NCBI RefSeq assembly: GCF_002994745.2
Contig: NC_037092.1
Location: 71,461,823-71,525,822 of the forward strand
Source: Rosa chinensis
Taxonomy: Eukaryota; Streptophyta; Magnoliopsida; Rosales; Rosaceae
Reading direction: 5' to 3'
Length of the DNA stretch: 64,000 nt
The position numbers and the translations under genes were made by a program. The notes under the pieces were generated by a model, which searched no databases, had not been told where the DNA came from, and was given only the letters and a program-made list of their open reading frames with translations. The number at the start of each line of letters is the position of its first letter. The first letter of the stretch is position 1. Below, one piece after another: positions 1 through 64,000 of the stretch.

Positions 1-309
1 TCGTGAAGATCAGATGAGATTGGGGTTTGAGAAAGAGTTTATTGGACGTGAAGTTGTGAATATAGTAGCTTGTGGGGCTTTCAAAGAATTTTTAGGCCAG
101 AAACATACAAGCAGTGGCAGATTCGAAACATGAGGGCTGGGTTCAGACAGCTGCCATTGGACCGTGAAGTCATGAACAAAATAAAGGATAAGGTAAAAAT
201 GGGGTACCACCCTTCTTTTGTGGTTGATGAAGATGGCCGCTGGCTGCTGCATGAATGGAAGGGCAGAATTATGTATGCTTCTGCCTGTTGGGCACCATCT
301 AGGACTTGA
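1..309 (+). pseudogene. 3' end of GRAS (LISCL, SCL33/SCL14-like) gene, copy 1, frameshifted
   Basis: The window opens inside a GRAS transcription-factor gene; only the PFYRE end and the SAW region are present. Alignment by eye to copies 2-4 shows one missing base near 72-77 (copies 2 and 3 read cttgtgagggc where this copy reads cttgtggggc). The upstream frame (frame 2) therefore hits a TGA at about 131-133, while the SAW region continues in frame 1 to the TGA at 307-309. A Val-to-Phe change follows the shift. The protein would lose about its last 60 residues, including the SAW motif that is conserved throughout the family, so this copy is probably non-functional. A sequencing error is the alternative. 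The C-terminal residues (RW, RIM) resemble copy 4 more than copies 2 and 3. Confidence 0.85.
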
Positions 310-1406
310 AATGCTCGACTGTTAGAATTGACTCGTACAATTTGTCAAATACAACTTCTTTCTAACCTTGAAGGTAAAAAGCTTAGTGTACAAGAACTAA
401 CTTCAGTTGTTGAAACAATGTAGGCGGGCTTTAGCTGTTGTTATCTCTATATCACGGCCTCTCAGTTTGGGGACTTTGGAAGATCAGCAACTGTTGTAGC
501 TGTCTGTGCTTGTTTTTTCTTTTCCTTTTCTCGGCCATTTTTTTTTTGGAACTATTGTAAATTACTTATCACCACCCCACTGTAGGTTGCTGTAATGCGT
601 TTCTGATTTGCCGAGTTCTAGTCTGGGGTCTGGTCGTCTGGATCCTCACCTGTATATATTGTAGATCAGATGCTTTTTATGCAGCTTTTTTTTTTTGAGA
701 AATTTTATGCAGCTTTTATGTGTGGTGAAAGGTTGTCCCATAGGCTACCGCTTTACAATTCTCTCCCTTTTCTTTTCAAAGCGCTGGATAACTTCGGTAT
801 TAAAAGTTTGGCTTATGATTATGAAGTACTAGTTTACTGTTGATCCTCATACTTGAATCGGCGAAACTTTGATTTAGTCTATGGTCTGTGGTCTCTGGTT
901 TTTGCAATATTTCATCCAACTTGTGAAAGAAGAAAAGTAAGAAGAGGAAGACAAAAACTAAGAAGAAAAAGTACAGAAACAAGGACTTGTTTGGATATGA
1001 CTTGTTAGAATCGGCAGTGTTCTTTGAATCGTCAGCTCCATTTCTTTCTGGTGCGTATCCAATTTATTGATGAACCCAACCCTTGAACTTTCCAAGAGAC
1101 ATTGGCTGATATAGAAACAGAATAGTGCAGCAAATGATGTCATATCTGAGATCCAGAAATGTGTATACTGAGAATCTAAAGCCTAATATGACTGAATACT
1201 AAGCATAGGTGTGCTCATCAGTCATCACAGTAGTCTAACATACCATTTCTAAGATAGAAACCATTGATTAAATAGAACAAAGTCACAAAATAGATATTAG
1301 AGGTGACCTAATTAGCTTTGATGCAACTCGATATGAGCTGTGAATCTGCGATGCCATATATTTTCTCATACTCTCCGATGCGTCTTTACTACTGTATGCG
1401 TGCTAC

Positions 1407-1409
<3 letters not shown>
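310..1409 (+). other. 3' UTR and flank of GRAS copy 1
   Basis: This non-coding stretch aligns with the 3' flanks of copies 2 (from 27625), 3 (from 39194) and 4 (from 50856). Some segments, such as the one around 825-845 (tagtttactgttg), are shared with copy 4 but not with copies 2 and 3. No gene is seen; short open frames here are not conserved in reading frame. Confidence 0.7.

Positions 1410-1442
<33 letters not shown>
1410..1442. repeat. (TA)n microsatellite
   Basis: An uninterrupted run of TA dinucleotides lies directly left of the foldback element; a shorter TA run lies on its right side at 1840-1860. Confidence 0.9.
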
Positions 1443-1444
<2 letters not shown>

Positions 1445-1839
1445 TCCTATCCAGAGTGGAGCTCCGCTTTGATATTAACGTGTGAAGTTCGAGTTTTGGG
1501 TCACTTTTCGGTCTCATATCCATATCTCGACCGTTCAGTTTTTAGGTGCTAGTGTATAGATCATCTCTGCAAATTTTCAGCCAAACTGATGATCGTTAAG
1601 GTATCTAACTCGCTTAAACCAATAGACGGACTGAATCTGTCAACCTAAATCGTACTAGCTTTAAGGCAATTATCAATGCCTTAATGATCATCATTTTGGC
1701 TGAAAATTTACAGAGACGATCTATGCACTAATACCTAAAAACTGAATGGTCGAGATGTAGATACGCGACCGAAAAGTGACCCAAAACTAGAACTTCACAC
1801 GTTGATTTTCAAAGCGGAGCTCCGCTCTAGATAGGATCT
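1442..1839. mobile_element. Foldback (hairpin) MITE, ~398 bp
   Basis: Two arms of about 165 bp are inverted copies of each other. The left arm (about 1442-1607) begins agatcctatcc and the right arm (about 1660-1839) ends ataggatct; both contain ggagctccgct and a tttgggtcacttttcggtc-type core with few mismatches. The element sits in a TA microsatellite, which agrees with a TA target site (Tc1/mariner-like MITE), but the target duplication cannot be separated from the microsatellite. There is no coding capacity. Copies 2 and 3 have no such insertion at the matching place. Confidence 0.75.
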
Positions 1840-2070
1840 GTATATATATATATATATATATTTTTTTTTTTTTTAATTTTTATTACTATTGTTTTTAGAA
1901 CTTTTTTTTAGGAGTCTAGGATTTTGAGTTTCAACTCAGTTGAGCAAACAACTTTTTTTCTAGCCCGATCTTCTGCTGGACTATTAGGGTTCTGGAAAAA
2001 CGTGCTTTAATAAGCATATGAGTTGAGCATTCAACACACTTTTGGTGTTTATGGTGTGCTGAATATGGAT

Positions 2071-2474
2071 CCCCAATCAGAGTGGTCGAAACCGACGAGC
2101 CCGTGGAGGTCCAACTCTTGCCGAACATGGAAGTTGGGCCGTTGAGAGGGGTCTGGGTCCATGAGATTTTGTTGGGTTGCCAGGCAGGTTTGTATGGCTG
2201 CGAGGCGGTGGAGAAGGAGGTTTTGTTCTTTTGGTCGTTGAGTGATCTGGGGTGGTTAGATCCGAGACCCAGATTGGAATTGATGGTGGAATTCTTTGGA
2301 TCAAAAATGGAAGTCGGAGGGAGTGGTGGTGGGGTAAAATTGACCCCAAAAAACATGCACATGAGCAGAGAGAAGAGAGAAGTGTGTTGACTGCTCTATT
2401 CCTTTATCAAATAAAAAGGTAAGACATGACTAAGTGTGGCTCACACACACTGTGTATCTAGTACTCCCCCTAGA
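2071..2474 (-). other. Unit-1-specific block, possible captured coding exon (minus strand)
   Basis: About 400 bp is present here but absent from the matching sites near 28820 and 40380, while both sides align. On the minus strand an open frame starts at ATG 2362 after a CT-rich leader. It encodes a Pro/Ser/Asn-rich segment with a short patterned stretch (AWQPNKISWTQ ... FGKSWTS) before running into flanking sequence at about 2070. It looks like a 5' UTR plus first exon captured from a host gene. I do not recognise the family. No target duplication or inverted repeats were identified. Confidence 0.4.
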
Positions 2475-4078
2475 ATATAGCGTATGATTGAAGTACATCA
2501 GAGGATCCATTTCCAGGAAAGTCTCTGTATTATTTTTCTTTCTTTATCTTCAAGCTTTTGGAAATTGTGGTCGACTAGTTATGTAATGGGGTCGACTATA
2601 TATCAATTGTGGAGATTTTTCATCACCCACAAAAGCAACCCTTTATATGGTGTTCAATGTACCTGTCATAATCAACTCTACGTGCATTTACTTATTTTCG
2701 TACGAAGTGATCATATTCCTGGGTTGCTTTGAGAATGAAAGGATGGACCTTTTGCCAAAAAATGGTGATAAGAGATGCATGTGGATGAAGGCCTTAAGGA
2801 CCACAGAACATAGACATATGCGTGTGATTGAAGATGAGAGACTGAGAAGCGACAGAGAACTAGATAAGAAAGTCCAGAAGGTCTATAATATCATTGGTTT
2901 GCAAATTGCAAGCTGGCTTTGGAGTTTGGAGGTCGAATCAGAAGAAGATTCATAACTTGTCGGATCTCTCCTCGATCTGTTGATATAACTCTTTACTATT
3001 TGGATCTGGATTTTTTGATTTTTCTGATGTGCAATATATATAAATATATGTGAATTGTCATCCTCTGGTTTTCATAAGCAAGTCTTTATATCATGGAGTT
3101 CATCTCAATGACTCTACCATGGTTTGTTTCTGTGGGATTCTAAGTCAGTTTTTATTGGACATGCATTTACTGTTATGAACGGTAGCCCCTTTGGGAATTT
3201 GATCCAAGAGATGCGCTCAGATTAGGGCTTGTTGGGTTTCCCTCCTTGGATTCCTTAAAAAAGATTTGGTTTTTATCTTTTGCTATTGAATCGACGTACT
3301 AGTGTGAGTTCTGATATGCATGTTTTCAAGTCTAGATTATTAGAATGATTCTAGTGGTGGGAAGAAATAGTAACTTCTCTGTATTTGGTTTGCCAAATTT
3401 ACTTTAGGGGTATCGCCTCCTATGGGTGTTGATAATGAAAGAATTCAGTGATCCAATAGGGTATTGATATTGTTTTGGCATTGGTTCTTCTTTATTTTCT
3501 CAAAGAAAAACAAAATTTAATAGAGGGGACTTGTTTCGGAGAATTGTAGTGGAGTAGATTCATCAATATATGGTGGGGATTTTTTGTTTTTGGTATTAGT
3601 TTCTGATGTAAAGGAGTTCTAGTTAGTTATGGTACAATTTCAATTGTGAATTTGGAGTTCTAGTTATTGTTTTGATTCTAATTAGTACTGGAAGTAAAAT
3701 TATCAAAATATATAATAATAATTTAGCATCAAATTTTTTTTTAATACCATTACTTTTCCACACAAAAATCATTGTGAGTTAGAAGTTATTTCACATTGGC
3801 TGAGATTAAAATATTATTTTTGACTCACACAGATTGAACTAAATTCAATTGTACATGTGGATAGACAAGGGGGCTCACGACAAATATTCATATGGACTTC
3901 TAAAACCGTGTGAGAAGAGCATTAGCGCCCTTCTAGAGACCACGAAAAAGCAATCCGTGCATGCACTGTAGGTAAGCTTTTTATACACTGAAATCTGTGT
4001 GAGAAAGCCTTATTTTCACACAGATTCAAATATGTGGATAATTTATGTTTTGCTAGTAGTGGTAATTGCCTTGCATCA
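2475..4078. other. Intergenic, GRAS-flank homology then unrecognised AT-rich DNA
   Basis: 2475-2700 aligns with 28850-29060 and 40400-40610 downstream of copies 2 and 3. Beyond that the homology ends. An open frame at 2647-2955 (102 codons, charged, with no family I recognise) spans the end of the homology. The remainder is AT-rich with no recognisable gene. Confidence 0.5.
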
Positions 4079-4085
4079 TGCTCTC

Positions 4086-4158
<73 letters not shown>

Positions 4159-4160
4159 AT
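4079..4160. repeat. (TC)n-(AC)n compound microsatellite
   Basis: A CT-dinucleotide tract with one G interruption passes directly into a CA tract. It explains an Arg-Glu-repeat open frame on the minus strand that should not be annotated. Confidence 0.9.
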
Positions 4161-4211
4161 GTCTTTTAAGCTATTAAAATATGAAGTTAAATTAGCAATG
4201 TTAGAGGCTTA

Positions 4212-4504
4212 GAGCAACTCCAACAGTTTTCCCATGTTTTGATTTTTCTCTATTTTAGGGAAAAATGAGTCTCTTTTGCTCCAACGGATTCCCTACAATC
4301 TTCCCTATTTTAGGATAGTGAGGAAAGAGAAAATAAAATTCCATAAATTTATAGCAATCTCTAAAATTTTAAGGAAGAATTATAGAGATTTTGGAGATAA
4401 CTGTAAAATAGGGAATCTGTGAGCTGGAGAAGAAAAATTGCTTTAAAATTTGACTTTTGCTTCCCTATAATACAAAAATTATATGGAAGCTGTTGAAGTT
4501 GCTC
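4212..4504. mobile_element. Tourist/PIF-Harbinger-like MITE, 293 bp
   Basis: The terminal inverted repeats read gagcaactccaacag at the left and the complement (ctgttgaagttgctc, one mismatch) at the right. They are flanked by TTA at 4209-4211 and 4505-4507, the target duplication typical of PIF/Harbinger elements. It is internally AT-rich with no coding capacity. Confidence 0.8.
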
Positions 4505-4941
4505 TTAACATTGGACCTTTATTGTCATCTAGTTAGTGACTTTTCATCATTCTTTTCTCTAAGTCTCAAAGCTTTCCCTGGAAATGGATAAGCAGGGTAG
4601 GACGATTCTCAGGGTTTCAATGGTTATTCGATATTCTTGAAAAAAGACAAGAGTAAATGTCTTGAAGGTTTTTGACCAAGTGTAGTTTCAGTATTGATTT
4701 ACCAAGACGATTACTAATTTCCTCGATCATCAAATAATGACCGGTTCTCCATGAAACATGGTTGGTTAATGACAAGTCTGATCAATTTTGATTGTGTTTG
4801 TGAGCTGGCTGTATCTGTGTATTTGAATTTTATGTTTGCATAAGCCAATATGTCGTGAATACATTGCTATTTTCCTTAATTTTTTTATTAATGATCAATG
4901 AGTTTTATGTTTTTTTTTTTTTTTTTTTTTTTTCAGATTCT

Positions 4942-5421
4942 CAAATTTGTTATGGAATATTAATGGATGGATTGTTTGAGGATATCATATGCAAGTAATC
5001 TTCTGCAAACCAAAATGAAAGTAAATCTTCTGCAAACCAAAATGAAAGTAACTTTACTCACACTACTACAATAAACCCAACTAGCTACATAAAAATGATA
5101 GTCCCCTTTGCTTATAAAGGGGACATATATCAATCCCATCTACCTATATTAACAACTACAACTACAAAAGTCCAAAATGAAATAAGCCACTTATATGAGC
5201 ACATAAATGTTGGAGAGTAATTTAACCATGTTTAGTTCTCCTGATCCACTTTTGATTAAAAATTTACCTTCAATCCAAGCTAACACTAACCAAAATAGTC
5301 TTTGGGTTGATCGTTGTAGTAGAAACTTTTGTTTGTAATTTTCTTTTTCTTCTTAGAAAAAAAAATTACTTGCATGTGATATCCTCAAACAATCCATCCA
5401 TTAATATTCCATAACAAATTT
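4942..5421. repeat. Inverted-repeat block at the truncated 5' end of the Copia element
   Basis: The arm at 4942-4999 reappears inverted at 5365-5421 with only a few differences. Just inside the left arm a 27-bp unit is tandemly duplicated (about 4998-5052). The poly-T at about 4907-4933 lies immediately outside. The right arm joins directly to the gag reading frame of the Copia element, whose 5' LTR is missing, so this marks a rearrangement or insertion that removed the 5' end. Confidence 0.6.
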
Positions 5422-5422
5422 G

Positions 5423-7939
5423 ATGAGGCGGCTGTTCACTTTGAAGATGGGTAAGGGTATATCTGTTCGCCAGCAAGTTGGGATAGTTGGTGATATTATC
5501 GTGCAACTAGCATCGGTGGATGTTAAATTTGACGAACACATCAAAGCTTTGGTGTTGTTGACTTCCATGCCTTCGGATTGGGATGTGACTATGAACTTGA
5601 TTTGTAGTGGAGCCGGGACTACAAAGAAGCTGAAGTTTAATGATGTGCGTGATATTCTTCTGAATGAAGAGACGCGAAGACAAAATAACCTTGAAGATCC
5701 TTCAAGTTCTGCGCTCTCTATAGAAAATAGAGGTAGAACGTTCAACAAGAACTCAAACAACAATCATGGAAGGTCCAAGTCTAGGGCACCTGGAAAAGGC
5801 CGAAGCGTGTCCAAGTCAGGAAAGTGGTCCGATGGGTGTTGGCATTGTGGGAAATATGGACATGTCAAGAGAGATTGTAACCAATGGAAGGAGACAATGA
5901 AGATGGCAAACACAACTGAGTTTGATTTAGATGCACTTGTACTAAGCGTTACTGAAGTACCATTGGAGTCATGGATCATAGACTCTGGAGCGTCATTTCA
6001 CTCAACTTCACAACAAGAGCTCATGGTGAATTACTGATGTGGTAATTTTGGCAAAGTGTTTCTTGCTGATGGTGGAGCCTTGGAGATTGTGGGAAGGGGT
6101 GATGTGAAGATTTCACTGACAAATGGTGGAACATGGACCTTGACCAATGTTAGACACATACCGCGGTTGAAGAGGCATTTGATCTCTGTGGGTCAGTTGG
6201 ATGATGATGGATGTCACACTACATTTGAGAAAGGTACGTGGAAGGTGTGTAAAGGAGCTATGGTGTTAGCTCGTGAAATCAAGACAGGGACACTTTAAAC
6301 GACCTTGAATATTGTTGCTATTGTTAAGAACAATGAAGGCACTGCCATCGTTGAGAAAAATGAAGATGCATACTTTGGGCACATCAGTGAGAAAGGTATG
6401 GGCGTACTTCAGTTGAAGGGTAAACTACATGGTGTGGACTCAGTGAAGATTGGGCTTTGTGAAGAATGCATATTTGGGAAGCAAAAGGTTGTTAGTTTCT
6501 CAAAGGGTGGCAAGGCACCAAAAGATACAAAACTAGAGTTGGTTCATACTGATGTGTGGGGACCTGCACCGGAGCTTTCGTTAGGTGGCTCAAAGTACTA
6601 TGTGACTTATATTGATGACTCCACAAGGAAAGTATGGGTTTATTTCTTAAAAAATAAATGGGAAGTATTTGATACTTTCAAGAAGTGGAAGGCGATCGTA
6701 GAGAATGAGACCGGGTCGAAGATCAAATGTCTGAAGTTGGATAATGAAGGTGAATACTATGGTAATGATTTCAAAGAGTATTGTGCAGAGAATGGGATTA
6801 GGATGGAGAAGACTATTCCCAGAACTCCACAGCAGAGTGGAGTAGCTGAACGCATGAATAAGACTCTGAATGAGCGTGCAAGGAGTATGAGGATACACGC
6901 AGGATTGCCAGACATGTTTTTGGGCTGATGCGGTTAATACTGCTGCTTATTTAATTAACCGTGGACCATCAGTAACATTGAATCATCTCCTACCTGAGAA
7001 AAAATGGAGTGGAAAAGAGATAGGCCCATCGCATTTAAGAGTGTTTGGTTGCGTGGCATATGTTCACATTGAGTCCGGTGCGAGAAGCAAGTTTGGATCC
7101 CAAGTCTCAAAAGTGCATATTCATAGGCTATGGCGGTGACGAGCTTGGCTATAGGTTTTGGGATATGCATAATAAGAAAGTTGTAAGGAGCAGGAATGTC
7201 ATCTTTAATGAAGAGGTGATGTACAAGAATAGGCAAGCAGCAGAGCCTAGAAGTCCTGTAAGAAAAGATCGGCAGTTTGCAAGGTTGGAAGAATTGTCCA
7301 ATGAAGATGTGTCTAAAGAAAATCATGGGGAGGAACGACAACAACAAGAAGCTCCTGAGGTCGCACAACCTGATGAACAAGTTCCTAGTGATGAGCCAGT
7401 GACACCTCCTTTTGTGCCAAGAGTATCATCAAGAAGTACTAAAGGAATACCAGCTGATAAATACTCGCCTTGTGCTAACTATTTGCTGTTAACTGACTGT
7501 GGTGAACCTTTGAGTTATGAGGAGGCAATGCAACATAAAGATTCTGCTAAGTGGAAGGGTGCCATGCAAGATGAGATGAACTCTCTCATGTCCAACAATA
7601 CTTGGGAGTTAGCTAAGTTACCAATAGGCAAGAAAGCATTGCATAACAAGTGGATTTACAAGATTAAGCAAGAAGTTGATGGGAGCAAACGTTACAAGGC
7701 AAGGTTGGTTATGAAAGGTTTTCAGCAAAGGGAGGGAATTGATTTTGATGAGATCTTTTCGCCGGTTGTGAAACATACCACAATCCGGGTGGTGCTTGGT
7801 TTAGTGGAAACTGAAGGTCTGTATTTAGAGCAGCTAGACATCAAGACTGCTTTTCGTCATGGTGATTTGAAGGAGGTCATATACATGAAGCAACCACAAG
7901 GTTTTATAGCACTTGGTAAGGAGGACTTGGTATGTAACT
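5423..7939 (+). pseudogene. Copia gag-protease-integrase-RT (N-terminal part), broken
   Basis: The frame from 5420 carries a UBN2-type gag (LFTLKMGKG onward). It is followed by a CCHC knuckle (CWHCGKYGHVKRDC, about 5837-5878), the protease signature DSGASFHST (about 5980), a GAG-pre-integrase region, and the integrase core with HTDVWGP, a second Asp in KLDNEGEY and the Glu in QSGVAERMN. The RT N-terminal part includes YKARLVMKGF and LDIKTAFRHGDL. Breaks include in-frame stops at 6035-6037 and 6296-6298, a one-base insertion near 6922-6926, and another near 7093. The reading stops at the inserted element starting at 7940. Confidence 0.9.
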
Positions 7940-10441
7940 TGATGCATATGCTCTCGCAAGCGTACGAATCGTTGTCAAGTAAGGGAAGTATTAAAACCTT
8001 GATTATAGTACCTCGGGGATTAGGTGTTGGACCTAACCGAGGTAATTGGCACTAGAGTGACTCAAAAGCATACAATGAAAAATAAAAATAAAAAGAAGTA
8101 AAATAATATTCACAAGGCACCATGCCTCGGCAATGCTCAGCTTAGCTCACACTAAGCCTAATCAAAGCCACTAACTTGTAGCCCAAATGAGTTATGCACA
8201 ATGGAAGGTAGAATTTTGTTTGGGAGTTTTGAATTGGGAATTAACTAAATTAAATGCAAACTAAAATAAAAGCAAACAACTAATTATCAAGCAAGAAATT
8301 AAAATTCGGATTTCAAATTAATGGGAACATGGGAGTGTCGGGTGATTCACACTAACTATCTTGTAAACATTGATGCCAATTTCATAAATACATGCATTTC
8401 CTATATGTGTTAAGTCTCGAATTTAGTACCGGTCAAGGCTACTAAAACAGTTATCCTTTCGGTGTATCGATTATGCCGGTTAGGGCCACAATCAACTCTC
8501 TAACTTAGGTATTACGCCGGTTAAGGCCGCAATATCCAAAATTAGAGGCCTAGAGAGCAAGATAATAGAGAACCAAGCAAGCTTAGCTACAATTAAGCTA
8601 GCTAATAGTCACCACACTTAAATCCTAGATGCCACAAGATTAACAAAGTGTCAATTTATCAATCTATTCATCACAATTGCCCACAACATAATTTCAAAGG
8701 GTGACAAAGCCTAGAAACATGCTTCTAAGGACCAATAAATTCGGATTTAAAGCATACACAATGAAAATTGCATTTATTTCATTTAAAGCATCAATATTTA
8801 CACAAGATGAGTTAGGGCTTCACAACCCTAACTCCCAAAATTGAACTACTCACTCATAATTAAAACAAGATTTAACATCAAAACCATGTACAATTAAAAT
8901 AGATGAGAAGAGAGAGGATAAGCTTTGATTAATTTCAACAATAAAGCAAAGAAAACTAGGCTAGCTTGAATCCTCCTAACTACCCAAGATGAAATTAAGG
9001 TCTTGATGATCTTCCTTGATGAAATTTGAGAAGAGCCCAATAATTTAATGTGGAAGAGTGAGTGAAATAGGAGAGTGGGTGAGAGAATTATGGAAGAATG
9101 GTAATTGGGGGTGGTCTACGGCTGTAGAGAAGAAGAAAGAGAAAATGGATCTGGGGTCTGCGGCACTGTTGGGGAGATTGAGGTCAGAGAGAGAATTGAT
9201 GACAATATATATATATATATAGGCGGAGCCAGAAATTTAAAGTCAGTGGGGCACTCTAAAGTTTAAAAAAAATTGAAATTTAAAATATATCAAAATTTTA
9301 ATAGAAATGAAAAATTAAAATAATATTACGGAAAGATCAATATTTTTTTTTAAATTACATCTTATATAATTAAGCCAATTCTTGAGGGAATGGTTACATT
9401 TTTGAACTATCATATATGCTCTCACATCATATAAATATTAATAAATAAATTATTTATATATGAGGATAAGATAGTCAATTGACTATATCATATTTCAAAA
9501 GATTGCAATACCTCCCATAAAAAAGCGAGAAACTTCCTCAAAATTATGAGAGAAACTGCTGTAACTAAAAATTAAAAAAATAAAATAAAAAAGCCAATTG
9601 ACTCCGCACATGTTAAGGGGCTAGTATTTTATCAATCAAACTTATAGTTTTTAGATTTTAGACAATTTTTCATAATGGAAATATAATTTATCTATGAATT
9701 TATAATTTAATGTTTTTTTTGTTGAGAAGAAAGAAAAATATTAATGTTTGAAAAAAATGCATTGTTGCTGGTGATACTCGAACCTAGGAGCACATCCACA
9801 TGCCAAAAAGAGTCTACCACTACAGCAAACCAGCTATTATGATTCATGCCAAACTAGACAAATTTTATACTAAATCTTACTGGGTCACGGGACCCACCGT
9901 GCCCCAATGTAGCTCCGCCTCTATATATGGCTGGTCTATGGGCTGCAGTTCGTGTGAGAGGAGGAAAGGGATAGAAACAGCCACGTGGCAGCATTTAGCT
10001 GGCTGAAGCAATTAGACTTAATTGTTGCACATGAACGTGAAGGGTGATGGGTTGATGGCTTTAATCAATTAATGATTAAAGGTTAATCATATTAATGATT
10101 AAAGATTAATTAATCACATCAATGATTAATTAACATAATTCTCTCATTTCATTTTTTTTTTAATTATTTCTTTTCTCTTCTCCATATATTTCCGCCCATA
10201 CTATTTAAGGCACTTGGATTCCGCTTCCGTGATTGGCATTGACTATGGTTGATCCGCATTGACAATTTTTTTGTCCTTTTGTCGGAAACTCCAATTTCGC
10301 ACAATTTTCTCTCGTTTCCGCCATTCCTCTTATTTTCCACACAGTAAATAAAAATGAATTAATTACATATTAATTGCCATGGGGATTTGCTTATTTATAG
10401 TGTTTTAGATATAATTACACGCATATAAATGCGTATAATCA
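7940..10441. mobile_element. 2.5 kb non-coding insertion in the Copia RT domain
   Basis: The Copia RT reads KEDLVC up to this point and resumes with LQKSLYGLKQAP at about 10449, so the interval is an insertion. It begins tgatgcatatgc and ends gcgtataatca (TG...CA). It is flanked by near-identical gtatgtaact (7930-7939) and gtatgcaaact (10442-10452). TG...CA ends suggest an LTR-type element, but a 10-11 bp flanking duplication would fit a MULE better, so the class is unresolved. No coding capacity was found. A MITE is nested at 9222-9919. Confidence 0.65.
9222..9919. mobile_element. MITE-like element nested in the 2.5 kb insertion
   Basis: The ends are inverted repeats: ggcggagccagaaattta at the left and a right end whose complement starts ggcggagctacattgggg. 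Both ends then share a ggggcac core. Both sides carry TATATA sequence, so the target duplication is ambiguous. The element is AT-rich and non-coding. Confidence 0.6.
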
Positions 10442-10448
10442 GTATGCA

Positions 10449-11568
10449 AACTACAAAAGAGCCTTTATGGCTTGAAACAAGCCCCAAGACAGTATGTGTG
10501 GGAGTGGCTACACAAGATGTCAATCCGATCACTATTGTTACTTCAAGAGGTTTGACAAATCCTATATCATTCTTTTACTGTATGTGGATGATATGTTGAT
10601 AGCTGGGGAAGACTTCAAAGAAATTGAGAAGTTGAAGAGAGAGATGTCAAACTAGTTCGATATAAAGAATTTGGGTGAGGCGAAGAAAATCTTAGGTATA
10701 AAGATTATCCGTGATAAAGTGGCTGGTACTCTGAAGCTTTCACAAGCGGAGTATGTTGAGAAGGTGCTTAAGCGATTCAATATGGATGAATCGAAGGCTG
10801 TAGGAACACCGTTGGTGGCTCACTTTAAATTGTCCAAGGAACAATCACCCAAGAGCAAAAAAGAGAAAGAATATATGAAGAATGTACCTTATGCATCGGC
10901 AGTTGGATGCTTAATGTATGCTATGGTGTGTAGGTACATTAAGCATGCAGGAAAGCAACATTGGGAGGTTGTGAAGGGCAGTTGGAGTTGTGAGTAGGTA
11001 CACTAGTAATCCAGGAAAGCAACATTGGGAGGCTGTGAAGTGGATCATGAGGTATCTTCGGGGTACTAGTGATATGTCTCTTTGTTTCAAGAGAGGTAGT
11101 GCTGAACTACATGGATACGTTGATGTAGACTTGGCAGGAGATCATGATACTTGTCAGAGTACTACTGGTTATGTCTATACTGTGGGTGGTGCTGCTATAT
11201 CTTGGGTCTCAAATTTGCAAGGGCAAGTGGCCCTGTCAATAACAGACTCCGAGTATGTAGCAGTCTCAGAGGCTAGTAAGGAGATGGTGTGGCTAAAGGG
11301 TCTGTTGGAGGAATTGGGTAAAAAGCAAGAGAATTGTGCATTGCACAGTGATAGTCAAAGTGCAATTCACTTGGCAAAGAACCCTGCTTTTCATTCAAGG
11401 ACTAAACACATTCCTAGGAAGTATCACTACATACGAGAACTCATGGAGAATGAAGTGTTGCAATTGATGAAGATTCTAGGAAGTGAGAATCTTGCTGATA
11501 TGTTGACTAAGTCTGTGTCAATAAGTAAACTGAAGCTGTGTGTGGCTTCAGTTGGTCTCCAAGTTTGA
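10449..11568 (+). pseudogene. Copia RT (C-terminal part) and RNase H, broken
   Basis: The reading resumes with the Copia block SLYGLKQAPRQ and the RT catalytic LLYVDDMLIAG (about 10573-10605). A TAG follows near 10651, then ILGIKI and KVLKRF. A short partial duplication (about 10932-10976 versus 10996-11040; ggaaagcaacattgggagg occurs twice) disrupts the frame. The RNase H part (10990-11568) retains the D-E-D pattern (TDSEYVA, LHSDSQSAI) and ends with the usual ADMLTKSV tail before a TGA. The LTR starts nine bases later. Confidence 0.9.
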
Positions 11569-11577
11569 AGAAGGAGA

Positions 11578-12119
11578 TGTTGGTTGTGATAATGGGTTTT
11601 GTGTTGGCTATGATTGAAGAGTATTGAAGAATGTTAGCTACTGTTGTAATCGGCTCCAAGTGGAAGATTGTTCGGTGTGTGGATTCGATTCCTTATAGGA
11701 TAAGGATTTGTTAATCCTTGATCAAAGAGGAGTTTTGATTGTTTCCTACCTGCTTACATAATCCTACTTGGTAATGGTTTCTATGTCTATTGGGAATAGA
11801 TTTCCAATATCTTATAGGGTCTACTTAGATATCTATAAATAGGGGCATAGGTTGTAGTAGTAGATCAAGTCTTTGAAGCATTAAACAGAGAGAGCAAGTG
11901 AGGTCTTGACAGTTAGTGAGAACTTCTTGTGAGAGATTCTTGTATTCTTGTTCGTGTATTCTTCTTCTTCTATAGTGAAATCCAAGCAGCCCGGGGACAT
12001 AGGCAAAGTTCTTTGCTGAACCTCGTTAACAAGTTCGTGTTTGTTTTCTCGATCGTTTATCTATATTGTTTTGCACTTGTCTGCTTCCGCAAGAGGAATT
12101 TTAGGTCAAATTCCTAACA
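11578..12119 (+). repeat. Copia 3' LTR, 542 bp
   Basis: It starts tgttggttgtg directly after a purine-rich tract and ends ttcctaaca (TG...CA). A TATA-like box lies at 11834-11841. No 5' partner is left in the window, so age from LTR divergence cannot be estimated. Confidence 0.8.
11834..11841 (+). promoter_or_regulatory. TATA-like box in the Copia LTR
   Basis: TATAAATA lies in the middle of the LTR, where the U3/R boundary promoter would be expected. Activity is inferred only. Confidence 0.4.
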
Positions 12120-15100
12120 CAAAGGTGCACCCCGCGATGCTGAAGAGCTTCATTAATTAAAACTTTACGGTGAAGAATTTACCAAGTACAAATGCTCTTA
12201 TGAGGCTGGATAGCCGGATGCCATATGATGGTGCCCTACTCCACAGAGGGAGGAAGAGGAAGAAGGGAATTATGTGCCTCCTTTGAAGTTAACATACCCG
12301 ATGAAGATTTAGCCCAAACCACCTGGTCACTTGACGGCTCATCTGGCAGCGTATGGGAAGTAAGCGAAGCTGTAATTTCCTGAAAAACCTGAACAAAGAT
12401 ATCAGGCATATCCCACTTACCGAGGACTATAAAATCACTAATCTTATTATCCAAATGCTTTAAAGATGAGGGGTCGATATTAAAGGTTGTCCCTAGAATG
12501 TCACCCATCCAATTATCTTTCTAGAGCCTAATTGATTTACCATCCCCAATAAGCCAATGAAGATTAGAAAGAAGCATGTGCCAAACCTGCTTCAACCCAA
12601 GCCAAACAGACGACTTTTTATAGTAGCTACAAGGCTTCAGCCCATCCACTAGAAACCGTTCATGTAGAAAGATGGCAGATGGAGATGATTTAGATACCAC
12701 ATCCCACCCTTTCTTGAGAAGAATAGCTTGATTCAAAACAAACAAGTTTTTCAAGTTTAAGCCACCTTGCTTTTAGGCCTACAAACTTGATCCCAAGCCA
12801 CCAATGCAACTCCATTCTTTAGAGGGTCAGTTGTCCAAGAGAAATTTCGAATCCACTGTTGCACTTGCTTCAGGAGTGAACGAGGCCAAGAATAAACACG
12901 GAAGTTATGTATTAGAAGACCCTGTATTAATGAATCAATGAGTTGTATTCTAGCAACTTGAGAGAGCATCTTTCCCTTCCAGGCACTTAATTTACACCGA
13001 ACCCTGTCTGCAATTGGCCTAAGAAAATCACTCTTTGGACTGCCTTGAAAGATGGGAACCCCAAGATACATGAAAGGTAACGACCCCAATTGGACACCCA
13101 AAATGTTTTGAATAGTGGAAGATCTTGAGATTGCATACCGTCCAATAAAAAGGAGAGATTTTTCCTTATTAACATACTGCCCTGAATTGGCTGCGTACTC
13201 CTCCATAAAATCTGAAAGAGCATGGAGGCCATGAGAGCTAGCCTACATGAAAACCATTACATCGTCTACAAACAAAACATGAGATGGGGTTGAGCAAGAT
13301 CCTGGAGCTGCCATGCAATCTAGATTATTTTGAGTTTCGAGCTGCGAGATACCCCTACTAAGAACCTCCTTTGCAAGACATAAAAGAATAGGCGATAAGG
13401 GGTCTCACTGACGCACACCCCGTGAGTAGGTAAAGAAGCCACAAGATTGACCATTGACTGAAATAGAAAGATGAGCTGAAGCAAGGATATTCTGAATCCA
13501 ATTCACAAACCCTGGGTCGAAGCCAAAAGCTCAGAGAACCCGTAGAAGGAAGCTCCAATCAATAGTATCAAAGGCCTTGGCAATATCAAATTTAATTGTA
13601 ATATTTCCGGACCTGCACTTATGATCAAGAAGATTCAAACACTCTTAAGTAAGGGTAATCAGGTCGACAATTGATCTACCTCGTATGAAAGCACTCTGGT
13701 TGGGGGAGACAATCCTCGAGGCAACCAGACCCAAGCGATTCGCCAATATCTTGGTGATAACCATAAAAAAAATTTAGCCAAGGCTATTGGCCTGTAATCA
13801 GATATTCTCTCCGCTTCCAACTTCTTTGGAATTAGAATGATCAGATTAGAATTAAAATGAGGAAGAATAAAGCCCAACTCAAAGAAGCTACGCACAACAG
13901 CAATCATATCCCTAGAGACCACAGACTAGCAAGCCTTAAAATTCTCCCCCAAAACCATCTGGGCCAGGTGAGCTACTACTATCCATGAGATGAACTGCCT
14001 GTGCTACCTCCTCGTCACAGGTAATACGAACTAGAGAGAAATTCTCATCTTCTGTAACCAAGTGAGGGATGGTCCTCTCCACCAACCCAGAATCAATAAT
14101 GTTGTGATCCCTAGAAAACAGTTTGTGTAATGTTGCACAATGTAGTTCGCAATAGACTCTTGATCCTGCAAAGTAGTTTGTCCTGTAAACAAGGAGGTAA
14201 TGGACTTGTTTAGACTCCAGACTTTAACCATGTTATGAAGAAAGGAAGTGTTGCGATCTCCATCCTTTAGCCACCTAATCCTTGACTTTTCTCTAAGTAG
14301 GGTATACTGAATGGACAACTCAGACTGGAATGTGGCAAGAGTTTCATCTTCCCTTAAAAACCGATCCTCAGAAGGCCCCATCAAATTAATTTCTGCATAT
14401 CGAGGGCCTATCTTGCCATGTTCACTCTTGCTTGAATGTTCCCAAAGTGTGTCTTATTCCAACTCTTGAGCATAATCTTCAAAGCACGCAACTTAGAGCT
14501 TAGTATGAACAGTGGGCAACCATGAAATTGCAGAGCATTCTGAAACCCATCAACTAGTTGAATAAAGATAGGATGATTGAGCCACATTCTCTGGAACTTA
14601 AAATGAGGAAAAAAATTAAGAGCAAATCTTGAGGAGGACAACAAAATTGGACAATGGTCCAAAGTTGATTTAGTTAGAGTGCAGCATTCCAACTCTTGCC
14701 AAAAGTCAAACCAATTTAGGTTTCCCAAAGCTCTATCCAAACGAACCTCAGTTCGTCGATTAGTCCATGTAAAAGATAGACCCTTAGTAGGAATGTCAAG
14801 CAACACACACACCGTACACATTTGCTGGAATTCTGTGCATGACGTTAAGCTAGGAGGCATACCACCCCGTTTTTAATGTGCCCCAAAGACACAATTAAAG
14901 TCTTCCATTACTACCCATGGACCTTGAACAAAAGAATTTCTAATAAATGTCAAATCTTGCCAAAGAGACATTCTTCCAATTACAGTAGTCTTTGCATACA
15001 CCAACATGACAACATTAGTAACCCCTTCAAATGAGTAAGAAAAGGCGACTTGCTGGTCGGTGGATGAAAGCAACATAGGATGAATAGCTTCTTGACAAAG

Positions 15101-15313
15101 TACCCAGAGATTGGGAATTTCAGAACCTCGATCATTGGTGGCCAATGGAGTGAGACCCAACGATCTCCATAATGACCTATTAATGACATCAATCGAAACA
15201 AAGGGTTCAGATAAACCAACAAGTAACGGACGATGAAAACGTACCAAATCCGAGAAAACCTGTTGCGTATCATCATTCGCAATTCCTCGAGCATTCCAAT
15301 ACAGTAGCTTCAT
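12120..15313 (-). pseudogene. LINE ORF2 (endonuclease and reverse transcriptase), broken
   Basis: ORF2 begins with the typical LLYWNARGIAN of APE-type endonucleases (15313 downward). It carries a degraded VMEDFN (normally GDFN), FTWTNRR and LDHCPILL. The RT region has LIILIPKK, ISDYRPIALA and a catalytic FVDD (about 13258-13275). It continues through the thumb (FMYLGVPIF) and a zf-RVT end near 12120-12240. Several stops and shifts interrupt it. In an intact element it would nick DNA and prime reverse transcription there. Confidence 0.85.
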
Positions 15314-16135
15314 TAAAAAAATTTATGTTTTGCTCCCTTTTGCAAGAGAGCCTGGCCTGAAATCGGCTTACGAGCCTGGACTTTACTACTAGTTTTTGCA
15401 GCCAAGTTGAGATTTTTTTTGTCTTCTTGGTGACAACAGGTGTAAATTCCCCTTCTTCTCGAGTTCTGGAGGCCTCTTCAGAGACCACTGTGTGTACCAA
15501 TGGCATCTCTGACTCCTTGCTACCACTTGCAGTTATGTCAGCCACAATTTGCTCAAGTTCAACCATTCCCAGAGCTACATGCTTCTCGAAGCCCGGGGGA
15601 ATACTTTCAAAGGACGACCCTTCCTTGGATACTAGTTGTACAACTTGGTCCGGGGTTGCCACGAATGGCTCCAAAGTACCAGTTTGCTCCCTCACACAAG
15701 TTTCAATGTTTTTCTTATCCATCCACTTGGAGAAGCTTGGTTGGAACGACCCTGTTTTTTGGGCGCCGACGAGAGGTGTCTGAACCTTGCCTTCTAGGCT
15801 TCGAACGAACCCTAGACCTTCCACGTTGAACCCTACCCTCTGCACCCTCAATGTTAGGGCTTAAAGCGATCACCCTGCAGTTTGATCCCAAATGTCCCAT
15901 AAGGCCACACTTAGAACACATGGTAGGCAAGGTTTCGTACTCTACTCCAACGAGAACATGCTCTCCGTTAGCCCGAGACACCCATATCTGTTGCAGTAAA
16001 GGCTGGGAAAGATCAACATCAACCAGAATCCTAGCGCGAATCAATCTTCAGAGGAACACCCAGTCCTTTAGCAATCTCAAAGAGCGTTTGTTGCTCCCAG
16101 AATGCAAACCCTAGGTCCCATAGTCGGACCAAGAA
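15273..16135 (-). pseudogene. LINE ORF1-like protein, broken
   Basis: The minus strand gives a DUF4283-like stretch (WDLGFAFWEQQTLFEIAKG) and then LVDVDLSQPLLQQIWV. Next come a zinc knuckle (CSKCGLMGHLGSNC, about 15880-15925), a basic stretch rich in Arg, and a long polar linker. Frames change near 15720-15850 and a piece is lost around 16035. The predicted role is RNA binding of the retroposon ribonucleoprotein; this copy is dead. Confidence 0.75.
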
Positions 16136-16470
16136 ACACATGTGCTTGTTTGACCTACACTTTAATTTAGCATAACTTGTTGTTTCTTTGCATTAAAGAC
16201 CCCAAAGCAGCATTAACCAGATTGTCTTCTTTCTTGAGTTCAAGACTCATTACTGGAAAAGAGGACAATGGCCACACCACATTGGACATGATTGTGCTTT
16301 GGTGACTTAGAAGCACTAACTTTGCCAAGATTAGCCACCCAATTGCGAAACTTAAATCATTTTAGTGAAAATCGATCTCTTCATTTCGTTCAAGTTCGAT
16401 TATCTATGGTTTTCTTTGATTTTTCTTGTTCTATTTTTTCAATATTTTTTAGGCGTTGATTTGGTTTAAT
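16136..16470 (+). other. Host segment homologous to 30405-30730 and 41940-42275
   Basis: This non-coding block aligns well with DNA about 2.8-3.1 kb downstream of GRAS copies 2 and 3 (shared strings include tgtgcttgtttga and tttttcttgttctatttttt). It identifies the displaced downstream flank of unit 1, now separated from the GRAS fragment by nested transposons. Confidence 0.7.
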
Positions 16471-17657
16471 TTGATCTTAGAAGGTTCTATATTCATGTAC
16501 TTTTCTCTTAGGTGTTTTATCAAAAGTTGTGACGATAGCTTTTTAGATCCTCTGTTAGATATTTGGAAGTTGTATTAGCGTGCTAGAACTCCTAGCATGA
16601 AGTTGATATGTAATGGAACAAAAATGAGCTCTAATTCAATTTATGTTTTTTGTTTTGAAATTAAATTGATAGTATTAGAAATCAATAGCCAAAGGCTAGA
16701 GTTTACATACACTTAAACAAGAATTCCAGATAGAAAATCCGAAAAAAATCTACCTAAGCAAATGCAACCCATTCATGTCTAAGGGACGCTCACATTTAAG
16801 CAAGCCTAAACAAGCAAGGACAACCTTGTCTCCTAAGGGAAAAAAAAAAACCATTCTATTAGCTTTTACCTGCCATATAAGCAATTGTGGTACAAGTAAA
16901 AAACTAGAAACGTCTTAGAAGCTTATAGAAGCCCACCTTTTTAGGTCAAATAGTTCATTCATTTAACAGAAATTTACTACAAATGTAGATGTGCATAAGA
17001 AAGCAAGAGTCCTAGGCCCAGAAGCCCAATAGACAAAAGCTTAATTAACCTACATCTTACAGAAAATAAAAAACTGAGGCCCAAAAGCCCAACAACAACC
17101 AAAAGCTTAAAGAACTGCCTCCAATAGACCAGTTGCCATGGCTGCTGACCACCAAGCTACAGAGAGAGTAACATCGACTAAAGCTTCACTTCCAGATGCT
17201 AGAGGTTTGTCAACCATCATTCTGCACAAGGATACAAGTACCAAAAAAACATAAAAAAGGCCATCGTGGTGGTGGAGACCACCAAGCAACACAACGTCAT
17301 TGGTCCGGTGACATCCACAAACTTTTGTGGAGTATCGGTTCGGCAACTATTCCCAAGTATGGAGTTAGGTATATAGACTCAGGTTGAGCACAAATGTGAT
17401 GGTAGAATTGTGGAAAAAGAAAAAAAAGGGGTAGATGATGAAGAGGGGAACTGTATGAGGATGAGAGAAGTGAAAATAAATTTGGGCATTTGGAGAGGAA
17501 TTGGGCTGGAGCAAATAAAACAATAAAGAAAATGAGACATAAAGCCTTAGATCTGAGACAAAGCTTAGAAAAAACACACCACAGATAGTAGAGGGGCTGT
17601 CGACTCTCAAAACTGCAGAGGTGGGAACCGACGGGGGTCTCATAGAAGCCCACCTTA
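16471..17657. other. Unrecognised intergenic DNA
   Basis: No gene or repeat class was recognised. Open frames on the minus strand (17107-17724) are low-complexity and hydrophobic with no family signature, and they overlap one another. Confidence 0.4.
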
Positions 17658-18305
17658 GGGCAACTCCAACCATAGGGTTCAAAACTATATTTTGTTGAAT
17701 TATAAGACTTTTCATCTCCAACAATGCTTTTTAGGGGGAGTTAGTCCTAAAATTATAGGACATGGGCTCATCCCAAGTCTCATATTTGAGACTTTTCCAA
17801 GACCAAGACTCGGATACTATTCATGGGTCCCAGCAAATGGGTTTTATTTGCTTTTACTCAAATTGACCTTATTTAATCTGACAGCCCAGATTTGAGGAAA
17901 AAAAGTGATCAATGGCTCTTATTAAATCAAGGGTTATTATTTCTATTTTGTTCCAAATTTTTTTAAAAAATTACCAGAAAATTGAGGGAAAAAAAATATA
18001 TACCTATTGGAACAGTAAATTGTGGGAAATTCTATAAATATCAACCCATTCTTTTCTATTTCCTCACACCAAATATCCTCCATCTCCTTCACAATTGTTT
18101 ACCTTATTTAACTATATTAACATACTTTTAATATAATATTCATCAACATTACACTCATATTATCTTTAATCAAGAATAGTGAAAATAGCACCCATATAGC
18201 ACCTAATTGTTGGATATGAGAATTAAGTCATATATGAATAGTGCAACAAGGGGATGCTATTCTCATTTTAGCACCCCCAAATAGAGCCTATGGTTGGAGT
18301 TGCCC
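17658..18305. mobile_element. Tourist/PIF-Harbinger-like MITE, 648 bp
   Basis: The ends are perfect inverted repeats of gggcaactccaaccatagg, flanked by TTA at 17655-17657 and 18306-18308. The TIR is related in sequence to that of the smaller MITE at 4212-4504. There is no coding capacity. Confidence 0.8.
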
Positions 18306-18317
18306 TTACAGGCTTAC

Positions 18318-18564
18318 TGTTGAGGCCACCACAACACACTGCAACATTCAACCCTCAAGCCCAAGTAGATGCTTATTAGCCCATTTCTTTTTGTTGTCCT
18401 ATGGCACGTGTAGGTTGCCAGCAGTGCATTAGTTGTCACCAGTAGCCTATATTATCTGTACCGCTTGCCATTGATGGCTTATGGATGAAATGAACTCATT
18501 TTGATTTTTGCCTTGTCTTTCAATTTCCTGCAATTTCCTTTACTTTCTTGTATGTGTCGCATCA
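18318..18564 (+). repeat. Gypsy 5' LTR, 247 bp
   Basis: It begins tgttgaggcc and ends tgtcgcatca. It is the same length as the 3' LTR and nearly identical to it. Confidence 0.93.
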
Positions 18565-18566
18565 AC

Positions 18567-18579
18567 TGGTATCAAAGCC
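18567..18579 (+). other. Gypsy primer-binding site (initiator tRNA-Met type)
   Basis: tggtatcaaagcc lies two bases after the LTR and differs by one base from the tRNA-iMet complement tggtatcagagcc used by many plant LTR elements. It abuts the first gag ATG at 18580. Confidence 0.8.
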
Positions 18580-19886
18580 ATGACGCTCCGGGAACTCCAA
18601 AATCCAAACCCCTCTGTTCCTTTCTCCTCCGTCTTGGTTAACCCGCCACCGGCCTCATCCTCCACTTCCTCTACATCTCACCAGCCCTCCTCACCACCAC
18701 AAGACACCCACATCTCCGATTTTCAGAACTCTGTGGAGCTACTGCAGATTCAAAAAGAAGAGCTCCACCAATCCATGGAGGCCCTTCAACAACAAGTATC
18801 CCAGCAACTTTCCTTCCAAAACCAATTGTCTGCCCAATTTTCAGCTCTTCAAAACACTGTCCTCGCCTCCTTACTTCAAAAGAACCCACCCATATCCACA
18901 AACCCCACCACCACTCCCTCCACCACCCCCACCACTACGCCTACCACCACTTCCACCACCCCCAACCCCACTTCAATCCCATTTGGCTCCCTCGACACCA
19001 TGACGACGACATGGACGGGCCTGGGATTATCTCATCCCCCTCCTCTGTCCTTCGCCCCACTTCCACAGGGCCCTTCCTCACAAGCACAACCATCTCAATC
19101 TTCAACAAACACCACTAGCCTATCAAGTTCCACAGCCACATACTCCACAATCACATCACTGCCTCCCCACATGTTTTCCCCACCTCTTTCCACCTCTGGT
19201 TCATCAACCTCCGGTTCTTCCGGCAACAACACCCTTTCTTTTTCACCAGATTTCCACAGCCAAACTACTTTCACCATGATTTTTCACATTACAAGCGACC
19301 AAAGATTCATTTACAGCAGTTCAACGGGGAGGATGTAGGGGGTTGGCTGACTATGGCGGAGAGTTACCTTCAGGTCCAACGTATTCCACCCTTTGACCGC
19401 ATTGCTGTGGTGGCTTCTCACTTTGGCCACGATGCTTCGCTTTGGATGGCTGCCTTTGAACAACGTCACCCAAACTATTCTTGGGAGCAATTTGTTCCAG
19501 AATTCCTCGAATACTTTGGTTTGGGTAGCACCGCGGATTATAAGGCCTAGCTCACCCATATTCAACAACGCGGCTCGGCGGACGAGTATATCACCGAATT
19601 CACCAAGCTTGCTTGCCGTGCACCAGAGTGGTCGAACGACCAACTTCTACATGTATTTCTCGGCGGGTTGAAGCCGGAAATCCGCCATGATGTAATGGCT
19701 CTTGAACCAAGGAATCTGTCTCATGCTCGACGGCTTGCTCGCCGTTATGACGCCAAACTCAGCGATATTCGGGCTGCTGCCACCCGCACTGCTAGGGCCC
19801 ACAATGGCACAATTGGTCACCTACCCCAAGGGTCCACTCCTACAGCTCTCACACTACAGTTCAGAATGCACCCTACAACCCTACCT
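18580..19886 (+). pseudogene. Gypsy gag, N-terminal part, broken
   Basis: The start ATG at 18580 directly follows the primer site. A predicted coiled-coil stretch (about residues 45-95, rich in Gln/Leu) and a long Pro/Thr/Ser linker lead into the retrotransposon gag domain (GEDVGGWLTMAESYL; then WEQFVPEFLEYFG). A frameshift lies upstream of about 19265, and an in-frame TAG at 19548-19550 interrupts the gag domain. The reading then continues (DEYITEFTKLACRAPEW) until a solo LTR interrupts it at 19887. Confidence 0.85.
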
Positions 19887-21031
19887 GTAACATCCCGTAT
19901 CTTCACTTACCCGTTTACTAGTCATTTGGACGGTAAACGACAACTACTTTCACTTTTACCGTCGTTTCGATACTTTTAGTGGCCCTAAAATATGACTTTT
20001 TGTTCGGATCAAAATTTGAGAAAATGTTCTTCATGAAAGTTGTAGAGGACGTTAAACCGAGCGCGTGCATATGTGGTACGTAAAAATCGGAGTTCATATG
20101 CGAAAGTTATGGCCAAAATACTAAAGTTACTGTTCATGGTAATTTTATATAAATAGCCGAGTTACTGTGGTAAGTTTCCATTTTTCAAAAACTTACCGAG
20201 CCCTCTCCCCGATTCTCTCTTCCTCTCCGACCTCTTCACCTTCTTCCGGCCATAACTCCTCCATCCGGCGACGGATTTTGACGTATAAGATGTCGTTGGA
20301 AAGCTCTCTTCCTTCTCTTCATTTCTGGGTTCGTTTCGTAGCTTGATATGAACTGTGGAAGGTGCAGCAACGAGAAGAAGAGGACGGTCACTGTAGCAGT
20401 TTTGAGTCAACGCCGATATTTTCCAATTCCGGCAGTCTCCGGCCACCAAATTGGCGTCGAAGGTTCGGTTTTTGACATAGATCATTTCCCCTAAGGTCTT
20501 TCATTTCAATTTGCAGTGTAGAGGTCGAATTAACAATTTCAATTTCTAGGGTTCTTGGAATTTCTGGAAATTTTTCACCGGCCAAATTGGAGCTCTTCCA
20601 GGACGACGTACCGAGCTATTGCTCGATGACGGAACACGAATGCGTGATCGTCGGAATAGTACTTTTGCAGGCGAATTGGTTGAGGTCAGGCGTACACGGG
20701 TTGAGGCATAGTCAACATCATGGCTTCCGCATCTGCCTTTGAATTAGGTTTTCCTCTTATACCTTTCTGTTAGAATTGCTCTGATTACCTTTGGGATTTA
20801 TGCTATTTGGAGTTGAGATGTGTGTTTTGGGAATTGGAGACTGATGTTGATTTGGGGAGCAGGGTGGCTCTAGGAGCATAAGGATGAATTGATTAAGTGT
20901 AAATGTTTTGTACAGGTTTGGGTAGCCCATTTTAGGGGAAGTTCCGCCAAATTTTTGGTAGAATTTCTTCTAAGGTGGGCCCCGCAGGGTCACTTCAGAT
21001 TTCAGGGTGAAATCTGGGGCTGGTCCTGTCA
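19887..21031 (+). mobile_element. Solo LTR (Gypsy type, tgtaacatccc family), 1,145 bp, inside gag
   Basis: It begins tgtaacatcccg and ends ggtcctgtca (TG...CA). It is flanked by ctacc (19882-19886) and ccacc (21032-21036), one mismatch. Both ends match, in inverse orientation, the ~2.6 kb solo LTRs at 31210-33841 and 42758-45378, so it is a shorter relative. It carries no coding domains. The start of the long open frame at 20889 lies in this LTR and is fortuitous. Confidence 0.8.
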
Positions 21032-21036
21032 CCACC

Positions 21037-23525
21037 CCTCCCTTTCAGCAAGCCAATACCAACCATACACCTCCCAATCCCATCCAAAACCTTTTCGCCG
21101 TTGGACACCGGCAAAGCAGCGCGAGAGGCGTGTAAAAAACCTCTGCTTTAATTGTGATGAGACATATTCTGCAACCCATGTCTACAAAAAACCTTTTATG
21201 GCCATTATGGACTCACCTACTGCAATTCAACATGACGAATCCGATGAATTCCATGATTGCCCCTCTGAGCTCAACGACCACAACCCGGATATTGACCAAC
21301 TCATTCCTCTTCATGCCATCACCAAAACTTCCTTGGGTACAATGATGCGAATGACTGGGTACATCAAAGGGAATTCAATCCGAGTCTTCATTGATTATGG
21401 GTCAGCCATGAACTTTCTGAATCCCGCAATCGCCCACCACTTGGGGCTACCTTTATCACCTAATTCCACAATACAATTCACATCAGCTTCAGGCCACACT
21501 CTTATTCCGGCCGGCATCGTGAAATCGGTAACAGTTCATATTCAAAATTACAATTTCACAGATGATTTCTTATTGTTACCAGTGGCAGGTTGTGATCTAG
21601 TTCTCGGAGCTCAGTGGCTCGATACGTTGGGCTTTATTGGTTGGCACTTCGCTGAGAAAGTGATGTTCTTTATCGTGGATGGAAAATCATACTGCATTCA
21701 TGGAAATTCAAATAGCGAGAACAGTGTTGCTCAAGCTGATATGATAGCTTTCGTTAATCTAGACCAATTGGAATCGCTCCCTGTGGCAGACTCTAAGCAC
21801 ATCGTGGACCAATTCAAGGCCCAACCGCAGGCAGTCACAGCTCTGATTAGTGCCTTCAAAGATATTTTTGACCCTCCAACTGGTCTTCCACCAAAGCGGC
21901 CTATTGATCACCAAATCTGCCTTGTCCCTAATGCTGGACCAGTGAACGTGAGGCCTTACCGCTACCCTCACTCCCAAAAGGCTGAATTGGAGACACAGGT
22001 CCAAGATATGCTATCCTCAGGAATTATCAGGCCTAGTTCAAGCCCATACTCATCCCCGGTCATACTAGTCAAGAAAAAAGAGGGAACTTGGCGTTTTTGC
22101 GTAGATTACAGGTCCCTTAATGCAATTACAGTCAAGGACAGGTTCCCAATCCCAATTGTTGATGAATTACTTGATGAATTACATGGGGCTACCTACTTCT
22201 CCAAATTGGATTTACGGTCCGGTTATCACCAAATCCGGATGAATGAGAAGGACATAGCCAAAACAGCTTTCCGGACTCATGCTGGGCATTTCGAATTTGT
22301 CGTAATGCCGTTTGGACTCACGAATGCCCCTTCCACATTTCAAGCATTGATGAATCACATCTTCAAACCTATGCTACGTAAGTTTGTTCTAGTGTTTTTT
22401 GATGATATTTTAATCTATAGTCCTAATTTAGAGTCTCATATTGCTCATCTTGAGATTGTGTTTAAGTTATTACAAGCTAATGAGCTCAAAGTGAAGCTGT
22501 CAAAATGCTCTTTTGCTCAATCAGAGGTACAATGTTTGGGCCATGTAATATCAGCAAATGGTGTCTCTGTGGACCCAGCAAAAGTACAAAGCATAACTGA
22601 ATGGCCCAAGCCAAAAACAATTAAAGGGTTGAGGGAATTCCTAGGCCTTGCAGGGTATTACCGACGGTTTGTGCCTTATTTCGGGGTCATTTCCCAGCCT
22701 CTTAATGAGATGCTCCGCAAAGACTGTTTTCATTGGTCACCAGCATCGGAAAAAGCATTTGAGAGTCTCAAATTGGCCCTCACATCTGCTCCTGTTCTTA
22801 CTCTACCAGATTTTACACAACCCTTCACCATCGAAACAGATGCTAGTGGATTGGGCATTGGCGCTGTGCTGAGTCAAAACAAGCACCCAGTAGCATATCT
22901 CAGTAAATCATTATGTCCCAAGCATCAAGCCATGTCAACGTACGATCGAGAGATGTTCGCAATCCTGTTTGCAATTGACAAGTGGAGACCGTATTTAGTA
23001 GGAAATTCATTCAAAATTCTGACAGACCGTCAAACTCAAAAGCATCTCTTAGATCAAAGGATATCAACTCCATCACAGCACAAGTGGTTGGCAAAGTTAC
23101 TTGGGTACAATTACACCATTGAGTACAAAGCAGGGAAATTGAACACTCTGCCTGACCTTCTTTCACGGCAGCACGAGCTACTAGCCATCAATACAGTATC
23201 TGCACCAGTTTTTGATAGCATCAGCTTGATTGACCAAGCTTGTCGCAAAGACCCTGAAGCACAGAAGATTATTCATGCCTTGCTACAAGGGGTCCCAACG
23301 AAGAAAAACTTTGCACTACATGCCGGCCGTCTGTTTTACAAAGGCAAAATCTTTATACCTCAAACTTCTGAGTGGAGAGCAAAGGTATTGCATGAATTCC
23401 ACTCCTCACTGCAAGCTGGTCACTCAGGCTACCTCAGAACACTTGCAAGATTGGCTCGAAACTTTGCGTGGCTAGGCCTGAGAAAAGATGTGAAGCTCTT
23501 TGTTGCCTCATGTGATCAATGTTAA
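21037..23525 (+). pseudogene. Gypsy gag end, protease, RT and RNase H
   Basis: The reading frame is open from the solo LTR through most of pol. It shows a zinc knuckle at 21144 (CFNCDETYSATHVY; the final Cys is Tyr), a retropepsin-like site with FIDYGSA in place of the usual D-S/T-G, and an RT with FCVDYRSLN, KLDLRSGYHQIR and catalytic FFDDILIYS (near 22400). RNase H has TDASGLGIGAVLSQ and a degraded TDRQT. It ends in a TAA at 23523-23525 where the family reads Gln (CDQC-stop-RQNYES), a likely C-to-T nonsense mutation. The lost catalytic residues argue that it decayed after insertion. Confidence 0.9.
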
Positions 23526-24671
23526 CGGCAAAACTACGAATCCATCCACCCACCTGGGTTGCTCCAGCCCTTGCCTATTCCAGAAAATGTTTGGGAAGAC
23601 ATTTCGATGGACTTTGTTAAAGGTCTACCAAACTCCCAGGGTTACAATTCAATTATGGTGGTAGTAGATCGCCTCTCCAAGTTTGCACACTTCATCCCTG
23701 TAACTCACCCTTTCACAGCTCCACAAATAGCAGACTTGTTCATGAGAGAGGTCTTTCGACTTCATGGAATGCCCAAGCGAATTGTGAGTGACAGAGACCC
23801 AATATTTATTAGCCATTTTTGGACATCTTTCTTCCAACTTCAAGGCACTCACCTCTGCCATAGCTCTGCTTACCACCCACAAACTGATGGCCAATCTGAA
23901 GTCGTCAACAGATATCTGGAACATTATTTGCGCAACTTCATCTTCGATAAGCCTGCAACTTGGAAAGACCTCCTTTACTGGGCTGAATACTTGCACAATA
24001 CTACTTACCATGCCACAATCAGAATGACACCATATCAGGCATTATATGGTCGTGCACCACCATCCATTTCCATGTATATCCCTGGCACCACCAAGGTTCA
24101 TGCTGTTGACAAGGCACTGCAAGACAGAGATCAATTGCTTTTAAACTTGAAATCACACATGTCAATATTCCAGAATCGAATGAAGCAACATGCAGACAAA
24201 GGAAGAACTGAAAGAGAATTCAAGGAGGGAGATTGGGTTTTCCTAAAACTAAACCCATACCGCCAGAAATCTCTAGTCAAACGACCATCCAACAAACTCT
24301 CAGCAAGATACTATGGCCCTTTCAAAATCAGTGCAAAGATTGGTGCAGTTGCTTACTGTCTCGATCTTCCACCACACTCCAAGCTACACCCTGTCTTCCA
24401 TGTCTCGCTACTCAAGAAGCGAATTGGTGAGGACACCCCACTCTCTTCTACCCTGCCCCAATTCGATGACAAGGGAGAAATCCTTTGGAAGCCAATTAAG
24501 GTTCTGGACATGGGAGTTCGCCGCCATAAGAAGCACTCAATAACTACGTGGCTGGTGCAGTGGGCCGGCATGCCAGAATCTGATGCCATATGGGAAGACG
24601 CCAGTGCCATAGCAGCGCAGTTTCCGAAGTTCCTGAGGACAGGCTCTCTTTCAGAGGGGAGCAGTTATTGA
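23526..24671 (+). pseudogene. Gypsy integrase core and chromodomain
   Basis: It continues in the same frame after the TAA. The catalytic triad is visible: Asp in SMDFVKGLP, Asp in IVSDRDPIF and Glu in DGQSEVVNRYL. The C-terminal part has KLHPVFHVSLLKK followed by a chromodomain (about 24480-24640; WLVQWAGMPESDAIWED), the mark of chromoviruses, which directs integration to modified histones. It ends with TGA at 24669-24671, overlapping the start of the 3' LTR. Confidence 0.9.
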
Positions 24672-24912
24672 GGCCACCACAACACACTACAGCATTCAAC
24701 CCTCAAGCCCAAGTAGATGCTTATTAGCCCATTTCTTTTTGTTGTCCTATGGCACGTGTAGGTTGCCAGCAGTGCATTAGTTGTCACCAGTAGCCTATAT
24801 TATCTGTACCACTTGCCATTGATGGCTTATGGATGAAATGAACTCATTTTGATTTTTGCCTTGTCTTTCAATTTCCTGCAATTTCCTTTACTTTCTTGTA
24901 TGTGTCGCATCA
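24666..24912 (+). repeat. Gypsy 3' LTR, 247 bp
   Basis: It begins tattgaggcc (the first TG has become TA) and ends tgtcgcatca, followed by the CTTAC duplication. About four differences from the 5' LTR are visible. Confidence 0.93.
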
Positions 24913-24917
24913 CTTAC

Positions 24918-25626
24918 ACACAAACACAGGCTTGAAACCCTAAAAAAAATATATATAATAATAATAAATAAATAAATAAATAATAAAATACTTAAACAAA
25001 CAGCCAGCTCCTTCTCTTTAGGGTCTTTATGTGGCAAATGATTGTGACGGCTAGTCGGCCTGTTGTGCTCGTGTCGCGTCTCTCATGATATTGCACCAAC
25101 GACTATTTGTGATGATGAGTTTAATCTGCATCTTATCACACATATTTACCAGTCAAGAAGTGGAGATGGCTAGTGCATATTCGTTTTCATGCATGGGTTG
25201 AGCCATAACTCAGTTGGCATGCTGGCGTTTGGATTTAAGCATTTTATGGCCCGTTGTTATAAATGGTAGCTATCTTTCTTAACTCGTGGTGTAGTGAGTT
25301 TTTGGTACTATTAGTCTTAGGAGGAATGATTAGGTCCGTTAATCTGACTTTGACTGCGATACTTTCTTGTGAACACAAAAAGTTTGATACTATTTCAAAT
25401 GTTTTCCGCGGTAGGTCGGTACTTAACGACAGCACCCGCTTCTGACCTCCTAGACTCCTAGCCTTCGCCTGAGCTCCACCTCCGGTGCTTTTAACCCAGA
25501 CGTGTAAATGGGAATAGGGTTTAGCTCATCTCTATCTGGTAAGCAGACTCTTCAACTCGCATCAATTTGCTCTTAATTTCACCTAAGTAGAGTTGGGTTT
25601 CCTTCAATTTTGTGAATTTCATAACC
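24918..25626. other. Upstream region of GRAS copy 2
   Basis: It holds a short A/T-rich microsatellite (about 24945-24990). From about 25450 on it matches the 5' flank of copies 3 and 4 (36830-37003 and 48570-48740), but more loosely than those two match each other. No other gene was seen. Confidence 0.55.
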
Positions 25627-27624
25627 ATGGATCCACGTTTCTCTGAATTTCCCAGTTTCAATGATCAAACCCTTTTGCCTGATATGTTGAGTGAGTACCC
25701 AAGTAGTGATCCTTCTCAAGATCTTAGCTTTTTGGACCCAAATCCCAGTAACTCTTCATCAAGCTTTAGCCCTGAGGGAGATGATAGTGAGTTTTCTGAC
25801 AGTGTCCTCAAGTACATAAACCAGGTGCTTATTAAGGAGGAAATGCAATCAAAACCCTGTATGTTCCATGACCCTTTGGCTCTTCAAGCCACTGAGGAGT
25901 CTCTTCATGAGATTATTGGAGGAGGGAAAAACCCAACTTCCCAACACCTAAACCCTCTTTGTGTTGATCAAAATGTGTATGGAAATGGGAATGGGAATGG
26001 GATGCTGGGTTCTTATAGGAGTGAGCTAATTGTTCCTGATATGCTTAGTAAGAGTGAATTGTTATTGCAATTTAACCTAGGGGCAGAGGAGGGTAGTAAG
26101 TTTCTTCCTAGAGGTCAATTGATTAGTGCAGAGGGCAACAAGCCGTATGCTGTGGCAGATAGAAAGGCTGGAGATGTGGTAGTCCCGACCCAGAAGAATG
26201 GGAGTGAGCATTTTCGTGTTGGTTCTAGAGGAAAGAAAAATCATCAAAGGGAAGATATAGATTTGGAGGATGGGAGGAGTAACAAGCAATCGGCGGTTTA
26301 TATGGATGGTGAGGAGGGTGAGCTGTCTCATATTTTTGACAAGGTGTTGCTCTCCAAGCCTATCAAGAGTAAAGACGATCAAGTCAGTCAGAATGGAGCA
26401 AACAATAGCCCGCAGCAGGATGGGCTATCTGTTGGAATTGGTAATGGGAAGGTTTGTGGCAAGAATCAAGGCAACAAGAAGGAAGTGATAGATTTGAGGG
26501 CTCTTCTGATTTCATGTGCAGAAGCTGTATCTGTTGATGACCGCGAGACTGCTAGTGAGCTACTAAAGCAGATTATGCAGCACTCTTCCCCATTTGGTGA
26601 TTGTACTCAGAGGTTGGCTCATTGCTTTGCAAATGCTCTTGAAGCGCGGTTGGCTGGCACAGAACCTCAAATATATACTGCTTTAACTACTAAACGAATG
26701 TCAGCTGCTGATTCGCTGAAGTTTTACCAAGCTTATATTGCAGTCTGCCCGTTCATGAAGTTGTTGATGATCTTTGCAAACGATATGATTTTAAAAGCTG
26801 CTGAGAAAGCAGAAACACTACATATAATAGATTTTGGTATCCGTTATGGTTTTCAATGGCCAGCTCTCATTCATTGCCTCTCAAGAAGACCTGGTGGACC
26901 TCCGAAATTACGCATTACAGGGTTAGAGTTTCCCTCAAGTGGTTTTCGACCAGAAGAAGGAGTCCAAGAGACAGGGCATCGCTTGGCAAAGTATTGTAGG
27001 CGATTTAATGTTCCTTTTGAGTACTATGGCATAGCCAAAAAATGGGAAACTCTCCAATTTGATGACCTTAGAGTTCAAAGAAATGAGGTGCTTGCTGTTA
27101 ATTGTCTCAACCGATTCAAGTACCTCCTTGATGAGACTGTTGTGGTAAACAGTCCACGGGATACTGTTCTAAATTTAATTAGGAATTTGAATCCTGATGT
27201 CTTTGTCCAGAGTGTTGTTAATGGATCCCATCATGCACCCTTCTTTGTTCCACGCTTCCGAGAGGCACTATTCCACTTCTCTGCATTGTTTGATATGTTG
27301 GATACCAATTTGCCTCGTGAAGATCAGATGAGATTGGGGTTTGAGAAAGAGTTTATTGGACGTGAAGTTGTGAATATAGTAGCTTGTGAGGGCTTTCAAA
27401 GAATTGTTAGGCCAGAAACATACAAGCAGTGGCAGATTCGAAACATGAGGGCTGGGTTCAGACAGCTGCCATTGGACCGTGAAGTCATGAACAAAATAAA
27501 GGATAAGGTAAAAATGGGGTACCACCCTTCTTTTGTGGTTGATGAAGATGGCCACTGGATGCTGCATGAATGGAAGGGCAGAATTCTGTATGCTTCCGCC
27601 TGTTGGGCACATTCTAGGACTTGA
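25627..27624 (+). CDS. GRAS transcription factor, LISCL subfamily (SCL33/SCL14-like), copy 2
   Basis: An intronless 665-codon frame starts at ATG 25627 (MDPRFSEF). The GTG 15 bases upstream is in frame, but the ATG has the better context (accATGg) and is shared by all copies. The N-terminal half is acidic and Ser/Asn-rich and carries the LISCL motifs YINQVLIKEEM and PCMFHDPLALQATEESL. The GRAS domain occupies about residues 286-661: LHRI (VIDLRALLISCAEAV), VHIID as LHIIDFG, LHRII, PFYRE (VVNGSHHAPFFVPRFREALF) and SAW (YKQWQIRNMRAGFRQLPL). GRAS proteins are nuclear transcriptional regulators; SCL14 relatives act with TGA factors in stress and detoxification responses. Compared with copy 3 it lacks about 61 N-terminal residues in frame (after VDQNV) and three Ser-rich ones. 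It is probably functional, but expression is unknown. Confidence 0.93.
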   Translation: MDPRFSEFPSFNDQTLLPDMLSEYPSSDPSQDLSFLDPNPSNSSSSFSPEGDDSEFSDSVLKYINQVLIKEEMQSKPCMFHDPLALQATEESLHEIIGGGKNPTSQHLNPLCVDQNVYGNGNGNGMLGSYRSELIVPDMLSKSELLLQFNLGAEEGSKFLPRGQLISAEGNKPYAVADRKAGDVVVPTQKNGSEHFRVGSRGKKNHQREDIDLEDGRSNKQSAVYMDGEEGELSHIFDKVLLSKPIKSKDDQVSQNGANNSPQQDGLSVGIGNGKVCGKNQGNKKEVIDLRALLISCAEAVSVDDRETASELLKQIMQHSSPFGDCTQRLAHCFANALEARLAGTEPQIYTALTTKRMSAADSLKFYQAYIAVCPFMKLLMIFANDMILKAAEKAETLHIIDFGIRYGFQWPALIHCLSRRPGGPPKLRITGLEFPSSGFRPEEGVQETGHRLAKYCRRFNVPFEYYGIAKKWETLQFDDLRVQRNEVLAVNCLNRFKYLLDETVVVNSPRDTVLNLIRNLNPDVFVQSVVNGSHHAPFFVPRFREALFHFSALFDMLDTNLPREDQMRLGFEKEFIGREVVNIVACEGFQRIVRPETYKQWQIRNMRAGFRQLPLDREVMNKIKDKVKMGYHPSFVVDEDGHWMLHEWKGRILYASACWAHSRT

Positions 27625-29118
27625 AATGCTTGACTGTTAGAATTGACTCGGACAAATTGGCAAACACGTCATCTTTCCAACCTTGAAGGTAAAAAGCTTA
27701 GTGCACAAGAACTTTACTTCAGTTGTGGAAACAATGTAGTTGGGCTTTAGCAGTTGTTATCTGTATATCACGGCCTCTCAGTTTGGGGACTCGGAAGACC
27801 AGCAACTGTTGTAGTTGTTTGTGCATGTTTTTTCTTTTCCTTTTTTCGGCCAATTGTTGTAGTTGTGTTTAGATATGTAACTATTGTGTATTGCTTAGCA
27901 CCACCCCACTGTAGGTTGCTGTATTGTGTTGCGGATTTGTTAAGTTCTGTTCTGGGGTCTGGATCCTCCCGAATATGTTGTCGCTCAGCTGCCTTTTATG
28001 CAGCTTTTATATGTGGTGAAAGCTGGTCCAATAGGCTACCGCCTTACAATTCTCCCCTTTTTCTTTTCAAAGCGCTGTATAACTTTGGTATTAAATTTGG
28101 TTTATGATTATGAAGTTGAATCTGGCATAAGTTTGATTTGGTCTCTGGTCCCTGGTTTTTGCAGTACTTCTTCTAACTTGTGGAAGATAAAATTGTAAGA
28201 AGAGGAAGACAAAAACGAAGAAGAAAAAGCACAGAAACAAAGAGTCGTTTAAAGACTTGTTAGAATCGGCAGTGTTTTTTGAATCGACTGCTCCATTTCT
28301 TTCTGGTATGTATCCAGTTCATTAATGAAGGCAACCTTTGTACTTTCCAAAAGACATGGACTGATATAGAAACAGAGTAGTGCAGCAGAAGATGTCATCT
28401 GAGATTCAGAATCGGTGTATGGTGAAAATCTGAAGCCTAATATGGCTACATACTAAAGCATAGGTGTCCTCATGAGATGACTCATCACAATAGCGTAAAC
28501 ATACCATTTTAATGATGGAAACCACTGATTTGATAGAACAGTCACAAAACCGATATTAAAGGTGGCCTCATCAACTCAGATGCAACTCAATAAGGGCAGT
28601 GAATCTGTGATGCCATATATTTTCTCATGCTCTGCAATGCATCTTACTGTATCCACGAAGGATATTTGGTGCTACGATTTATTTGTTTTTTTTTTTTTGT
28701 TAGAGTTTAGGATTTTGAGTGTCAACTCAATTGAGCAAACATTTGATGAGACTTTACGTGCTTTATTGAGCAAATGAGTTGTGCGTTCATCACACCTTTT
28801 TTGGTGTTTATGGTGTGCTGAAAGCGGATCACCGTTTGTAATATAGTCTATGATTAAAGTACATTAGAGGATCCATTTCCAGGAGAGTCTCTTTGTAATA
28901 TTTTTCTTTCTTTTCTTCAAGCTTTTGGAAATTGTCGTCGACTAGTTATGTAATGGGGACAGACAGACTCGTCCACTAGAGATTTTTCATTACCCACAAA
29001 AGGAAAGCTTATTAACCCTTTTATATTGTGATCAATGTATCTGACATCATCAACGCTTTAAAGTTACTTTTATTTTTGTTTGCAGAAGATTAACTAGATG
29101 TTGAAAAAGCAAGGAGTA
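27625..29118 (+). other. 3' UTR and flank of GRAS copy 2
   Basis: Nearly identical to 39194-40667 downstream of copy 3, and more distantly alignable with the flanks of copies 1 and 4. Open frames here (for example 27754-28107) are interrupted in the sister copies and are not genes. Confidence 0.75.
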
Positions 29119-29409
29119 TGTTAGAATCAGAATCCATAAAAGGAAATAGAAGAAGTAAATTGCAGAAAATGAAAGGAAATAAGCTAGACAATATTCATAT
29201 TCATCGATAATCTTTTACAATGGAGGCAGGTTGTTTATATAACTCTATCAGCAAACAACCCTACACACACCCATCTACTGAATGACCTGACTCGAGCCCA
29301 ATCAACTATATAATTGTAGAGCCCAATGCAAGATGGAAACACAGCCCATTTAGATAGCTTAACATATCAGCCCAATACAATATGTAATTATAGAACAATA
29401 GTCCTAACA
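29119..29409. mobile_element. Solo LTR, 291 bp (unit 2)
   Basis: It starts tgttagaatcag and ends gtcctaaca, with perfect 5-bp duplications GAGTA at 29114-29118 and 29410-29414. The same insertion sits at 40668-40958, so it predates the duplication that made units 2 and 3. Confidence 0.88.
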
Positions 29410-30748
29410 GAGTACATAATCGGAAATGTCTTGTGAGGTATGAGGAAACTGTGTATTGTAGACTCATGCATTTTGTACTTGCATGAGTATTTGTCTAAGC
29501 ATAATTAGCTACAATGAGCCACGCTCATACTGCCGCCAGCGACACCAACGGGTATCGAGGGTGTGACCGGCGGAAACACAACCAAACAGGCTATCACCTG
29601 AGCTCCGGCCCATCCCGAGATCACCGCTGACTCGCCGCCATGCGCCGCACCAAGACACCTCACTGAAGCATCAAAACCTGGGAACTGAAGCATATCAGTC
29701 CCACATCGAAAACAAGGAAGAGATCAGTCTCTTCCCCACCTATAAAAGGTCAACTTCTCTCTCCTCATTAATTACACATTTACTACTTACCTAACGTTAT
29801 TCTGTCAACACAAATACATTGACTGACTTAGGCATCGGAGAAGAGAAGACCGCCAACTGTGGTCTCCCTCTAACGCCCTTTGTATTTCATTTGACAAATG
29901 TCGGAAGAAACAAGGATATTGCAAGTAGTGGTTCGCCCCTCGAACCAGCATCGACCAAGGTTTGGCTACCGCTGAATCTTAAACATTAACACATTTCAGT
30001 TTTCCAATTTTAGTTTATGATTATGTTCTGGTCTTTTTGATATACTTAAAATAAGCTTAGTAAGGCTTATTAAATCTGTTTTAAGCTATTTGGTAGCATA
30101 AATCACTAAGAACTAGCTAGCGCAGGGTGTTTCGTTTCATTTCGGAACTGCATGCTAGGATCTTATTGTTTTTTTTTTTTCCTATGTCAGAGCAAGCTTG
30201 TTATATATGTATATTATGATTTCTGCAAAGTAGTTATTAGTTTCGATGATCATCTCTTGAATAGTTATCCTTTAACAATGTATGTATGGCTGCCTATCTT
30301 TCTCCAAGGTTGCTTCTAATTCAGTTTCTTGGCTTTTATAGCTTTTTCCACTAAATCCCTAGTAACTATAAGTTTTATTTTTCCATTCAAGGGGAAACAA
30401 ATGTGCTTGTTTGATCTACACTTTCATTTAGCATAACTTGCTGTTTCTTTGAATTGAAAACCCCAAAACAGCATTTGCCAGATTGTCTGCTTCCCCAGGA
30501 TACAAAGATCACTACTAGAAAAGAGAACAACATCTACACCACATTAGTGATGATTGTGATTTGGTGACTTAGAAGCACTGATTTTGCCAAGATTAGCCAA
30601 CCAATAGCGAAATTCAAATCATTTTAGTGAAGATCTTCATTTCATTCAAGTACGATTATCCATGGTTTTCTCTAATTTTTCTTGTTCTATTTTTTCAATT
30701 TATTTTAGGTGTTGATTTGGTTTAATCGTTCAACTCTCAATTTCTTCA
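29410..30748. other. Intergenic with an LTR-like remnant (unit 2)
   Basis: A segment at about 29690-29990 looks like part of an old LTR: tcagtcccacatcg, a TATA box (29741-29748) and a ttgactgacttaggcatcgg stretch. No ends or duplications were found. The rest is non-coding and shared with unit 3; 30405-30730 is also shared with unit 1 (16136-16470). Confidence 0.5.
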
Positions 30749-30935
30749 TGGTATCAGAGCTACAAAGCTTTTAACGAAGAATAATATTTTTTTCATGTCT
30801 CTCCTTCTCCTTCATTATATGGCTACCACAGACTCCTCCTTTCCCAGTCCTAATGTTGCTCATTTTTTCAAGCTCACTAAGACCAACTATCTCATTTGGC
30901 TTTGATAGAGGTGGACGATGGCCGCAAAGGGATAG
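30749..30935 (+). pseudogene. Copia primer site and gag start (unit 2), degenerate
   Basis: tggtatcagagc (30749-30760), a perfect tRNA-iMet-type primer site, follows an LTR-like end (tttcttca). A gag start at 30819 (MATTDSS type; NVAHFFKLTKTNYLIWL) follows. An extra T near 30840 shifts the frame relative to units 3 and 4, and a TGA follows IWL. At about 30935 it joins minus-strand pol sequence head-to-head. Confidence 0.7.
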
Positions 30936-31209
30936 CGGCAACGGCCGAAGGCACTGCGGTTGTCCGAGAGTCTCCATGAATTAACTTTTGATTCTTTCTT
31001 CTTGTAGCTTGATACAAAAAATGTCCGTGTGAAGTCTTAAGAATACGGATCATCATATCACGATCAGGATGACCTAACTTATCGTGCTAAATCCAATATG
31101 TGTCAGAATCCCATAAGTCATCTCTTATAACATTGTTGGATTTAATAGCTCGAATGGTGGTATCATAGAGTCCACTAGAGAGACATATAAGTTTCTCTAA
31201 GATGCGCTT
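30936..31209 (-). pseudogene. Copia GAG-pre-integrase fragment (unit 2)
   Basis: The minus strand reads HDKLGHPDRDMMIRILKTS, the pre-integrase signature of Copia pol. It is preceded by LEKLICLSSGLYDTTIRAI and followed by HGDSRTTAVPSAVAA up to the junction. It is continuous with 33842-35330 once the 2.6 kb solo LTR is removed. The family normally has LWH before DKLGHP; here a stop precedes HD. Confidence 0.8.
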
Positions 31210-33841
31210 TGACAGGACTAGCCCCGGATTTCACCTTGAAATCCGAAGTGGCCCTTTGGGGTCCACCTTAAAAGAAATTCTACCAAAAATTTGGCAGAAC
31301 TTCCCCTAAAAATGGACTACCCAAGACATATAGAAAGACATTTACACTTCTAAGCAATCCATCCTTATTCTCCTGGAGCCATCCTGCTCCCCAAATCACA
31401 ACATCTTCCAATTCACATTACACAATTCCCAACTTAATAACGTAATTCCACGGTTATCAGAGCAATTCTGAAACGAAAGGTATAACAGAATAAAAATTAA
31501 AGAGGGTAAAAGATCAATAAATCCTACAATGCGGAACCAGTGACAACTATGCCTCAGCTCCATGTACGCCCGACCCCAACTAATCTAGCCTGCAAACTGG
31601 ACATTTGAAACCGAAGGGCCCAGGGGAAAAGTATTGAAAAACACGTTAGTGTGAGTGGACAAAAATAAATAATTAAGATGATTTAAATGAAGCAAACTTG
31701 AATACTCTCCCACTTATTTAAATTTATAAAACTCGATGCATGCAACGTTTATAAAACATATTTCTTTAAACTCAAAATCTCGGAAAAACATACCAGACCC
31801 GCTGGTTAAGAGAAATCGGACTAGCCCTACTAGTCAAATAATAAAAGGATATGGGGAAGTAATAGCACCATAAGGGTACAGGAGCCCCTTAGGCTCTACC
31901 CTCAACTCCCACTCACACATAGATTGTGTGAGGAGGAGAACTAATAACCTCGATTACCACTCACGTGAGGAGGAGAATCCTCGACTGCCACTCACAAACA
32001 CAAAGTAAGTGAGGAGGAGACACTAACCGAACAACCCAAGTATGGTGAGGAAAAATAATCAAAAACCAGTAAATCCATAAATCCATAAAGCTTCCCCAAT
32101 ATCTCACGAGAAAATAAGTATATTCCAATGACGTGGCCCAGCACGCCAAAATATTCTCAAAATCATAACCGAGATAAATCAAAATTAATCTCCGAAGGTC
32201 AAATCATAAATCCAAAATTATCATTAAGGCATTCTCAATGCCAAAACCAAAGGTCGATAAACAAATAAGAAAATATATCTCCGACGAATCTCATTTTGAA
32301 AATCTTTCAGAAATCTCAAATCGACGAATGTAAATATATTTAATTCCAAAAACCACCTCGGAAAATAATTTGTCGAATATCAATATCAATCATAAGTTCA
32401 AATCTGAGCATAGAAAACTTACGTTCGAAAATCATGATGGAAAATCCAATCAAAATTCCAATAAATATTCAAAACCAAATAATATCCGAAACTAAATAAT
32501 ATGCTCAAAGAATAATATGATAATTAAATAAAGCATTAATTTAAGAAACAACGCATGCATCATTGTTTAAAACAAAAGTCCACTCACAATACTATATAGG
32601 TGACCACGCATACGGGTTTCTTTTGTTGAACAGTAACTCGGTATAGCGTCATGTACACAATTATATTCCGTAAATAACAATTCGGTAATTAAATACGATT
32701 CCCAAAATCAATCCTCTTAAGCCAACATCTCTATTTCCTTCTCTGATTCAACCCAAACTTTACCACTAACACCATTTCATTAATTTACAAGTTCCAGGGC
32801 AGATTCGAGAGAAATCTGACGGTCGGATTCTCATAAATTGATAATCAAAATTCTAAATATTCGAAAATTAGAAATCGATTCAAAACTTCTCCAATCTTCA
32901 CCAAATTCACAAACATAAGCTCTAGATCAAAAATAGGATTTAACTAGCTAAAACAGAACCCATAACATTGCCATACGCGCCTCCACGCCCGACCTACAGT
33001 GGCGGCGAGTCGGCCCCACGCCGCGCCGCAGGCCAACTTCACCTTCGACTACCAAATTTCAGCCACAACATCTGCTCAACAAGCCTAACACTTTTCTCAA
33101 CTACAACAAGTTCTAATTTTACCTTGAAACAGTCGAAATCGGCCGGTGAAGAGAAACCCAGAAATTTCAAACCCTAGCATCGAAAATTTCTTCGATTCAT
33201 CCTCCATGTTGTGAATTGGAGTTAATAGCTTGAGAGCAATTGATCAATGGCTCGAGACGCTCCTACTAGACCCGGTTTGGTAGTCGGAGATGGCCGGAAA
33301 TGTAGGAATCGCCGGAAAACCTCCAACTGCAACAATGATAGTTTTTGCTTCAATTCGGGGTTTTCGGCCAAATCGCCGTAACCCACGGTCACTAGGGTGT
33401 AGAGGAGGAAGAGGCGCTCTTGTGATGGCCGGTTACACACCGGTTGGTGGCCGGACGACGGTGATTAGAGGGGAAGAAGACAGAGACCGAAAGAGAAAGA
33501 GAGAGAGCTCGGGAAGAGGAGAGAGAAAGGTGGGTTTCCAGATTTAGAAACCTACCACAGTAAAATTTTAATATTTATACCCAATTTACCATGAACAATA
33601 ACTTTTGTATTTCACTTATAACTTTCTCATACGAACTCTGATTTTTACGTACCATATATGCACGCGCTCGGTTTAACGTCCTCTACAATTTTCATGCAGA
33701 ACATTTTCTCCAATTTTGACCCGAACAAAAGTCAACTTTTAGGGCCACTAAAAGTATCAAAACAAAATAAAAAGTGAAAGTAATTGCCGTTTACTGTCCA
33801 AATGACTAGTAAACCAGTAAATTTAGATTCGGGACGTAACA
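31210..33841 (-). mobile_element. Large solo LTR (Gypsy type), 2,632 bp (unit 2)
   Basis: The ends are tgacaggact and gggacgtaaca (TG...CA; on the minus strand it begins tgttacgtccc, as in many plant Gypsy LTRs). The perfect 5-bp duplication CGCTT lies at 31205-31209 and 33842-33846. The empty site is preserved in unit 4 (gatgcgcttacatc near 57972-57985). There is no coding capacity; a locally repeated gtgaggaggaga motif occurs at about 31925-32020. The ends match the 1,145-bp solo LTR at 19887-21031. Confidence 0.85.
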
Positions 33842-35330
33842 CGCTTACATCTGCAATAATTAGAGGTATTGCAAAGGAATTCATACCCATTTTCACAATG
33901 TGTTTCCTCATGATATTCCTTGGCTAAAATATCTGTAAAGCTTAATAAAGCCAACGAATTACATCGAAAGTCTCAAAAAGAATCTAATCCAAATAAATTC
34001 AAAATAATGGTCATCACTCAATTCTTTTGGCAACTCCACTCCGCCACGACTAGGTAAGGTAGGAAGAGATTTTAGTGAAGTTAGACTCACTTGAAAACAC
34101 TTTTCTTGTTCAGACCTTGCGTAGACATGACATTTAATTGGATGAGCCCAGTCGGAAAAGAGTTATGACCAATGTTACTAATAGTAAGGCAAATGCCATT
34201 AAAAAAATTCTTGAAAGATAAACGAGGTTCTAGTCATCATATTCAACATTCATGTCTTTGACTTTGGTAGAAGTAAAGTCTACAACCTCGAGCTCGATAT
34301 CTTCACCACGTTCAATATGAAGGGATTCTCTTGCATTTTTCATGGTCTTTTATGCGTTAGCTACCACATTTGGTGCTCGACATACATCTACCCAATGATC
34401 ATATGCTCCACATCAGAAACACATCTCACTATTCATAAAATTTTTGTTGTCCCTTTTTGACTAAGGTGTGGGATTCGCGCACATGCCATGACCCCTTAAG
34501 GTCGGCGACGCCGTTATTGGTGGTGGCTCATCTCTGTCGATGGTGGCCTCCACAACCAAGGTTTCGTTGGTTGTTCTAGCGGCTTCCTTCCTTTGCTGAG
34601 CGATCGAATGGACCAGATCGATTACTCTTTAGGTTTAGCTCTTCGCTCGCGACGACCTTTCTTTGGGGCGTCCAATATAATTCAACTCCGGAATAAGCTC
34701 CAAGGAGTCGGGAATTATAATTCTTCACAACAATATTACTATGCTTCTCAGCAATAGACATCACTATAATCAGCTGAGGAAATCTCATGATCCTTCCAGC
34801 ATTCATATGGATTCGATATTGCTTACATACCATCATAGCAGAGACAGAGAAGGTAGAGAGAGTTTTCTCAATCAATTTCTCTTTTGTAATAATCTGATTA
34901 CAGAATTGCATTATTGATCTGATGCAGAGGGATTCCAAAATGTATTCAATCACAAACTTAAAGTCAGCAAAGTAGAGATTGTTCCATTTCTCATACCATT
35001 CGAGGAGCTAGGAGTCCAAGACATTCCCAAAACGCTCTTCAAGTGCAACCCATAAATTTCTAGGGTTATTTTCACCCATATACATGAGTAGTGTCCATGG
35101 GGCGAAGTTGAGCCTTAAATGCTTCCACAAAATAAAGTAAATTTCTGACCGCAAAATACTATCATGAAATTAATTTTCAAGAATTTTATATTAGACTAAA
35201 ACAATGATGTTTAATGGTCGATTGTTCAAATTCTCAACGAACCTATGTTCAGAGTAGCATGAACCCCCATAAGTCGGCTTAGAATCTTACATTATAAGAA
35301 AGGTGGGAAAAGCATTTATTTAAAATAGCC
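33842..35330 (-). pseudogene. Copia gag (UBN2 and zinc knuckle), unit 2
   Basis: On the minus strand a UBN2 gag reads NPRNLWVALEERFGNV, WNNLYFADFKFVIEY and LIEKTLSTFSVSAMMVCKQY. It is followed by a zinc knuckle (CF-stop-CGAYDHWVDVC, about 34395-34440) with a stop in it, and an acidic tail (ERGEDIELEVVDF). Several stops make it a pseudogene. It is the decayed 5' half of the same element as 30936-31209. Its 5' LTR, present in units 3 and 4, is deleted here. Confidence 0.8.
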
Positions 35331-35366
35331 ACTTGGTTTCAAAGTAAGTAACGAGTGGCTTTATAT

Positions 35367-36646
35367 ATAGGCTATGTTTGGTATGGCTGTTCTTTGAGAA
35401 AAAGCTGGCTTCTGCTTATTTCTGAGAATAAGTGGCTGAAAAGCAAAGCTGCTGAGTGTTTGGTAAACTAGCTTTTTAGAAGTGCTGTCAGTGGCAAAAG
35501 CAGTGACAAAGTGTTTAGTAAACTAAACTGGCTTGTGCTTTTTATTTGTGGAATGACTAAATTGGACATTATAGATTATTTTGCATTAATTATTTAGTAA
35601 ATGATTAATATTTGTATAAATTTCATTAGAGCAATCCTGGCCATCCATTTCCTCCACCATTTGATCAGGGTCGTCCATTGTTAATTGCAATAATCTATAT
35701 ATATATGAGCCTTGATCAATAGGAACACCAGAAGGATCGAGAGAGGGAGAGAACCAGAGTTGGCCCGAGACGCACCGCGACCTGGCTGGCTCTCCACCGT
35801 CAGGTCACCTCCGGCCGGCGCTCATACACCATCGTCTTTGTCTCGCTATCGCCAGCAGCCCTCTGTCCTTAGATCGTCCATGCATTGAACGGAGATGGAG
35901 AATCGACGACGAGAAGCCCCGAACTTTCTCCGGCCACCACTGCAACTTCCGGCGACCGATTAAGCTGAATTTGGTATGGAAACCCATCTCCTCGTCATGC
36001 TTAACACCCTAGTATGATTAGTTTTCCGATTTAATCAACTTTTGACGAATTTGTTTCTGGGTTGCTTCTGCCTCCGTCGTTGTTCCTCGATGCCGGCAGC
36101 TTTCCAAGCTCTTCCCGGCTTCATTTTGGCTTGGTTGCATCAGTAGGAGGAAGCTGGCCACAATTGGAGTAGAAAGCCACGAACCTGCTGGGTTGCAAAA
36201 GTCGAACTCCATTACCGGTCGAGCAGAGGAGATCGAGCGGAGGGAGATCGGATGGGATGCGTTCTGTGATGTTATTTGAGGGAGATCGTATGGGATGCGT
36301 TCTGTGATGTTATTTGAGGGAGATGAGATCGAGCAGAGGGAGATGGGAGATGGAGCAGAGGGAGATGGGAGTGGGAGAGAGAGCAGAGGGAGATGGGAGA
36401 TGGGATCGAGAGACTGATAGGGTGGGTGGCAGATGGCTGTAATTGTTTCAGCCAACGGAGGATACAAAACGGGATTTTGAAAAATTCATTAATGAACAGT
36501 GTCACCGCTACAGTAGCTAGCGCGCTTCTGGCTTTTAAAAGCTGGGGGGAGCCAGCTTCTGCTTTTAGACAGAAGCTGGGGCAGCTTTTTTAAAAGCCTG
36601 AGAATAAGCTCGCTTACCAAACGCATGATGCTCTTGTGCTTATAAG
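35367..36646. mobile_element. hAT-like MITE or foldback element upstream of GRAS copy 3
   Basis: Copy 4 reads straight through the matching site (48410-48425), so this is an insertion of about 1.28 kb into the promoter-proximal flank of copy 3. Both ends carry gtttggta and aagctggcttctgctt-type sequence in inverse orientation (left 35375-35425; right 36540-36630), imperfectly. The target duplication is unclear. Its middle is GC-richer (35760-36250), perhaps captured DNA, with no gene recognised. Confidence 0.6.
36241..36318. repeat. 39-bp tandem repeat, two copies
   Basis: A unit containing gggatgcgttctgtgatgtt occurs twice in direct succession, followed by a purine-rich imperfect array (gagggagatggga units) to about 36410. 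Confidence 0.75.
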
Positions 36647-36671
36647 CCCCCCCCCCCCCCCCCCCCCCCCC
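36647..36671 (+). repeat. Run of 25 cytosines
   Basis: A homopolymer C tract lies exactly at the right edge of the MITE-like insertion, about 330 bp upstream of the GRAS copy 3 start. Tract length is unreliable in most assemblies. Confidence 0.85.
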
Positions 36672-37003
36672 AAGCCACTTGGTTTTCGTTTCTGTGTCTG
36701 TACATTGTAATGTTCGGAATTACAAGTGACCACGTAGCAGCAGATCGTTATTTATTTAACAGCTCCCGCTTTCTGACTTCACCTTTCCACACTTCCATTT
36801 TCTGGTCCACGATTCTTCGCCCACAAAAGTCTTCGCCTGAGCTCCCCCTCCTCTGCTTTTAACCCAGTCCCGGAAATGGAATTAGCGTTTAGCTGCTCCT
36901 CTCTCTCAGGTAAACAGAGTCTCTAACCCAACTCGCATCTATTTGCTCTTAATTTCACCTAGAGTCGAATTGGGTTTCCTTCGATTTTGTGAATTTCATA
37001 ACC

Positions 37004-39193
37004 ATGGATCCACGTTTCTCTGAATTTCCCAATTTCAATGATCAAACCCTTTTGCCCGATATGTTGAATGAGTACCCAAGTAGTGACCCTTTTGAAGATC
37101 TCAGCTTTTCGGACCCAAACCGCAGTAACTCTTCTCTGTCGTCGAGCTTTAGCGCTGAGGGAGATGATTGTGAGTTTTCTGATTGTGTGCTCAAGTACAT
37201 AAACCAGGTGCTTATGGAGGAGGACATGGAGTCAAAGCCATGTATGTTCCATGACCCTTTGGCTCTTCAAGCCACTGAGGAGTCTCTTTATGAGGTTATT
37301 GGGGGAGGGAAGTACCCAATTTCCCAAGACCAAAACCCTCTTTGTGTTGATCAAAATGTTGAGAGCCCAGATGGTGGTTATTCTTCTGGAAGTTTCACTG
37401 ATTCCAGCTCTAGTCCTGGTCCTTCCGTTAACTCTTGCCCAGTCACTGCCCAGTTTGTAGAGACTAGCAGCTCTATATTGGAAATCCCTATTCCTGAAAA
37501 CTTTGTTTTCCAGTCCCCTTCCAGGGCTAGGTCTCAATTGTCGTCGAGTAGGTATGGAAATGGGAATGAGATGGTGGGTTCTTATAGGAGTGAGCTTATG
37601 GTTCCTGATGTACTTAGTAAGAATGAATTGTTAGTGCAGTTTAACCTAGGGGCAGAGGAGGGTAGGAAGTTTCTTCCTAGAGGTCAATTGATTAGTGTGG
37701 AGGGCAACAAGATGTATGCTGTGGTGAATAAAAAGGCTGGAGATGCGGTAGTAACAACGCAGAAGAATGGGAGTGAGCAATTTCATGTTGGTTCAAGAGG
37801 AAAAAAGAATCATCAAAGGGAAGATATAGTTTTGGAGGATGGGAGGAGTAACAAGCAACCAGCAGTTTATATGGACGATGAGGAGGGTGAGCTGTCTGAT
37901 ATTTTTGACAAGGTGTTGCTCTGTAAGCCTTTGGAGAGTAAAGACGATGAAGCCAGTCAGAATGGAGCAAACATTGGCCTGCAGCAGGATGTGCAATCTG
38001 TTGGAATTGGTAATGGGAAGGGTCGCGGCATGATTCACGGCAACAAGAAGGAAGTGATAGATTTGAGGGCTCTTCTGATTTTATGTGCACAAGCTGTTTC
38101 TGTTGATGATCGCGAGACTGCTAGTGAGCTACTAAAGCAGATTATGCAGCACTCTTCCCCATTTGGTGATTGTGCTCAGAGGTTGGCTCATTGCTTTGCA
38201 AATGCTCTTGAAGCGAGGTTGGCTGGCACTGGAACTCAAATATATACTGCTTTATCTACTAAACGAATGTCAGCTGCTGATATGCTGAAGTATTACCAAG
38301 CTTATATTACAGCCTGCCCGTTGAATAAGATGTCCTTGATCTTTGCAAACGATATGATTTTAAAAGCTGCTGAGAAAGCAGAAACACTACATATAATAGA
38401 TTTTGGTATCCTTTATGGTTTTCAATGGCCTGCTCTCATTCATTGCCTCTCAAGAAGACCTGGTGGACCTCCCAAATTACGTATTACAGGGGTAGAGCTT
38501 CCCTTAAGTGGTTTTCGACCAGAAGAAAGAGTCCAAGAGACGGGGCATCACTTGGCAAAGTATTGTAGGCGATTTAATGTTCCTTTTGAGTACTATGCCA
38601 TAGCCAAAAAATGGGATACTGTCCAATTTGATGACCTCAAAGTTCAAAGAAATGAGGTGCTTGCTGTTAATTGTGTCTGCCGGTTTAAGAACCTCCTTGA
38701 TGAGACAGTTGTGGTAAACAGTCCAAGGGATACTGTTCTAAAATTAATTAGGAAGTTGAATCCTGATGTCTTTGTCCAGAGTGTTGTTAATGGATCCCAT
38801 CATGCACCCTTCTTTGTTCCACGCTTCCGAGAGGCACTATTCCACTTCTCTGCATATTTTGATATGTTGGATACCAATTTGCCTCGTGAAGATCAGATGA
38901 GATTGGGGTTTGAGAAAGAGTTTATTGGACGTGAAGTTGTGAATATAGTAGCTTGTGAGGGCTTTCAAAGAATTGTTAGGCCAGAAACATACAAGCAGTG
39001 GCAGATTCGAAACTTGAGGGCTGGGTTCAGACAGCTGCCATTGGACCGTGAAGTCATGAACAAAATAAAGGATAAGGTAAAAATGGGGTATCACCCTTAT
39101 TTTGTTGTTGATGAAGATGGCCACTGGATGCTGCAGGGATGGAAGGGCAGAATTCTGTATGCTTCTGCCTGTTGGGCACCTTCTAGGACTTGA
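37004..39193 (+). CDS. GRAS transcription factor, LISCL subfamily (SCL33/SCL14-like), copy 3
   Basis: An intronless 729-codon frame from ATG 37004 (accATGg context) is the longest copy and within the usual LISCL length. The N-terminal region has YINQVLMEEDMESKPC (residues 65-80), MFHDPLALQATEESLY, a Ser-rich stretch (126-145) and an acidic stretch (DDEEGELSDIFDKVLL, about 291-306). The GRAS domain is about 350-725: LHRI at 352, LHIIDFG at 462, LHRII about 500-550, PFYRE with FFVPRFREALF about 603-613, and SAW ending SACW. The role inferred from the family is nuclear transcription regulation. Bases up to about 38755 match copy 4 and those from about 38767 match copy 2, so this gene is a recombinant. 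A 1.3 kb insertion lies about 330 bp upstream and may affect its promoter. Confidence 0.95.
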   Translation: MDPRFSEFPNFNDQTLLPDMLNEYPSSDPFEDLSFSDPNRSNSSLSSSFSAEGDDCEFSDCVLKYINQVLMEEDMESKPCMFHDPLALQATEESLYEVIGGGKYPISQDQNPLCVDQNVESPDGGYSSGSFTDSSSSPGPSVNSCPVTAQFVETSSSILEIPIPENFVFQSPSRARSQLSSSRYGNGNEMVGSYRSELMVPDVLSKNELLVQFNLGAEEGRKFLPRGQLISVEGNKMYAVVNKKAGDAVVTTQKNGSEQFHVGSRGKKNHQREDIVLEDGRSNKQPAVYMDDEEGELSDIFDKVLLCKPLESKDDEASQNGANIGLQQDVQSVGIGNGKGRGMIHGNKKEVIDLRALLILCAQAVSVDDRETASELLKQIMQHSSPFGDCAQRLAHCFANALEARLAGTGTQIYTALSTKRMSAADMLKYYQAYITACPLNKMSLIFANDMILKAAEKAETLHIIDFGILYGFQWPALIHCLSRRPGGPPKLRITGVELPLSGFRPEERVQETGHHLAKYCRRFNVPFEYYAIAKKWDTVQFDDLKVQRNEVLAVNCVCRFKNLLDETVVVNSPRDTVLKLIRKLNPDVFVQSVVNGSHHAPFFVPRFREALFHFSAYFDMLDTNLPREDQMRLGFEKEFIGREVVNIVACEGFQRIVRPETYKQWQIRNLRAGFRQLPLDREVMNKIKDKVKMGYHPYFVVDEDGHWMLQGWKGRILYASACWAPSRT

Positions 39194-40667
39194 AATGCTT
39201 GACTTTTAGAATTGACTTGCACAAATTGGCAAATACGACATCTTTCCAACCTTGAAGGTAAAAAGCTTAGTGCACAAGAACTTTACTTCAGTTGTGGAAA
39301 CAATGTAGGTGGGCTTTAGCAGTTGTTATCTGTATATCACGGCCTCTCAGTTTGGGGACTTGGAAGAGCAGCAACTGTTGTAGTTGTTTGTGCATGTTTT
39401 TTCTTTTCCTTTTTTCGGCCAATTGTTGTAGTTGTGTTTGGATAAGTAACTATTGTATATTGCTTAGCACCACCCCACTGTAGGTTGCTGTATTGTGTTG
39501 TGGATTTGTTAAGTTCTGTTCTGGGGTCTGGATCCACCCGAATATGTTGTCGCTCAGCTGCCTTTTATGCAGCTTTTATATGTGGTGAAAGCTGGCCCAA
39601 TAGGCTACCGCCTTACAATTCTCCCCTTTTTCTTTTCAAAGCGCTGTATAACTTTGGTATTAAATTTGGTTTATGATTATGAAGTTGAATCTGGCATAAG
39701 TTTGATTTGGTCCCTGGTCCCTGGTTTTTGCAATACTTCTTCTAACTTGTGGAAGATAAAATTGTAAGAAGAGGAAGACAAAAACGAAGAAGAAAAAGCA
39801 CAGAAACAAAGAGTTGTTTAAATATGACTCGTTAGAATCGGCAGTGTTTTTTGAATCGACTGCTCCATTTCTTTCTGGTATGTATCCAATTCATTAATGA
39901 AGGCAACCTTTGTACTTTCCAAAAGACATGGACTGATATAGAAACAGAGTAGTGCAGCAGAAGATGTCATCTGAGATTCAGAATCGGTGTATGGTGAAAA
40001 TCTGAAGCCTAATATGGCTACATACTAAAGCATAGGGGTCCTCATGAGATGACTCATCACAATGGTGTAAACATACCATTTTAATGATGGAAACCACTGA
40101 TTTGATAGAAAGGTGGCCTCATCAACTCAGATGCAACTCAATAAGGGCAGTGAATCTGTGATGCCATATATTTTCTCATGCTCTGCAATGCATCTTACTG
40201 TATCCACGAAGGATATTTGGTGCTACGATTTATTTTTTTTTTTTTTTGTTAGAGTTTAGGATTTTGAGTTTCAACTCAATTGAGCAAACATTTGATGAGA
40301 CTTTACGTGCTTTATTGAGCAAATGAGTTGTGCGTTCATCACACCTTTTTTGGTGTTTATGGTGTGCTGAAAGCGGATCACCGTTTGTAATATAGTCTAT
40401 GATTAAAGTACATTAGAGGATCCATTTCCAGGAGAGTCTCTTTGTAATATTTTTCTTTCTTTTCTTCAAGCTTTTGGAAATTGTCGTCGACTAGTTATGT
40501 AATGGGGACAGACAGACTCGTCCACTAGAGATTTTTCATTACCCACAAAAGGAAAGCTTATTAACCCTTTTATATTGTGATCAATGTATCTGACATCATC
40601 AACCCTTTAAAGTTACTTTTATTTTTGTTTGCAGAAGATTAACTAGATGTTGAAAAAGCAAGGAGTA
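39194..40667 (+). other. 3' UTR and flank of GRAS copy 3
   Basis: Nearly identical to the flank of copy 2 (27625-29118), with a ~20-bp deletion near 40108. No gene was seen. Confidence 0.75.
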
Positions 40668-40958
40668 TGTTAGAATCAGAATCCATAAAAGGAAATAGAA
40701 GAAGTAAATTGCAGAAAATGAAAGGAAATAAGCTAGACAATATTCATATTCATCGATAATCTTTTACAATGGAGGCAGATTGTTTATATAACTCTATCAG
40801 CAAACAACCCTACACACACCCATCTACTGAATGACCTGACTCGAGCCCAATCAACTATATAATTGTAGAGCCCAATGCAAGATGGAAACACAGCCCATTT
40901 AGATAGCTTAACATATCAGCCCAATACAATATGTAATTATAGAACAATAGTCCTAACA
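40668..40958. mobile_element. Solo LTR, 291 bp (unit 3)
   Basis: Same element and GAGTA duplications (40663-40667 and 40959-40963) as at 29119-29409. It was duplicated with the segment rather than inserted independently. Confidence 0.88.
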
Positions 40959-42296
40959 GAGTACATAATCGGAAATGTCTTGTGAGGTATGAGGAAACTG
41001 TGTATTGTAGACTCATGCATTTTGTACTTGCATGAGTATTTGTCTAAGCATAATTAGCTACAATGAGCCACGCTCATACTGCCGCCAGCGACACCAACGG
41101 GTATCGAGGGTGTGACCGGCGGAAACACAGCCAAGCAGGCTATCACCTGAGCTCCGGCCCATCCCGAGATCACCGCTGACTCGCCGCCATGCGCCGCGCC
41201 AAGACACCTCACTGAAGCATCAAAACCTGGGAACTGAAGCATATCAGTCCCACATCGAAAACAAGGAAGAGATCAGTCTCTTCCCCACCTATAAAAGGTC
41301 AACTTCTCTCTCCTCATTAATTACACATTTACTACTTACCTAACGTTATTCTGTCAACACAAATACATTGACTGACTTAGGCATCGGAGAAGAGAAGACC
41401 GCCAACTGTGGTCTCCCTCTAGCGCCCTTTGCATTTCATTTGACAAATGTCGGAAGAAACAAGGATATTGCAAGTAGTGGTTCGCCCTTCGAACCAGTAT
41501 TGACCAAGGTTTGGCAACCGCTGAATCTTAAACATTAACACATTTCAGTTTTCCAATTTTAGTTTATGATTATGTTCTGGTCTTTTTGATATACTTAAAA
41601 TAAGCTTAGTAAGGCTTATTAAATCTGTTTTAAGCTATTTGGTAGCATAAATCACTAAGAACTAGCTAGCGCAGGGTGTTTCGTTTCATTTCAGAACTGC
41701 ATGCTAGGATCTTATTGTTTTTTTTTTTCCTATGTCAGAGCAAGCTTGTTATATATGTATATTATGATTTCTGCAAAGTAGTTATTAGTTTCGATGATCA
41801 TCTCTTGAATAGTTATCCTTTAACAATGTATGTATGGCTGCCTATCTTTCTCCAAGGTTGCTTCTAATTCAGTTTCTTGGCTTTTATAGCTTTTTCCACT
41901 GAATCCCTAGTAACTATAAGTTTTATTTTTCCATTCAAGGGGAAACAAATGTGCTTGTTTGATCTACACTTTCATTTAGCATAACTTGCTCTTTCTTTGA
42001 ATTGAAAGCCCCAAAACAGCATTTGCCAGATTGTCTGCTTCCCCAGGATACAAAGATCACTACTAGAAAAGAGAACAACAGCCACACCACATTAGTGATG
42101 ATTGTGATTTGGTGACTTAGAAGCACTGATTTTGCCAAGATTAGCCAACCAATAGCGAAATTCAAATCATTTTAGTGAAGATCTTCATTTCATTCAGGTA
42201 CGATTATCCATGGTTTTCTCTAATTTTTCTTGTTCTATTTTTTCAATTTCTTTTAGGTGTTGATTTGGTTTAATCGTTCAACTCTCAATTTCTTCA
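40959..42296. other. Intergenic with an LTR-like remnant (unit 3)
   Basis: Sister of 29410-30748, with a TATA box at 41290-41297 in the LTR-like piece. No gene was seen. Confidence 0.5.
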
Positions 42297-42485
42297 TGGT
42301 ATCAGAGCTACAAAGCTTCTAACAAAGAATAATATTTTGTTCCTGTCTCTCCTTCTCCTTCATTATATGGCTACCACAGACTGCTCCCTTCTCAGTCCTA
42401 ATGTTGCTCATTTTTTCAAGCTCACTAAGACCAACTATCTCATTTGGTTTTGACAGAGGTGGACGATGGCCGCAAAGGGATAGCG
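42297..42485 (+). pseudogene. Copia primer site and gag start (unit 3)
   Basis: tggtatcagagc at 42297-42308 and the MATTD gag start with NVAHFFKLTKTNYLIWF, then a TGA. Unlike unit 2 it has no early frameshift. The head-to-head junction is as in unit 2. Confidence 0.7.
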
Positions 42486-42757
42486 GCAACGGCCGAAGGC
42501 GCTGCGGTTGTCCGAGAGTCTCCATGAATTAACTTTTGATTCTTTCTTCTTGTAGCTTGATACAAAAGATGTCCGTGTGAAGTCTTAAGAATACGGATCA
42601 TCATATCACGATCAGGATGACCTAACTTATCGTGCTAAATCCAATATGTGTCAGAATCCCATAAGTCATCTCTTTTGACATTGTTGGATTTAATAGCTCG
42701 AATGGTGGTACCATAGAGTCCACTAGAGAGACATATAAGTTTCTCTGAGATGCGCTT
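42486..42757 (-). pseudogene. Copia GAG-pre-integrase fragment (unit 3)
   Basis: Sister of 30936-31209, with the same HDKLGHPDRDMMIR signature on the minus strand. It ends at the CGCTT target duplication (42753-42757). Confidence 0.8.
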
Positions 42758-45378
42758 TGACATGACTCGCCCTGGATTTCACCTTGAAATCCGAAGTGGC
42801 CATTTGGGGTCCACCTTAAAAGAAATTCTACCAAAAATTTGGCAGAACTTCCCCTAAAAATTGACTACCCAAGACATATAGAAAGACATTTACACTTCTA
42901 AGCAATCCATCCTTATTCTCCTGGAGCCATCCTGCTCCCCAAATCACAACATCTTCCAATTCACATTACACAATTCCCAACTTAATAACGTAATTCCACG
43001 GTTATCAGAGCAATTCTGAAACGAAAGGTATAACAGAATAAAAATTAAAGAGGGTAAAAGATCAATAAATCGTACAATGCGGAACCAATGACAACTATGC
43101 CTCAGCTCCATGTACGCCCGACCCCAACTAATCTAGCCTGCAAACTGGACATTTGAAACCAAAGGGCCTAGGGGAAAAATATTGAAAAACATGTTAGTGT
43201 GAGTGGACAAAAATAAATAATTAAGATGATTTAAATGAAGCAAACTTGAATACTCTCCCACTTATTTAAATTTATAAAACTCGATGCATGCAACGTTTAT
43301 AAAACATATTTCTTTAAACTCAAAATCTCGGAAAAACCTACCAGCCCCGCTGGTTAAGAGAAATCGGACTAGCCCTACTAGTCAAATAATAAAAGGATAT
43401 GGGGAAGTAATATCACCATAAGGGTAAAGGAGCCCCTTAGGCTCTACCCTCGACTCCCACTCACACATAGATTGTGTGAGGAGGAGAACTAATAACCTCG
43501 ACTACCACTCACGTGAGGAGGAGAATCCTCGACTACCACTCACAAACACAAAGTAAGTGAGGAGGAGACACTAACCGAACGACCCAAGTATGGTGAGGAA
43601 AAACAATCAAAAACCAGTAAATCCATAAAGCTTCCCCAATATCTCACGAGAAAATAAGAATATTCCAATGACGTGGCCCAGCACGCCAAAATATTCTCAA
43701 AATCATAACCGAGATAAATCAAAATTAATCTCCGAAGGTCAAATCATAAATCCAAAATCATCATTAAGGCATTCTCAATGCCAAAACCAAAGGTCGATAA
43801 ACAAATAAGAAAATATATCTCCAACGAATCTCATTTTGAAAATCTTTCAGAAATCTCAAATCAATGAATATAAATATATTTAATTCCAAAAACCACCTCG
43901 GAAAATAATTTGTCGAATATCAATATCAATCATTAGTTCAAATCTGAGCATAGAAAACTCACGTTCGAAAATCATGATGGAAAATCCAATCAAAATTCCA
44001 ATAAATATTCAAAACCAAATAATATCCGAAACTAAATAATATGCTCAAAGAATAATATGATAATTAAATAAAGCATTAATTTAAGAAACAACGCATGCAT
44101 CATTGTTTAAAACAAAAGTCCACTCACAGTACTATATAGGTGACCACGCATATGGGTTTCTTTTATTGAGCAGTAACTCGGTACAGCGCCATGTACACAA
44201 TTATATTCCGTAAATAACAATTCGGTAATTAAATACGATTCCCAAAATCAATCCTCTGAAGCCAACATCTCTATTTCCTTCTCTGATTCAACCCAAACTT
44301 TACCACTAACACCATTTCATTAATTTACAAGTTCCAGGGCAGATTCGAGAGAAATCTGACGGTCGGATTCTCATAAATTGATAATCAAAATTCTAAATAT
44401 TCGAAAATTAGAAATCGATTCAAAACTTCTCCAATCTTCACCAAATTCACAAACATAAGCTCTAGATCAAAAATAGGATTTAACTAGCTAAAACAGAACC
44501 CATAACATTGCCATACGCGCCTCCATGCCCGACCTACAGTGGCGGCGAGTCAGCCCCACGCGCCGCAGGCCAACTTCACCTTCGACTACCAAATTTCAGC
44601 CACAACATCTGCTCAACAAGCCTAACACTTTTCTCAACTACAACAAGTTCCAATTTTACCTTGAAACAGTCGAAACCTTCCGGTGAAGAGAAACCCAGAA
44701 ATTTCAAACCCTAGCATCGAAAATTTCTTCGATTCATCCTCCATGTTGTGAATTGGAGTTAATAGCTTGAGAGCAATTGATCAATGGCTCGAGACACTCC
44801 TACTAGACCCGGTTTGGTAGTCGGAGATGGCCGGAAATGTAGGAATCGCCGGAAAACCTCCAACTGCAACAATGATAGTTTTTGCTTCAATTCGGGGTTT
44901 TCGGCCAAATCGCCGTAACCCACGGTCACTAGGGTGTAGAGGAGGAAGAGGCGCTCTTGTGATGGCCGGTTACACACCGGTTGGTGGCCGGACAACGGTG
45001 ATTCGAGGGGAAGAAGACAGAGACCGAAAGAGAAAGAGATAGAGCTCGGGAAGAGGAGAGAGAAAGGTGGGTTTCCGGATTTAGAAACCTACCACAGTAA
45101 AATTTTAATATTTATACCCAATTTACCATGAACAATAACATTTGTATTTCACTTATAACTTTCTCATACGAACTCTGATTTTTACGTACCATATATGCAC
45201 GCGCTCGGTTTAACGTCCTCTACAATTTTCATGCAGAACATTTTCTACAATTTTGACCCGAACAAAAGTCAAGTTTTAGGGCCACTAAAAGTATCAAAAC
45301 AAAATAAAAAGTGAAAGTAATTGCCGTTTACTTTCCAAATGACTAGTAAACCAGTAAATTTAGATTCGGGACGTAACA
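42758..45378 (-). mobile_element. Large solo LTR (Gypsy type), 2,621 bp (unit 3)
   Basis: Same insertion as 31210-33841, with CGCTT at 42753-42757 and 45379-45383. Point differences and small indels from the unit 2 copy measure divergence since the segment duplicated. Confidence 0.85.
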
Positions 45379-47131
45379 CGCTTACATCTGCAATAATTAG
45401 AGGTATTGCAAAGGAATTCATACCCATTTTCACAATGTGTTTCCTCATGATATTTGTTGGCTAAAATATCTGTAAAGCTTAATATAGCCAACGAATTACA
45501 TCGAAAGTCTCAAAAAGATTCTAATCCAAATAAATTCAAAATAATGGTCATCACTCAATTCTTTCGGCAACTCCACTCCGCCACGACTAGGTAAGGTAGG
45601 AAGAGATTTTAGTGAAGTTAGACTCATTTGAAAACACTTTTCTTGTTCAGACCTTGCGTAGACATGACATTTAATTGGATGAGCCTAGTCGGAAAAGAGT
45701 TATGACCAATGTTACTAATAGTAAGGCAAATGCCATTAAAAAAATTCTTGAAAGATAAACGAGGTTCTAGTCATCATATTCAACATTCATGTCTTTGACT
45801 TTGGTAGAAGTAAAGTCTACAACCTCGAGCTCGATATCTTCACCACGTTCAACATGAAGGGATTCTCTTGCATTTTTCATGGTCTTTTATGCGTTAGCTA
45901 CCACATTTGGTGCTTGACATACATCTACCCAATGATCATGTGCTCCACATCAGAAACACATCTCACTATTCATAAAATTTGTGTTGTCCCTTTTTGACTA
46001 AGGTGTGGGATTCGCGCACATGCCATGACCCCTTAAGGCCGGCGACGCCGTTATTGGTGGTGGCTCATCTCTGTCCATGGTGGCCTCCACAACCAAGGTT
46101 CCGTTGCTTGTTCTAGCGGCTTCCTTCCTTTGTTGAGCGATCGAATGGACCAGATCGATTACACTTTAGGTTTAGCGCTTCGCTCGCGACTACCTCTCTT
46201 TGGGGCGTCCAATATAATTCAACTCCGGAATAACCTTAGCTCCAAGGAGTCGGGAATTATAATTCTTCACAACAATATTGTTATGCTTCTCAGCAACAGA
46301 CATCACTGTAATCAGCTGAGGAAATCTCATGATCCTTCCAGCATTCATATGGATTCGATATTGCTTACATACCATCATAGCTGAGACAGAGAAGGTAGAG
46401 AGAGTTTTCTCAATCAATTTCTCTTTTGTAATAATCTGATTACAGAATTGCATTATTGATCTGATGCAGAGGGATTCCAAAATGTATTCAATCACAAACT
46501 TAAAGTCAGCAAAGCAGAGATTGTTCCATTTCTCATACCATTCGAGGAGCTAGGAGTCCAAGACATTCCCAAAACGCTCTTCAAGTGCAACCCATAAATT
46601 TCTAGGGTTATTTTCACCCATATACATGAGTAGTGTCCATGGGGCGAAGTTGAGCCTTAAATGCTTCCACAAAATAAAGTAAATTTCTGACCGCAAAATG
46701 CTATCATGAAATTAATTTTCAAGAATTTTATATTAGACTAAAACAATGAAGTTTAATGGTCGATTGTTCAAATTCTCAACGAACTTATGTTCGGAGTAGC
46801 ACGAACCCCCATAAGTCGGCTTAGAATCTCACATTATAAGAAAGGTGGGAAGTAGAAGAGGGGATATAAGAATCCCCGAAAAACATAAAGCGAGAATTTA
46901 AAGAAAGCAAAACATTTAATAAAGCTTACTTGGAAATTTTTTCAAAGGCTGTTTGCTAGCATTTCAATGGTGCTTTTGATCCTGGTGAACGATTATTGCA
47001 GGCTTGTAATCTCGGTTGACAAGAGTTGTTTGCTAGTGGCACTGCGGTGGTTCATGGCTACAGAAGTGGTGCATGAGAGGCCGAGATAGGTTTTGGGTTT
47101 TTGCCTTTAAAATGAGGGTTATGACACGTGT
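45379..47131 (-). pseudogene. Copia 5' leader and gag (unit 3)
   Basis: The minus strand gives, after the LTR at 47132-47358, a leader and then UBN2 gag (LIEKTLSTFSVSAMMVCKQY at about 46400). The zinc knuckle region is near 45930-45975 and an acidic tail near 45790-45870. It contains stops. It retains about 300 bp next to the LTR that unit 2 has lost. Confidence 0.8.
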
Positions 47132-47358
47132 TGATAACGTGTTGTAAGAAAATGAGAAGAGATAGATTCAAGAGAAAGTTATTGTGTATTCCATTGATAA
47201 TATGACCCTTTATCTATAGAGAATTACAAGCACAATATCTTTGAGTACAATGAATCCTATTCTAACTAAGATTAGGATATCTGGAATAATCTACTCCTAT
47301 TACAATTAGGATAAGAAAACTAGTTTGGGCCAGATCACTAAATATGAATTTTCTTCAA
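47132..47358 (-). repeat. Copia 5' LTR, 227 bp (minus strand, unit 3)
   Basis: On the minus strand it begins tgaagaaaattcat and ends cttacaacacgttatca (TG...CA), the typical end next to a primer site in plant Copia elements. Sister LTR at 59550-59774. Confidence 0.75.
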
Positions 47359-48740
47359 CACTAATAAGCAATAGAAAATTCAACAAGCATAGAACTTGAA
47401 GTTTGGTTAGAGTCAAGAACGATTCGAAATTGTTAAAGTCAAGACTGTGAAGGATAAATGAATTTAATGGCTAAAAATAAATATATAGTTCTAATTTTTT
47501 ATGATTTCAACTTTTAAATTTAATAGATGATTGAGATGCAATTATCTTTCACGATTAAAGTAAAATAAATACCAGAGCCTATTTCATGCAACTATAATGC
47601 ATAAGCACTAGTAGGGTTCGTGCAGTGAGCTGGTTTTTCCTCTTTCCATGCACCATCTCTAAGGTTCTGATCATGGAACCGTTTTAAAAGGACAGTCTGG
47701 TCCAGTTTAACCGCTGTCTCAGCTCTAACACCCTCCATAATAGCTTATTAGAGCATATCAAATAGGAGACTTGAAACCCAACTGTATAGGTTGTAACCGA
47801 GTTCTTCCTCCTTCAGCCACCTCGAGCTCATTCACCACCGGAGTTGTGTTCCTCTCTTCTTTGATGTTCCAATGTCACTAACCATGAACATCGGATCGAT
47901 ATGTGGATGGAGAAAGTATAATTAAAAAATCTTGACACAAAATCTTTCAAGATAAACTTCTCACATATCTTCTACTTTCGTCTCTTCTATTCCTCTTTTC
48001 TCTCTGCTCTCTTCTTTCGGTTTTGTTGATCTTGATGTAAGCCACCCAATCCCAACCCCAACCCCAACCCCAACCCCGATCATTATGCATATACAACACA
48101 GAGAAGAGTAAGGACATAAATGACTTTTCCACCAGTTTGATATTTTCTTTAACGGTGAAGACAAAAACGGCTCTTCTTCTTAAGAAGAGTGCAACACTGA
48201 TATTCACGCTTTATATATAGAATAATTTAACTACGCGCCAGAAACTAAAGACAAAATCAATGTCATCAGTTTCACCCTGTGATGATTAAGCGGCGGCTTC
48301 AACGATTGGACTGATGTGATTTAAAAGTAAGTAACGCGTCCGGCACATAGAATAGATTCCTATTTATTTAAAATAGCCACTTGGTTTAAAAGTAAGTAAC
48401 GAGTGGCTTTATATATAGAATAGCCACTTGGTTTTCGTTTCTGTGTCCGTACATTGTAATGTTCGGTATTACAAGTGACCACGTTATTTATTTAACAGCT
48501 CCTGCTTTCTGACTTCACCTTTCCACACTTCCATTTTCTGGTCCACGATTCTTCGCCCACAAAAGTCTTCGCCTGGAGCTCGCCCTCCTCTGCTTTTAAC
48601 CCAGTCCCGGAAATGGAATTAGCGTTTAGCTGCTCGTCTCTCTCAGGTAAACAGAGTCTCTAACCCAACTCGCATCTATTTGCTCTTAATTTCACCTAGA
48701 GTCGAATTGGGTTTCCTTCGATTTTGTGAATTTCATAACC
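47359..48740. other. Upstream region of GRAS copy 4
   Basis: Non-coding. 47570-48300 is repeated at 63501-64000 (unit 4 end). 48430-48740 is nearly identical to the upstream region of copy 3 (36672-37003), including a TATATA run near 48410 and a CT-rich leader. A G-rich repeat lies at 48045-48077 (minus strand). Confidence 0.6.
48045..48077 (-). repeat. (CCCCAA)n repeat; G-quadruplex-capable on the minus strand
   Basis: About five units of ccccaa/cccaat lie in a row; the minus strand gives five runs of three or four G separated by TT. This could fold into a G-quadruplex about 660 bp upstream of GRAS copy 4. Confidence 0.7.
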
Positions 48741-50855
48741 ATGGATCCACGTTTCTCTAAATTTCCCAATTTCAATGATCAAACCCTTTTGCCCGATATG
48801 TTGAATGAGTACCCAAGTAGTGACCCTTTTGAAGATCTCAGCTTTTCGGACCCAAACCGCAGTAACTCTTCTCTGTCGTCGAGCTTTAGCGCTGAGGGAG
48901 ATGATTGTGAGTTTTCTGATTGTGTGCTCAAGTACATAAACCAGGTGCTTATGGAGGAGGACATGGAGTCAAAGCCATGTATGTTCCATGACCCTTTGGC
49001 TCTTCAAGCCACTGAGGAGTCTCTTTATGAGGTTATTGGGGGAGGCAAGTACCCAATTTCCCAAGACCAAAACCCTCTTTGTGTTGATCAAAATGTTGAG
49101 AGCCCAGATGGTGGTTATTCTTCTGGAAGTTTCAGTGATTCCAGCTCTAGTCCTGGTCCTTCCGTTAACTCTTGCCCAGTCACTGCCCAGTTTGTAGAGA
49201 CTAGCAGCTCTATATTGGAAATCCCTATTCCTGAAAACTTTGTTTTCCAGTCCCCTTCCAGGGCTGGGTCTCAATTGTCGTCGAAGGAATTGTTAGTGCA
49301 GTTTAACCTAGGGGCAGAGGAGGGAAGGAAGTTTCTTCCTAGAGGTCAATTGATTAGTGTGGAGGGCAACAAGATGTATGCTGTGGTGAATAAAAAGGCT
49401 GGAGATGCGGTAGTAACAACGCAGAAGAATGGGAGTGAGCAATTTCATGTTGGTTCAAGAGGAAAAAAGAATCATCAAAGGGAAGATATAGATTTGGAGG
49501 ATGGGAGGAGTAACAAGCAACCAGCAGTTTATATGGACGATGAGGAGGGAGAGCTGTCTGATATTTTTGACAAGGTGTTGCTCTGTAAGCCTTTGGAGGG
49601 TAAAGACGATGAAGCCAGTCAGAATGGGGCAAACAATGGCCTGCAGCAGGATGTGCAATCTGTTGGAATTGGTAATGGGAAGGGTCGCGGCAAGATTCAC
49701 GGCAACAAGAAGGAAGTGATAGATTTGAGGGCTCTTCTGATTTTATGTGCACAAGCTGTTTCTGTTGATGATCGCGAGACTGCTAGTGAGCTACTAAAGC
49801 AGATTATGCAGCACTCTTCCCCATTTGGTGATTGTGCTCAGAGGTTGGCTCATTGCTTTGCAAATGCTCTTGGAGCGAGGTTGGCTGGCACTGGAACTCA
49901 AATATATACTGCTTTATCTACTAAACGAATGTCAGCTGCTGATATGCTGAAGTATTACCAAGCTTATATGACAGCCTGCCCGTTGAATAAGATGTCCTTG
50001 ATCTTTGCAAACGATATGATTTTAAAAGCTGCTGAGAAAGCAGAAACACTACATATAATAGATTTTGGTATCCTTTATGGTTTTCAATGGCCTGCTCTCA
50101 TTCATTGCCTCTCAAGAAGACCTGGTGGACCTCCCAAATTACGTATTACAGGGGTAGAGCTTCCCTTAAGTGGTTTTCGACCAAAAGAAAGAGTCCAAGA
50201 GACGGGGCATCGCTTGGCAAAGTATTGTAGGCGATTTAATGTTCCTTTTGAGTACTATGCCATAGCCAAAAAATGGGATACTGTCCAATTTGATGACCTC
50301 AAAGTTCAAAGAAATGAGGTGCTTGCTGTTAATTGTGTCTGCCGGTTTAAGAACCTCCTTGATGAGACAGTTGTGGTAAACAATCCAAGGGATACTGTTC
50401 TAAAATTAATTAGGAAGTTGAATCCTGATATCTTTGTCCACAGTGTTGTTAATGGATCCTATCATGCACCCTTCTTTGTTGCACGCTTCCGAGAGGCACT
50501 ATTCCACTTCTCTGCATTTTTTGATATGTTTGATAACAATTTGCCTCGTGAAGATCAGATGAGATTGGGGTTTGAGAAAGAGTTTATTGGGCGTGAAGTT
50601 CTGAATATAGTAGCTTGTGAGGGCTCAGAAAGAATTGTGAGGCCAGAAACATATAAGCAGTGGCAGGTTCGGAACATGAGGGCTGGGTTCAGACAGCTGC
50701 CATTGGACCGTGAAGTCATGAACAAAATAAAGGATAAAGTAAAAATGGGGTACAGCCCTGATTTTGTGGTTGATGAAGATGGCCGCTGGATGCTGCTGGG
50801 ATGGAAGGGCAGAATTATGTTTGGTTCTGCCTGTTGGGCACCGTCTAGGACTTGA
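48741..50855 (+). CDS. GRAS transcription factor, LISCL subfamily (SCL33/SCL14-like), copy 4
   Basis: An intronless 704-codon frame from ATG 48741. Domains are as in copy 3, with the GRAS domain at about 325-700 and LHIIDFG near residue 437. Relative to copy 3 it lacks 25 residues in frame (QLSS joins directly to KELLVQF). Up to about position 50408 it is almost identical to copy 3. After that it has many private changes (DIFVHSVVNGSYH, FFVARFRE, FDMFDNN, EGSERIV, YSPDFVV, MFGSACW), some inside PFYRE and SAW. It looks intact. The C-terminal residues and 3' flank are closer to copy 1. Expression and DNA or partner binding are unknown. Confidence 0.95.
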   Translation: MDPRFSKFPNFNDQTLLPDMLNEYPSSDPFEDLSFSDPNRSNSSLSSSFSAEGDDCEFSDCVLKYINQVLMEEDMESKPCMFHDPLALQATEESLYEVIGGGKYPISQDQNPLCVDQNVESPDGGYSSGSFSDSSSSPGPSVNSCPVTAQFVETSSSILEIPIPENFVFQSPSRAGSQLSSKELLVQFNLGAEEGRKFLPRGQLISVEGNKMYAVVNKKAGDAVVTTQKNGSEQFHVGSRGKKNHQREDIDLEDGRSNKQPAVYMDDEEGELSDIFDKVLLCKPLEGKDDEASQNGANNGLQQDVQSVGIGNGKGRGKIHGNKKEVIDLRALLILCAQAVSVDDRETASELLKQIMQHSSPFGDCAQRLAHCFANALGARLAGTGTQIYTALSTKRMSAADMLKYYQAYMTACPLNKMSLIFANDMILKAAEKAETLHIIDFGILYGFQWPALIHCLSRRPGGPPKLRITGVELPLSGFRPKERVQETGHRLAKYCRRFNVPFEYYAIAKKWDTVQFDDLKVQRNEVLAVNCVCRFKNLLDETVVVNNPRDTVLKLIRKLNPDIFVHSVVNGSYHAPFFVARFREALFHFSAFFDMFDNNLPREDQMRLGFEKEFIGREVLNIVACEGSERIVRPETYKQWQVRNMRAGFRQLPLDREVMNKIKDKVKMGYSPDFVVDEDGRWMLLGWKGRIMFGSACWAPSRT

Positions 50856-52026
50856 AATGCATGATTGGTATAATTGACTCGCACAATTTTGGCAAATACA
50901 GCTTCTTTCCAACATTAAAGTTAAAGAGCTTAGTGTACAAGAACTTTACTTCAATTGTGGAAACAATGCAGGCGAGCTTTAGCAGTTGTTACTTGTCTAT
51001 CACTGCCTCCATGTTTGGGGACTTGAAAGAGCAGCAACTGTTGTAGTTGAGTGTGCGTGATTCTTCTTTTCCTTTTTTTGGCCAATTGTTGTAGTTGTGT
51101 TTGGATATGGTTGTATATTAGTTAACACCATCCCACTGTAGGTTGCTGTATTGTGTTGCTGATTTGTCAAAGTTCTAGTCTGGGGACCGGATCCTGTAAA
51201 TGTTTTAGATCAGGTGCCTTTTATGCAGCTTCTATATGCAGTGAAAGCTGGTCCAATAGGCTACCGCCTTAAAGTTCTTCCCCTATAATTTCAAACCGCT
51301 GTATATCTTTTGTTTTTGAGAAAATTGGTTTTCTGATTATGAAGTACTAGTTTACTGTTGAATCTTTTATTTGAATTGGCACAAGTTTGATTTGGTGTCT
51401 GGTTTTTGTAATACCTCAATCTAACTTGTGATAGAAGAAAAGTAAGAAGAGGAAGACAAGAACTAAGAAAAAGTACAGAAACAAAGACTTGCTTGGATAT
51501 GACTTGTTAGAATCGGCAGTGAAAGAAGAATCGTCAGCACCATTTCTTATGTATCCAATTTACTGATGAACGCAGCCCTTTGAATTTTGCAAGAGACATC
51601 GACTGATGTAGAAACAGATTAGTGCCGCAAAGGATGTCATATGTATCTTAGATCCAGAAACGTGTATGCTGAGAAGCTAAAGCCTAATCTGACTAGTTGT
51701 CCTCATCACAAATTCACAATAGTCTACTCTTTTCTTTTTTTGGTTCTTTGGCAAAGCCTCATCACAACGGCTAACATACCATTTGGTCCATTTCTATGAT
51801 AGAAACCAAGCATTGATAGAACGAAGTCACAAAGCAGATATTAGAGGTGACCTCATCAACTCTGACGCGAACTCGATAAGAGCTGTGATGCCATTGATTT
51901 TTATCATGCTCTCCAATGCCTCTAACCGTATGCATGAGCATCTGTGGTACAAATTTTTCTTGTTCTATTTTTTCAATTTCTTTTAGGTGTTGATTTGGTT
52001 TAATCGTTCAGTTCTCAATTTCTTCA
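50856..52026 (+). other. 3' UTR and flank of GRAS copy 4
   Basis: It aligns with the flank of copy 1 (shared tagtttactgttga near 51346) better than with copies 2 and 3. From about 51953 it switches to the LTR-like end that precedes the Copia primer site, so about 8 kb of flank seen in units 2 and 3 is shortened here. No gene was seen. Confidence 0.6.
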
Positions 52027-52215
52027 TGGTATCAAAGCTACAAAGCATCTAACGAAGAAGAATCTTTTGTTCCCGTCTCTCCTTCTCCTTCATTCTATGG
52101 CTACCACAGACTCATCCCTTCCGGGTCCTAATGTTGCTCATTTTCTGAAGCTCACTGAAACCAACTATCTCATTTGGCTTCGACAAAGGTGGACGATGGC
52201 TGCAAAGGGACAACG
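52027..52215 (+). pseudogene. Copia primer site and gag start (unit 4)
   Basis: tggtatcaaagc at 52027-52038 and gag ATG at 52097 (MATTDSSLPGPN, then HFLKLTETNYLIWLRQRW). This is the least damaged of the three copies (no stop after IWL). It is cut by the CACTA element at 52216 and resumes at 57710. Confidence 0.75.
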
Positions 52216-53835
52216 CACTACTAGAATTCTGTTCATTTACATCAGTCCAGAACCGATGTAAAACTAAATTCTGACCGATGTCTTTGTGGCTGATGTAAAA
52301 GATATAGACATCAGTATAAGCACGTTTTTAACCGATGTCCCAGACAACAACCAACATTGATTCTAAAAAACAAATCGATGTATAATCATTATAATCATCA
52401 TAATCTTATATGTTAACTATATTTAATTCCTTATATTTTCACATTTTATGCTTAATAAAGTATATCTCGAACAATACCTGAGTGAACATTTAAATCGATT
52501 ACAATTTCGGAAATGATGTCTGATACACTCGTAGACATCAGTCTCCAAAAAATACTAGATGATCGTGTCCATTTTTACGTGCATCTTGCCGCCTTATTCT
52601 CCTCAGAACGATGTATGTACCTTTAGGTAACATCAGTTAATCTATTAAGAATGATGTTTTATGTTACTAGGAACATCGCTTTTCGTTAGTTGAAACGATG
52701 TCTAGTAGTTTTGTAGACATCATTTCTATTTTTCAAAACCGATGTCCTGTATTTCATGGTAAATTGGTTTACTTTATAACAGCTGATTTGTACGTTGACA
52801 GTAGATAACGGTTTGGTGTTTAGATATCGATGTCCATTGGTTTTGTGTACATCGATTTTTGAGTGACATTTCGATATGTTCATAATCATGAGACATCAGT
52901 CCAATTTTAGGTACTGATTTGTAATCTCTGAATTGACATCGTTTTCTTTGACATTAGTGTTTTGTTTCCCATTTATATACATCAGTTCATATATATAACA
53001 ATGATGTGCAAATAATCATCTAGCTGGTGGTGGTGGGAAAATATCTAGAAATTCATTTCTCATCATTCAAAAATTGGGACTTTCCATTAATTTTCTCATC
53101 TTCATTCATGATTCTACATAATTCACAAAATAAAACCCCAAAACCTACAAAGGCTAGCCCATAAACATATTACCAACCAACTACATCAGTTCTACATACA
53201 CCAAACTTTCCTTCAAAGAAAAAAACTAGCCTTACTCAAAATCATGTTAGTAGCCAAAAGTCCTACACCAAACTTTGCATATAATCAGCCACTTCAATGC
53301 GCATCTCGTCAATTTCAGGTCAAGAGAAAATATACCTTCTGCTGTTCCATTGACAAATCATCCATGCACTCAATAAGAAATTCCATATTCCTCTCTAGAA
53401 ATGGACTAGTTGATAATTGCAGACCATCATAATCACACTGAAACAGCAACACTTGATAAAATTAGTACTTAAATAATCTGAAAATGATGTAGAATTTCCA
53501 ATAAAAGGATCACATATAAACCTGGATAACAGGTGTTCAGCTTCCAACTCCATCATAAATGCACTAATGAGTGCAGAGTTTGAAACTTTGATCTGTCAAG
53601 TTCAAGCAAAATAAACATTTACAAACCCTCACTTTCAAGCAAAATAAACATTCAAAAGAAGACTAGCATTTCTAGTTCTCTTACCAATTTCTGGTTCTTT
53701 TACCAATTTCTACCAACAGAACAAACTAAACCAAGACCTATGGCAGCCAGCATGATTTAAATGCATGCAAAATCTATATGCAGTAGATAATAGCGTTCAT
53801 AATAAAATAAAATGAGTTAATAGCAAAGTACGTAC

Positions 53836-53895
53836 CAAATCAAGGTCTGCCTCATCGACCATTCGAATAGCCTCACTCTTCGACACCACTCCAAC
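53836..53895 (-). pseudogene. Captured exon of a bacterial-type IF-3 gene
   Basis: A 60-base exon encodes VGVVSKSEAIRMVDEADLDL, the IF-3 N-terminal domain stretch that in organellar IF-3 precedes VEISP. Perfect splice signals bound it (acceptor ttggtag before, donor gtacgt after, minus strand). Organellar IF-3 works in chloroplast or mitochondrial translation initiation; only this exon is recognised. Possible further exons at about 53310-53600 (for example MMELEAEHLLS) could not be assigned. Confidence 0.65.
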
Positions 53896-55588
53896 CTACC
53901 AAGTAAACAATTTCAAGACCTTCATAATGCACTTTCCCCCACAATTTCTCAGCAACTAAATAAGAACAAAAACATTGTTCCTAAAATCAATTTGATCTTA
54001 AAGAAACCACTAAAATTATAGGAGATACAGAGCTTCATCACCAACGATAGAGGTTGTCTTCTCTAAACACTTCTAATATCTAGTCTAGCGTATAATTAGT
54101 TCCAACATAATCATATTCATTGACAAGTTACCTGTTCAAAGATTCCTTTCGGCAAAAAAGTAAAGACGCTGTACTTTGTAGTTGCTAGAGAATTCCCCAC
54201 GAACAATTAGATGTATACTAATTAAAACTTGATTAATAAAAGAAATAAATAACAAGAGATAGAAAAACCACATAAATATCATTCCTTAACACCCAGAGGC
54301 AACTTGGCCCAATAATAAGTACTACCTACATGCCCAAGTCAATGAACCCTGGACCTAAAGTTTGCATATGATGCACTAACAAGCAGAAAATTCCTTAATA
54401 AAGCTTTCAAGAAGACGAAGTATAAGTGGAGCATCATATGATGATAACTTTTTCAGCTCCACAGTAAAAAAGAAAAAGAAAACATAGGAAAGTATGCTGC
54501 AATCAATAAGTAAAATTTCTTTACAGATTACTCGAACACGATGCAAAGATGATTTCAAGATTGTGAAAGAATTCTACTCTATTGTTCTTGGAAGTTCAAA
54601 ACATGGTAGAAAGACAACAGAACAAACAATAAGTGTTCTAAGCCTTTCAAACTGAAGTTAAGTTTCAAGGCATGCTTTGCATGTCTAATCCGACTCACTA
54701 AAGATCAAAGACAGAAAAATAAGTGTAAAGGTTCTCAAATCAATTGTTTGCAACAATAAGCTGCAAGTTTGAGAAAATTTCAGAAAATTGGTAACAAGCA
54801 AGAAAATTTCACCAACAATTTGCCTTTCAGTAATTTCAAGCAAAACTTTCCAGATTTTATCAAGACATGCAAAGCTACTATTTTGCAAAGTTTCATGCTA
54901 ATCGAAGTTCAAATGAAAGGTCAAACAAGAATCTGAAATTACAGAAAAGCTGGATTCTGCAGAAATCCTGAAACAGTGCAGTAACTTCAAAAAAGCACAA
55001 GTATCTCATTGTAACTCCGTTTTTTGTGAAACCAAGCTCAAAATGATCATTGAAGAGTCTACTTTAAGCTGTCAAAAACTGAGAGTAAAAGGAGTATAGG
55101 TTTTTCGAAAATCATAGAATAGCCCACTGGTTCAGCTTGGGTGTTGTCTTTGAGGCATAACATCAAACACTCAGAGTGCAGTAAAAAAGTACAATTCCAG
55201 TCCTATCCATCCTAATGGGATTACCAAAGCTGGGTAATTATCAAAAGTACATTCGACAAGAACCTTGAATAGATTTAAGAACAGGAATTTAACAGGGAGT
55301 AGAAGTTCTTACCAAGAGAAAGTAGATTTTTGGTATTGAAGCAAAATAGAGAGAAGCTCAGTGGTTTGAAATCTCAAAGTCCTCCATTTGTTCTGTTATA
55401 GTGAAATATGTGAATTAGAGGAGGTGGGGCAATTGATGAATTGAAGAAGAAGAATATCTGAATACAATCACCAAGCCTGCAAATTAAGGCAGATTAACTT
55501 ACCCAGGAAAGCATTTAACTCTCAAGCTTTCAACTTTCAGATTAACAGCCAATCTCATTGTAAACATAATAGGTAAATCGGCAATAGC

Positions 55589-55590
<2 letters not shown>

Positions 55591-55621
<31 letters not shown>
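55591..55621. repeat. (TA)n microsatellite in the CACTA element
   Basis: About 15 TA units, uninterrupted. Confidence 0.9.
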
Positions 55622-55623
<2 letters not shown>

Positions 55624-55884
55624 TCAAGACATCAACAATTCAACATTCAACAACTAGAATTCTAGAAAAAGAAATAACTTACGATTTCAATTTGCATTGC
55701 TCTTCATTCAATATTTATGCAGATAGAACATCACTATATAAGGAAGCAATTTTTTAGGCTTCTTCTGCTAGTTTCCCTGAAAACATAATGATCATCACAT
55801 CCATTCAATACTAGATATAACTCAATCAACATTAAAATTACAAGTATGGCCCACCAAAATGGCAATAGTAGAGCTAAAACGAAC

Positions 55885-56485
55885 CAGGTGTGAGAACATT
55901 GGCAGGTGAATTCGTGAGCTCTTTCCCAAATATTATTCCAGAAGCAACATCTTGAGCATACTTGAGCTTCTTCTCAATTTCAGGCCAGTTCCAAGACCAA
56001 GAATGTCCACAGACTTAAGAGCTGATTTCTTTGACTCAGATTTATACCTATTGTCTTCATATATACCCAAAACAGCTCCTACAACAAGTCGAGCAATTCC
56101 ACACTGTTTATAACAATTATCACCATAACTTGAACAGTTGAACCTAGAATAAAAAATTTCTCTATCAAAGTACCAGATGCTATCACAGAAGGTTTGCAAG
56201 ATTTCGCCGAAAGCCCCTCCGAGGAAGCAAGCACAATAGCAATATCACTTGCTTGAGCAGTCTTTGCCGCTGCTACAGTAGCCTCCCCAAGACCCTTAAA
56301 AGCTTCTGTAGACGAATCAAATTGTCCAAGCCCAAACAAGCCAACCCTCTTCGAGCCAAGACCAGGAAGCCTAACAACCGTAGACTGGCCAGACTTTGGT
56401 GTGAAGTCCTCCTCAGACAGACCTCAGCCAACACCCCACCCAATCCATTACATCAATCTCTTTCGTTGCAAAAGTGAGCTTCATA
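55885..56485 (-). pseudogene. Captured leucine aminopeptidase (M17) gene fragment
   Basis: The minus strand reads, in order, LTFATKEIDVMDW, then SEEDFTPKSGQS, LPGLGSKRVGLFGLGQFD, GEATVAAAKTAQASDIAIV, LASSEGLSA, VVGAVLGIYEDNRYKSESKK, LKSVDILGLGTG and PEIEKKLKYAQDVASGIIFG, then KELTNSPANVLTPG. This is the N-terminal domain and first part of the catalytic domain of plant M17 leucine aminopeptidase, a plastid or cytosolic metalloprotease. An internal piece is missing after EIDVMDW. An intron-like interval separates two parts near 56090-56185. A one-base loss after LGTG (about 55985) shifts the frame. The metal-binding catalytic residues are not present, so no activity is expected. Confidence 0.88.
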
Positions 56486-57069
56486 AATCACAATCAAATC
56501 AATATATCACACAACGAAATCCAGTTACAATCAAATCAAATCGCTCACATATTATGTATAGCTTCAATTCCACAAAAGTCAATCACATAAACACAAAAAT
56601 CGAATTACCACATCAAAATAGATCGATCCTTTACATATATAAAGCTCAAGATCAATCAAACAACTAATAAGAACAATCATGAACAGCTACAAAGTAGTTC
56701 TAGATCAAATTTTTATTTTCCCAAAATTAACACTAAAAACTAATCCAGATAACAAAATCTCTATACAAATAACACATGCATGCCAAGCAATTTTAGAATT
56801 CCAAATATTTCAGCAAAACGGAGCAGAGCAAAACCTTTGGGGCTTCAAAGACTGGAGAAATCTAAGTGAGGCCTAGAGTGGCCCGAGCAATTGTGTGAGC
56901 CATGTGCTAGCTTTTTCCCTCTCAAGGGCGAGACTGCAAAACAAAGTCACAGACTCAGCGCGTGCCTTAGTTTCGTTAAAAACGAAGAAGAATATGAAGG
57001 TCAAGAAGATAAAGTGACTGCAATAAAGGAAGAAGCCAATGACAGGACACTGGCCACCATTGGAGTCCC

Positions 57070-57342
57070 ATCGGTGAGGTAGTCTCCTGGAGTGTTCGGG
57101 ATGATGTGCAAGAAGAGATCGAGGCAGGGGCTGCGGGTGGAGAGAAACATGGTAGAGTCGTTCTCCGTCAGGCCCATTGGGAGGTCGTGCTTGGTTCCGA
57201 CGTCGTTGAAATTCGCCACCATCAGGTCCACGAAGGGTTCGCCGGTGATGGGTTTGGATTTGGGTTGGGGTGGCGGCGGAGCGGTGGTGGTGGGTGAGGG
57301 TTTGTGGAACTCCAGAGGACCGAGAATACTGGGAGGAGCCAT
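57070..57342 (-). pseudogene. Captured 5' end of a DUF2828 (vWA-like) gene
   Basis: The minus strand starts at ATG 57342 with MAPPSILGPLEFHKPSP and continues FVDLMVANFND, LPMGLTENDSTMFLSTRSPC and LDLFLHIIPNTPGDYLT. This is the N-terminus of the plant DUF2828 family (At3g24780/At5g13210-like, function unknown). After YLT the family match ends and the frame continues into unrelated sequence to a stop at 57001. A purine-rich leader (57343-57480) looks like the original 5' UTR, so the parent promoter or start may also have been captured. Confidence 0.85.
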
Positions 57343-57709
57343 GGCTCGATTTGTGTGAGCTAGCTACCTGTGAAACTAGAGAGGGAGAGAGAAGGAGTAG
57401 GGTTTGGAAGGAGTGAGATTTAGTAATTAGGGTTCAAAAGTTTCAGAGAAAGGGAAAAAAGTTTAAGTGTTGGAGGGAATGAAAGTTTAGTCCTTCCGCG
57501 TTTCTAAAATTTTTAACTTAGTCCCTCCGCATTTTTTTCAAAATTTTTGAACGAAAGCATACACATCGGTTAATTTAACAACCGATGTTTATAATCACAA
57601 TAGAAATCGATATTTCATAAGCCGATGTTTATACTCTTTTTTTACATCGCGTGCAATTCCAACCGATTTAATAGTGGTGATGTAAATGAACAGATTTCTA
57701 GTAGTGACG

Positions 57710-59549
57710 GCAGCGGCTGAAGGCGCAGCGGTTGTCTGAGGGTCTCCATTAATCAACCTTTGATTCTTTCTTCTTGTATCTTGATAGAAAAGATGTATGT
57801 GTGAAGTCTTAAGAATACAGATTATCATATCATGATCAGGATGACCTAACTTATAGTGCTAAATCCAATATATGTCAGAATCCCATAAGTCATCTTTATG
57901 ACATTATTTGATTTAATAGCTCGAATAGTGGTAACATAGAGTCCACTAGAGAGACATATAAGTTTCTCCAAGATGCGCTTACATCCGCAATCATTAGAGG
58001 TATTGCAAAGGAATTCATTCCCATTTTCACAATGTGTTTCTCCATGATATTCCTTGGCTCAAATATCTGTAAAGCTTAATATAGCCAACAAATTACAACA
58101 AAAGTCTCGAAAAGAATCTAATCCAAATAAATTCAAAACAATGGCCATCACTCAATTCTTTCGGTAACTCCAATCTGCCACGACTAGGTAAGGTAGGAAG
58201 ATTTTAGTGAAGTTAGACTCACATGAAAACACTTTTCTTGTTCAGACCTTGCCTAGACATGACATTTAATTGGATGAGCCTAGCCGAAAAAGAGTTATGG
58301 CCAATGTTACTAATAGTAAGGCAAAGCCATTACAAAATTTCTTGAAAGATAAACGAGGTTCTAGTCATCATATTCAACATTCATGTCTTTGACTTTGGCA
58401 AAAGTAAAGTCTACAACCTCGAGCTCGACATCTTCACCACGTTTGACATGAAGGGATTCTCTTGCGTTTTTCATGGTCCTTTATGAGTTAGCTACCACAT
58501 TTGGTGCTCAACGTACATCTACCCAATGATCATATGCTCCACATCAGAAACACATCTCACTATTCATAAAATTTTGGTTGTCCCTCTTTGACTGAGATGT
58601 AGGATTGGCGCACATGCCATGACCCCTTAAAGCCGGCGACGCCACTATTGGTGGTGGCTCATCTCTGTCCACGGTGACCTCCACGACTGAGGTTCCGCTA
58701 GTTGTTCCAGCGGCTTCCTTCCTTTGTTGAGCGATCGAATGGACCGGATCGATTCATCTTTAGGTTTGAAGTTTCGCTCGGGACGAACTCTCTTAGGGGC
58801 GTCCAATATAATTCAACTCCGGAATAACCTTAGTCCAAGGAGTAGGGAATTATAATTCTTCACGACAATATTGCAGTGCTTCTTAGCAACAGACATCTCT
58901 GTAATTAGTTGATGAAATCTCATGATCCTTCCAGTATTCATATCGATTCGATATTGCTTACATACCATCATAGCAGAGATGGGGAAGGTAGAGAGAGTTT
59001 TCTCAATCAATTACTCTTCTATAATAATCTGATTACAGAATTGCATTATTGATTTGATGCAGGGGGATTCCGAATTGTATTCAATCACAAACTTAAAGTC
59101 AGCTAAGCGGAGATTGTTCCATTTCTCATACCGTTCGAGGAGCTGGGAGTTGTAGACATTCCCAAAACTCTCTTCAAGCGCAACCCATAAATTTCTAGGG
59201 TTATTTTCAACCATATACACCAGTAGTGTCCATGGGGCGAAGTTGAGCTAATATTTCGGAGCCTTAAATGCTTCCACAAAAATAAAGTAAATTTCTGACC
59301 GCAAAATGCTATCATGAAATTAACTTTCAAGAGTTTTGGATAAGATCAAAACAATGATGTTTAATGGTCGATTGTTCAAATTCTCAACGAACCTATGTTT
59401 GGAGTAGCAAGAATTGTTTGCTGGTGATCTCAGTCGGCAAGAATTGTTTGCTAGTGGCGCCGCAGTGGTTCACGGCTACAGAAGTGGTGCAGGAGAGTCC
59501 GAGACAGGTTTTGGGTTTTTGCCTTTAAAATGAGGGTTAGGGCTCGTGC
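57710..59549 (-). pseudogene. Copia gag and GAG-pre-integrase (unit 4)
   Basis: The minus strand holds the same decayed Copia as in units 2 and 3, here without the 2.6 kb solo LTR (empty site near 57972-57985). It reads NPRNLWVALEESFGNVYNSQ (59150-59210), ADFKFVIEYNSESP, MIEKTLSTFPISAMMVCKQY, a degenerate zinc knuckle near 58510-58555, and the pre-integrase KLGHPDHDMIICILKTSH near 57810-57860. Stops remain. Confidence 0.8.
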
Positions 59550-59774
59550 TGATAAGTGTTGTAAGAAAAAGAGAAGAGAGAGATTTAAGAGAAAGTTATT
59601 GTGTATTTCATTCATAATAGGGCCCTCTATCTATAGAGGATTACAAGCACAATATCTTTGAGTACAATGAATCCTATTCTAACTAAGATTAGGATATCTG
59701 GAATAATCTACTCCTATTACAATTAGGATAAGAAAACTAGTTTGGGCCAGATCACTAAATATGAATTTTCTTCA
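59550..59774 (-). repeat. Copia 5' LTR, 225 bp (minus strand, unit 4)
   Basis: Sister of 47132-47358, with TG...CA ends on the minus strand (tgaagaaaattcat ... aacacttatca). Confidence 0.75.
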
Positions 59775-59982
59775 ATTCAACAAGCATAGAACTTGAAGTT
59801 TGGTTAGAGTCAAGAACGATTTGAAATTGTTAAAGTCAAGACTGTGAAGGATAAATGAATTCGATTGCTAAAAATAAATATATATATAGTTTTAATTTGT
59901 TATGATTTCAACTTTTAAATTTAATAGATGATTGAGATGCAATTATCTTTCACGATTCCTACTATACATTATATAAAGTAAA
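59775..59982. other. Host flank left of the MULE
   Basis: Aligns with 47378-47560. It contains the left target duplication TAAAGTAAA at 59974-59982. About 17 extra bases before it are missing from unit 3. Confidence 0.6.
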
Positions 59983-60574
59983 GGATTAAATATTGTTTAC
60001 TCCCTAAACTTTTACCCAAAAAACACTTCAGTCCGTGTCTTTCTAATTTCACATATTTACTCCTAGTATAATTTTGGACCAATAGGTCTAATCTGTTACT
60101 CTCCGTCAAAAAACTCCGTTAACTAGATGACGTGGCAATCCCTACCCCATTAAAATGTCCATTACACCCTCAGTTCATCTTTTTTCTTTTTCTTAATTTA
60201 TTTTTGGAAAAAATTCTGCTTACTACCCTGTACTTTCAAGGTTTCGTCAGTTCAGTCCCTGTACTTCTAATTTAATCAGAAAAGTCCTCGCATTCTCCAA
60301 TTTCATCAAATCGATCCCTTTCCTCACCATTCCGTCAATTTCCTCTGTTTGGGTGCTGATGTGTCCGGACGCCGTTTGATTTGTCTGATTTGTGGGACCT
60401 TCTCACATGCAAAATTCCCAAGCTACCCTCCTTTTCATTCCTTCCCTCGTTCAATTCTCAACCAGCTTCCCAAGATCGATCTGATTCATTCAGCCTAGCC
60501 ATCGCCGATTCCATTATTCACATATTCAAGCTCAATCCGATTTAAGAACCACCTCTCTCTCATCGCCAATTCAC

Positions 60575-61018
60575 ATGATCGATGACCCCAGCAACCATCC
60601 TCATCCTCCTCAGGCCTTCTCAACTAGATGCCCCCACCTCTCTGACCCCAAAGCCATCGCCACCATGACCCGTGTCGTCTCCGACGTCGCCCAGACCCGC
60701 TCCGTCCTCAACGCCCTTAACGATCGTCCCGACCATGAGACCATCGACACCACCAAGGCCAAGCTAACCCACATCGAGTCCACTCTCTCTAAGAAGCTCG
60801 AGGACCTCGTCCTCGCCTATATTGTTAACGGCGACTCGCATAACAAAACCAATAAGAAGAAGAAGAAGAACAAGAAATCCAAAACCGACACAGCCGCCGT
60901 GATTCCCACCGTCACCATAGCCATCGCCGGTTCCATCATTCACAACGCTCAGTCCCTCGAACTTGCCACTCGAGTGCTTCTCTATTCCTCTAATCCCTCC
61001 CTACCCAACAAGATTTAG
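60575..61018 (+). CDS. Chimeric open frame in Pack-MULE: PIRL-like N-terminus fused to SPOUT methyltransferase fragment
   Basis: A 147-codon frame. Residues about 18-80 (HLSDPKAIATMTRVVSDVAQ, then TRSVLNALNDRPDHETIDT and AKLTHIESTLSKKLEDLVL) resemble the N-terminal region of plant intracellular Ras-group LRR proteins (PIRL1/9 type), before their LRRs. Residues about 93-133 (a lysine-rich stretch, then IPTVTIAIAGSIIHNAQSLE and LATR) match the start of the SPOUT RNA methyltransferase family (At5g19300/human SPOUT1). The last 14 codons read into an intron: the family match resumes at 61069 (QIARAITIFRVDEVVAFDN) after an acceptor ctcag. Neither parental catalytic or LRR part is complete. Whether it is transcribed is unknown. 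The frame is uninterrupted and GC-richer than its surroundings. Confidence 0.6.
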   Translation: MIDDPSNHPHPPQAFSTRCPHLSDPKAIATMTRVVSDVAQTRSVLNALNDRPDHETIDTTKAKLTHIESTLSKKLEDLVLAYIVNGDSHNKTNKKKKKNKKSKTDTAAVIPTVTIAIAGSIIHNAQSLELATRVLLYSSNPSLPNKI

Positions 61019-61066
61019 CTTCAATCTTTTTTCTAATTCATTTATTTGTTCTTTTAATCTCAGCTG

Positions 61067-61140
61067 GCTGTCAGATTGCTCGTGCCATCACAATTTTCCG
61101 AGTTGATGAGGTGGTGGCATTTGACAACATCAGTAAGTAT
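61067..61140 (+). pseudogene. Second exon of the captured SPOUT methyltransferase
   Basis: It follows a CTCAG acceptor. The reading AGCQIARAITIFRVDEVVAF then DNIS matches the family right after LATR, which shows that genomic DNA with its intron (about 60974-61066) was captured. One base is off frame at the junction compared with the expected LAGQIAR. Confidence 0.7.
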
Positions 61141-61931
61141 GGCTCTCCGGAAGCTAATAATTCCGATGAGAATTAAAGCGAGGCTGGGGGAGTCTGGCCG
61201 GTCAGATAACAACGGCAGCTTTGGATTTTTTTTGGAGTCATGGGTGTGGTTGGTAATGAGCTTCTGTCGTTCTTCTTCCTAGGCGTGGGTCTGGTTAATA
61301 GTGGGCTGGGTGGGTGTGGTTGGTAATGAAATTTTGATTTGGGAAGAGATCTGTATCTTTGGTTTTGATTTTCATGTTGGGTTTACATGCATCTTGATTT
61401 GAATTTTGTTCAGATTTGGTTTTTCTGCATCTTAGTTGAATCTAGAGGACTCATCTCAACCAAATTGGGTTAATTCGCACACCCAAATACTTAAATTTTT
61501 TGGGTTTGTTGTGAGCATGATCTCGGCCCCATTAATGATCTCAGACTCGCTCATCTTCTTCCAGCCATGTTGATCGGTGGAGGAAGTGAGGAACCATAAC
61601 CAAGAGCTGAGAAGAAGAAGAGAAGACGGGGTTCTGGGGAATTAGGCTGCTCGGGTGGGAAAGGGGAGGGAGATATATTGGAGGGGTACGTTGGGAATTT
61701 TGCATGTGAGAAGGTCCCACAAATCTGACAAATCAGACTGCGTCCGGACACGTCAGCACCCAAACAGAGGAAATTGACGGAATGGTGAGGAAATGGATCG
61801 ATTTGATGAAATTGGAAAGTGCGAGGACTTTTCTGATTAAATTAGAAGTACAGGAACTGAACTGACGAAACCTTAAAAGTACAGGGTAGTAAGCAGAATT
61901 TTTTCCTTTATTTTTTTACCTTTTTTTAATT

Positions 61932-61934
<3 letters not shown>

Positions 61935-61989
<55 letters not shown>
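61935..61989. repeat. (TC)n microsatellite
   Basis: About 27 dinucleotide units directly right of the inner MULE. It creates a false Arg-Glu-repeat frame on the minus strand. Confidence 0.92.
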
Positions 61990-61994
<5 letters not shown>

Positions 61995-63289
61995 CCTTCT
62001 GTTTATCTATTCTCCGCTCCATCCTCGTCATTGCCATTGCCACCTCCACCACCATCCCTACCCAAGTTGCAGCCAAAGGTTGTTGCGACACCCATTCACC
62101 GCCACTATCACCCACACTTCCTTTACCCCCCGTTTTCTTACTTTTCTCTCTTTCTACCAAAACCCATATATAAACTCTCATAATCCATCCCCATAGATCT
62201 CTCCAATCTCCATCTTTGACCTCCCTCGATTGGCAACACTTGCAAACAATACATAAAACATAACTCATCACCGTAGAACAATACACAAAACAAAATTAGC
62301 AGTAGGAAGCTCTCAGTTTTCAAAACTTATCCATTCATGTTATGAATCAAAATAGCATACATGCCTATTAAAGGCAAAAATCACAGAGCAACAACCACAG
62401 TAAAACACAAAGTTCAAATCATCGAAACAAAAACAAAAATAGCTAAAAGCTTTCATAATCGTCAGATCAGAGTTGATATTATAGATGACACAATCAAAAA
62501 TCATAAACAATTTCCACAACCCATAGTTTTTCAAGATCAAGAGAAGACACAGCACCCTCTGCCTCCACGACGCCATTGGGTGTGCTGCGAGTGAAAAAGG
62601 GATTATCACCATCTGAGAAGAATTCTGAATCTTGTGAAGTTGTATTGAACCTCTGTCTCGTCGCCTCTCATCCGGCCCTCTGTCTCTGCATCAATTTTGG
62701 CTGCAATTTGCAACTATTTCTCACCATAACCCATGGTCGTCATCCACCCGATCTAGAGCTACGATCTCCTGGTCGAGACGTATATATATGTATTCGAACT
62801 ATGAGGAAGAGAGAGAAGCTTGTACCTTTTGGACGACTCGTTTCAAAACTGAATTGGATCAGCCCCAAAATCCAAAACCAAATTAGATCAGCCCCGAAAT
62901 CCAAACCTGTCCTCTCCTTCACCGACAAGGTCAAGGACTACAGCACCAGCCACAAGCTGCAAATTTGGAAGCAAAACGCCGTCGTCTTTCCAGACCCGAT
63001 CTAAGCACAAGCCAACAAGTCCCAGCTAGCCATGGCAATCGGAATTGCGTGGCGCTTAACCAGAGGGGAGATCAACTCATCCACCGCAGTTGGAAAACCT
63101 GTAGCAAGAGAAAGGAAAAGAAATGGAGGATAGGGGTTTAAGAAGAGAGTGAGAAAGTGAGGAAGATTGAGTCTGTGAAGAAGGAGACAGAGGTGCCGAG
63201 GTCGATGTCTATTGGGTTTGCATGTTTCTGGTGGAAGAAGAAGAGATAAATAGAAAAATATATATATAAAAAAAATTAAGAAAAAGAAA
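61990..63289. other. Interior of the outer MULE, right part
   Basis: An open frame at 62576-63004 (142 codons, plus strand) includes KPVLSFTDKVKDYSTSHKLQ and IWKQNAVVFPDPI near its end. I do not recognise the family; it may be another captured fragment. No transposase was seen. Confidence 0.4.
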
Positions 63290-63491
63290 AAATGAATTGA
63301 GGGTATACTAGACATTTTAATGGGGTAGGGATTGTCACGTCATCTAGTTAACGGAGATTTTTTCCGGAGAGTAATGGAATAGACCTATTGGTCCAAAATT
63401 GAGAGTACAAGGAGTAAACTTGTGAAATTAGAAAGACATGGACTTAAGTGTTTTTGGGGTAAAAGTTCAGGGAGTAAACAATATTTAACCC

Positions 63492-64000
63492 TAAAGTAAA
63501 ATAAATACCAGAGCCTATTTCATGCAACTATAATGCATAAGCACTAGTAGGGTTCATGCAGTGAGCTGGTTTTTCCTCCTTCCATGCACCATCTCTAAGG
63601 TTCTGACCATGGAATTGTTTTTAAAGGACAGTCTGGTCCAGTTTAACCACTGCCACAGCTCTAACACCCTCCATAATAGCCGATTAGAGCATATCAAATA
63701 GGAGACTTGAAACCCAACTGTATAGGTTGTAACTGAGTTCTTCCTCTTTCGGCCACCTCGAACTTATTCGCCACTAGAGTTGTGTTCCTCTCTTCTTTGA
63801 TGTTCCAATGTCACTAACCATGTACATCGGATCAATGTGTGGATGGAGAAAGTATAATTAAAAAATCTTGGCACAAAATCTTTCAAGATAAACTTTTTAT
63901 CTCTTATTCATATTTGAACTACGCCCCAGAAAAGTTATAGTCGAACTAAAGACAAAATCAATTGTCATCAGTTTCAACCTGTGATGATTAAGCGGTGGCT
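63492..64000. other. Host flank matching the region upstream of GRAS copy 4
   Basis: From the right target duplication on, it aligns with 47570-48297, with an internal deletion near the telomere-like repeat (63900). In unit 3 the matching endpoint lies about 445 bp before a GRAS start codon, so another GRAS copy is expected beyond the right edge. Confidence 0.7.

Follow-up and report, generated by a model that had tools for sequence, protein, structure and literature searches.

Positions 60206–61906 of the window, which is the whole 64,000-nt stretch of Rosa chinensis DNA that we analyzed (C5:71461823–71525822), hold a 1,701-bp non-autonomous MULE (L001). This element is very probably a composite, multi-copy Pack-MULE, in which pieces of unrelated host genes were joined by exchange between elements and which came to occupy at least five sites before decaying neutrally. 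The genome searched for copies and donors comprised 515 Mb in 53 contigs. The features on which the argument rests are the following:

59974–59982 and 63492–63500, no strand: TSD TAAAGTAAA of the outer element, identical at 9/9 positions
59983–63491, no strand: outer MULE-like element of another TIR family (TIRs 59982–60204 and 63268–63492, 88%)
60197–60205, no strand: left TSD TTTATTTTT, 9/9 the same as 61907–61915
60206–60428, plus strand: left TIR, 223 bp, 95% complementary to 61684–61906
60428–60477, plus strand: piece of the PIRL9 5′ untranslated region, 50 bp, 85% to L023 upstream of the L023 ATG
60490–60522, plus strand: second copy of a SPOUT1 exon-1 stretch, 33 nt, 88% to 60912–60944
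60575–61018, plus strand: chimeric open frame, 147 codons, ending inside the intron (stop at 61016–61018)
60585–60814, plus strand: PIRL9 exon-1 piece, 87% to the PIRL9-like gene L023 (the match runs to 60817)
60625–60627, plus strand: TAG in the PIRL frame, directly before ATGCCC (CAG in the PIRL gene; from the five-copy alignment)
60815–60820, plus strand: filler GCCTAT, 6 nt, at the PIRL/SPOUT1 junction, by comparison with both genes
60821–60973, plus strand: SPOUT1 exon-1 piece with lysine-rich leader, 90% to the L011 gene at the protein level over 51 aa
60974–61063, plus strand: SPOUT1 intron 1, in one place 22 bp shorter than in the L011 gene
61064–61185, plus strand: SPOUT1 exon-2 piece, out of frame through a 1-nt deletion common to all five copies
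61186–61237, plus strand: non-SPOUT1 sequence, common to L009 and L010, with an identical 3′ junction
61325–61683, plus strand: 3′ module common to L006-type elements (element positions 1120–1696 match at 84–85%)
61684–61906, minus strand: right TIR, 223 bp, 95% complementary to 60206–60428
61907–61915, no strand: right TSD TTTATTTTT, 9/9 the same as 60197–60205

An earlier note, made from the letters of the window, had called the element a Pack-MULE, and this assignment held: TIRs, TSD and host-gene pieces were all found at 60206–61906. The 9-bp duplication TTTATTTTT that it named matches at 9/9 positions between 60197–60205 and 61907–61915, and the inverted repeats, which it put at ≈210 bp, are present with a length of 223 nt. 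The element thus has the long TIRs of a MULE (223 bp, 95%), a TSD in the 9–11-bp range (9/9 in the window copy and 8–9/9 in all five copies) and TIRs akin to those of a transposase-coding element (85–87% alike in L013). Host-gene fragments with donors elsewhere in the genome (the PIRL9-like gene L023 and the SPOUT1-type gene L011), as in a Pack-MULE, were also found. No transposase of its own was detected: blastn found no match to the transposase piece of L013 in L001–L005, and no Pfam transposase family was found in the 147-aa frame.

The 5.3-kb relatives L013, L014 and L016 have related TIRs (85–87%), perfect 9-bp TSDs and frames resembling transposase. A domain scan, which covered L013 of the three, showed that it encodes PF03108 (DBD_Tnp_Mut), PF10551 (MULE transposase) and SWIM; the frames of L014 are near-identical to those of L013, a degree of similarity that suggests recent activity. 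A frame adjoining L013 resembles a subtilisin-like protease. Because its TIRs are akin to those of the transposase-coding L013, the window element was classified as a non-autonomous MULE that was probably mobilized in trans. It is nested: the insertion lies in the outer MULE-like element, at the inward-facing end of the left TIR, and the inner content of that outer element spans ≈62000–63260.

The first part of the frame (residues ≈18–81) was confirmed as the N-terminal PIRL sequence that the earlier note had recognized. It matched the Rosa sericea PIRL9-like protein P0001 with 84% over the scored stretch (E 2e-25), and the piece corresponds to residues ≈51–121 of this 515-aa protein. The naming came from the protein search, as this half had no match in Pfam or PDB; with no LRR family found by Pfam, the piece does not carry the leucine-rich repeats of a PIRL protein. 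The likely donor, judged by similarity, is L023 on C6, which encodes a PIRL9-like protein matching P0001 residues 1–515 in three stretches at 93–98%. The L023 gene also shows private changes (H for N in SVLHALGDR relative to P0001), and since L024–L026 in the module map hold PIRL pieces without the TIRs of the window element, the real donor may be a different PIRL copy.

The second part (residues 83–136) is of SPOUT1 type. Comparison with the L011 gene on C4, which has an exon 1 with the same lysine-rich leader and an exon 2 matching PF02598 (5e-25), also bore out the leader and the first intron that had been proposed for this part. The predicted splice junction, 60974/61067, was right for the donor at 60974 but not for the acceptor, whose AG ends at 61063, so that exon 2 starts at 61064. 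When joined across the frameshift, the second half and the exon-2 piece matched structures of C9orf114 (E 1e-8), which we take to be human SPOUT1. The exon-2 piece matched PF02598 in Pfam with E 8e-6, ≈1 bit under the curated cut-off, and exon 1 with 0.012, likewise under it. This is not a complete methyltransferase domain, as the first ≈56 of 302 profile positions are covered, split over two frames. The L011 gene, of SPOUT1/C9orf114 type, is the likely donor on the same kind of evidence. The 33-nt scrap of SPOUT1 sequence upstream in the element is 91% identical to the SPOUT1 gene in the L005 copy.

All seven SPOUT1-carrying elements show the same 12 substitutions, 1-bp gap and 22-bp gap relative to the L011 gene; these differences are unpolarized, and some may be changes in the L011 gene itself. 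The same seven elements switch to non-SPOUT1 sequence at one 3′ junction, shortly past the GATGAGAAT stretch. Together, the shared differences and the common junction speak for a single SPOUT1 capture. The L011 gene adjoins L009/L010 in a tree of the SPOUT1 pieces, in which the pairing of L009 with L010 has a support of only 0.80.

The genome search for further copies, as the earlier note had suggested, returned four more insertions with the fusion. These near-full copies, on C1, C2 and C3 (two), are 90–93% identical to the window element. The flanking repeats differ among the five copies, matching at 9/9 positions in L001, L002 and L005/L012 and at 8/9 in L003 and L004; that of L002 consists of nine A's and is therefore weak. 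One end is set apart by intervening sequence in both L003 and L005, which we read as later insertions. The PIRL–SPOUT1 joint is present in the alignment of all five copies, with a 2-bp deletion at this point in L002 and L004. As the joint is common to five insertions with different TSDs, the fusion is old and predates their spread.

The captured pieces recur in other combinations. The module map covered 38 loci, 4 of which were repeats of mapped elements, leaving 34 distinct ones; the genome searches behind it gave 110, 43, 23 and 41 matches, part of each being taken in, and the PIRL-side stretch accounted for 43 matches with the five copies and the gene counted in. Among the 34 distinct loci, 13 elements combine PIRL with a piece of L-cysteine desulfhydrase (LCD), 2 combine LCD with SPOUT1 and 5 combine PIRL with SPOUT1, and no element was found with PIRL, LCD and SPOUT1 together. 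The LCD piece was identified by 169 protein matches, the best from Rosa (80–83%); many of the best 120 of these 169 are named L-cysteine desulfhydrase, and two Rosa chinensis entries among them are named isopenicillin-N epimerase. It had no match in Pfam or PDB. The 13 PIRL+LCD elements all have the order PIRL, then LCD, with TIR matches on both sides in 12, and L027 (C4:7769838), with a GH3 piece (GH3_M, 5e-18) besides those of PIRL9 and L-cysteine desulfhydrase, has sequence from three genes. In L009 and L010, LCD precedes the SPOUT1 5′UTR, exon 1, intron and exon 2, with TIRs on both sides in L010 and on one side only in L009. In its 3′ part the window element falls into another subfamily, L006–L008.

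Two other observations were made in the course of the mapping. L051/L053 (C5:64219186–64219800) is a PIRL+LCD element with a partial tandem duplication of the PIRL–LCD unit. A shorter stretch of LCD is present at ≈20 more places, six of which (L059–L064) were mapped and had no match to these TIRs; this stretch may be carried by another gene family or transposon.

The earlier note had regarded the fused frame as a candidate new gene, meaning an expressed chimeric protein of 147 aa, or of 205 aa if spliced, that is under selection. The 147-codon frame does exist at 60575–61018 (177 codons from stop to stop), and both halves are also in frame in two other copies, so that the reading continues across the joint in three of the five (147 aa in L001, 176 aa in L005 and 121 aa in L003); the GT/AG of the intron is intact in the window copy. 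However, the frames of L002 and L004 stop at the joint after 65 and 47 aa, and L004 and L005 no longer have the GT of the intron donor. SPOUT1 exon 2 lacks one nucleotide in all five copies, a nucleotide that L009, L010 and the L011 gene retain; owing to this loss, splicing of a window transcript would bring in exon 2 in the wrong frame, giving the 205 aa. The ATG at 60575, described as the frame's own, sits in non-PIRL filler outside the PIRL frame. In place of the CAG of the PIRL gene, each of the five copies has TAG before ATGCCC, and the upstream ATG is linked to the PIRL frame past this TAG only by an extra C (within 60631–60635), a 1-bp insertion found in the window copy and L005. When the 30 protein matches to the whole frame were tested with each half apart, 16 matched the first half only and 14 the second only. 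None of the 30 matched both, in agreement with the proposal that the halves come from separate genes and against a fused protein. A few local alignments extend across the joint, into sequence that is lysine-rich or belongs to the leader (P0013, 20–110; P0017, 61–136; P0032, 61–135; P0019; P0026). Separately, a strawberry protein model (P0006, Fragaria x ananassa) has the same PIRL N-terminus joined to a helicase part (PF00270, PF04851) that resembles Dicer-like proteins.

The substitutions among the copies bear on the same question. Raw pN/pS among the five copies ranges from ≈0.2 to 2 and is <1 in most pairs, which could be taken as favoring a gene; as a sign of constraint this was rejected, because it fits a substitution spectrum rich in C>T. 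In most comparisons, divergence is as high in the coding parts as in the intron, or higher. For a test of neutrality, the 67 substitutions relative to the five-copy majority were redistributed according to their own base-change types over 112 codons, a number that gives the test little power. Non-synonymous and nonsense changes made up 42 of the 67, compared with 44.3 expected (P 0.29), or 43.2 when CG/CHG context was included (P 0.40), and there were 4 nonsense changes where 0.9 were expected. Purifying selection on the fused frame was thus not seen in this type-matched, low-power test. C>T or G>A accounts for 41 of the 67 substitutions, 30 of these at CG; the pattern is that of silenced and, presumably, methylated sequence. 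Nothing in these comparisons supports a selected gene, and with stops at the junction in two copies, exon 2 frameshifted in all five, a start joined through a single inserted base, and substitutions that fit neutrality with nonsense changes in excess, we consider the new-gene reading very improbable.

That the fusion is an artefact of assembly or annotation has nothing in its favor and a negligible probability, as the same junction is present at five separate loci (C1, C2, two on C3, and C5) with different flanks. A single element might instead have taken up PIRL and then SPOUT1, or the reverse, without recombination between Pack-MULEs. The earlier note was right about two gene pieces, but too simple in having them just captured and joined, as the elements that carry a third gene piece speak for exchange among Pack-MULEs. 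Such serial capture would account for a PIRL piece that reaches further 3′ in the window element than in L027–L029 and for a TIR-to-PIRL junction that differs in detail from theirs. On the other hand, the SPOUT1 3′ junction is the same as in the LCD+SPOUT1 elements L009 and L010, and the 3′ part comes from yet another subfamily, L006–L008, so that mosaic exchange seems to be needed anyway. We therefore regard serial capture as unlikely, though far less so than the new gene. The window element looks like a product of recombination between Pack-MULE lineages.

Our preferred explanation, the composite Pack-MULE assembled by exchange, would proceed as follows. Pieces of PIRL and SPOUT1 would have been captured by Pack-MULEs of one TIR family, SPOUT1 once and PIRL once or repeatedly, and these elements would have been mobilized in trans by relatives of the same family that code for MuDR-type transposase. 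Then, by template switching or during repair between such elements, PIRL and a truncated SPOUT1 piece would have been brought together. The scrap at 60490–60522, the 6-nt filler and the mosaic ends fit template switching between related elements. The PIRL piece may have been captured separately, since it is longer on its 3′ side than in L027–L029 and the 34 loci include no PIRL+LCD+SPOUT1 element. The recombinant would have reached at least five sites and, probably subject to DNA methylation, undergone neutral decay since, and the open frame in the window would be a chance survivor without a demonstrated product. More broadly, we think it somewhat probable that captured exons of PIRL9, L-cysteine desulfhydrase, SPOUT1 and GH3 are exchanged within one rose MULE TIR family as in a common pool, a second-order exon shuffling of which several combinations are extant, some of them in frame.

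Our literature search returned no paper combining Rosa chinensis and Pack-MULE, and the papers matching Rosa and Pack-MULE included no rose genome study, judged by their titles. Pack-MULEs with at least two donor genes are already established, and the most interesting side of the rose element is the visible network of shuffled modules, since the route to two-donor elements is, in our judgment, rarely visible. With other pairings, likely donors and five daughter copies in one genome, the order of capture, recombination and decay becomes datable and testable. The case also carries a warning, since one copy with a long in-frame fusion says little in favor of a new gene.

In rice and its relatives, 5–10% of MULE-derived putative genes are reported to have at least two parents in most Oryza species, and the majority of such genes are suggested to evolve neutrally (PMC4858842). 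The rose element resembles these multi-parent Pack-MULEs in being a non-autonomous MULE with unrelated host-gene pieces in one frame; unlike them, as far as that account goes, it has another host and other donors, and rose elements with other pairs of the same pieces are extant and can be compared (PMC4858842). The FoSTeST model, as outlined for multicopy Pack-TIRs in animals, has a chimera formed by template switching and then amplified by transposase (PMC8277862). The rose copies likewise share one structure and have distinct TSDs, but the switch in rose seems to have taken place between elements that already carried captured genes, a difference from the animal cases as far as they are described there (PMC8277862). 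PM-ZIBP of tomato is similarly a Pack-MULE family of a dicot in which one captured piece is present in several copies; it is notable for tandem TIRs in 13 of 14 copies, whereas the rose element has single TIRs (PMC3310237).
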